Both the position numbers and the translations under genes were made by a program. DNA of 45,630 bases from an uncultured Bacteroidales bacterium (GTDB taxonomy: Bacteria > Bacteroidota > Bacteroidia > Bacteroidales > P3), in assembly GCA_947306225.1 (NCBI GenBank), contig CAMZFW010000004.1, positions 1 through 45,630 of the forward strand. Reading direction: 5' to 3'. A model generated the notes under the pieces. The model searched no databases, was not told where the DNA came from, and was given only the letters and a program-made list of their open reading frames with translations. Shown here piece by piece: positions 1-45,630 of this stretch (positions within the stretch are counted from its first letter, which is position 1; every line of letters begins with the position of its first letter).

Positions 1-286
1 GGATGACATAGTCAAAGCCGGTAATCTCGGTGATGGTGTCCTTCATGTGATAGAACGAGCGGGCGCCGCCGTAGCTCTCGTCGCCCATCATCATGGCGCT
101 CCACTGACGGTCGCTCATGGCACCGGTGCCAGAGTCGGTCAGGAGGTCGATGTAGACGTAGTCGCTCTTCAGCATAAAGATGTTCTGGTGGGCTTCTTCG
201 AGCCATTTTTCGCGCTGTTCGCGGGTGGATTTCTTAATGGGTTCGACCATTTTGATTTTCCACGCTTCTGCAAATGGAAGTTCCAT
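1..286 (-). CDS. tnaA: Tryptophanase, N-terminal part (runs off left edge)
   Basis: Reverse-complement translation from ATG at 286: [95 protein letters not shown], characteristic of tryptophanase/tyrosine phenol-lyase. Not in the ORF track because it is open at the edge. Confidence 0.88.
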
Positions 287-489
287 AATTATTATATTTT
301 TTAATGATTATTAATAAAAATTGATTGCCAAAATATGCTTTTTTGCCCCTAGGGGTAAAAATAAAACGACCACGGAGAGCAGGCTCAATCCATGGTCACA
401 AAACAGTCATAAACATCTCTTTTCTTAATGTTTAAGAAAAGGATACGAGGGCTTATGTGTAGACTGTTTGTATTCATATTTTGGAATTG

Positions 490-497
490 CAAAAATA
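490..497 (-). promoter_or_regulatory. Candidate Bacteroidetes -7 element (TATTTTTG = TAnnTTTG) upstream of tnaA
   Basis: Plus-strand caaaaata at 490-497 reads TATTTTTG on the minus strand; ~200 nt upstream of the tnaA ATG. Confidence 0.4.
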
Positions 498-560
498 CGC
501 ATTTTTTTTTAAACGGTGAAAAATATTTTGGTAAAGACCGTCAATAAAAGAAATGACCGC

Positions 561-1373
561 TCATTTTTGTCTTCTTTTCTCGAGTTTGAATAGTATTCGC
601 TCGAGATAGTACACCAACTGATACGCCCACTTGTGGTTTCGAATTCGGCGCATCATCATAATATCCTTGATGTATTTGTCGTAATCGGATAGAAAACACG
701 GGGGAACTGTGTCGGACAAAACCAATCTTCGTTCCCTATCCCGTAGAGTTAAATTAGTTTCACTGATACCCGTCATGTCAAAGATTGAAACGTTTGTGTC
801 GACAATTACGGGTTTAATGCCATTCATGGCAACCACCAGCATAAACCATTTCCAGTCGGAAACAATCTTAAGGGACTCATCGTATAATCCATATTTATCG
901 AAAAGAACCTTTTTAATATAGGAAGACGGGTGGTCGAGAGACGAGGTGTAAAATCTTAGAAACGAGTAATTATCGCTGATGGGATTTATATAAATAGAGC
1001 CATCAGGCATCCGCTTGTACATTCGTCCTATGAGTATATCGGGATGGTTGTTCTTCTCTATTTCACTGACCATTCCCGCCACCACATTGTTATCAAATAG
1101 AATGTCCCCGCTATTGAGAAAATGCAGGTATTCGCCGCTGGCCTTCACAATTCCTTTGTTCATGGCATTATAGATGCCCTTGTCGGGTTCCGACAGCCAG
1201 TTGATAGGGCGTGTCTCGGCATACCTTTTAATCGTATCCACACTGCCATCGGTGCTGCCACCATCTACTATGACGTACTCAAAGTCCTCGTAGGTCTGGG
1301 AAACCACGCTCCGAATGGTTTCTTCCAGTCCTTTATTGTTATTCCAGTTGATGGTGATTATGGATAGTGTCAT
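561..1373 (-). CDS. Glycosyltransferase family 2
   Basis: MTLSIITINWNNNKGLEETIRSVVSQTYEDFEYVIVDGGSTDGS, GT-A fold GT2 N-terminus. Start trimmed to the Met at 1373. Confidence 0.9.
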   Translation of the reverse strand: MTLSIITINWNNNKGLEETIRSVVSQTYEDFEYVIVDGGSTDGSVDTIKRYAETRPINWLSEPDKGIYNAMNKGIVKASGEYLHFLNSGDILFDNNVVAGMVSEIEKNNHPDILIGRMYKRMPDGSIYINPISDNYSFLRFYTSSLDHPSSYIKKVLFDKYGLYDESLKIVSDWKWFMLVVAMNGIKPVIVDTNVSIFDMTGISETNLTLRDRERRLVLSDTVPPCFLSDYDKYIKDIMMMRRIRNHKWAYQLVYYLERILFKLEKRRQK

Positions 1374-1436
1374 AACGAAATCTGCATTCAAAAAAAGCAG
1401 AACAACAGGGTTCTGCTTCACAAGCTTCAATGCTTG

Positions 1437-1524
1437 CGGAAAGGAAGGGATTCGAACCCTTGAAGCGCTTTTAACGCTTACTCGCTTTCCAGGCGGGCCT
1501 CTTCAACCACTCGAGCACCTTTCC
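1437..1524 (-). tRNA. tRNA-Ser(GGA)
   Basis: Reverse complement GGAAAGGTGCTCGAGTGGTTGAAGAGGCCCGCCTGGAAAGCGAGTAAGCGTTAAAAGCGCTTCAAGGGTTCGAATCCCTTCCTTTCCG: 7-bp acceptor GGAAAGG/CCTTTCC, anticodon loop CTGGAAA, long variable arm, GGTTCGAATCC T-arm. CCA not encoded. Confidence 0.92.
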
Positions 1525-1616
1525 GTTGGTTAAATTTCAGTTCGTTTTCGGGGCTTTCCCCTCGGCGAAATCGGCTGCAAAAGTACTACTTTTTTTACAA
1601 ATAGCAAAAAAAAATG

Positions 1617-1624
1617 TATCTTTG
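1617..1624 (+). promoter_or_regulatory. Candidate -7 element TATCTTTG
   Basis: TAnnTTTG motif 43 bp upstream of the 1667 ATG. Confidence 0.5.
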
Positions 1625-1666
1625 CAATCAAAGTTTTTTTGGGAAGTATAATTAATCTTATTAAAA

Positions 1667-3304
1667 ATGAAGAAATTATCTATTTTTGTTATGGCTATCT
1701 CAATGCTTGCAGCGGTGGGATGCAAGAACAACAAATCGGAAGAAAAATCCGAACTTCAACAAAAAGTTGACGAGTATGCCGAGTTTACCCTCACCACTGA
1801 TTTGAGTGTGCTCAGCGACAAGGAAAAACAACTTCTCCCCATCTTCATCCAGATTGCCGACATCATGGACGAACTCTACTGGGAACAGTACTTCGGTGCT
1901 GAAAACCGTGCCAGCCTCGACACCATCAGCGACCCCCACATGAAGCAGTTTGCCCTCATCCAGTACGGTGCCTGGGACCGTCTGGGCGAAGAGAAACCCT
2001 TCATCCCCGGCTATGGTGAGCGTCCCGCCGGTTGCAATTTCTATCCCGTCGATATGACGGCTGAAGAGTACGACGCCCTTGCCGACCCCGAGAAGAGCAG
2101 CCAGTACACCGTCATCCGTCGCGACGAGAACGGTGCCCTCAAGGTGGTGCCCTACCATGTCGAGTATGCCGACCGCCTTGCCAAGGTCGACAGCCTCTTC
2201 GGCCTCGCCATCGACCTGGCCGAGGATCCCGGCATGAAGAACTACCTCATCGAACGCCGCAAAGCCATCATGACCGACGACTACTATGCCAGCGACGTGG
2301 CTTGGATGAACATGAAGGAGAGCAAGCTCGACTTCGTGGTCGGCCCCATTGAGAACTACGACGACGGCCTCTACGGCAACAAGACCTCCTACGAGTCGTT
2401 CATCCTCGTCAAGGACGTAAAGTGGAGCAACGACCTCGCCAAGTTTGTCGGCATGCTGCCCATGCTGCAGCAGGAGCTGCCCTGCGATCCCAAATACAAG
2501 CCCGCCATGGAAGGCTCGGCCAGCGACCTCAACGTCTACGACGTTATCTACTACGCCGGCGACTGCAATGCGGGTTCCAAGACCATCGCCATCAACCTGC
2601 CCAACGACGAGCGCATCCACAAGACCATGGGTGCCCGCCGTCTGCAGCTCAAGAACGCCATGCAGGCCAAGTTCGAGACCATCCTCATGCCCATTGCCAA
2701 TCTCCTCGTCTGCGACGACCAGCTCGACAATGTCAACTTCAACGCCTTCTTCAGCAACGTCTGCTTCCACGAAGTGGCCCACGGCCTAGGCATCAAGAAC
2801 ACCGTCACCGACGGCAAGAGCATGCGCGAAGCCCTTGGCAAGGAGTACAGCAAGTGGGAGGAAGCCAAAGCCGACATTTGCGGCCTGTTCCTCACCACCA
2901 AGCTCATCGAAATGGGCGAGATTACCAACTGCACCAAGGAAGATGCCTTCGTCACCTTCATCGCTGGCATATTGCGCAGTGTCCGCTTCGGTGCCACCGA
3001 GGCTCACGGCATCGCCAACATGATGTGCTTCAACTACCTTCAGGACCAGGGTGCCTTCACTCGCAACGAGCAAGGCAAGTATGTCATCAATGTCGAGAAG
3101 GCCGAAGAGGCTATGAAGAGCTGGGCCGCACTCATCCTGCAGGTTGAAGGCGAAGGTGATATCGAGTTTGCCGGCAGCTATGCCGCCAAGAATGGCACCA
3201 TCCGTCCCGACCTCCAGAAAGACCTCGACATGATTGCAACCAACAACATACCTCGTGACATCCGTTACAACCAGGGCTTGAAAGCTCTCGGTCTAGTAAA
3301 GTAA
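1667..3304 (+). CDS. Dipeptidyl-peptidase III (M49)-like zinc hydrolase, predicted lipoprotein
   Basis: Lipoprotein signal (MLAAVGC); zinc motif FHEVAHGLG (HEXXH) followed ~45 aa later by EEAKADICGLF, as in M49-like hydrolases. Confidence 0.75.
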   Translation: MKKLSIFVMAISMLAAVGCKNNKSEEKSELQQKVDEYAEFTLTTDLSVLSDKEKQLLPIFIQIADIMDELYWEQYFGAENRASLDTISDPHMKQFALIQYGAWDRLGEEKPFIPGYGERPAGCNFYPVDMTAEEYDALADPEKSSQYTVIRRDENGALKVVPYHVEYADRLAKVDSLFGLAIDLAEDPGMKNYLIERRKAIMTDDYYASDVAWMNMKESKLDFVVGPIENYDDGLYGNKTSYESFILVKDVKWSNDLAKFVGMLPMLQQELPCDPKYKPAMEGSASDLNVYDVIYYAGDCNAGSKTIAINLPNDERIHKTMGARRLQLKNAMQAKFETILMPIANLLVCDDQLDNVNFNAFFSNVCFHEVAHGLGIKNTVTDGKSMREALGKEYSKWEEAKADICGLFLTTKLIEMGEITNCTKEDAFVTFIAGILRSVRFGATEAHGIANMMCFNYLQDQGAFTRNEQGKYVINVEKAEEAMKSWAALILQVEGEGDIEFAGSYAAKNGTIRPDLQKDLDMIATNNIPRDIRYNQGLKALGLVK

Positions 3305-3327
3305 TAGATTTGTTTTCATGTTCTTAC

Positions 3328-3360
3328 GGGGCATCCTCCTTTGCAGGGTGTCCCTTTTTT
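3328..3360 (+). terminator. Rho-independent terminator
   Basis: GGGGCATCCT / AGGGTGTCCC stem (with G-U pairs) followed by T6, just after the 1667-3304 CDS. Confidence 0.7.
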
Positions 3361-3390
3361 CTTTGCGTTCCATAAACTTTTTTCCGTCAT

Positions 3391-3475
3391 CCGTACCACA
3401 TTGTACCGCATCCTACCGCATTGTACCGCATTTTATCGATTCTTACCGCATTCTACCGCATCTTACCGATTCTAG
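3391..3475. repeat. Degenerate 10-bp tandem repeat (consensus ~TTNTACCGCA), about 8-9 units
   Basis: ccgtaccaca ttgtaccgca tcctaccgca ttgtaccgca ttttatcgat tcttaccgca ttctaccgca tcttaccgat tctag. Confidence 0.85.
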
Positions 3476-3488
3476 CTCATAAAGGGGT

Positions 3489-3549
3489 CGTTTGCCGTCG
3501 CCTGGACGGCAAACGATCGGATAACGAACGGCAAACGAACGGATAAGTG
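3489..3549. repeat. Perfect 11-bp inverted repeat followed by a 22-bp direct repeat
   Basis: CGTTTGCCGTC-gcctg-GACGGCAAACG (3489-3515); then ACGGCAAACGATCGGATAACGA (3506-3527) repeated as ACGGCAAACGAACGGATAAGTG (3528-3549). Confidence 0.85.
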
Positions 3550-3692
3550 CTGGATGAAGAGAGGCCTTTTTTTGGCAGAAAGAAGATTGGGAGACGAGGG
3601 TGACGACATGGGCATAGGGGAGGAGAGAAGGTCGGAGGGCGGGTGAGGGGAGGGGAAATGAAAATGTAAAATTAAAAATTATATAAAAAACC

Positions 3693-3722
3693 TTTACGTT
3701 TCTATAAAAATTCGTATATTTG
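3693..3722 (+). promoter_or_regulatory. Promoter of the polysaccharide operon (-7 TATATTTG at 3715-3722)
   Basis: TAnnTTTG match with a weak TTTA -33-like element at ~3693 (19-nt phase); start of a ~300 nt untranslated leader before the UpxY-like CDS. Confidence 0.6.
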
Positions 3723-3781
3723 CAAATTGGATTTGTGCAGAGCATATAGTGCAATGCACGGAATATAGGTTGATTACGCTA

Positions 3782-3801
3782 CCGCCCTTGGATAGGGGCG
3801 G
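3782..3801 (+). promoter_or_regulatory. Leader hairpin CCGCCC-ttggatag-GGGCGG
   Basis: 6-bp GC-only stem within the leader ahead of the UpxY-like gene. Confidence 0.45.
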
Positions 3802-4030
3802 ACGTAGAATTGGGAAAGAACAAACCAAGAATCATCCAGAAGCTCCATGCCGTTGCATAGGAGGAAGGGAGAGATTGTGCCTATATGAGAGGGTAATTCA
3901 TGAAGAAACGATGGTGTGTGTTAAGCATGGGCGGCGGATGAATGGGAATGAAAAAGGGAGAGTAGCGAGGGGTGTGTGAGTGTGAGAAATGGGAATGAGA
4001 ATAGTCAATATACGCTAGAAGTGAGGAGAG

Positions 4031-4522
4031 ATGACAGACGAAGGGAAGTCAGGGATTGAACGGTGGTACGCGGTGAAGGTATACTATAACAGGATGACGC
4101 CGTTGCGAGAGCAACTGGCAGCGGATGGAGTGAACTACTTTATTCCGAGTATGATTACTTCACTGCTGTTCTTACAGACAAGTGCTGAGTACCTGGCGCA
4201 TTTCGAGGATAGCTATCATGATAGGTTGTGGGTGTATCGCGATCCGCTGACGCGTAAGCCTTCGATGATTCCCGACCGTGAGATGGAGGTGTTTATCTTT
4301 GTGTGTACGGCAGGCCAACAGGGTCTGTGCTATTTGGGTGACGACAGGCCCGAGTATCATCTGGGCGACCGAGTGAGGGTGACAGAGGGCCAGTTCAAGG
4401 GTGCCGAAGGATATATCAAACGAATTAAGAAAGACCGCCGTTTGGTGGTGAGCATTAGAGGTGTGGCTGCGGTTGCAACCACTTATATACCGCCTCAGTT
4501 TTTAGAAACGATTAGCGAATGA
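4031..4522 (+). CDS. upxY: UpxY-family transcription antiterminator (NusG-like)
   Basis: N-terminal WYAVKVYYNR...LREQLAADGVNYFIPS (NGN) and C-terminal KOW-like GDRVRVTEGQFKGAEGYIKRIKKDRRLVVSIRG; first gene of a polysaccharide operon. Confidence 0.85.
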   Translation: MTDEGKSGIERWYAVKVYYNRMTPLREQLAADGVNYFIPSMITSLLFLQTSAEYLAHFEDSYHDRLWVYRDPLTRKPSMIPDREMEVFIFVCTAGQQGLCYLGDDRPEYHLGDRVRVTEGQFKGAEGYIKRIKKDRRLVVSIRGVAAVATTYIPPQFLETISE

Positions 4523-5706
4523 GGAAACCACTATTTCCGTTGAATCCCATCAAGGAGAAGATGTACCTGCCATCGGGCAATTTTGTCGAGGCGGGGAGTG
4601 AGGGTTGTGATGATTTGACGGCGGACGAGATAGAGAATGCCGATGTGCGCAGGGTTTTCGAATATGTGGAGTCGGAGCCGATTAAGCAGGTGTACAGATG
4701 GTTTGCGGACCATCGTGGCGAGTTTGCTCCCACCACGTTGCTATGGGGTGTGAAGAATAATGGGGGTGACCCGATTCCGAGGTGCGAGGCGGAGGGAGGC
4801 TTGTATGAGGCTATCTTTGTGCAGAGACCGCTGCATACGATATATGAGTTGGATAAGTTTTTGTTTAGCGCCAACGAGAATCTGACGCAGGGAGGCTATC
4901 TGGTGTGCTGCTGCCGCACGTCGTCGGTGAAGAAGGCGGTTATTTACAACCGCTATCCGAGGGGGATACGGCGGATTTATTATGGTTTTCATTATCTGTG
5001 GCACCGGGTGTTCCCGAAGGTGGCGGGTTTGAAGAATATCTATTTTGCAGTCACCAAGGGTCGTAATAGGACTTTCCACCGGGTGGAGATTTTGGGACGT
5101 CTGTACCGTGCAGGGTTTGAGGTGGTGTATGAGAATACGGCGCACGGAGAGTTCCGAGTGATAGCCCGCAAAGCGAAAGAACCTATAAGGGAGGGTATCC
5201 CGAGTTCGTCGCCCATCGCCAAGTTGCGTCGTGTGGGCAAAAATGGTAAGATTATCACGGTGTATAAGTTCCGCACAATGTATTCGTATAGCGAATATCT
5301 GCAGGAATATGTGTATCAGCACCGCCGATTGGATAAGAGTGGCAAATTCTACCATGACTACAGGGTGAACACGATGGGGGCTTTTTTGCGTAAGACATGG
5401 CTTGACGAGCTACCGATGGTGGTGAATATGCTGAAGGGTGAATTAAAGTTGGTGGGGGTGAGGCCATTGTCAAGGCAATTCTTCAGCCTGTATACTCCTG
5501 AGATGCAGCAGTTGCGCATACAAACGAAGCCAGGATTGCTGCCGCCACTCTATTACGAGAAGGAGCAGCCTGAGACACTGGAGGGTATCCAGGAGTCGGA
5601 ACGCAGATATGTGGAAGCCTATTTGAAGCATCCCTTCAGAACGGACTGGAAGTATTTTTGGGGCATTGTAGGGAATATTTTCCTTAAGCATAAACATTCA
5701 CATTAA
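4519..5706 (+). CDS. Sugar (phosphoglycosyl) transferase domain fused to an N-terminal methyltransferase-like domain
   Basis: C-terminal RRVGKNGKIITVYKFRTM ... LRKTWLDELPMVVNMLKGELKLVGVRPLS is diagnostic of bacterial sugar transferases (DE catalytic dyad). The N-terminal ~220 aa resembles a SAM-methyltransferase-like domain. Confidence 0.8.
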   Translation: MRKPLFPLNPIKEKMYLPSGNFVEAGSEGCDDLTADEIENADVRRVFEYVESEPIKQVYRWFADHRGEFAPTTLLWGVKNNGGDPIPRCEAEGGLYEAIFVQRPLHTIYELDKFLFSANENLTQGGYLVCCCRTSSVKKAVIYNRYPRGIRRIYYGFHYLWHRVFPKVAGLKNIYFAVTKGRNRTFHRVEILGRLYRAGFEVVYENTAHGEFRVIARKAKEPIREGIPSSSPIAKLRRVGKNGKIITVYKFRTMYSYSEYLQEYVYQHRRLDKSGKFYHDYRVNTMGAFLRKTWLDELPMVVNMLKGELKLVGVRPLSRQFFSLYTPEMQQLRIQTKPGLLPPLYYEKEQPETLEGIQESERRYVEAYLKHPFRTDWKYFWGIVGNIFLKHKHSH

Positions 5707-5727
5707 AATAATACAGAGTTTTCAATA

Positions 5728-6597
5728 ATGAACGAGACACAAGAATGGACAACCGTCATTCAACCGAAAGACAAGTTGCTGTCGGTTGATTTTAAAGAGT
5801 TATGGAGGTATCGTGATTTGTATACGCTGTTTGTGAAGCGGAATATTATTACGCAGTATAAGCAGACAGTGTTGGGGCCGCTATGGTTTGTGATACAGCC
5901 AGTACTGACGGTCATTATGTACATGGTGGTGTTTGGCGGTATCGCGGGTATTGCTACCGACGATATACCTCAGCCGTTGTTTTATTTGGCGGGTACCTGT
6001 ATGTGGCAATATTTTTCGGACTGCCTTGGAAAAACATCTAATACGTTTGTAAACAACAGCGGTCTATTTGGAAAGGTCTATTTCCCACGATTGATAACGC
6101 CATTGTCCAACGTGACATCCAACCTATTGAGATTTGGCATCCAGATGAGTCTGTTCATTGTGGTGTATGTCATCTATGCAATACGCGGTTGTAATGCTCA
6201 TTTGACGTGGTACCTATTGCTGTTCCCTCTATTGGTAATGATGATGGCGGGACTGGCGTTGGGGTTCGGTCTGGTTATCTCCAGTATGACTACGAAGTAT
6301 AGGGACTTGCAGATTCTGTTCTCGTTTGTGGTGTCGTTGTGGATGTATGCCACACCTATTGTATATCCGTTGAGCTTGGTGAAGGGCAAGGTGGCAGCAG
6401 GTTTTGACCTGTATACCATCATGCGCCTGAATCCAGTGACGCCAGTGCTTGAGACCTTCAAATATGGTGCCTTGGGTGCGGGTGAGTTTATCGGTTGGCA
6501 GTGGTTGGCATATAGTTTTGTCTTTATGGTAGCGCTACTTGCCTTGGGCGTGGTCATCTTTAACAAGACTCAGAAGAGTTTCATGGATACGGTGTAA
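5728..6597 (+). CDS. wzm: Polysaccharide ABC-2 exporter permease (Wzm type)
   Basis: [42 protein letters not shown], typical of O-antigen/polysaccharide ABC permeases; about six hydrophobic segments. Confidence 0.92.
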
Positions 6598-6604
6598 AAG
6601 TATT

Positions 6605-7693
6605 ATGAAGTCGGCACTCATAACAGGTATAACGGGACAGGACGGAAGCTATCTTGCAGAGTTCCTCTTGGAAAAGGGGTATGATGTGCATGGTGTCATA
6701 CGTCGTTCGTCGGTTGACTATCGTGAGCGGATAGCGCACTTGGAGGGTCATGAGCGTTTCCATCTGCACTATGGCGACATGGGTGACACGCTGAGTGTCA
6801 TTCAGGTGGTAGGGAAAGTGAGACCGACTGAGATATACAACTTGGCGGCGCAGAGCCATGTGCAGGTTAGTTTTGATGCTCCTGAATATACAGCCAATGT
6901 CGATGCGACAGGTGTGTTGCGTATTCTTGAGGCGGTGCGTCACTGTGGATTGGAGAAGAGTTGCCGTATTTATCAGGCGAGCACATCGGAGCTGTATGGT
7001 CGTGTGGTTTCGGTGCCGCAGAACGAAGAGACTCCGTTTTATCCATACAGTCCGTATGCTGTGGCAAAGTTGTATGGATATTGGATAGTGAAGGAGTATC
7101 GTGAGGCATACAATATGTTCTGCTGTAATGGCATATTGTTCAACCATGAGAGCGAGCGGCGGGGAGAGACGTTTGTGACGCGTAAGATTACGCTGGCGGC
7201 GGCGCGTATCCGCCAAGGCAGGCAGGAGAAACTGCTGTTGGGCAACCTGTCGTCGTTGCGCGATTGGGGCTATGCCAAGGACTATGTGGAGTGTATGTGG
7301 ATGATATTGCAGAACGAGAATCCTGAGGACTTTGTCATTGCCACAGGCGAACAGCATAGTGTGAGAGAGTTTTGTCAGCTGGCTTTCCATTATGTAGGCA
7401 TCGAGTTGCGTTGGGAAGGCGAAGGTATTGACGAGAAAGGTATTGACAAGGCTACGGGAAAAGTGCTGGTGGAGGTGAGCCCCGATTTCTACCGTCCCAC
7501 TGATGTGGTAAACTTGCTGGGTGACCCGTCGAAGGCGAAGCGAATGTTAGGCTGGAACCCATCGAAGACACCTTTTGAGAAGTTGGTGAAGTTGATGGTG
7601 GAAAATGATATGGCAAAGGTAGCCTCCGACGAAGCGGCAGCAAAGGTACGCTGCAACCTCGCCGAATACCTCGAAAAAGGAATAGTAAAATGA
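6605..7693 (+). CDS. gmd: GDP-mannose 4,6-dehydratase
   Basis: [36 protein letters not shown] ... [20 protein letters not shown]; start trimmed to Met at 6605. Confidence 0.95.
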
Positions 7694-8631
7694 ACAAGGA
7701 TTCCAAGATATATGTGGCAGGCCATCGCGGCATGGTTGGTTCAGCCATTGTGCGTGAATTGCAGAGGCAGGGCTATACCAACATTATCACGCGTACGCAT
7801 GCAGAGTTGGATCTTACACGGCAGGAAGCAGTGGAACGTTTTTTTGAGGGAGAAAGGCCTGAGTACGTTTTTCTGGCGGCAGCCAAGGTTGGCGGTATTG
7901 TTGCCAACCAGAGTGCGTTGGCCGATTTTATGTACGAGAATATGATATTGGAAATGAATGTCATCCACTCGGCATGGCGCAATGGTTGCAAGAAATTGGA
8001 ATTCTTGGGGTCGAGTTGCATCTATCCCCGATTGGCACCCCAGCCTATGCAGGAGAGCTGCCTGTTGACTTCGGAATTGGAAAAGACTAATGAGGCTTAC
8101 GCCTTGGCAAAGATATCGGGACTGAAATATTGTGAATATCTCAATAGACAATACGGCACAGACTATATCAGTGTGATGCCGACTAATTTGTATGGTCCAA
8201 ACGACAATTACCATCCCGAACATAGTCATGTGCTCCCAGCCATGATACGACGTTTCCACGAGGCGAAGGAGGCAGAGCTCAAAGAAGTGGTGTGCTGGGG
8301 CGATGGGTCACCGCTACGCGAGTTTCTCTATGTTGATGATTTGGCTAACTTGTGTGTGTTCTTAATGAACCATTATAGTGGCAACGAGACAGTCAATGCC
8401 GGCACAGGTAAGGAGATTACCATCAAGGAGCTTGCCGAGCTGGTGGCACGAACCGTTGGCTATCAAGGAACGATAAAATGGGATGCCAGCCGACCTAATG
8501 GTACCCCCCGAAAGCTGCTCGATGTCAGCAAGGCGACGCGGCTAGGATGGACATATAAGACCGAGCTGGACGAAGGCATCCGTCTGGCATACGACGATTT
8601 TTTACACTCACCCTTACGGGCTGAAAGATAA
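7690..8631 (+). CDS. fcl: GDP-L-fucose synthase
   Basis: [23 protein letters not shown] ... [38 protein letters not shown]. Confidence 0.95.
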
Positions 8632-8635
8632 TATT

Positions 8636-9910
8636 ATGGCAACAGCAATCGAATTCAACAACGTCTCAAAACAATACAGGTTGGGACTTGTCTCCACACG
8701 CACCCTCAGTCACGACCTACAACGTTGGTGGGCCGTCAGCGTGCGCGGCAAAGAAGACCCTTATCTCAAAGTCGGCTCCGTCAATGACCGTTCCACGAAG
8801 GCCGACAGCGAGTACGTATGGGCACTTCGCAACATCGATTTCAAGGTCGAACAAGGCGACGTAATCGGCATCATCGGCCGCAACGGCGCAGGCAAGAGTA
8901 CCCTGTTAAAAATCCTCTCCAAAGTCACCGGGCCCACCACCGGTACCATCAAGGCTCGTGGCCGTATCGGCTCGCTCCTCGAAGTAGGCACCGGCTTCCA
9001 CCCCGAAATGACTGGTCGCGAAAACATATACCTCAACGGTGCCATTCTCGGCATGACCAAGGCCGAGATAGCCCGCAAACTCGACGAGATAGTCGACTTC
9101 AGTGGCTGCGCCCGCTATATCGATACGCCTGTCAAACGCTACAGTTCAGGCATGACTGTGCGTCTTGGTTTCGCTGTCGCCGCATTTCTGGAACCCGAAA
9201 TACTTGTGGTCGACGAAGTGCTGGCAGTCGGTGATGCTGAATTCCAGAAAAAAGCTATCGGAAAAATGCAGGACGTAAGTCAGGGCGAAGGACGTACAGT
9301 CCTTTTTGTCAGCCACAATATGGCTAGCATACAAAGACTATGCCGTTCCGGCATACTGCTGGAAAAGGGCTCTGTTTCATACGCAGGAACTGCCGCTGAA
9401 ACCATCTCTAAGTACCTCTCTGAACAAGTCGTCCAGTCCGAGTACCAAAACCCCAACCCTCAAGCTAATCAGAAACTCGTACTCCTTTCGGCAAACGTTA
9501 GCCCCAAGACAGGTAGCCTCATATATACTACCACACCCATCCAAATCCGTTTCACCATACGTGTCAACCAACCGGTTGGCCATATGGTTGTGGGCTTCAA
9601 CCTTATGAGCTCTTTCCAATATCCCTTGGCGAGAGCCGATTACAACGACCAAAATGGTGCTTATTCCCTCGACCCGGGCGAGTATGAGTTCCTTTTCGAA
9701 ATACCAGCTAACACCCTCTCCAACGGCGACTACAAAATAGAATTCGACGTGGCTGAAAAAGGTGTTAGAAACTATGCCGGTGAGCAATCGGTACTGACGT
9801 TCCATGTTGACATAGACGAACACAGCCACGCCAATACCTTCTCCGAAAACATCAGTTCTAAGATGTCCATCATTAGAGAAAACTGGTTGGTCAAATACGA
9901 GAAACAGTGA
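8636..9910 (+). CDS. wzt: Polysaccharide ABC exporter ATPase (Wzt type) with C-terminal extension
   Basis: Walker A GRNGAGKSTLL, signature YSSGMTVRLGFAVAA, Walker B EILVVDEVLAVGD; ~150 aa C-terminal region fits a Wzt carbohydrate-binding domain. Confidence 0.92.
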   Translation: MATAIEFNNVSKQYRLGLVSTRTLSHDLQRWWAVSVRGKEDPYLKVGSVNDRSTKADSEYVWALRNIDFKVEQGDVIGIIGRNGAGKSTLLKILSKVTGPTTGTIKARGRIGSLLEVGTGFHPEMTGRENIYLNGAILGMTKAEIARKLDEIVDFSGCARYIDTPVKRYSSGMTVRLGFAVAAFLEPEILVVDEVLAVGDAEFQKKAIGKMQDVSQGEGRTVLFVSHNMASIQRLCRSGILLEKGSVSYAGTAAETISKYLSEQVVQSEYQNPNPQANQKLVLLSANVSPKTGSLIYTTTPIQIRFTIRVNQPVGHMVVGFNLMSSFQYPLARADYNDQNGAYSLDPGEYEFLFEIPANTLSNGDYKIEFDVAEKGVRNYAGEQSVLTFHVDIDEHSHANTFSENISSKMSIIRENWLVKYEKQ

Positions 9911-9947
9911 GCATAGAGCGTTTTCTCAACTAGAAACTCCCTTCGAA

Positions 9948-10856
9948 ATGGTCTCCGTCATTATTCCCAATTACAACCACGCCCCCTTCCTAGGCGAGCG
10001 GCTTGACACAGTCTTCTCGCAAACCTATCAGGATTTCGAGGTGATAATTCTCGACGACCGTTCCACCGACAATAGCCTCGAAATACTACAGCCCTACGCC
10101 ACCCATCCCAAAGTGTCGCACTTTGTGGCGAACGAAGTCAATTCGGGTTCACCATTCAAACAGTGGAAACGAGGAGTGTCGTTGGCAAAAGGCGAGTGGA
10201 TTTGGATAGCGGAAAGTGACGATATCGCCGACCCTACGTTCTTAGAACGGATGATGCAGGCCGTTGCCAAACATCCATCAGTGGGGTTGGCGTACTCCTA
10301 TCTGCGATGGATTGATGCCGCAGGCAAAACCTTAGGTGTCGACCAAGTCGATGGCGCAACGCATTACTATACAGGCAAACAGTTTGCTGTCCAGAAACTG
10401 CTCTACACTACCACCATCTACAATGTCAGTTCATGCATCTTCAGGCGCGACGCATTCATGCAGGTCGACTGCTCATTCTTCGAAACTATGCGCTGTAGCG
10501 GTGATTACGGCTTCTATGCTCAGATGGCACAAGTGACCGACGTGTTAGAAGTGAAAGAAGTCCTGACAGGATATAGGCAGCATGCCTCCAACACTTCGCG
10601 ACAGATGATGAAGGCAGGAGTCTCGTGCCAAGAAGACCTCGCCGTCCTAAACCTTATTTGCGACAAATACAACATCCCTCAGTCAAAATACGCAAAGTTC
10701 TGGGCGCGTATGCAATCATTTCATCACCTACCCTGGAGTATCCGGACTACGATATTCAAAGCATATTGGAAAAAGCACCCCCGCATAGTGCTTTGGAGTC
10801 TCTACTACTTAGTATACAATCTTTTGAGAAAGATATGGCGCAACATCAAGCGTTAG
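9948..10856 (+). CDS. Glycosyltransferase family 2
   Basis: MVSVIIPNYNHAPFLGERLDTVFSQTYQDFEVIILDDRSTDNS. Confidence 0.9.
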   Translation: MVSVIIPNYNHAPFLGERLDTVFSQTYQDFEVIILDDRSTDNSLEILQPYATHPKVSHFVANEVNSGSPFKQWKRGVSLAKGEWIWIAESDDIADPTFLERMMQAVAKHPSVGLAYSYLRWIDAAGKTLGVDQVDGATHYYTGKQFAVQKLLYTTTIYNVSSCIFRRDAFMQVDCSFFETMRCSGDYGFYAQMAQVTDVLEVKEVLTGYRQHASNTSRQMMKAGVSCQEDLAVLNLICDKYNIPQSKYAKFWARMQSFHHLPWSIRTTIFKAYWKKHPRIVLWSLYYLVYNLLRKIWRNIKR

Positions 10857-11920
10857 ACAATACCACTAGGCAGATACCCCTGCTCAGCTATATAGTGGTT
10901 GCCCACAACCATGGACAGTGTATACGCCGTTGCCTAGACAGCATACTGTCGCAACAAATGAGATTCCCCTACGAAATAGTTGTAGGCGACGACAGGTCAA
11001 CCGACGACACGTGGGCGATATTGGAAGAATATAAGGATAAGTATCCTGACATTTTTACCATCTATCGTGTTAACTCCGACGACTGCAACCCACTATCATC
11101 CTCCGACAGAGCCAGCTATAACAGGGGACACGCCTACAGGTTGATTAAAGGGAAATACTATGCCGAAGTGGATGGAGACGATTATCTCCTACCGGGCGAC
11201 ACCTACCAAAAGCAGGTCGAACTGCTGGAAACCCACCCTGACTGCTGGCTCTGTATGCAAAACATGTCAATTGTGGAAGGAAAAGAATCTAGTGACGGAC
11301 TTTCGGGAACAGTGTTCAGCGCGGCGAGAAAGTGGTTTCCTGACAACAAGTTAAAGAACATGCAGATAGTAACAGCCGAGAACTACCTTTCACATCCTGA
11401 CCTCTTTTCTCAGCATCAGTCTTTTGTATACCGGAGGCATCGTGACAGTAGTCCTATTGACCTATTAGGACTAGACTACGAAGACACCACAGCCACACTC
11501 TTCCATCTCCAATTTGGTGACATTATATACCTCAACCAGTCTGGCTACCAGTATATCAGCTACCCTCAAGGCATCAACCGACAGCTCAGTGATGATGACC
11601 GTCTGGTGCGGCTAGCTCTCCTTCCATTGATGCACACACACTACTTCCCTCAATTTACCCGTCCGATACTTCTGGCTGCGATGCCCGAGCTGAACCACCT
11701 GCTCAAAGTCACCGTCGGGAGACAGATGTGCTTGTCGGCTGAAACACGCCGCGCACTCACCCGATATAAAGGTTTCCTATTCCACTATTACACACACGAC
11801 AGACACACTATTGTACAGCAGTTTAGAATCAGATTCGCTCGCTACGTGGTGCTACTGATAAACCGTCACAAATGTACGTCACCCTTTTGGACAAATCTCT
11901 CGGCACGGATACTCAGCTAA
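10835..11920 (+). CDS. Glycosyltransferase family 2
   Basis: LLSYIVVAHNHGQCIRRCLDSILSQQMRFPYEIVVGDDRSTDDTW; start set at MAQHQ (10835), 22-nt overlap with the previous gene. Confidence 0.85.
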   Translation: MAQHQALDNTTRQIPLLSYIVVAHNHGQCIRRCLDSILSQQMRFPYEIVVGDDRSTDDTWAILEEYKDKYPDIFTIYRVNSDDCNPLSSSDRASYNRGHAYRLIKGKYYAEVDGDDYLLPGDTYQKQVELLETHPDCWLCMQNMSIVEGKESSDGLSGTVFSAARKWFPDNKLKNMQIVTAENYLSHPDLFSQHQSFVYRRHRDSSPIDLLGLDYEDTTATLFHLQFGDIIYLNQSGYQYISYPQGINRQLSDDDRLVRLALLPLMHTHYFPQFTRPILLAAMPELNHLLKVTVGRQMCLSAETRRALTRYKGFLFHYYTHDRHTIVQQFRIRFARYVVLLINRHKCTSPFWTNLSARILS

Positions 11921-11927
11921 TCACCTC

Positions 11928-12407
11928 ATGCACAACCTTGACTGCACTATACGCTATGGAAACTACGTCATAAAAAACCATTGGGCTCTCAGCCTCCTTA
12001 AACACACCTTGGCAAAATATGGAGTCGACTCAGGCTTAGAGATAAAAGCATAGATGGCCTCCCAAACCATAGATGGACGGCTGTTCGCCGACATCAAGCG
12101 ACTTGTGGACATAACTAACAAAAGCTCTGCCCTTAGCGGTAAAGTCGTTTTGGCTCTGTCTGAGTGCAATATTGTGGCAGCATCAACAATTCCGACCGCG
12201 GTGCCGACCGTCATCCCCATCCTGCATACCCTGCCCATATCTAGATTCAAAACACTATTCATTACACAACACAATTGCGAGCTGTCCACGCTATTGCGGA
12301 TTCTGTTCCACAACATCCCTCTCACCGATAGCACCGAGTTATACTACACCCATTTTGATGCCGTCATGCGTAAAAACCATCGGCTCCGCATAGCTCAAGC
12401 ACTATAG
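11928..12407 (+). pseudogene. Possible degraded or interrupted gene of unknown family (in-frame TAG between 41-codon and 117-codon open segments)
   Basis: Same-frame reading MHNLDCTIRYGNYVIKNHWALSLLKHTLAKYGVDSGLEIKA*MASQTIDGRLFADIKRLVDITN...RIAQAL*; fills an otherwise anomalous ~570 bp gap in a tightly packed operon. Confidence 0.35.
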
Positions 12408-12488
12408 TAGTACTATAAGACACACAAACATTCTGACTACAGTCGACCAGTTTTACACATTGTTGGTCAATTAATCACTTCCCTTATC

Positions 12489-13259
12489 ATGCGCCTTGCC
12501 ATCATGCAGCCCTATTTTATGCCTTACATAGGCTATTTTCAGGCGATTGCTGCGGTTGATAAATACATTCTCTATAGCAACCTTACCTTCATCAAAGAAG
12601 CTTGGATGAATCGTAACAGGCTCCTCATGCGTGACGGCACCGTGGTACTCACCACCGTGCCCCTCCGCTGCAAGAGTTCCCATACCATGATTTATGACGT
12701 AGAAATAGACAACACCAAGCCTTGGAAAGAAAAACTGCTCCGCACCCTGCAGATGTGCTACAGCCGCAAACCCTACTACGATGAAACATATACGCTCATC
12801 GCCGACTTGCTAGCACCTGAATATTCGCTGCTCAAAGACCTCAACGCTGCAACCATTGTTGGTATAGTCCACCATCTGGGCATTGACACACCCATCGAAA
12901 CCGACAACAGCCGCTTCCTCGACATGGAACAGCAATTGCAAAACATTGAGTCGGACTACTCCCCACTGCCTTATCTCACAGCCACACGCCCCATACGCAA
13001 AGTGGCACGTGTCATCGAAATGTGCCGTCGCGAAGGTGCCGACCACTTCATCAACGCCATCGGAGGACAACAGCTATACTCTCCAGAAGAGTTCGCGCAA
13101 TACAGCATCCGCATAAACTTCGTCCAGACTAACCCCATCCAATATAGGCAGGACACCAAAACTGGTCAGTTTGTCCCCAACCTCTCCATCATCGACGTTC
13201 TGATGAACAATGGTCGCGAAGGCACGCGGTCACTCCTCACCCAGTACACACTAGTTTGA
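12489..13259 (+). CDS. WbqC-like family protein
   Basis: MRLAIMQPYFMPYIGYFQAIAAVDKYILYSNLTFIKEAWMNRNRL, hallmark WbqC N-terminus. Confidence 0.9.
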   Translation: MRLAIMQPYFMPYIGYFQAIAAVDKYILYSNLTFIKEAWMNRNRLLMRDGTVVLTTVPLRCKSSHTMIYDVEIDNTKPWKEKLLRTLQMCYSRKPYYDETYTLIADLLAPEYSLLKDLNAATIVGIVHHLGIDTPIETDNSRFLDMEQQLQNIESDYSPLPYLTATRPIRKVARVIEMCRREGADHFINAIGGQQLYSPEEFAQYSIRINFVQTNPIQYRQDTKTGQFVPNLSIIDVLMNNGREGTRSLLTQYTLV

Positions 13260-13263
13260 CACC

Positions 13264-14181
13264 ATGTCTACCACTCCGCTCGTCAGCATTTGTTGCCTCA
13301 CCTACAACCATGCGCCCTTTCTTCGAGACTGTCTAGAGGGCTTTCTTGCCCAACAGACTACCTTTCCCGTCGAGATACTTATCCATGACGATGCCTCCAC
13401 CGATGGCACCGACGCCATTATCCGACAATACGCCCAGCAGAACCCCGACATTATCTTCCCCCTTTATGAAACCGAGAACCAATACTCTCGCGGTCTTGCT
13501 GGTAAGATGGACATTCTCTACAATTATTCTCGTGCCCGTGGTAAATACATAGCCTACTGCGAAGGCGATGACTACTGGACCGACCCTCTCAAACTACAGA
13601 AACAGGTCGACTTCATGGAGTCTCACCCAGACTACTCTGTCTGTTTCCACCGATGCAAACGGCTCAACATCCACACTGGCAAGACTGTCAACGACCGTTG
13701 CTGGCGATACCTCTCGCAGGGACAGGAAGGCACCGACATCACCGTCGACATGTACCTCAGCAGTTGGATCACTCAGCCTCTTACCATGCTCTTCCGACGC
13801 GATAAATTCGACCCCCAATGGCAACAGTGTTATCGCTACTATCGCGACATGCATGAAATATACCATCTCCTTAAGGCGGGCAAAGGTTATCTTTTTGCCT
13901 TCTTTGGTGGAGTCTACCGATTACATCCAGGAGGTATCGCTTCCCAAATTTCGCAGGCGGAATATTGCAAGGTGTCGCTCCCGATAGACCGCGAATTTTA
14001 CCACAAGACACATCATCCGCAGGCTCGTCGCATATATGGTGCCACCCTGCAGAATTGTGTGAATGTGTATGCCAGCACCAATAAATGTAAGGCAGTGTAT
14101 TACGCGTTGGCTGAATTATGGATAGACCGTAGGTACAAATCTTTTGGGAAGAATATTATTAGGATATTCAATGGGAGATAG
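13264..14181 (+). CDS. Glycosyltransferase family 2
   Basis: LVSICCLTYNHAPFLRDCLEGFLAQQTTFPVEILIHDDASTDGTD ... CEGDDYWTDPLKLQKQVDF. Confidence 0.92.
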   Translation: MSTTPLVSICCLTYNHAPFLRDCLEGFLAQQTTFPVEILIHDDASTDGTDAIIRQYAQQNPDIIFPLYETENQYSRGLAGKMDILYNYSRARGKYIAYCEGDDYWTDPLKLQKQVDFMESHPDYSVCFHRCKRLNIHTGKTVNDRCWRYLSQGQEGTDITVDMYLSSWITQPLTMLFRRDKFDPQWQQCYRYYRDMHEIYHLLKAGKGYLFAFFGGVYRLHPGGIASQISQAEYCKVSLPIDREFYHKTHHPQARRIYGATLQNCVNVYASTNKCKAVYYALAELWIDRRYKSFGKNIIRIFNGR

Positions 14182-15682
14182 CTTTTCATATCACATACTG
14201 GCTCCGTTGGCACAGAGCGTCAATCGTTATGCCGACAACGCTGCGTTGTGCATTGCAAGTACGAGCTACACCTATCGGCAGCTGGCTCAGCGCATTGCTG
14301 CTATACGTCGTGGCATTAGGCAGCAAGGATGTGCGGACATTATAGTGGCTCTGGTCGTGCACGACGATATTGACACGTATGCCTCAATATTCGCCCTATG
14401 GATGGAGGGGAAGGCATATGTGCCACTGCATCCCAACCAGCCGTTGGAGCGTAATCTAGGCATCATACGGCAGGTGGAAACTCGGACTGTGCTCGATTCT
14501 GTTGACACCTCGCCGTTCGATGCCGTCAACACTCATAACTTTCTTGTTGACGACGACTGGCAGGGAGAGTGCGAGAACTGGGAGGCGTCCAACGACGATG
14601 CATTGGCGTATGTCCTCTTCACCTCGGGTAGCACGGGCGTTCCCAAGGGTGTGGCTATCAGTCGTAGGAATGTGGCAGCCTTCATGGATTCGTTCTGGCA
14701 GACGGGCATCAGTGTCGGTCCCGACGACCGCTGTCTGCAGGCGTTTGATCTCACGTTTGATGTAAGTGTGCAGTCATTCCTCGTCGCGCTTACACATGGT
14801 GCCTGTCTCTATACGGTGCCATATGGTATGGTCAAGTACCTCTATGTCGCACAGCTTATTCAGCAGGAAAGGATTACCTTCGGAGCCATGGCTCCGTCAA
14901 TGCTCACCTATCTGCGACCTTATTTCGACGAGTTGGACGGTAGCAGTTTGCGTGTCTGCATTCTCACCGCTGAAGCTTGTCCCACAGATTTGATGGAGGA
15001 TTGGTACAGATGTGCTAAGAATACTGACATATACGACTTCTACGGTCCAACTGAGGCAACCGTCTATTGCACCTACTACAAGCTCTCACGCCATAGCGAA
15101 AACATCTCTGAAAACGGTATCATCTCCATAGGCCGTCCCTTAGCCAACGTACGTGCAATTATAGTGTCGGAAGAGGGCACGCTAATTACTGGTCAGGAGA
15201 AGGGTGAGTTGTGCGTCAGCGGCGACCAAGTGACGCAGGGATACTGGAACAACCCTGCTAAGAATGCCGAAGCGTTTTTCGAAAAGGAGGTCGATGGCAT
15301 CGTCCGACGCTACTACCGTACTGGCGACTTATGCTACCGCCATGCTAGCGGCAATATCATGTACTGCGGACGCATCGACCAGCAGGTGAAGATACAGGGC
15401 TTTCGTGTCGAATTGGGAGAGATTGAATACCATACTCGCGAGTACTACAATCGGCAGCACCGTGCCGTTGCGATTGCCTTTGAGAACGCTGCGTCGCTAA
15501 CGGAAATTGCGCTCTTTGTGGAGAAAGAGGAGGAGAATCCGTCTCAACTACTCGCCTATCTCCGTTCGAAACTCCCTGCCTATATGGTGCCAGCGCGCAT
15601 CGTCTACTGTCCGTACTTCCCGTTAAATGCTAGCGACAAGATAGATAGAAACCAATTGAGGCATGAATTTGGGGCTAATTAA
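14171..15682 (+). CDS. Stand-alone adenylation (AMP-binding) enzyme, DltA/NRPS A-domain-like
   Basis: A3 LFTSGSTGVPKGVAIS, A5 YDFYGPTEATVYCTY, A7 YRTGDLCYR, A8 GRIDQQVKIQGFRVELGEIE, A10 NASDKIDRNQL. Confidence 0.9.
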   Translation: MGDSFSYHILAPLAQSVNRYADNAALCIASTSYTYRQLAQRIAAIRRGIRQQGCADIIVALVVHDDIDTYASIFALWMEGKAYVPLHPNQPLERNLGIIRQVETRTVLDSVDTSPFDAVNTHNFLVDDDWQGECENWEASNDDALAYVLFTSGSTGVPKGVAISRRNVAAFMDSFWQTGISVGPDDRCLQAFDLTFDVSVQSFLVALTHGACLYTVPYGMVKYLYVAQLIQQERITFGAMAPSMLTYLRPYFDELDGSSLRVCILTAEACPTDLMEDWYRCAKNTDIYDFYGPTEATVYCTYYKLSRHSENISENGIISIGRPLANVRAIIVSEEGTLITGQEKGELCVSGDQVTQGYWNNPAKNAEAFFEKEVDGIVRRYYRTGDLCYRHASGNIMYCGRIDQQVKIQGFRVELGEIEYHTREYYNRQHRAVAIAFENAASLTEIALFVEKEEENPSQLLAYLRSKLPAYMVPARIVYCPYFPLNASDKIDRNQLRHEFGAN

Positions 15683-15688
15683 GATATT

Positions 15689-15931
15689 ATGACAAAAGAA
15701 CATGTAGTTGAAAGACTGACTCCGATGGTTCGTAAGGCATTTGGGAATGCCGAATTGGTAGTGGAACCAACGATGAGTGCTGAGACGGTCGATGGATGGA
15801 CATCGATTGCCTTTATGCGACTGCTGTCTCAAGTGGAGCAGGACTTTGGCGTTAAATTCAAAATCATGGAGTTGGTAGCTATTCGCACGTTGGGCGATTT
15901 GGTGGATGCCATTGAGAAAAAAGCGAATTGA
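15689..15931 (+). CDS. Acyl carrier protein
   Basis: 80 aa; VDGWTSIAFMRLLSQVEQDFGVKFKIMEL fits an ACP helix II with Ser (TSI) at the phosphopantetheine site. Confidence 0.85.
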   Translation: MTKEHVVERLTPMVRKAFGNAELVVEPTMSAETVDGWTSIAFMRLLSQVEQDFGVKFKIMELVAIRTLGDLVDAIEKKAN

Positions 15932-16998
15932 GTATGACGGAACGGGTGGAATTGCGGCTCTATACCGCCGCACAGTTGAAGGACTGGTTGCTGCTAGGGC
16001 ATATTGCCGAAGGTCTGTCAGACGAACTGATAGACCGAACTCGAGCCTATGCATTGGTGAATAACCCCTTTGTGTCAGATGAGATGGTGCTAGTCTCCGC
16101 CCTATTTGTTGACGGTGAGTTGGCTGCATATACATACGTCTTTCCCGACAGAATGGAGCGGCCTTTTGGACGTACCTTATACTTCGCCACCGCCTTACAT
16201 GTGAAGCCTAAATATGAGGGTAGGGGCTATGCTTATTGTGTGGTTGCCGCCATCTGCGAGTTGTACGGTGACGACTATTTAGACTTAGACGCTGCCGAGG
16301 CGACGGTGGAAGTGATGCGATATCAGGGAATGAAGGTGAGGTACTTACCTCAGTATGTGTTGAGACAGAAGGCTATAAGTGGCAACAGCATTAAGGCGAG
16401 GATAGCGCGCGTATGGGAGTACTTGTGTCGGAATCAACGCTCGAAAGAGGCTCTGTTGCGGAAGCAGTTGGCGCAGAGCGATTACGAGCTGCAATATGTG
16501 AACTATCTGGATGATGCGACGTATGCCTTTATAAAAGAACACGCTTGTGGTGACCTGTTGTTGCGAAGGAGGGAGACGTTCGACTGGATATTACAGCATC
16601 CACTGATGCAAGAGTCGCCATTGCGGACAAGAGTGAGAAGCAGGTGTTGGTTTGCATCGGCAATGACAGTGTTTAGATTATACGGTGTGGTGGTGCGGAA
16701 ACATGGTACGATGGTGGGCTTTGTGATATTGCGTGCCTCGCAACACGAGTGGGCGGTGAAGTATATCTACTATGACCCGGCGGCAGCAAGGGATGTTTTT
16801 CTGGCTGTGACAGAGCATCTAGTGGCGCAACCTAAGGCAGTTTTCACGACGGCAAACAGGCTGCTGCACGTCTTTGTAGCACAGTATGGATTGTTTGCGT
16901 GCGATGAGGTCTATCAGAAGTCGTTTGCCTATCCGTCCAATTTTAATCATGATGAGACATTGGAAGTGCAGGCTGGCGAGGGTGATAATGTGACGTGA
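15928..16998 (+). CDS. GNAT-like acyltransferase
   Basis: ALHVKPKYEGRGYAYCVVAAICELYGDDYLDLDAAEATVEVMRYQGMKV (acyl-CoA binding motif A pattern) plus a second C-terminal GNAT-like half. Confidence 0.6.
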   Translation: MSMTERVELRLYTAAQLKDWLLLGHIAEGLSDELIDRTRAYALVNNPFVSDEMVLVSALFVDGELAAYTYVFPDRMERPFGRTLYFATALHVKPKYEGRGYAYCVVAAICELYGDDYLDLDAAEATVEVMRYQGMKVRYLPQYVLRQKAISGNSIKARIARVWEYLCRNQRSKEALLRKQLAQSDYELQYVNYLDDATYAFIKEHACGDLLLRRRETFDWILQHPLMQESPLRTRVRSRCWFASAMTVFRLYGVVVRKHGTMVGFVILRASQHEWAVKYIYYDPAAARDVFLAVTEHLVAQPKAVFTTANRLLHVFVAQYGLFACDEVYQKSFAYPSNFNHDETLEVQAGEGDNVT

Positions 16999-17687
16999 AA
17001 TGTATGATGTATATTGGGAAGATAAAACACAGGATAGAGAAGCTTTGTTGCTCACCGATAGAAGTGTTTGTGTTTCACGCTGTGTCTGACAATTTCGACG
17101 AACGTGAGAACAAACGTGTCGATTGGTTGCAAACTGCGGATTTCGAAGGGCGTATATTGTCATTAAAGGAACAGTACCGCTTCATCTCGTTGGATGAGGC
17201 GTACCACAAGCTTCGCTGGCAATGGTTCAGAATGAGGCGGTATGCTGTGTTGACATGCGACGACGGTTATGCTTCCGTGCTTGGGGTGCTTCCCTTTCTT
17301 GAGAGGGAACGTGTGCCGGTGACACTTTTCGTTAATCCGAAGTATCTCGACGGTGTTAGTAAGCGAGATGGTTACGCAACAACACCGCATTACATCACAC
17401 GCGAGCAGTTGTGGATGTTGGACACTAGGCTGGTGACGGTGGGAATGCACGGCTATAGACACGACGATGCCACTCGACAGAGTGCCGGTGAGTTTGAAGA
17501 GTCGGTGAACAGATGTGTGGAAATTTTGCGAACGCACCCTAGATATATTCCTTTTTTTGCTTATACATGGGGTCGTTGTAACGATATGACACAGCGTCTG
17601 CTCAAAGAGAAGGGAATCGTGGCTGTGTTTGCCGACGGCGAGTCGAATTATCGCTTCCGTCAAGGAATAGGGAGGAAAGTGTTGTGA
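16995..17687 (+). CDS. Polysaccharide deacetylase (CE4/NodB-like)
   Basis: YAVLTCDDGYASVLGVLPFLERERVPVTLFVNPKYLDG ... VGMHGYRHDD. Confidence 0.8.
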   Translation: MKCMMYIGKIKHRIEKLCCSPIEVFVFHAVSDNFDERENKRVDWLQTADFEGRILSLKEQYRFISLDEAYHKLRWQWFRMRRYAVLTCDDGYASVLGVLPFLERERVPVTLFVNPKYLDGVSKRDGYATTPHYITREQLWMLDTRLVTVGMHGYRHDDATRQSAGEFEESVNRCVEILRTHPRYIPFFAYTWGRCNDMTQRLLKEKGIVAVFADGESNYRFRQGIGRKVL

Positions 17688-17712
17688 CAATTAAAAATAA
17701 GTGCTATATAGT

Positions 17713-18675
17713 ATGGCCACGCCAGTATTGTTGATTACCTTTAACCGTCCTGAGATGACTCAACGGGTGCTGGAAGCGTTACGCGCTTATCAACCAGATA
17801 GATTGTATGTGTTCCAAGACGGAGCGCGTGCCGGAAACGCAACAGATCAAGAGCGTTGCGCGACTGTGAGGCGGGTTGTAGAGGAAATGGTAGACTGGGA
17901 GTGCGACGTGCAGAAGTCTTTCTCGGAAGTGAATCTGGGTTGCGGTCCCGGACCCGCTACTGCGTTGACATGGTTTTTTGGCGAGGTAGACGAAGGTATA
18001 GTGCTGGAAGACGATGCTGTGCCCCATCCCCATTTTTTTCAGTACTGTAGCGAACTGTTGGAGCGATATCGTGATGACGCATCGGTGATGGCGATAGGGA
18101 GCATGAATGTCGATACGCGACGATGGGGCGACGGCAGTTACTATTTTTCTATGATGAACCGCAACTTGTGCGCATGGGCAACGTGGCGCAGAGCATGGGA
18201 ACGATTCGACTTGCATCATCGCGGTGTCACGCGGAGGAAGCTGTCGCGTGCGTTGCATCACTATGGGTGCGGTGTGCTGGAACGGGAATATTGGTGCGAC
18301 AGGCTGGACGAGGTACACCACGACGGCGTAGGTGGCACGAGTTGGGACATGCAGTTCCTTATTTCGATATGGCTACATCACAGTAAGGGCATCGTACCTA
18401 ACACTAACTTGTCGAGCAATATCGGGACGGTGGTCGATGCGACGCACGGTATGACGCGAGGGAATATCATTGATAACAGGCCTTCGTTTCCGATATTACC
18501 TTTGGTGCATCCGACTGATGTCAAGATACAGCGCGAAGCTGACAGAGAGTTTCATTTTCGCTATTTCGAGACTGCGAAAACGCATTGGGGAGGGGTACAT
18601 ATAGCATATCATTTGTTGAACAAGAGGTTGAAGAAAATAGTAGGACATCAAGGCCCGTGGAGGAGGCGAAAATGA
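17713..18675 (+). CDS. Nucleotide-diphospho-sugar transferase-like (GT2-type) protein
   Basis: [39 protein letters not shown] ... [16 protein letters not shown]. Confidence 0.7.
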
Positions 18676-19328
18676 ATATCAAATACCGTATCCAGAAGCT
18701 GTTGGGCAGGCTGTTTGACTACCCCATAATACCAGCAGGCAAGTCGGTGGGGTATTCGTTGGTGCGGTCGGAACTGGCACGATGTCAGTTTGGCAGGCAC
18801 AACAAGGTCACACCACCCTATTGGTTGCATGACGTACGACTAGGCGACTACTCGTATGTGTCGGCCAATGCACACATGGCAAGGGTGACGGTGGGGAAGT
18901 TCTGCTCCATCGGACCCAATTTCTGTTGTGGCATGGGCATGCACCCCACTACAGGATTGTCAACAGCTCCAATGTTCTACTCCACGCTAAAACAGAACGG
19001 TATGACGCTGTGCAAGCATGATAAGTATGAAGAGTCGAAAGATTCGTATATTGGTAACGATGTCTTTATTGGAGCCAACGTGACAATGCTCGATGGAGTA
19101 AAGATAGGCGATGGAGCGGTGATAGGTGCAGGGGCAGTAGTGACGAAAGATGTGCCTCCATACGCGATAGCCGTAGGCGTACCTGCCCGTGTGATTAAAT
19201 ATCGTTTTGATGTGCGACAGAGGGAGTCCCTGCTGCAGTCGCGGTGGTGGGATTTATCGCAAGAGGAACTGGCGCAGGTGGAACATTTTTTTGAGGACGT
19301 TGACGGCTTTTTGGAAAGGAAAAAATAA
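18672..19328 (+). CDS. Left-handed beta-helix (CatB/hexapeptide) acyltransferase
   Basis: [55 protein letters not shown]. Confidence 0.88.
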
Positions 19329-19337
19329 AATACAGCC

Positions 19338-20294
19338 ATGGTGCGTTTTTCAGTAGTGGTACCTCTATATAATAAGGAAGAATATGTATCCCGTACTGTC
19401 AGAAGTATTTTTGCACAGACCTTTCAGGACTATGAGTTGATAGTTGTCGACGACGGTAGCACCGATGGCTCCCTTGAGATGGTTCAGAAAGAGCTAGAAG
19501 GACATAAGGAGAGCAGAGTGGTGCGTCAGGACAACGCGGGCGTGGCAGTGGCACGTAACCATGGTGCCCAATTGGCTAGGGGTGAATATATATGCTTCCT
19601 AGACTCCGACGATTGGTGGGAACCCACCTTTCTAGAAGAGATGGACCGTCTGCTAGCTTCATGTTCGGATGCTGGCATGTATGCCAGCGGGTTCTATCTA
19701 GTGAAAAACGGTAAGAAACGTGTCGCCCCCATTGGCGTGAGTAGTGATTTTGAGCGAGGTTATATCAACTACTGTCAGACATACGCAAAGACACTCTGCA
19801 TGCCTGTCACATCCAGTTCCGTGGCCATACCACATAACGTATTCCATACTATGGGCGGCTTCAGGAAAGGGCTGGTAATGGGCGAAGACTTCGACTTATG
19901 GATTAGGATAGCGTTGAAGTATCCTGTGGCATTGGTAAACAAACCCCTGTCAAACTATTTCCAAGATCTCCCACCCAACCGCCGCGCCACCCGCAGGTTG
20001 CATAAGCCCGAAAATCACATGTTGTGGAATCTCGACTATCTGGCGGAAGAGGAAATACGTAATGCCGACCTGAAACTGCTGATGGATCGCCTCCGTGCCA
20101 ATGGGCTCTACCGATTTTACCTTTCTCGGCAATACCACGCCGAAGCCCTTGCCCAACTGGCAAAAATAGACTGGACGCATGTGCCGAACAGCATATACAA
20201 GTTTTACCACTCACCCCTATGGTGGCAACGTCTGCGTTGGGGATTCCGTACCAAAGCGGCAAGCTTGAAAAATGTAATAAAAAGAACTCTCTGA
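19338..20294 (+). CDS. Glycosyltransferase family 2
   Basis: MVRFSVVVPLYNKEEYVSRTVRSIFAQTFQDYELIVVDDGSTDGS. Confidence 0.92.
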   Translation: MVRFSVVVPLYNKEEYVSRTVRSIFAQTFQDYELIVVDDGSTDGSLEMVQKELEGHKESRVVRQDNAGVAVARNHGAQLARGEYICFLDSDDWWEPTFLEEMDRLLASCSDAGMYASGFYLVKNGKKRVAPIGVSSDFERGYINYCQTYAKTLCMPVTSSSVAIPHNVFHTMGGFRKGLVMGEDFDLWIRIALKYPVALVNKPLSNYFQDLPPNRRATRRLHKPENHMLWNLDYLAEEEIRNADLKLLMDRLRANGLYRFYLSRQYHAEALAQLAKIDWTHVPNSIYKFYHSPLWWQRLRWGFRTKAASLKNVIKRTL

Positions 20295-20303
20295 AATACT
20301 CAC

Positions 20304-21701
20304 ATGATACCATTTTTTCCAAAACAGTTCTCTACAAGGGCCATCCTCATATACATAATGTCCCTAGCTGCGGTGTCGCTCGTATTCTACCGATACATGA
20401 TGGGACTCGAATTTATCACCATTGGTATTGTATGGGTGCTCATCTTCTTCCTCCTTTCCCACCGCTATACCTTTCAGTGGAGCACTTTCGAAGAAGGCAA
20501 ATACATCCGTAAGCTCTTCTTTACAGCTTTATTACTGAGGTTGATATGGGTCGTAGTCTCCTACTTTTTCTACCTTATAAAGACAGGCACTCCCTTTGAG
20601 TTCGGTTCTAGCGATGCCATTTCGTATCACGATGAAGCAGTGTGGTTTCACGAGATGGGTTGGTCGGTAACGTTCGACTACCTCAAAACGCGTGCCATCG
20701 GTGACAGAGGCTACTCTTTCTACCTAGCCGTTCTCTATAGCGTTATCGGTCCCAATATCTTCCTCACCCGTGTCATAAAAAGCCTTCTCAGCTCTTGGAT
20801 GTGCGTGATGGTCTACCGGATGGCAAAGCGCAATCTGAACGACGAGGTGGCACGCATGGCGGGTATCTTCTGCTGTTTGATGCCGAACCTCATCATGTAT
20901 TGTGGCTTGCACCTCAAAGAGACAGAGATGATATTCCTCACAGTGGCTAGTCTGGAAAAAGCCGACAGTATGTTGCACAAAGGTTCGCTCAAAGTGTGGG
21001 ATGTTGTCATTGAGGCATTGCTCATTATCAGCATTTTCTTCTTTCGGAGTGTCTTGGGCGCAGCTGTTATTTTTGCCATCTTCTCCGCCCTCGTATTCAC
21101 TACTAACCGTCTTATGGGTAACTGGAACCGTGTGGTGCTCATCACATGGGCTATCATCGGGCTGGCTGTGTTGGCAGGCGGTGCCATTGCTAACGAAGCG
21201 CGAGGATTGTGGGAAACCCGTTCCGAAAATCAGGCGGCAAAGCGTAACTATCAGGTATACAAAGGATATAAGTGGGCACAATATGCCACTGGTGCAGTTA
21301 TGGCTCCTATGATATTCGTCCTACCTTTTCCTACTATGGTCGATGTCGACGAGCAATACAACCAGCAGTTGATGAACGGTGGTAACTATGTGCGTAATTT
21401 CCTTGGGGTATTCGTGCTTATCGCGCTGTTTGACGCACTTTTCCGAACAAAGAACTGGCGTGACCTCTCGCTTATGGGTGCGTTCGAGGTGGCCTATTTA
21501 GGTATCATCTCGTCAAGCGGCTTTGCCAATGCAGAGCGGTTTCTACTGCCAGGAGTTCCCATACTACTCGTGATGGCAGCCTACGGAATATCACTCGTTT
21601 CAGCACGTAACTACCGATGGGTGAAGATATGGTACTGGGTAGTGCCCATCATGGTCTTCGGTTGGGCATTTTTTAAGTTGGGTACCAGAGGTCTGTTCTG
21701 A
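20304..21701 (+). CDS. Polytopic membrane protein, GT-C/GT39-like or polymerase-like
   Basis: 465 aa with about ten hydrophobic segments; family uncertain from sequence alone. Confidence 0.55.
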   Translation: MIPFFPKQFSTRAILIYIMSLAAVSLVFYRYMMGLEFITIGIVWVLIFFLLSHRYTFQWSTFEEGKYIRKLFFTALLLRLIWVVVSYFFYLIKTGTPFEFGSSDAISYHDEAVWFHEMGWSVTFDYLKTRAIGDRGYSFYLAVLYSVIGPNIFLTRVIKSLLSSWMCVMVYRMAKRNLNDEVARMAGIFCCLMPNLIMYCGLHLKETEMIFLTVASLEKADSMLHKGSLKVWDVVIEALLIISIFFFRSVLGAAVIFAIFSALVFTTNRLMGNWNRVVLITWAIIGLAVLAGGAIANEARGLWETRSENQAAKRNYQVYKGYKWAQYATGAVMAPMIFVLPFPTMVDVDEQYNQQLMNGGNYVRNFLGVFVLIALFDALFRTKNWRDLSLMGAFEVAYLGIISSSGFANAERFLLPGVPILLVMAAYGISLVSARNYRWVKIWYWVVPIMVFGWAFFKLGTRGLF

Positions 21702-21732
21702 AAATAGAAATCATTAATTATAGATAATAACC

Positions 21733-22692
21733 ATGAAAACAGTAGGTCTGCCGATTTCACATAAGGAGAACGAGCGTCGTCGCGCGTTAGTGCCTTCCGA
21801 TGTGTTTCTCATCAACCATCCCGAACAGATATGTATTGAGACCGGCTATGGAGATGTGTTGGGTTACTCCGATGACGACTATCGGCAGCAGGGCATCCGT
21901 GTGGCCAACCGAGATGTTGTGCTGGGTATGGACATTGTCGCTGACCCCAAAATTGGTGATGCGGAGTACCTGTCGCAACTGAATGGTCAAACAATTTTTG
22001 GCTGGGTACATGCCGTGCAGAACCGCGATATCACCGATAAAATCATTGCTCACAGACTCACATCCTACGCATGGGAGGATATGTATGAGAGCGGACGGCA
22101 CAGCTTTTGGCGCAACAACGAGATTGCTGGAGAAGCAGCTGTATTCCATGCCTATATGTGCCATGGTGTTTTTCCTTACAACACTCGTGCTGCAGTGCTC
22201 GGACGGGGAAACATAGCACGTGGTGCTATCAAGACACTCAACTATATGGGTGCTGAGGTGCGCCAGTACGACCGCAAAACCGAACGGCTCTTCCAGCAGG
22301 AATTGGATCAGTTTGACGTTGTGGTCAACGCCATCCTTTGGGATACTTCACGTCGTGACCATATCATCTATCGCCACGACCTCAATCGCATGAAACACAA
22401 CGCGCTTATCATCGATGTGTCATGTGACCGAAACGGAGGTGTTGAAACTAGCATTCCTACTACCATCGAAAAACCCACTTATCTTATTGATGGTGTAACC
22501 CACTACGTCGTTGACCACACCCCGTCGCTCTTCTGGAAGACCGCCACCGCCACGCTCAGTGCCGAATTTGTCAAGTATGTCGATTACTTCATTGAAGACA
22601 TTCCCCTCCAAAACGAAGTCCTTCGCGGCTGTCATAACTTCGAAAAAGGAGTAATCTTAGACTCCCGTATTATCAACTTCCAAGGAAGATAA
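21733..22692 (+). CDS. N5-(carboxyethyl)ornithine synthase-like / alanine dehydrogenase-family opine dehydrogenase
   Basis: MKTVGLPISHKENERRRALVPSDVFLI ... AAVLGRGNIARGAIKTLNYMGAEVRQYDRKTERLF (nucleotide-binding fold) ... IIDVSCDRNGGVETSIPTTIEKPTYLIDGVTHYVVDHTPSLF (AlaDH/LysDH-type C-terminus). Confidence 0.75.
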   Translation: MKTVGLPISHKENERRRALVPSDVFLINHPEQICIETGYGDVLGYSDDDYRQQGIRVANRDVVLGMDIVADPKIGDAEYLSQLNGQTIFGWVHAVQNRDITDKIIAHRLTSYAWEDMYESGRHSFWRNNEIAGEAAVFHAYMCHGVFPYNTRAAVLGRGNIARGAIKTLNYMGAEVRQYDRKTERLFQQELDQFDVVVNAILWDTSRRDHIIYRHDLNRMKHNALIIDVSCDRNGGVETSIPTTIEKPTYLIDGVTHYVVDHTPSLFWKTATATLSAEFVKYVDYFIEDIPLQNEVLRGCHNFEKGVILDSRIINFQGR

Positions 22693-22732
22693 AGCGTCGT
22701 AACAGTCATTAACTATCTATTAGAACATACTT

Positions 22733-23746
22733 ATGAAAATAACTATCACTGGCGGTGCCGGCTTTATCGGTTCCAACTTATGCGAGTATTTTGTGGACAA
22801 AGGTCATGAGGTGGTATGCCTCGATAACCTCTCTACAGGCTTTCGTCGTAATATCCAGTCATTGATGGAGAAGGAACACTTCTGCTTCGTAGAAGGCGAC
22901 ATACGTCACCTCGACACCTGTCGCAGAGTGGTGGAAGGTGCTGACGTGGTTCTTCATCAGGCTGCGTTGGGTAGCGTGCCGCGTAGTATCAATGACCCTA
23001 TCAATACTAATAGCAACAATATTGACGGATTCCTCAACATGCTGGTAGCTGCACGTGATGCGGGCGTACACCGCTTTGTCTATGCCGCCAGCTCTTCCAC
23101 ATACGGCAGTAGTCGCCAGCTGCCTAAGGTGGAACATAACATCGGACGTCCACTCTCCCCATACGCTATCACTAAATTTGTCAACGAGCTGTACGCCAAT
23201 GTGTTTTCTGATTTGTATGGTATTGAAACAATTGGACTGCGCTATTTCAACGTCTTTGGTCGCAGACAGGATCCCAACGGTGCTTACGCAGCAGTAATTC
23301 CCTTGTGGGTCAAGGCTCTGATAAATCACCAACAACCCTATATCAATGGTGATGGCAACTATTCGCGCGACTTCACCTATATTGAAAATGTGATACAGGC
23401 CAACGAACTGGCTGCCACCATCCCTTCCGACATCCTACTGAAGCGTGCGTCGCTCTATAACAAAACGCTACCCCCAGATGCGCCCACTGACATGGTCTTC
23501 AATGTGGCGTATGGGGGGAACACAACTCTTAACGAATTGTTTGCCTGCCTGCGCAGCAATCTAGCACGCTATGACAGCTCCATTGCCAACGTCCAACCCA
23601 TATATCGTGCCAACCGTCCCGGTGATATACCTCACTCGCAAGCCTCCATCGATAAAGCTTGCCAGCTGTTGGGCTACTGCCCGCAGTATGACGCGCAGCG
23701 AGGTTTCGAACAGGCGTGCGAGTGGTACTGGAATAATCTGAGATAG
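22733..23746 (+). CDS. NAD-dependent 4-epimerase (WbpP/TviC-type UDP-GlcNAc(A) 4-epimerase)
   Basis: ITITGGAGFIGSNLCEYFVDKGHEVVCLDNLSTG ... HQAALGSVPRSINDPI. Confidence 0.85.
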   Translation: MKITITGGAGFIGSNLCEYFVDKGHEVVCLDNLSTGFRRNIQSLMEKEHFCFVEGDIRHLDTCRRVVEGADVVLHQAALGSVPRSINDPINTNSNNIDGFLNMLVAARDAGVHRFVYAASSSTYGSSRQLPKVEHNIGRPLSPYAITKFVNELYANVFSDLYGIETIGLRYFNVFGRRQDPNGAYAAVIPLWVKALINHQQPYINGDGNYSRDFTYIENVIQANELAATIPSDILLKRASLYNKTLPPDAPTDMVFNVAYGGNTTLNELFACLRSNLARYDSSIANVQPIYRANRPGDIPHSQASIDKACQLLGYCPQYDAQRGFEQACEWYWNNLR

Positions 23747-23748
23747 AG

Positions 23749-24678
23749 ATGAAAGTAGTATTTGTGGCTAGTGGTAACAAGGCGGTGGGTACGGTGAGTG
23801 CCTTTGTTAGTTCGCAATACGAGTCGTTGCGACTCGCAGGACTAGACATGGTGATTTTTCCCATCCGAGGTCGTGGGTGGAAATCGTACGCCAAATCGAT
23901 AGTTGGTCTGCGCAAAACCCTCAAGCGCGAACGCCCCGACATCGTCCATGCCCATTACTCTATATGTGGACTGGTGGCTGCGTTTGCCGCTTGTGGCACC
24001 AAGACCAAAGTAGTGGTATCTATCCTAGGCAGCTTTCCCAGGCAGTCGTTCAAATTGCGATGGGTTCGCTTCTTCATTCGACACGTATGGGATGCCACCA
24101 TCGTAAAGTCGCAGCGAACGGCTGACCAACTGGGAATGCCGCTGCCCGTCGTACCCAATGGAGTTAACCTCAATCAGTTCTCATTGATAGATCAAGAAAC
24201 AGCACGTCGGCGATGCGGATTCAAGGCTGGGAAGCGGTATGTCGTCTGGTGTTCAAATCCTGCGCGGAGCGAAAAACGCTATTTCCTCGCTCAACGGGCT
24301 GTTGCCCTGTTGAGTGACCCCGATGTGCTACTCGTACCCGTTTTCGATAAGGCACACTCCGACATGGTTGACTACATGTGTGCTGCCGATGTGCTACTAC
24401 TCACATCGGTAAGCGAAGGGTCACCCAACGTGGTCAAAGAGGCGATGGCGTGCAACTGTCCTGTGGTCAGTACCGACGTGGGTGACGTGGCGTGGGTCAC
24501 AGGCGGCATAGACGGCACTAAAGTCGTACCCAATGGCGATGCAGAGGCACTGTGCGAAGGACTCCAATACGCACTGGCTTTCAATCGAAGAACTGAGGGA
24601 CGGCATAGGATAGAATCGTTGGGGTTGACAACAGAACAAACAGCTGTAAAAATAATGGCAATATATGACAGTCTATAA
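23749..24678 (+). CDS. Glycosyltransferase family 4
   Basis: RPDIVHAHYSICGLVAAFAA ... VVPNGVNLNQFS ... LTSVSEGSPNVVKEAMACNCPVVSTDVGDV. Confidence 0.9.
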   Translation: MKVVFVASGNKAVGTVSAFVSSQYESLRLAGLDMVIFPIRGRGWKSYAKSIVGLRKTLKRERPDIVHAHYSICGLVAAFAACGTKTKVVVSILGSFPRQSFKLRWVRFFIRHVWDATIVKSQRTADQLGMPLPVVPNGVNLNQFSLIDQETARRRCGFKAGKRYVVWCSNPARSEKRYFLAQRAVALLSDPDVLLVPVFDKAHSDMVDYMCAADVLLLTSVSEGSPNVVKEAMACNCPVVSTDVGDVAWVTGGIDGTKVVPNGDAEALCEGLQYALAFNRRTEGRHRIESLGLTTEQTAVKIMAIYDSL

Positions 24679-26065
24679 CTATTTAGACAGATACCTCTTC
24701 CTGCCTTTGGGCGACTGGGTGTATGGGAGCAATGTAGCGGCGAAACTCGAAGAGACGAGGCTCAACGAAACACTCTCCGAGGCAGGACTGCGCGACCTAC
24801 AGAATCGCAAGCTTCAACACTTGGTAAAACACTGCTATAATACCGTGCCTTACTATACGCGCTTATTCGACTCCTACGGTATCAAACCTGAACAGATTCG
24901 TTCCCGCGAAGACTTACATCTGCTGCCAGTGCTCACCAAACAAATAATACGTGACAATTACGACGACATGTTCAGCACCGCAGTCAACCCCAAACGCCTT
25001 CGCAAGTCATCAACTGGAGGTAGCACTGGCACACCGCTCAAATTTTGCACCGATGCTGCCGAATGGAGTAGTTGGAAAGCCTCAACCCTCCGCGCATGGG
25101 AATGGTATGACCTACATTTGGGCGACAAAATATTCTCCCTCGGAGGTAGTTCCATCAATAAGCGCAAACAGCTACTATCGCTAAAAGGCCTCTATGACCG
25201 AGTCATTATGCGCAACCACAAATACAGCAGTGCCGACGTCACGGACCAAGCAATGCAACGCAATTACGAGGCACTTATGGCTCTGCGGCCCAAGGCTGTA
25301 CGCGGCTATGGTTCGTCGCTATACATATTAGCGCGATTTATCGAAAACCGAGAACTGCCCCTCTGTCCTATAAAGGTGGTTCTCACAACTGGCGAAGTGC
25401 TCATGCCCGAATACCGACGCAAACTGGAACAAGTGTTTCAGGCACCCGTATATGACGAATATGGGGCTAGCGACGGAGGCATACTCTCGCATGAGTGTCC
25501 CCAACGCGAAGGCCTCCACATCGCCGAAGACCTATGCATAATCGAAATCACCGACAAGCAAGGTAATCCTCTGCCTGTAGGTACCACAGGATTTGTATGC
25601 ACTACCGACCTAAACAACTATGTATTCCCCTTCCTACGCTACCACGTCGGTGACATGGCTTATATCAAACAAACCTCATGCTCCTGCGGCCGACACACCA
25701 GACTCATCGGAGAAGTTATGGGTCGTGCAGGCAAATTGATGTATAACAAAGCTGGCATCCCCATTTCACCAACCGTACTCCCCATGATGTTCTACCCCGA
25801 ATTGAACTACCATAATTTAGAATATCAGAAAGTATACAATAAGATAGACAAATTCCAAATCCGTCAGGATTGTCAAGGAGATATAACCATACTCCTGAAG
25901 CTTAAAGATCCAGAGGAACAACACGAACAGTTTGACTACATAGTCACTAACTATCGCAATCATTTTGTAGGTTCGCATATATCCCTTGAGTTTGTTGACG
26001 ATATACCCTGTCTCCCTTCAGGCAAAGAAGACTACTGCGTGTCGGAATATGAATATAATGATTAG
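24665..26065 (+). CDS. PaaK/CapK-like phenylacetate-CoA ligase family (adenylate-forming) protein
   Basis: LQHLVKHCYNTVPYYTRLFDSYGI ... KSSTGGSTGTPLKF ... VVLTTGEVLMPEYRRKLEQVFQAPVYDEYGASDGG. Confidence 0.85.
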   Translation: MTVYNYLDRYLFLPLGDWVYGSNVAAKLEETRLNETLSEAGLRDLQNRKLQHLVKHCYNTVPYYTRLFDSYGIKPEQIRSREDLHLLPVLTKQIIRDNYDDMFSTAVNPKRLRKSSTGGSTGTPLKFCTDAAEWSSWKASTLRAWEWYDLHLGDKIFSLGGSSINKRKQLLSLKGLYDRVIMRNHKYSSADVTDQAMQRNYEALMALRPKAVRGYGSSLYILARFIENRELPLCPIKVVLTTGEVLMPEYRRKLEQVFQAPVYDEYGASDGGILSHECPQREGLHIAEDLCIIEITDKQGNPLPVGTTGFVCTTDLNNYVFPFLRYHVGDMAYIKQTSCSCGRHTRLIGEVMGRAGKLMYNKAGIPISPTVLPMMFYPELNYHNLEYQKVYNKIDKFQIRQDCQGDITILLKLKDPEEQHEQFDYIVTNYRNHFVGSHISLEFVDDIPCLPSGKEDYCVSEYEYND

Positions 26066-26113
26066 ACTTGTCCAATTGTTAATTGCTATACATAGAATTA
26101 AATAGCCCCAAAT

Positions 26114-26593
26114 ATGCCCAAATTCGAACAACGAACGCCTTTGACGATTATCCGCGGGGTGTGGATTAGACTACTATCCATACTTACAATGTTCACATTC
26201 CCATACTTTGTCACAGTAGCCTGCCACCGTTTGCGTGGGGTTAAAGTGGGAAAAGGGTCCCATATCTCCCGTGGTGCCTATCTTGACGACCACAACCCTG
26301 AGTTGATAGAAATAGGCAAAGGCGTATTTGTCACGCAAGGAGTGATGATACTCTGCCATCAGCGTGACCTCTCGTTTTATCGACCTGGAATGTTTGTCAT
26401 TGACTGTCCGTTCAAGGTGGGGCATGTGGTTATCAAAGATGGTGCCCATATTGGTATTGGAGCCATCCTTATGCCAGGTGTGACAATTGGCGAAGGCGCA
26501 GTCATCGGAGCTGGCAGCGTCGTCACGCACGATATACCACCTTACAGTGTGGCTGTTGGGTCTCCAGCCAAAGTTATTAGGACATTCAATTAA
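26114..26593 (+). CDS. Hexapeptide-repeat acyltransferase
   Basis: HIGIGAILMPGVTIGEGAVIGAGSVVTHDIPPYSVAVGSPAKVIRTF. Confidence 0.9.
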   Translation: MPKFEQRTPLTIIRGVWIRLLSILTMFTFPYFVTVACHRLRGVKVGKGSHISRGAYLDDHNPELIEIGKGVFVTQGVMILCHQRDLSFYRPGMFVIDCPFKVGHVVIKDGAHIGIGAILMPGVTIGEGAVIGAGSVVTHDIPPYSVAVGSPAKVIRTFN

Positions 26594-26609
26594 TACATAT
26601 CTAAATATT

Positions 26610-27626
26610 ATGAGAATTTGGATAGATATCACCAATACTCCTCATGTAATAGTATTAGCACCTATTATCAGGCATCTGGAAAAAGATCATGAACTGATAA
26701 TCACAGCCCGCGACTTCTCCGAAACTGTCCCCCTGTTGAAACAAAGGGGTATTGATGCCACAGTTTATGGTTCCTATAAAGGGAAGAGTAGGATGAAAAA
26801 AGTAATAGGCTTGTTCAGCCGGATGGCTGTACTGCTGTTCAAAGTACCTAAGTTCGACTTTGCCTTGTCGTTAGGGGGTAACTATACCTCTACTATTGCC
26901 TTTTTGAGGGGAAAGAAGTCCATAGTGTTTAGTGACAATGACATTTCTTTCAAATATTTCTCGTACAGGTTGGGCCATTACTTTATTTTTCCTACATACT
27001 TCGACTACAAGAAGGTTCAAAAGAGATACCGCATTCGAGAATCTCAAATATTTACCTTCGACGGATTTAAGGAAGATATATATATAGCCGACTTCATACC
27101 CGACAGTCGATTCATCGACCGCCTACCCTTTAAGGACTACATAGTAGTGCGACCCGAAAATCTTAAGGCCTCATATGTGCCGAAAGGGAGTAAGACGATA
27201 GTCCCTGAACTCTTCACGCGCTTTGCAGAGCATAGCATACTCTTCTTGCCAAGATATGAAGAAGAGAAGCAGTATGCTGAAGGACATTCCAACGTATGGT
27301 ATCCCGAAGGCCCGCTGCCAGGCTTGGACGTATGCTACAATGCGAAAGCTGTGCTGACTGGGGCTGGCACCTTTGCAAGAGAAGCGGCCTTGATGGGAGT
27401 GCCTGCAGTCAGTTTCTTCCCCAGTGAGACATTCCTTTCGGTCGATGTCGAATTGCAGAAAAAGGGTCTTGAATACAAATCAAGGAATCCCAACGACATA
27501 TACCATTACGTGAAAGAAGCAAAACGCAGTTGTGGCTCGACGCAGCGGAGTGCTCGAGTTCAGAAGGAGGTTTTTGACATCATAGATACGGTATTGGGTG
27601 AGAATGGAGAGCTGAGAGTTGGCTGA
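26610..27626 (+). CDS. DUF354-like protein (GT-B-like)
   Basis: MRIWIDITNTPHVIVLAPIIRHLEKDHELIITARDFSETVPLL; start trimmed to Met at 26610. Confidence 0.75.
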   Translation: MRIWIDITNTPHVIVLAPIIRHLEKDHELIITARDFSETVPLLKQRGIDATVYGSYKGKSRMKKVIGLFSRMAVLLFKVPKFDFALSLGGNYTSTIAFLRGKKSIVFSDNDISFKYFSYRLGHYFIFPTYFDYKKVQKRYRIRESQIFTFDGFKEDIYIADFIPDSRFIDRLPFKDYIVVRPENLKASYVPKGSKTIVPELFTRFAEHSILFLPRYEEEKQYAEGHSNVWYPEGPLPGLDVCYNAKAVLTGAGTFAREAALMGVPAVSFFPSETFLSVDVELQKKGLEYKSRNPNDIYHYVKEAKRSCGSTQRSARVQKEVFDIIDTVLGENGELRVG

Positions 27627-27675
27627 TACATTCGGATAACTCTCTATCGTAATTTTCAACTCTTAATTAAAAAAC

Positions 27676-28197
27676 ATGAAGAAGATAGCGTTCATACTCT
27701 ACTATGGTTTTGCCCAATTTTTGCCTACTAGCAGGTTTCCACTATTGGGGGGACTGTCGCGCAGAATACGGGGCGGGATATGCAAGATGCTGTTTGTAAA
27801 TGCAGGGAAATGGATTAACATCGAGCGGCGAGTGTATTTCGGCAAGAATGAAATATCGATAGGTAATGGTTCCGGACTTGGCGACAATTTTAGGATAACG
27901 AACTCATCTCTAGTTGTGGGCGATAACACCATGATAGCAAGGGACGTACATGTCGTTGGTGGCGGGCATGTCTTTATGGACAAGTCGAAGACAATCGGCA
28001 TGCAAGGCTCTCGTCCCAAGACGAGCCTTACTATTGGTAGTGATGTATGGATAGCTGAACGGGTGACGATACTCTCCAATGTCAGGACAATCGGCGATGG
28101 CGCAGTAGTGGGTGCGTGCAGTGTTGTCACGCGCGACGTACCGCCATACGCAGTGGTGGCAGGCAATCCTGCCCGAATAATAAAATACAGACAATGA
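27676..28197 (+). CDS. Hexapeptide-repeat acyltransferase
   Basis: [54 protein letters not shown]. Confidence 0.9.
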
Positions 28198-29417
28198 TTA
28201 ATGTAATAGGACTAGGATATATTGGCCTTCCCACAGCCCTCATGATGGCATCGCATGGGCTCGAAGTGGTAGGCACGGACTATAGCAACGAATTGGTGGC
28301 GATGCTGAATGCAGGCAGCACCACGTTCAAAGAAGAAGGATTAGTCGAATTGTACGCATCAGCAGTACGAGCGGGCATCAAATTCACTACCGAATATCAG
28401 AAGACGGATATGTACATAGTGTCCGTGCCTACCCCGTATGACAAGTTTTCGAAGAAGGTAGATGCGAGCTATGTGGTAGCAGCGGTAAGAGAAGTCATGA
28501 AGGTTTGCCAAAAGGGAAGTGTCGTGGTTGTGGAATCGACCATCTCACCGGGGACGATAGACAAGTACGTACGGCCAGTGATTGAGTCCAACGGATTCAA
28601 GATAGGCGAAGACCTGCATCTCGTTCATGCTCCCGAACGCATCATCCCAGGCAACATGCTGTACGAGTTGGTTCACAACAACAGGACGATAGGTGCCGAC
28701 AGCCGTGAGGTGGGGGAGCGCGTGCGCCAATGCTACGCCTCGTTCTGTCAGGGTGAGATAGTTGTCACCGATATTCGCACAGCCGAGATGACCAAGGTGG
28801 TGGAGAATACCTTTCGTGCGGTGAACATCGCTTTTGCCAATGAATTGGCGCGCATATGCCGCCACGATAACATGGATGTGTACGAGATAATCCGTATCTG
28901 CAACAAGCATCCCCGCGTTAATATACTACAGCCAGGACCCGGCGTGGGCGGCCATTGCATCAGCGTCGATCCGTGGTTCCTCGTGGGAGACTACCCGCAA
29001 CTGGCCAATGTAATCAGCGAGTCGATGAAAACAAACGATACCCAACCGTCCTTTGTGTTGGAGCGTATACATGAAATCATGCGCCAGCAGGGCATTACAG
29101 ATAGTAATAGAGTAGGGTTGTATGGCATTACTTACAAAGAAAATGTAGACGACATACGCGAGAGCCCGACACTTCAGCTGCTTGGCATTCAGGAACACCA
29201 TCTTGCCTCTCCATTGAAGAACTTCGACCCATTCTTTACGAACAAAGTTGTTGCTCCTAATCAGATTCTTGACTTTGACCAATTCTTAGATTCTGTGGAC
29301 ATGGTGGTGATAATGGTTAAACATAACCATATTATGAAGAATTGGAGTAGGCTGAAAGGGAAAGTCATTTTAGACTGTCACAATGTCTGTCCCCTCGAAA
29401 ACGTATATCACATCTAA
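28194..29417 (+). CDS. wecC: UDP-ManNAc dehydrogenase (WecC type)
   Basis: [29 protein letters not shown] ... [21 protein letters not shown] ... [21 protein letters not shown] overlap with the preceding gene. Confidence 0.92.
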
Positions 29418-29427
29418 TATGTAGACG

Positions 29428-30633
29428 ATGAGAAAGGTAATGATAGTCTTTGGTACGAGGCCTGAAGCCATTAAGATGTGTCCGTTAGTGCGAAAGTTTA
29501 AAGAACGTCCTGACCACTTCGAAACCACCGTATGCGTGACAGGGCAGCATCGCGAGATGCTCGATCAGGTGCTAAGGATTTTCGAAGTAGAGCCCGACTA
29601 TGATTTGAACATAATGAAACCTGGGCAGGACCTGTATGACGTAACATCGAGGGTGTTGCTTGGAATGCGTGACGTGTTGAAAGAGGCGCAACCCGACATA
29701 GTTTTAGTGCACGGCGATACCACCACTAGCATGGCAGCTGCACTGGCTGCATTCTACCAACAAATACAGGTAGGGCACGTCGAGGCAGGACTTCGCACAT
29801 ATAACATCTATAGTCCGTGGCCCGAAGAGTTGAACCGTCAGATAACGGGACGTATTGCCACATACCATTTTGCGCCCACAGCCCTTAATCGACAGAATCT
29901 TCTAAAAGAGAATGTGGACGAAAGTAAGATTGTCGTTACAGGAAACACTGTCATCGATGCCCTTCATATGGTGGTGGAAAAACTTAGGAACGACACGCGC
30001 CTTGCCGAGGAACAGCAAAAAATACTTGCCGACGCAGGTTACGGAATAAAATCTCGCGAGGATGGCAAAAGTCTCAAGAACAGAAACGATTCCAATAACA
30101 ACCCTGTAGGTCACAGACTGGTGCTGATAACAGGTCATCGTAGAGAGAACTTTGGCGAAGGATTTATCAACATGCTGACCGCCATGAAAGACCTCTCCAG
30201 GCTGTATCCCAACGTGGACTTTGTCTATCCGATGCATCTCAACCCAAATGTTCGCAAACCCATTCACGAGGTGTTCGGTGAAAACCTTTCGATATATCCA
30301 AACTTTTACTTCATCGAGCCACTCCAATATATTACCTTCGTCTATTTGATGGAGAAAAGCTATCTGGTGCTCACAGACAGTGGCGGAATACAGGAAGAGG
30401 CACCGGGATTGGGCAAACCAGTATTGGTAATGCGCAACACCACCGAACGCCCTGAAGCCCTTGCCGCAGGCACGGTGAAACTCGTTGGTACAGATTACAA
30501 GCTTATTGTAAGTGAAGTAAGTCGGCTTATTGAGGATGCAGACTATTACAATAAAATCAACAAAGTGTCTAATCCGTATGGTGATGGTAACGCTTCACAA
30601 CGGATAGCTGATAAATTGATTGAATCTCTCTGA
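29428..30633 (+). CDS. wecB: UDP-GlcNAc 2-epimerase (non-hydrolysing)
   Basis: KVMIVFGTRPEAIKMCPLVRKF ... HGDTTTSMAAALAAFYQQIQVGHVEAGLRT ... LTDSGGIQEEAPGLGKPVLVMRNTTERPE. Confidence 0.95.
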   Translation: MRKVMIVFGTRPEAIKMCPLVRKFKERPDHFETTVCVTGQHREMLDQVLRIFEVEPDYDLNIMKPGQDLYDVTSRVLLGMRDVLKEAQPDIVLVHGDTTTSMAAALAAFYQQIQVGHVEAGLRTYNIYSPWPEELNRQITGRIATYHFAPTALNRQNLLKENVDESKIVVTGNTVIDALHMVVEKLRNDTRLAEEQQKILADAGYGIKSREDGKSLKNRNDSNNNPVGHRLVLITGHRRENFGEGFINMLTAMKDLSRLYPNVDFVYPMHLNPNVRKPIHEVFGENLSIYPNFYFIEPLQYITFVYLMEKSYLVLTDSGGIQEEAPGLGKPVLVMRNTTERPEALAAGTVKLVGTDYKLIVSEVSRLIEDADYYNKINKVSNPYGDGNASQRIADKLIESL

Positions 30634-30751
30634 TTTGTAGTTGATAATTGAGAGTTAGATGATATGTCGGGAAAGCTCCCAATCCGTAGCGTTAACTGAT
30701 TATTATTCACATATTAACATATACAAGAATATACAAGAGTTCCTTATTCAT

Positions 30752-31504
30752 ATGGATTTTACTCTTCAGAAGTATAGCCAGTTATTGAAGGCACTTAAGG
30801 CGAGTGGCATTTCGTTTCAGCTGAGGCATGATGTCGATCTGCGTCCGCACAACTCATTAGTGGTGGCAGAGATGGAGAATAAGTTAGGACTTAAGGCCGT
30901 ATACTATTTTCGAATGGTTCCAGAGAGTTACAATAAGGCAATCGTTAAGGCAATTTATGCTTTGGGACACGAGATAGGCTATCATTACGAATCGCTCACG
31001 ACTTGCCGGGGGGATATAGAAGAAGCCTATCGCGACTTTTGCGACAATTTAGCGAAACTGCGCCAGACAGTCCCGATTAATAAGATTTGTATGCATGGTT
31101 CACCTCGTAGTCCTTATGACAGCAGAGACCTCTGGAAGCACTATGACTATCGTTCTCTAGGGATAGATTATGAGCCCTATTTCGACACAGATTTCGCACA
31201 CACATTATACCTTACCGACACTGGCCGCCGATGGGATGGATACAATGTCAGTGTCCGCGACAAAATCCCCCAATACCAAGAACTATGGGAGAACAAAGGA
31301 CTCGTGTTCCACACAACTGACGACATAATAAAACAGCTCAACAACCCCAGTTCGACTCTCCGCCAGTCTCGCTACGCCATGCTTATCACCACCCACCCTC
31401 AACGGTGGAATCCTTTTGGGCTTGCCTATGTCAAAGAGTATGTCATACAGCTGCTTAAAAATAGTGTCAAGAAATTATTAGTAAAAACAAAAAATAAAAA
31501 ATAA
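30752..31504 (+). CDS. Polysaccharide deacetylase-superfamily-like protein
   Basis: FQLRHDVDLRPHNSLVVAEMENKLGLKAVYYFRM ... LGHEIGYHYE; start placed at MDFTLQ (30752), upstream Met at 30659 possible. Confidence 0.6.
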   Translation: MDFTLQKYSQLLKALKASGISFQLRHDVDLRPHNSLVVAEMENKLGLKAVYYFRMVPESYNKAIVKAIYALGHEIGYHYESLTTCRGDIEEAYRDFCDNLAKLRQTVPINKICMHGSPRSPYDSRDLWKHYDYRSLGIDYEPYFDTDFAHTLYLTDTGRRWDGYNVSVRDKIPQYQELWENKGLVFHTTDDIIKQLNNPSSTLRQSRYAMLITTHPQRWNPFGLAYVKEYVIQLLKNSVKKLLVKTKNKK

Positions 31505-31586
31505 AACATTCTCGACTTTCGACTAAAAGGAATACAATAAAAAAAGTGCATCATCGTTATTAATCAATACAATTAACTAACATACT

Positions 31587-32366
31587 ATGAAAAGAATTTA
31601 CAAGTTACTACCCTTTTCGTTATTGGCGGTATTGCTATTCGCCTCCTGCCTTACCCCTGCAGAAGTGAACTACTTGCAGGACATGCGACACGGCACTCAG
31701 ATTGAGCTTGAAAATGCCTTTCAGGCGCGAGTCTGCCCATACGACGAGCTGGACATCTATATTTTTTCGTCGGACGAAGAACAGGCAAAACCATTCAACC
31801 TAAGTTCTTTTGCCTCAGCAACGAACCAAACCTACCGCCGAGGAGCTTATCTGGTGGACGTGAACGGCAACATTCAGTTCCCAATATTGGGAACCTTGCA
31901 TGTTTCAGGGCTGACAAGGCTGGAATTGCAGGACACCATCAGCCGCCTTCTAATTAGCAATAGCCTGTTGACCGATGCTGTGGTGGTTGTGCGGTTCTCG
32001 AACTTTAAGATTTTCTTCCTCGGTGCCGAAGGTGGTAAGGCTATCACCATCAGCAACGAGCGATGCACATTCCTCGAAGCTTTGGCATTGGCAGGTGGCT
32101 TGAATGCCTACACCAGTCGCAACAAGATTGCCGTGATGCGTGAAGTGGATGGAAAGATGGTGATGCGTTACCTTGACCCCCGATCCTCGTCTGTCTTCCA
32201 AGACCCATTCTTCATGCTGCAACAAAATGACTTTATTATCACCCAGAACTATACTAAGGAAACCCCACGCCGTGAGGCGAGGAACTTCGCATCGTGGCTG
32301 TCAATAGGATTGTCGACACTCACATTCTTCGTCACTATCGCGGGCTACCTCAAACCGAACAATTAA
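31587..32366 (+). CDS. wza: Outer-membrane polysaccharide export lipoprotein (Wza/OPX)
   Basis: Lipobox FASC; YDELDIYIFSSDEEQ ... YLVDVNGNIQFPILGTLHVSGLTRLELQDTI (poly-export/SLBB). Confidence 0.88.
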   Translation: MKRIYKLLPFSLLAVLLFASCLTPAEVNYLQDMRHGTQIELENAFQARVCPYDELDIYIFSSDEEQAKPFNLSSFASATNQTYRRGAYLVDVNGNIQFPILGTLHVSGLTRLELQDTISRLLISNSLLTDAVVVVRFSNFKIFFLGAEGGKAITISNERCTFLEALALAGGLNAYTSRNKIAVMREVDGKMVMRYLDPRSSSVFQDPFFMLQQNDFIITQNYTKETPRREARNFASWLSIGLSTLTFFVTIAGYLKPNN

Positions 32367-32470
32367 AAAAAGGTGATATTAGTGAATAGTGGTTAATGAA
32401 AAGTGAATAGGTAATCCATTAATCTAATCACAAATCAATCAAGCAATAACAAATCAGACAATCAAAAGAT

Positions 32471-34972
32471 ATGGAAAATATATCTAATAAGACAAATCAG
32501 AACCCAACGCCGAACTATTCCGACCTGTCGTTCTTGGATGAGAAGCAGTCGGTCTCGTTTCATATTAAAGACTTGGTGTTTCTGCTGCTGCGCAACATCC
32601 ATTGGCTGTTAATTTTTGCGTTACTCGGAGGACTGGTCGCTAACTTTCTGGCGCGTCGTCAGGATAGAGTGTATCAGAGTCAAGCGAAGATACTTATTCG
32701 TAGCGGCAACGACCTCGGCATTAGTGATAACGATACACGCGAGCTGTCTATTAAAAATGCCTTGGGGCTCCGTTCGTTCTATTCGAGTACCATCAATAAT
32801 GAGATGATGATACTCACTTCTAAGTCTACCATCCAGAAAGCAGTGGAAGAATTGAAACTGAATGTAGTATATAGTACCGAGACTCGTTTTTTGAAGCGAA
32901 CGAAGAACCTTTATGCCATTTCACCAGTGGAACTGGAATTTGATTCCAGTGGGTTTATGCTGCCCGACTATCTGGTAATGAAGGTTGTGGACAAAGAACA
33001 TGCGTTGTTGCGCCGCCCAGGTCACCACTCTTTGCTGATACCGCTCGACAAGCCAGTGATGACACCGATGGGTAGGATGGTGGCGCATAAGACGTGGGCG
33101 TTTGTTGATAAGACGGTGGGTCAGGAAATTCATGTCGAACATAGCGACGTGGCGGCAGTGACGGACTACTACCGTTCGAAGTTGGTGGTGAAACGCAACG
33201 ATGAGCGAAACACTATCCTTAACCTCTATATGAAGGACTATTCGCCCCAACGATGTGCCGACTTTATCAATGCTGTGATTCGCGTCTATAATGAAGGTGC
33301 GGTAAACGATAAGAAGCGCATCATCAACGACACATATAACTATATCAACGAGCGTATCAGTGTCATCAGTAACGACCTTGGGGCACAGGAGTCAGCCATT
33401 GCAGCCTATCGCAGCAGTTCGGATGTGATGGCATCGAGTGCCTTCGGAGGTGGATATGTAAGCGCTAGTCTGCAGTCGGACAACGCGGCAGTGCGCCTAC
33501 AGAACGAGTTGGGCATGGCGCGTGACCTGCTGTCGGACATCAAGGCGAGCGATGGCACGGAGGTGATACCGATGGGTGCTATCTCGAATGGAGTGGTAGC
33601 ATCGTATCTGACAAAGTATAACAGTCATGCCCAACAAGTGGCTCGCTATAAGGAAATGGGGACGGTGAATAACCCTGTCGCTGCACGCGCCATTGAGAAC
33701 CAGAACCAGCAGAAAGAGGATCTAATTAGTATGACCGAGGGCTATATTTCGTCGTTGGAACAGCGCATCGTCAATGAGCGCGCCATCGCCAATGAAGCTT
33801 CCGCAAGGGTTCGTTCCGTACCTCTTAAACAAGTGCATCTTGAAGAATTGCAGCGTAACCAGAAGATTAAGGAGGAATTGTATGTGTCTTTGCTCACCCG
33901 CCGTGAAGAGTTGATGATTAGTAAGCCGTCCTTAGAGGGCTATGCCAAAATTATAGACCCTGCACCGGTGAACAATACACCCGTGTCTCCCAACACGTCA
34001 CACATGACCTTTGTGGGTGCGTTAATAGGTTTGTTGGTGCCTGTGGCGTTCTATCTGTTGCGTAAGCTGTTCGATACGCAAGTGAAGAGCTATGCCGATA
34101 TCGAATCCGCCACGTCAGTCCCATTCTTGTCGGAGATACCGGCATTGCCGGACGATGACGACCGCAATATTGTAATAACGGAGAAAGAGCACGACGGCAT
34201 TGCCGAGTCGTTCAGGCATCTGCGTGCCAAGATTGACTTTCTCAGCGGACAGCAGGGTCAGGCTAAGGTGTTGCTGTTCTCGTCACTTGTTCCAGGATCG
34301 GGCAAGACATTTACCACTAGCAACCTTGCCGCCAGTTTTGGATTGGCTAGCAAAAAGGTACTGCTGATGGACTTGGATTTGCGCAAGGGTTCACTCACCC
34401 GTAAGTTCTATTCGCGCAAGAAGCCGGGTATTGTTAACTACCTTACTGAGAAGATGACAGATATCGACAGTCTTATTCAGCATGATGTGGTGGCCCAAGG
34501 TGTTGATTCCATCTTCTCGGGTCCGCTGCCGCCCAACCCCGCTGAGTTGCTGGGTTCACCATTGTTCGACAAGTTAATGAACTACCTACGCGGACGTTAT
34601 GAGTACATCATCCTCGACAGCACGCCTGCTGGCATGGTAGTAGATACTGACATAGTGAAGCATGTGGCTGATCACACGGTATTCTTGATTCGTGCCCGCA
34701 AATTTGATAAGCGCATGTTGCTGGACATTGAGAGACTCTATAAGGACGGTGCCTTCCCCAATATGTACACCATTCTGAACGATGTGAAGTATGACAAGCA
34801 GCCGTTGTATGGCCGCAACTACGGTTATGGCTACGGTTACGGTTATGGTTACGGTTATGGTTACGGTTATGGCTACGGTTATGGTTACGGATATGGGGAG
34901 ACTACGAGTCAGAATGATGATGACGATGAGGGCATCCAGCCTACCACCGACAAGAAGCGTAGAAGAAAGTAA
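32471..34972 (+). CDS. wzc: Wzc-like PCP/BY-tyrosine kinase with Tyr-Gly repeat tail
   Basis: N-terminal Wzz-type domain, Walker A LVPGSGKTFTTSNLAASF, Walker A' KVLLMDLDLRKG, YIILDSTPAG; C-terminal (YG)n tail. Confidence 0.92.
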   Translation: MENISNKTNQNPTPNYSDLSFLDEKQSVSFHIKDLVFLLLRNIHWLLIFALLGGLVANFLARRQDRVYQSQAKILIRSGNDLGISDNDTRELSIKNALGLRSFYSSTINNEMMILTSKSTIQKAVEELKLNVVYSTETRFLKRTKNLYAISPVELEFDSSGFMLPDYLVMKVVDKEHALLRRPGHHSLLIPLDKPVMTPMGRMVAHKTWAFVDKTVGQEIHVEHSDVAAVTDYYRSKLVVKRNDERNTILNLYMKDYSPQRCADFINAVIRVYNEGAVNDKKRIINDTYNYINERISVISNDLGAQESAIAAYRSSSDVMASSAFGGGYVSASLQSDNAAVRLQNELGMARDLLSDIKASDGTEVIPMGAISNGVVASYLTKYNSHAQQVARYKEMGTVNNPVAARAIENQNQQKEDLISMTEGYISSLEQRIVNERAIANEASARVRSVPLKQVHLEELQRNQKIKEELYVSLLTRREELMISKPSLEGYAKIIDPAPVNNTPVSPNTSHMTFVGALIGLLVPVAFYLLRKLFDTQVKSYADIESATSVPFLSEIPALPDDDDRNIVITEKEHDGIAESFRHLRAKIDFLSGQQGQAKVLLFSSLVPGSGKTFTTSNLAASFGLASKKVLLMDLDLRKGSLTRKFYSRKKPGIVNYLTEKMTDIDSLIQHDVVAQGVDSIFSGPLPPNPAELLGSPLFDKLMNYLRGRYEYIILDSTPAGMVVDTDIVKHVADHTVFLIRARKFDKRMLLDIERLYKDGAFPNMYTILNDVKYDKQPLYGRNYGYGYGYGYGYGYGYGYGYGYGYGYGETTSQNDDDDEGIQPTTDKKRRRK
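34820..34897 (+). repeat. Coding tandem repeat, 13 x (TAY GGN) = (Tyr-Gly)13
   Basis: tacggttatggctacggttacggttatggttacggttatggttacggttatggctacggttatggttacggatatggg. Confidence 0.95.
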
Positions 34973-34992
34973 CTTCTTATTTTTGGTTCAAA

Positions 34993-36087
34993 ATGAACGT
35001 TACATCCCCGTTGATGCCCGATTTGGACGAGTTCTCACACATGCTCAAGGAGTTGTGGGAAAGCCGTTGGATTACCAATAATGGACGGTTTCATCAACAG
35101 TTGGAGGAGGCTCTTCGCAAATATCTCAAGGTGCCTTATATCAGTCTTTTCACCAATGGAACGCTTCCGTTGTTGACAGCATTACAAGCTCTGCGGGTCA
35201 GTGGCGAGGTGATAACGACACCGTATAGTTTTGTTGCTACCACGCATAGTATCTGGTGGAACGGTCTGAAGCCAGTTTTTGTGGATATCGACCCAAGTAA
35301 CTGCGGGATGGATCCCGATAGAATAGAGGCAGCAATTACCCCTCGGACTACGGCCATTATGCCGGTGCATTGCTATGGAAAGCCGTGCGATATAGTGCGG
35401 ATACAGCAGATTGCTGACAGGTATGGGCTGAAAGTGATATATGATGCGGCACATTGTTTTGGTGTTGAGGTGAATGGAAAGTCAATACTAGAGTATGGCG
35501 ACATTTCTACACTGAGTTTTCATGCTACGAAGGTGTATAATACTGTGGAGGGTGGTGCCATGGTTGTGCATGATGCCACAATGAAGCAGCGCATCGACTA
35601 TTTGAAGAATTTCGGTTTTGAGAGCGAGACGGAGGTGATAGCCCCCGGTATCAACAGCAAGATGGACGAGGTGCGTGCCATTTACGGCCTGCTGAATCTG
35701 CAGTTGGTGGATGCCGCCATCGAGGCACGTCACAAAGTGGCAACCCGCTATCGTGAGACGTTGCGCACGGTGAAGGGAATCCGCTTCTTCGAAGACATGC
35801 CGGGCGTGAAGCACAACTATAGTTATTTCCCCATCTTTGTAAATGCCGATGAATATGGCATAACGCGCGACGAGCTGTTTTTTCGGTTACGCGAACACGG
35901 TATTGTCGGCCGCCGCTATTTCTACCCACTGATTAGTTCGTTCAGTACCTATAGGGGGTTGCCTAGTGCGGCCACAGAAAATCTGCCTAATGCGACACGT
36001 ATAGCCAACGAAGTTATTTGTTTGCCGATACACCACGAGTTAACAGCAGAGGATGTGGATCGTGTACTGGAAATAGTGGTTGGGTAA
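34993..36087 (+). CDS. DegT/DnrJ/EryC1/StrS sugar aminotransferase (VioA-like)
   Basis: RWITNNGRFHQQLEEALRKYL ... TNGTLPLLTALQALRVSGEVITTPYSFVATTHS ... VIYDAAHCFGVEVNGKSILEYGDISTLSFHATKVYNTVEGGAM (PLP Lys). Confidence 0.9.
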   Translation: MNVTSPLMPDLDEFSHMLKELWESRWITNNGRFHQQLEEALRKYLKVPYISLFTNGTLPLLTALQALRVSGEVITTPYSFVATTHSIWWNGLKPVFVDIDPSNCGMDPDRIEAAITPRTTAIMPVHCYGKPCDIVRIQQIADRYGLKVIYDAAHCFGVEVNGKSILEYGDISTLSFHATKVYNTVEGGAMVVHDATMKQRIDYLKNFGFESETEVIAPGINSKMDEVRAIYGLLNLQLVDAAIEARHKVATRYRETLRTVKGIRFFEDMPGVKHNYSYFPIFVNADEYGITRDELFFRLREHGIVGRRYFYPLISSFSTYRGLPSAATENLPNATRIANEVICLPIHHELTAEDVDRVLEIVVG

Positions 36088-36116
36088 CTACCAACAAGAA
36101 GACGATGATTTCTGAG

Positions 36117-36155
36117 ACGCCGCTAGGGATTTCGGTTCCTAGCGGCGTTTTTTTT
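36117..36155 (+). terminator. Strong intrinsic terminator of the polysaccharide operon
   Basis: Perfect 11-bp stem ACGCCGCTAGG-gatttcggtt-CCTAGCGGCGT followed by T8. Confidence 0.92.
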
Positions 36156-36477
36156 CGCCTATTTGGAGAGCAAGGCTATGCCGCTGCTAGTCACGGTTCT
36201 GGTGTATATCAGAACTGGATGAAGGTGATAATTGGGTTTTGATGCTATGGCAAATGCCGTCCCAACCCTCGTTGATGTCGGTAATATGGATTTATAGAGT
36301 GTCCAACGAGCGTATACCATGGTAGTAGTTCTTTACGTTAATCCATATCTTCTGAAGTTGTTGTCGGTCATTTTTTTCTGTTCATATTATACATTTCATA
36401 ATTCACAAAATAAATGGCATATACTTGAACAATAAAAGAAGGACATTAGCGTTATAATCGTGGTCGTCAAAGCAAAT

Positions 36478-36519
36478 AACTGGCGAGGCGGTTAAAGTAG
36501 GCTCTCCGTCCAGCCAGTT
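36478..36519. other. Imperfect long stem-loop in the intergenic region
   Basis: AACTGGC-GA-GGCGG ... CCGTC-CA-GCCAGTT: 7 bp + internal loop + 5 bp, 14-nt loop. Confidence 0.5.
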
Positions 36520-36601
36520 TGAATAAAAAATGAATTTTTAGAATATACCTATAATGTCAACTACCAAATGTGTCTTTATTAGTTGTCTTAATTAATCGTC
36601 T

Positions 36602-37993
36602 ATGCTATTTAATTCTATAGAATACGCACTGTTTTTGCCAATTGTGTTTATCCTGTATTGGCTGTTTTCTAAACAGTATAAAATACAGAATGTACTAATT
36701 GTTATAGCAAGTTATATTTTTTATGGCTGGTGGGATTGGCGTTTTTTAATACTGATAGCTTTCACTTCTCTGTGTAGTTGGGGTAGTGGTATACTGATTG
36801 AAAAATCGAAAAGCCCGAAATGTTGGTTGGCAGCCAATATTGTCGTCAACCTTCTTATTTTATGTATATTCAAATATTATAATTTTTTTGTATCTTCGTT
36901 TGGAGATTTGTTTAATCTAAAGTATGATTCGTTATTGTTAAAGGTAATTCTTCCTGTGGGTATTAGTTTCTACACCTTTCAGGCTTTGAGTTATAGTATT
37001 GATGTATATCGTCATAAGATTAGTTCCACACGCGATATTGTTGCTTTCTTTGCTTATGTATGTTTCTTTCCTCAGTTAGTAGCAGGTCCAATTGAGCGAG
37101 CGACAAATTTATTACCACAATTCCAACATAAGCGTAGTTTTGATTATGATGAGGCCATAGATGGAGTCCGTCGTATTCTTTGGGGGCTTTTCAAGAAAGT
37201 AGTTGTTGCCGACAATTGTGCCAAATATGTGGATGTGGTTTGGAATACTTGTTCCTATCAAAGTGGCAGTACCGCTTTGTTGGCATTGATACTATTTGCC
37301 TTTCAGATATATTGCGATTTTTCAGGTTACAGTGATATTGCTATTGGCAGTGCTCGTTTATTTGGTATTCGATTGAAGGATAACTTCCGTATGCCTTATT
37401 TATCTAGGTCGGTAGCCGAACTCTGGAAGCGTTGGCATATATCACTCAATACTTGGTTTGTCGACTATGTATATATTCCTCTAGGTGGTAGTCGTGAAGG
37501 TCAGTTCCGGACTATCATAAACACTTTTGTAATCTTCCTACTCAGTGGGTTGTGGCATGGCGCCAATTGGACTTTTGTTCTTTGGGGGGCTTATAATGCT
37601 ATCTTGTTTGTCCCACTTATCTTGTTGGGCAAGACTAAGAAGTACCAAGATGTGGCCTCGTGGCATGAATTACCTAAGATATTGTTCACCTTTAGTGTTT
37701 TTGTGATAGGATGGGTGTTTTTCAGAAGCCAATCGATGAGTGTGGTTCAGGATTATTTTACTACATTGTTCACCCACCCATATACTCTTCCGATGATGAG
37801 GGTGGGTCTGAAACGCACTATAGTCATGGTTGTACTACTGGTGGTTGTCGAATGGCTTATGCGTCGACGGAATCATGCTTTGGATATAGCACATCTCCCA
37901 GTGGTTGCCCGTTACATGATTTGTTATGCTATTATCATTATAACTATGGAATTTGGTGCCGATAGTCAATCTTTTATCTATTTTCAATTTTAA
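36602..37993 (+). CDS. MBOAT-family O-acyltransferase (AlgI/DltB-like)
   Basis: MLFNSIEYALFLPIVFILYWLF ... ISFYTFQALSYSIDVYRHKI ... YCDFSGYSDIAIGSARLFGIRL ... LLSGLWHGANWTFVLWG (catalytic His). Confidence 0.92.
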   Translation: MLFNSIEYALFLPIVFILYWLFSKQYKIQNVLIVIASYIFYGWWDWRFLILIAFTSLCSWGSGILIEKSKSPKCWLAANIVVNLLILCIFKYYNFFVSSFGDLFNLKYDSLLLKVILPVGISFYTFQALSYSIDVYRHKISSTRDIVAFFAYVCFFPQLVAGPIERATNLLPQFQHKRSFDYDEAIDGVRRILWGLFKKVVVADNCAKYVDVVWNTCSYQSGSTALLALILFAFQIYCDFSGYSDIAIGSARLFGIRLKDNFRMPYLSRSVAELWKRWHISLNTWFVDYVYIPLGGSREGQFRTIINTFVIFLLSGLWHGANWTFVLWGAYNAILFVPLILLGKTKKYQDVASWHELPKILFTFSVFVIGWVFFRSQSMSVVQDYFTTLFTHPYTLPMMRVGLKRTIVMVVLLVVVEWLMRRRNHALDIAHLPVVARYMICYAIIIITMEFGADSQSFIYFQF

Positions 37994-38002
37994 TTGTATA
38001 AT

Positions 38003-39007
38003 ATGAAGCGTTTTGTTGTCACAATTATTCTTTCCTTAGGCATACCTGTGCTGCTCTTGATTATACTATTCTGTGTTACCGACCCGTACCGTACTATTCA
38101 CAAGTTTGACCCTGCCAATGCTTACGACGATGCAAGAGAGTATGTTTCTACAGAATTATTTCTTCGCAATAACCCTATACAGCATTATAACGCCTTTGTC
38201 TTTGCCAACTCTAGAGCTGCTGCCATTACAACCTATCTTTGGCGAAGCTTGATTGGAGATGATGCGCGCCCATTTCTTTTTCAAGCATGGTCAGAAGATG
38301 TTGAAGGCATACAACAGAAAGTTGATTTTGTGGACCGTATGGGGAACGACTTAGACTATGTATTGCTTCTGGTAGACCAATCTACTTTTCCAACCAAAAT
38401 CAGCCGCAAGGGGCTTCTTTTCCTGCGCCATCCCCTCCTATCAGGGCAATCTTGGATAGGGTTTGAAGCCGATGTTTTCAAAAACTATATTCAGAAACCC
38501 TCACAATGGATTCAGTCATGCAAATCTTTTATCAAAGGTGAGAAAATACCACTCTCATGTGATACGCTTACCAATGATGTTTTTGATTATTATGCCGATA
38601 TATGGGATGATGACTTGCAACCCGACAGTCTCAATGCTTGCTCGCCTATTGTGCGTGAATCGTTTATTGAGGAGGCTCGTCATTTGGATGATAGAAATAT
38701 CCGCACAAGCCGTCCTTTGATTACTGCCCAATATGAAGCGTATCTTCGTCATATCAAGAGTGTGTTTGATACCCACCAGACACAATATAAAATCTTGATT
38801 ATGCCTGCATACATATATAAGAATAAGCTATTTAATAATCAAGATTTAGCTCTTCTTAATGATATTTTCGGTTCTGAGAATGTATATAACTACATGCAGA
38901 AGAACGAGCTAACTACCGATTATAACTATTATTTCGATCCCGCACACCCTGGCTTGCTTGCTGGTTCAATTATTCTTAGAGAAATTTACAGCTCTCATAT
39001 GAATTGA
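38003..39007 (+). CDS. MBOAT partner, SGNH/DltD/AlgJ-like membrane-anchored protein
   Basis: N-terminal TM helix, block-I-like FVFANSRAAA, C-terminal YYFDPAHPGLLAGSII (DxxH); directly follows the MBOAT gene. Confidence 0.65.
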   Translation: MKRFVVTIILSLGIPVLLLIILFCVTDPYRTIHKFDPANAYDDAREYVSTELFLRNNPIQHYNAFVFANSRAAAITTYLWRSLIGDDARPFLFQAWSEDVEGIQQKVDFVDRMGNDLDYVLLLVDQSTFPTKISRKGLLFLRHPLLSGQSWIGFEADVFKNYIQKPSQWIQSCKSFIKGEKIPLSCDTLTNDVFDYYADIWDDDLQPDSLNACSPIVRESFIEEARHLDDRNIRTSRPLITAQYEAYLRHIKSVFDTHQTQYKILIMPAYIYKNKLFNNQDLALLNDIFGSENVYNYMQKNELTTDYNYYFDPAHPGLLAGSIILREIYSSHMN

Positions 39008-39074
39008 AAATTGAAAAATAGCAATCCCCTTTCACATACCAATTTATCAACAAACAACGGAATAATAATACTAA

Positions 39075-41489
39075 GTGGTGAAATCTGAGCATCCGATAAT
39101 CCGAAAATTTGAAATCTTGTTTGTCGTCAGCCTGACGCTTATGTCTGTCAGTCCGCTGAAAGCTCAAAATTGGCCTGAAAACCATGGTATCGTGGACTAT
39201 TCCTCTGAGCCAAAACCACTCTCCCTCCAAGGGCAGATTGTCGTGCCCACCGATGCCGACTCCATCGAACTCCTCACAGCGCGTCTGCTGCACCGATACT
39301 TAAGGAACTATGTCATCATCCCCGAGCCTGCCCATTCCGACTCGCTCTATTCTTTCTTCAATCCCAATTATGGCAACCTATTGCCCTCTATCTTTGTGGG
39401 CAAGACCCATTTGGCCAACTGGTGCCTCACCCGCAAGGACGACATACGCGACGACGGTTTCATCCTCAGGAGCGACGGTCGGCTGGCAGTCATATATGGC
39501 CTGCAGGACAAGGCAGTCTACTACGGTGCCTGCCGCCTGTTGGAATTGAAAGGCTACCGCATGACGCACCACCAGATACCCGATGTTGCCCCCAATATCC
39601 AACTAGGTCTGCCCATAGTCGACGAGGTGAACAACCCCAGCTTTGCCTACCGCGAGATATGGTACTACACCCCCCACCACAGCCAAGACTATGCCGACTG
39701 GCGCGCCCTGCATCATCGCATCTGTGTCGGCGACAGTGACCAATACAGATGGGATAGCCGTTTCTCAGGCCCACTCCGCTGGGCAGAAGAAATGTACGTT
39801 CACACTTTCCAAAAGCTTATCCCACCACGGCTATATTTTGACCGCCACCCTGAATGGTTTACCGATATAGGCGGACGGCGTGTCCGCGACGGGCAGCTAT
39901 GCCTCTCCAACCCTGAGGTGCTCGACACCCTCTGCGCCAACCTTGCTAAGATGATGGCCGACCAGCCCGAAGCTCAGATATGGTCGGTGTCGAACAACGA
40001 CAACTACAACGTCTGCCAGTGCCCCCATTGTCGCCACATGGACTCCCTCTATGGCGGCCCCAGTGGCACACTCATCCATTTCATCAATCAGGTGGCGCGT
40101 CGTTTCCCTAACAAGACTATCTCCACCCTTGCCTACCAATTCACTCGCCGGGCACCTCAGCCCGTGAACGGACATGTTGAGAAGCCCGACAGCAACGTCA
40201 ACATCATGTTCTGCTCCATCGAGTGCGGGCGCGAGGAGGCCATTGCCACTGCCCCTGCCGAGGCCTCGTTTCGCAAAGATATGGAGGACTGGGTAGCCCT
40301 CACCTCCAACATCTATGTCTGGGACTATGTGGTGCAGTTCCGCAACATGTGGAATCCTTTCCCAAATCTCCATGTCCTGCAGCCCAACCTCAAATACTTC
40401 CACGACCACGGCGTGCGCCTGATGTTTGAGCAGGGTACAGGAGCCAACAACGTGACCTCGTGGATGGAACTGCGCGAATACATGCTTGCCAAGCTGCTGT
40501 GGAACGTCGATGCCGACCCCGACTCGTTGATACACGACTTCTGTACCCACTACTATGGTTTCGCAGCCCAACCTGTCGAAGAACTCTATCGCGAGATGCA
40601 TCGTTCCCTCATCGCTTCAGGCCAACGGTTGGACATATATGGCTACCCCGTTGACGCTGCCCAAGGCTATCTTGCCCCAGGGCAAATTGACAAATACCAA
40701 GCCCTTATCGCCGCCGCCTACGACAGCCTGAGCCGTTACACCCCCACCAGCAACATTTACCACTACCCATACGGCATTTTCACTGACCAAGTGGTGCGCG
40801 ACCGCATTCGTTTCCTCGAACTCTCTATCGACTATGCCATTCTCGAACTCACCATGGCCGGCTATCTTCCCATGGACAGCACCTTCGTCTCTCGTGCCGA
40901 CCGCTTTGTAGCCGATGGCAAACGGCTTGGCCTCAACATCCTCCACGAAATGGGCTACACCCTACAAGAATACCGCACCGACATCGACAACTTCCTTGCC
41001 AAAACCTCCCAGCCCAACCTAGCCCGCCATTGTCCTGTTGCCCTCCTTCACCAGCCCGACAGCCAATACTATGCTGGCGGTGCGCAGGGGCTTACTGACG
41101 GCCGTGCCGGCATACTCGACTACCGCCACTCGTGGCTCGGCTTCTATGCCGACACCCTCGATGCCGTCATCGACCTCGGCAGCCGCAAACGCCTGCACCA
41201 AATCCAACTCGACTTCTTCTATTTCCCCCTCTCATGGATTTTCTTCCCCCAGTCCATTAACTATTATATCTCTAAGGATGGAAAACGCTGGCAGCTTGTC
41301 GGCACACACCATCCCGACAACCCCGAACGCCTTGCTGTGCCAGAAATAAGGACCTTCGCCACTTCCCGTTTCAATCACCGTGCCCGCTATGTGCGTGTTC
41401 AGGCCATTCCGTTGCCCACCATACCCGTCTGGCATCGCGCCACGGGCAACCCTTCTTGGATGTTCACTGACGAAATCATAGTAAAGTGA
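39075..41489 (+). CDS. DUF4838-like secreted glycosidase-like protein
   Basis: Signal peptide (LTLMSVSPLKAQ); WFTDIGGRRVRDGQLCLSNPEVLDTLCANLAKMM ... QIWSVSNNDNYNVCQCPHC ... TLAYQFTRRAPQ; C-terminal F5/8C-like segment possible. Confidence 0.7.
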   Translation: MVKSEHPIIRKFEILFVVSLTLMSVSPLKAQNWPENHGIVDYSSEPKPLSLQGQIVVPTDADSIELLTARLLHRYLRNYVIIPEPAHSDSLYSFFNPNYGNLLPSIFVGKTHLANWCLTRKDDIRDDGFILRSDGRLAVIYGLQDKAVYYGACRLLELKGYRMTHHQIPDVAPNIQLGLPIVDEVNNPSFAYREIWYYTPHHSQDYADWRALHHRICVGDSDQYRWDSRFSGPLRWAEEMYVHTFQKLIPPRLYFDRHPEWFTDIGGRRVRDGQLCLSNPEVLDTLCANLAKMMADQPEAQIWSVSNNDNYNVCQCPHCRHMDSLYGGPSGTLIHFINQVARRFPNKTISTLAYQFTRRAPQPVNGHVEKPDSNVNIMFCSIECGREEAIATAPAEASFRKDMEDWVALTSNIYVWDYVVQFRNMWNPFPNLHVLQPNLKYFHDHGVRLMFEQGTGANNVTSWMELREYMLAKLLWNVDADPDSLIHDFCTHYYGFAAQPVEELYREMHRSLIASGQRLDIYGYPVDAAQGYLAPGQIDKYQALIAAAYDSLSRYTPTSNIYHYPYGIFTDQVVRDRIRFLELSIDYAILELTMAGYLPMDSTFVSRADRFVADGKRLGLNILHEMGYTLQEYRTDIDNFLAKTSQPNLARHCPVALLHQPDSQYYAGGAQGLTDGRAGILDYRHSWLGFYADTLDAVIDLGSRKRLHQIQLDFFYFPLSWIFFPQSINYYISKDGKRWQLVGTHHPDNPERLAVPEIRTFATSRFNHRARYVRVQAIPLPTIPVWHRATGNPSWMFTDEIIVK

Positions 41490-41629
41490 AGATTGAAAGA
41501 TGAAAAATGAAACTTTTCGGGGGTGGTAATTAGTCACTCCCGCGAGATTTCAATTTCCTTTTTTTACATTTCAGAACCCGTTTTGTCCGTTTCGGGACAA
41601 AGCGAGAGTTTCTTGTCGAATAATGTGTG

Positions 41630-41637
41630 TACTTTTG
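41630..41637 (+). promoter_or_regulatory. Candidate -7 element TACTTTTG
   Basis: TAnnTTTG motif 21 bp upstream of the TolC-like ATG (41658). Confidence 0.55.
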
Positions 41638-41657
41638 CATTCGCAAATCTGAAGAAA

Positions 41658-43121
41658 ATGAGACGTACATTCATTATCACAATCCTATTGCTTTTGTCGC
41701 TGTCGGCGACGGCGCAGCAGCTCACCCTGTCGCAGTGCCACTACCTTGCCACGCAGAGCAATCCCACGCTCAAGGCGGCACAGGAACGCATCGATGCCGC
41801 CGATGCCCTGCTGGGCATGGCTTTCTGCCAATTTCTCCCCAAAGTGGATGCCCTCGGCACCTATGTGTGGAACCAGAAGAACATCCACCTCCTCAGCGAC
41901 GAGCAGGCGTACGACATCAACCACATCGGCACCACCGTCGAAAACGACATTGAGAACAGCCTTAGCGACTTCTTGGCTTCGATAGGTGTCACCAGCCCCA
42001 CTTTGGCACAGAATGTCGTGCAAAATCTGGGCGGCATGCGCCTCGAAGAAAATCTCAACAATATGGGTCAGAAGGTGACCGACGCCATGAATATCGACAT
42101 GCACAACATAGTGGCAGGCAGTGTCACAGTGGCGCAGCCGCTCTACCTTGGAGGCCGACTGTCGGCACTCTACCGCTCGGCTCAGTATAGTCGCGACATG
42201 CAGCAAGCGTTGGGCAACAAGGTCTACGACGGACTCCTGATTGCTGTCGATGCTGCCTACTGGCAGTATATTTCGCTCCAACACAAGCAGCAACTGGCAC
42301 AGCAGTACTACGACCTGTTGCAGAACCTCGACAGCAATGTGGTGGCGATGGTCGATGCCGATGTTGCCACCCGTGGCGACGTCACCAAGGTGCGTGTCAA
42401 ACTCAACGAAGCACGCATGAACCTTACCAAGGCTGACTGCGGGCTGGAGTTGGCGCGGCTGGCTCTGTGCCAAATATGCGGGCTAGACCCAAACGGTGGT
42501 TATGTATTTGTTGAGGACAGCACAATAGCCACCTACAGCCCGTTGGAGCATATAGACATCGAAAAAATATGCGCCGCCCGCGATGATTACCGTGCGCTTT
42601 GCGATGCAGAAGGAATAGCCAACCAAGGTGTGCGCCTGGCCAGTGCGGGTCTGTTGCCCAACGTGGTGGTGACTGGCTCGTACGTGGTGAGCAACCCCAA
42701 CCTGTATAATGGTTTTCAGAACAGCTTTGGCGGCATGTTCACGGCTGGCGTGGCGATAAACATTCCGCTAGGCCATCCGGGCGACATCTATGCCCTCAAA
42801 GCTGCCAAGCACAAGCGTGCCGAAACCACCTATCAAGTCGAGGAGTCGAAGAACCTTATTCGTCTCGAGGTGAACCGCCTTAATCATCAGTTGAAGGTGG
42901 CAAACCTTAAACTACAGCAGGCCGAAAGCGACCTCGACAATGCCGAGGAGAATTTGCGGCTGGCCGACGAGTCGTTCGAAGCCGGGGTGGTCAGCAGTAC
43001 CGACTTGATGGCAGCGCAGACTGCCTGGATGAAGGCAAAGACCGAAGTGCTGGATGCCGAGATAGAGTTGCGGCTCGACCACCTCTACTTGATGCAGGCA
43101 ACTGGGAGAATTGAGAATTGA
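41658..43121 (+). CDS. TolC-family outer-membrane efflux protein
   Basis: Signal peptide then QQLTLSQCHYLATQSNPTLKAAQERIDAADALLGMA ... AEENLRLADESFEAGVVSSTDLMAAQTAW. Confidence 0.92.
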   Translation: MRRTFIITILLLLSLSATAQQLTLSQCHYLATQSNPTLKAAQERIDAADALLGMAFCQFLPKVDALGTYVWNQKNIHLLSDEQAYDINHIGTTVENDIENSLSDFLASIGVTSPTLAQNVVQNLGGMRLEENLNNMGQKVTDAMNIDMHNIVAGSVTVAQPLYLGGRLSALYRSAQYSRDMQQALGNKVYDGLLIAVDAAYWQYISLQHKQQLAQQYYDLLQNLDSNVVAMVDADVATRGDVTKVRVKLNEARMNLTKADCGLELARLALCQICGLDPNGGYVFVEDSTIATYSPLEHIDIEKICAARDDYRALCDAEGIANQGVRLASAGLLPNVVVTGSYVVSNPNLYNGFQNSFGGMFTAGVAINIPLGHPGDIYALKAAKHKRAETTYQVEESKNLIRLEVNRLNHQLKVANLKLQQAESDLDNAEENLRLADESFEAGVVSSTDLMAAQTAWMKAKTEVLDAEIELRLDHLYLMQATGRIEN

Positions 43122-43178
43122 AAATTGAAAGTTGAAAATTGGCTGCCGCCATTAAACTTTAAATATTAAACTTTAAAC
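43106..43178. repeat. Two adjacent heptanucleotide arrays (GARAATT)5 and (WTTAAAY)4
   Basis: gagaatt gagaatt gaaaatt gaaagtt gaaaatt (43106-43140); attaaac tttaaat attaaac tttaaac (43151-43178). Confidence 0.9.
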
Positions 43179-43186
43179 TCTAATAT

Positions 43187-44173
43187 ATGAATAAGGAACA
43201 AAAAAGTCTATGGCTGGGAATCGGAGTGGTCATCGCAGTAGTGGCGGTGGTGGCGATAATAGGCATATTTGCCCTCCAGCCCGAGCCCGAAATGATTACT
43301 GGCGAAGTATGCGCCGACGAATACCGTGTTGCCAATAAGGTGCCTGGACGTTTGAGTACCCTCTTTGTGGAAGAGGGGCAGCAGGTGCGCGCTGGCGATA
43401 CGCTGGCTTATATCAGCAGCCCTGAGGTGGATGCCAAGATGCAGCAGGCGCGAGCTGCCCGTGCCGCCGCCACCGCGCAGAGCAGCAAGGCGCAGAACGG
43501 TGCCCGAGAGCAACAGGTGGCATCCGCCTACGAGATGTGGCAAAAGGCAGAGGTGGGTGTTGATATTGCCAAGAAGTCGTACGACCGTGTGCAGCAACTC
43601 TACGACAAGAAGGTGGTGTCGGCACAGAAACGAGATGAGGCTGAGGCACAGTACAAGGCTGCGGTGGCAACTGCGAATGCAGCCAAGTTGCAGTATGAGA
43701 TGGCTCGCGAAGGGGCGCAGAACGAGGATAAGGAGGCCGCCAACGCATTGGTGCAACAGGCACAAGGTGCTGTGTCGGAGGTGGAGGCGTATGTGCAAGA
43801 CCGCTACCTGTTGGCTCCTTGTGATGGGGAGGTGGCTGAGATTTACGCCAAGCGTAGTGACTTGATTGGCACGGGCTCGCCCGTGATGTCTATCCTCGAC
43901 ATGAGCAATGTGTGGATTTCGGTTAGTGTGCGCGAAGATATGTTGGGCGACTTGCGTGTGGGTTCGTTGGCCGAGATAAAGATTCCAGCCTTGGGCGACC
44001 AAACTTACACTGCCCGTGTCACCTATCTCAGGGCAATGGCTTCGTATGCCGTGTGGCGTGCCACCAAAATCAATGGGCAGTACGATGTGAAGAGTTTCGA
44101 CGTGAAGTTGGTGCCGCAGGAGCCTATTGACGGCCTGCGACCCGGCATGACGGCAATAGTTGTGAATGAGTGA
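43187..44173 (+). CDS. HlyD-family membrane fusion protein
   Basis: N-terminal TM; ITGEVCADEYRVANKVPGRLSTLFVEEGQQVRAGDTLAYISSPEV ... LLAPCDGEVAEIYAKRSDLIGTGSPVMSILD. Confidence 0.92.
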   Translation: MNKEQKSLWLGIGVVIAVVAVVAIIGIFALQPEPEMITGEVCADEYRVANKVPGRLSTLFVEEGQQVRAGDTLAYISSPEVDAKMQQARAARAAATAQSSKAQNGAREQQVASAYEMWQKAEVGVDIAKKSYDRVQQLYDKKVVSAQKRDEAEAQYKAAVATANAAKLQYEMAREGAQNEDKEAANALVQQAQGAVSEVEAYVQDRYLLAPCDGEVAEIYAKRSDLIGTGSPVMSILDMSNVWISVSVREDMLGDLRVGSLAEIKIPALGDQTYTARVTYLRAMASYAVWRATKINGQYDVKSFDVKLVPQEPIDGLRPGMTAIVVNE

Positions 44174-44220
44174 ATTCGTTAATGCGTTGTATTGGTAGTC
44201 CTGCTAACACATTCACAATT

Positions 44221-45366
44221 ATGAAAGCCTTTTATAGTTCACTGAGGCGTGAGTTTCGTCGTATACGTTACGAGGGTCAGAGTCGTTATCTGGTTCTGAC
44301 CACGTTGGGTGTGGTGTTCTGCTACGTTTTTTTCCTCACGCTGATGGATGAGGGGCAGCCACAGCGATTGCCCATTGCCATAGTGGATCAGGATGGCAGC
44401 TACCTTTCGCGGCGGCTCTGCCATGAGATTAATGCTACGCAAGGTGTGAGGGTGGTGGCGGTGTATGGCAGCCATACCGAAGCCCGCCAAGCCATGCAGC
44501 GGCAGGAGATATACGCTTTCCTCGAAATACCCGAAGGCACTTACGACGAGTTGCTGTCGTTCACCCGCCCACATATTGTGCTGTATAGCAACAATGCCTA
44601 TCTGCTCAGCGGCTCGCTGAGCTACCGCTCGTTGGCGACGATAAGCAAGCTGGCGTCGGGCGCAGTGGAGCGCGAAGTGTTACGCAAGAAGGGCTATGGC
44701 GAGAGGCAGATAATGGGGTTCATACAGCCCATAGAGTTGGATACCCACCTCATTAGCAATCCCACGGCCAACTACCAGCCCTACGTGCTCACCACCATGC
44801 TGCCCGGCATGCTGGGCTTGTCGGTGTTGCTGCTGACGGTCTATATGGTGGGTAAAGAACGCAAGAGTGGCACTATGCCCGAATGGCTTGGCCAATCGCC
44901 CTATGCTGCCTTGCTGGGCAAAATGGCACCCTATACCCTATGGTTTTCCCTGCTGGGTGTGGTGGGGAACATGGTGCTGTTTGGCTGGTGCCATTTCGAG
45001 CTGCATGGCAGTTTTGGGTTGGTGGTGGTGTTCACGTTGCTGCTGGTGCTGGCAATGCAGTCGACGGGTGTGTTTCTTGCGGGGATGATTCCCGAGCCGC
45101 ATTTGGCCACCTGCTTTGCCGCCATCTATGGCACGTTGGCATTCACCATGGCGGGATTCTCCTATCCTGTTACCAGTATGCCGCCCGCGCTGCAAGCGTT
45201 GAGTCAGCTGTTTCCGCTGCGCCACTATTATAAGGCGGTGTCGGGGGTGTCGTTGTTCGGTTGCGGGATGGATATATGTTGGGTGCAAGTGTGTGGGTTG
45301 TTGCTGTTTCTGATTGCAGGCGTGATAGGGTGTTGGCGTATGAGCAAATTGAAAAGTGAAAAGTGA
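44221..45366 (+). CDS. ABC-2 type transporter permease
   Basis: LREFRRIRYEGQSRYLVLTTLGVVFCYVFFLTLMDEGQPQRLPIAIVDQDGSYLSRRL ... TSMPPALQALSQLFPLRHYYKAV. Confidence 0.9.
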   Translation: MKAFYSSLRREFRRIRYEGQSRYLVLTTLGVVFCYVFFLTLMDEGQPQRLPIAIVDQDGSYLSRRLCHEINATQGVRVVAVYGSHTEARQAMQRQEIYAFLEIPEGTYDELLSFTRPHIVLYSNNAYLLSGSLSYRSLATISKLASGAVEREVLRKKGYGERQIMGFIQPIELDTHLISNPTANYQPYVLTTMLPGMLGLSVLLLTVYMVGKERKSGTMPEWLGQSPYAALLGKMAPYTLWFSLLGVVGNMVLFGWCHFELHGSFGLVVVFTLLLVLAMQSTGVFLAGMIPEPHLATCFAAIYGTLAFTMAGFSYPVTSMPPALQALSQLFPLRHYYKAVSGVSLFGCGMDICWVQVCGLLLFLIAGVIGCWRMSKLKSEK

Positions 45367-45412
45367 AAATTGAAAAGAATGTGTTAATGTGTGAATGCGT
45401 TAATGTGTTAGT
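45344..45412. repeat. Heptad array (GAAAAKT)5 followed by octad array (GTGTTAAT)4
   Basis: gcaaatt gaaaagt gaaaagt gaaaatt gaaaaga (45344-45378); gtgttaat gtgtgaat gcgttaat gtgttagt (45381-45412). Confidence 0.85.
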
Positions 45413-45494
45413 CCTTGGTGCATCAAAGACTCACGAATTAACGAATTGTTTTGTCTAATCACTATTCACAAATCACTAATAAAACACTATAGTT

Positions 45495-45630
45495 ATGAAA
45501 CTGTTGAAAGATTTGTGGGACATTTTTGTCATCGAGGTGCGTCGTGTGCTTCACGACAAGGGGGTGGTGCTCATTTTCTTTATAGCCACGCTTATCTATC
45601 CGTTGATATTCGGAGCGATATATAAGAACG
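45495..45630 (+). CDS. ABC-2 type transporter permease, N-terminal fragment (runs off right edge)
   Basis: MKLLKDLWDIFVIEVRRVLHDKGVVLIFFIATLIYPLIFGAIYKN; follows a homologous permease gene. Confidence 0.8.
   Translation, partial: MKLLKDLWDIFVIEVRRVLHDKGVVLIFFIATLIYPLIFGAIYKN

Follow-up and report, generated by a model that had tools for sequence, protein, structure and literature searches.

Heptad and octad arrays at gene junctions of a rumen-type Bacteroidales genome as probable arms of dispersed intergenic elements

Arrays at the gene ends of an efflux cluster

The stretch of DNA analysed here (the window; 45,630 nt) is contig C4 of a rumen-type Bacteroidales draft genome (G000; 2.41 Mb, 85% complete). 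Its efflux region contains genes for a DUF4838 protein, a TolC-type outer membrane efflux protein, an HlyD-type membrane fusion protein and an ABC-2 permease, and a second ABC-2 gene begins at the window end. Genes of G000 were called with a home-made caller using a simple dicodon model (1164 genes, 88% coding), on which all gene ends given below rest. The nearest named relatives by the HlyD gene are the Bacteroidales MAGs RGIG5981 (L088, sheep omasum) and Tb.RUG.126 (L089). Across window positions 41566-45630, the efflux cluster and its counterpart in RGIG5981 share 94.6% identity, as compared to an average of 82% over aligned parts of the two genomes, a difference that suggests either recent operon exchange or strong conservation. 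As to known RNA families, only a tRNA was found in the window, and at 34819-34896, near the end of gene 32471-34972, lies a coding tandem repeat with a period of 18-24 nt (GGTTACGGTTATGG).

The initial annotation had described six arrays of period 7 or 8 at the 3' ends of the efflux genes, and all six are present at these positions, far beyond chance. Matches at the lag of the period numbered 19/28 (41481-41515), 25/28 (43106-43140), 16/21 (43151-43178) and 23/28 (45344-45378) for the heptads, and 15/24 (44161-44192) and 19/24 (45381-45412) for the octads. The observed value was reached in 0 of 2000 composition-preserving shuffles for five arrays and in 1 of 2000 for 44161-44192, counts that are uncorrected for the stretches having been picked by eye. 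TRF clearly detected arrays at 43109-43141, 43152-43183, 45346-45377 and 45378-45410, gave a weak detection at 41483-41512 (score 32-37) and did not detect 44161-44192; the arrays at 41481 and 44161 are therefore degenerate. Stops in all three frames are present on the + strand of every array except 45381-45412, which has stops in two; on the − strand, the arrays at 41481, 43106 and 45344 are stop-free.

Each array forms an arm of a larger arrangement. The DUF4838 gene (39075-41489) has its stop codon (41487-41489) inside a degenerate sense heptad arm (41481-41515, + strand), which is followed at 41516-41600 (+) by the GC-rich core TCGGGGGTGGTAATTAGTCACTCCCGCGAG, which resembles a core at L042:4146-4180, and a degenerate T-rich right arm, this stretch having a predicted RNA hairpin fold with z −2.3. 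At the next junction, a sense heptad arm (43106-43140, +) encodes the final residues of the TolC/OEP gene (41658-43121) together with its stop (43119-43121); neither L088 nor L089 has this arm. The arm is followed by a short core, GGCTGCCGCC (43141-43150, +), which has the GCTGCCGC motif in common with the genome-wide heptad core, and by a right arm of TAAACTT/TAAATAT heptads (43151-43178, −), partly complementary to the left arm and ending 8 nt short of the HlyD start (43187). A degenerate sense octad arm (44161-44192, +), whose octad is also found in L088 and has decayed in L089, contains the stop codon of HlyD (44171-44173); a spacer and a short right arm, AACACATTCACAA (44193-44220, −), precede the ABC-2 start at 44221. 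Finally, a sense heptad arm (45344-45378, +) holds the ABC-2 stop codon (45364-45366) and replaces the C-terminal tail of L088/L089. Beside it are a sense octad arm of the AATGTGTT family (45381-45412, +) and, at 45413-45448 (−), the core GTCCTTGGTGCATCAAAGACT with the right octad arm CACGAATTAACGAATTG, of which a related copy occurs at L088:7335-7391 and the same core type at L047:14329-14749.

Periods, families and architecture across the genome

Periodicity was assessed genome-wide by a lag scan of self-matches at lags 2-25 against second-order Markov simulations, with counts covering 1.41 Mb of G000. This revealed 156 intergenic arrays of period 7, 100 of period 8, 42 of period 10 and 51 of period 11, with none in the Markov null. 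Period 9 accounted for 15, periods 4-6 and 13 were nearly absent, period 12 was rare, and periods 14, 16, 20 and 22 follow as multiples. The initial annotation had proposed following periods 7 and 8 through the intergenic DNA of the genome, with AT-rich low complexity as a possible trivial cause; the empty null, the near absence of periods 4-6 and 13 and the rarity of period 12 show that this is not the cause. Of all period-7 arrays, 156/200 were intergenic. Related genome G031 has peaks at periods 7, 8 and 11, and G032 at 7 only. Octads were seen in each of the 8 genomes sampled from the genus and are essentially missing from the rest of the 61 genomes covered in the family; heptads are patchy. 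G000, RGIG5981 and the genus member G089 are rich in elements, G032 and G017 poor.

The arrays had also been said to differ in sequence while sharing periodicity and placement. The shared periodicity and placement stand; the difference in sequence holds only in part, as the arrays can be assigned to a small number of dispersed families whose GC-rich cores recur. The heptads make up what is nearly a single superfamily (AAAATTG/AAAGTTG and a branch, AAAAACT), while period 8 comprises a few families, period 10 essentially one and period 11 several. Longer units also appear in the window itself, where a composite at 3388-3542 combines a 10-nt array (TACCGCATYY, ~8 units) with an 11-nt array (ACGGCAAACGA); its modules recur in >30 intergenic regions of the genome. 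Near-perfect palindromes of 90-130 bp, built of 11-nt units of the GTATAAATAAG type around a 4-nt loop such as CTAG, were seen at L047:730-845, L052:11045-11154 and further loci, and period-9 arrays at L085:6667-6752 and 7463-7503 carry a fixed ACTAG motif in most units, the rest being variable.

We located heptad arrays by the consensus TGARARK, which gave 215 in 1.41 Mb. The same scan gave 146 on the reversed sequence, but purine-rich heptads match the consensus in part when read backwards, so the clean null is that of the lag scan, not this one. Among pairs of opposite orientation lying ≤80 bp apart, 46 were convergent and 1 divergent (10 and 1 in G031). The order is (TGAARRT)n, a GC-rich core of 16-20 nt and the reverse-complement array, with a modal arm length of 33 nt (4-5 units) and a modal core spacing of 16-20 nt. 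The exact core GCTGCCGCACCCGGATAA occurs 12 times in 1.41 Mb, in 11 intergenic regions, and a GCTGNCGC-type motif is found in 24/36 heptad-heptad cores, as compared to 0.016 per 25 nt of intergenic DNA. Cores beside octad arms are similar (e.g. GCTGACGCGGTCAAA), and left and right arms tend to match in period (36 heptad-heptad, 5 octad-octad and 10 mixed; p 0.008). Convergent pairs with a GCTGNCGC-type core are present in G000, G089 and, as GCTGACAC, G094.

These arrangements share with MITEs their inverted repeats and their dispersed non-coding copies, given the inverted arms, the shared core and the many loci. A typical heptad element measures ~80 bp: 4-5 TGA-containing heptads make up the sense arm (33 nt), the GC-rich core takes 16-20 nt (typically GCTGCCGCACCCGGAT), and the second arm, inverted, equals the first in size. 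Octad arms, and probably the 11-mers too, follow a similar layout.

An alternative is plain local slippage, that is, the expansion of simple sequences at AT-rich junctions without any transfer from locus to locus. Consistent with this, the number of units per heptad array varies from 3 to 15, some arrays appear to begin at a pre-existing TTGA, and a published idea relates the abundance of heptamers to the footprint of the polymerase (discussed in PMC4692102). However, slippage cannot yield the same GC-rich core at many loci, the 46:1 convergent order or the 33-nt arm mode, and the counts of the exact core (12) and of the GCTGNCGC-type motif (24/36) already oppose independent chance cores. We consider this explanation very unlikely.

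Stop codons, placement and possible functions

On the TGA strand, 190/215 heptad arrays stop all three frames, as compared to 11% of control 33-nt intergenic windows; on the opposite strand, 194/215 hold no stop in any frame. The arrays lie between co-directional and convergent genes, with fewer between divergent ones. At co-directional junctions, the sense and antisense orientations are taken by 78 and 75 arrays, respectively. The start of a sense array precedes the end of the stop codon by a median of 2 nt, which is partly automatic, since the frame entering the array terminates there. The initial annotation would have been contradicted by arrays no more frequent near stops than elsewhere; among the 33 sense arrays lying wholly after a stop codon, however, 19 are within 10 nt of it, against 2.6 expected. 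Antisense arrays end ≤30 nt from the next start in 42% of cases (26% expected). Co-directional junctions have a median gap of 127 nt with arrays and 40 nt without, a difference of about one element, and short ancestral gaps would account for some of the proximity to stops and starts. Selection or targeting could be an alternative cause of the strong clustering at stops.

The initial annotation had proposed that the arrays behave as all-frame translational stops. In this reading, they would be selected at gene 3' ends against readthrough and frameshifted ribosomes, uncoupling operon neighbours. The arithmetic does hold for the sense arm, which begins at or beside the stop codon and closes three frames in the large majority of arrays, and the period spectrum is in keeping with it, period 9 being rarer than 7, 8, 10 and 11, and periods 6 and 12 being rare in intergenic DNA; this spectrum, however, rests on a handful of independent families. 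As a function it is not supported: the downstream arm is stop-free yet as common as the upstream arm, and an all-frame stop therefore cannot be the general function. Furthermore, a 33-nt array far exceeds the need, close relatives lack arrays at the same operon junctions, and Xanthomonas arrays are placed alike with a stop-free unit (PMC4692102). TAA-type units were not in excess in sense over antisense arms (17/78 and 13/75, p 0.54, a rough value as unit counts take pairs within one element as independent). Selection for all-frame stops is thus quite unlikely to explain the arrays, and the stops of the sense arm are most likely a by-product that aids tolerance. Because each of its heptads contains TGA or TAA and the 7-nt period is not divisible by 3, a sense arm landing in the 3' end of a gene would terminate any frame at once, and such a landing would be tolerable.

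Paired arms might instead act as RNA, forming long mRNA stems that insulate, protect or process transcripts between genes in a REP-like role. Complete elements can fold strongly (z −6.7 at L032:10446-10560 and −9.2 at L022:2235-2345), and the placement of the arrays, between co-directional and convergent genes with fewer between divergent ones, would suit such a role. In contrast, the elements of the window fold weakly (z −0.6 to −2.3), junctions freely gain or lose elements, and mismatches in mRNA-strand stems comprise 36 G.T and 69 A.C, where a selected stem should favour G.U; these counts again treat pairs within one element as independent, making p-values rough. With A.C mismatches outnumbering G.T, we rejected RNA-level selection on the stem, and functional hairpins appear rather unlikely. 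Intrinsic terminators were likewise rejected, the efflux region having 5 terminator-like sites against a shuffled expectation of 4.5.

Turnover, copying and relation to known repeats

Two elements of the window, 43106-43178 and 45344-45477, are absent from both L088 (94.6% identical flanks) and L089 (89.6%). At the corresponding TolC-HlyD and ABC-ABC junctions the two relatives agree, both being without an element, and the gene tail and gap are replaced in the window. DNA alignments read by hand place the change within the proteins: the TolC ending ATGEST.TV.G of L088/L089 corresponds to ATGRIEN in the window, and the ABC-2 ending LVSDVRIKK to MSKLKSEK, each window ending being wholly or partly array-encoded. 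The gap before the next ABC-2 gene is >100 nt longer in the window than in L088/L089. Across 155 junctions matched between G000 and G031, arrays were present in both genomes at 27, in G000 only at 14, in G031 only at 16 and in neither at 98, and at several orthologous junctions the heptads of one genome have octads as their counterpart in the other. A comparison of relatives had been suggested by the initial annotation with copy number in mind; here the presence of arrays, not just their length, differs, 30/155 junctions having them in one genome only. With G000 and G031 only ~82% identical over aligned parts, gain cannot be told from loss at most of these junctions; at the two junctions of the window it can, because L088 and L089 agree. 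No clean target-site duplication or clean empty site was seen, and the events look like replacements, not simple insertions.

Taken together, the arrays are probably the arms of a fast-turnover, REP/MITE-like class of dispersed intergenic repeats. When such an element arises at a gene junction, it would take the place of the short gap and, in some cases, of the final codons of the gene upstream, as seen at two junctions. Copying could proceed by transposition with an enzyme acting in trans, or by break repair that copies an element from elsewhere. REP/BIME sequences are enterobacterial palindromes present in many copies after stop codons and between operon genes, and are associated with a Y1 (RAYT) transposase. 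The Bacteroidales elements resemble them in being palindromic, in copy number and in both aspects of placement, whereas REP/BIME lack tandem heptad arms. No Y1 transposase (PF01797) was found in the 85% complete G000 draft, while G031 and G032 have two each; with the enzyme not found in G000, we rejected RAYT/REP mobilisation. A search of plasmid and phage collections with one complete element found no relative, although the BLAST low-complexity filter may hide the arms.

A literature search on the exact unit strings gave no match. The closest published case is that of the GGGAATC arrays of Xanthomonas and the GGGGA(C/T)T arrays of Nostoc (Rehm et al. 2015, PMC4692102), for which a G-quadruplex role was proposed and the preferred unit number linked to quadruplexes, and whose function was not found. 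Most of those repeats lie between the same genes in both species, and array length and sequence vary between related species. Like the arrays described here, they are dispersed intergenic heptads with few units (mode 4 there, 4-5 here) and convergent inverted pairs, mostly at co-directional junctions and rarely between divergent genes, sense at or over the stop and antisense just upstream of the next gene. In contrast, the Bacteroidales units are not G-rich; they are AT-rich (AAAATTG, AAAGTTG, AAAAACT etc.), allow no G-quadruplex, hold TGA/TAA on one strand and flank recurring GC-rich cores. Bacteroidales heptads also coexist with octad, 10-mer and 11-mer arrays, and their presence, not just their length, varies between relatives. 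By our own reading, neither strand of the GGGAATC unit contains a stop codon. Since the Bacteroidales arrays cannot form quadruplexes and GGGAATC is stop-free, neither quadruplexes nor stop codons are the common cause, if there is one; what the Bacteroidales and Xanthomonas arrays have in common is inverted tandem arrays filling the junction.

Two further repeat types are more distant. TAACTGA direct repeats in Beggiatoaceae, Cyanobacteria and some Bacteroidetes, proposed as sites for a translational regulator (MacGregor 2015, PMC4679880), are also intergenic heptamers at many loci with stop triplets in each unit, but lie mostly just upstream of starts in forward orientation, with one indirect repeat only. 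The G000 arrays do not belong to this type, as their units differ and those before starts are antisense. The BrickBuilt MITE of Porphyromonas gingivalis (19 copies, 49-591 nt from genes; Klein et al. 2015, PMC4596501) is likewise a dispersed intergenic element of the Bacteroidales with tandem repeats inside a miniature inverted-repeat element. Its 23-nt units, however, sit within short inverted ends, whereas in G000 the inverted arms are the tandem arrays themselves and abut genes.

The Bacteroidales elements are thus an AT-rich variant of an already known, unexplained kind of array. It is conceivable, if tentative, that one machinery or repair pathway spreads modular palindromes of 7-, 8- or 11-nt arrays, similar in total length and with a GCTGNCGC-type core, placed exactly between stop and start, and that the Xanthomonas and Nostoc arrays arise by the same process; if so, the Xanthomonas/Nostoc layout would not be due to G-quadruplexes. 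AT-rich Bacteroidales arrays of the same layout in any case make quadruplexes unnecessary to explain it. As the elements quickly rewrite operon spacers and the last codons of proteins, they bear on annotation, C-terminus evolution and operon spacing, and both the mechanism and the effect on expression can be tested directly, since the nearly identical efflux operons include filled as well as empty alleles.
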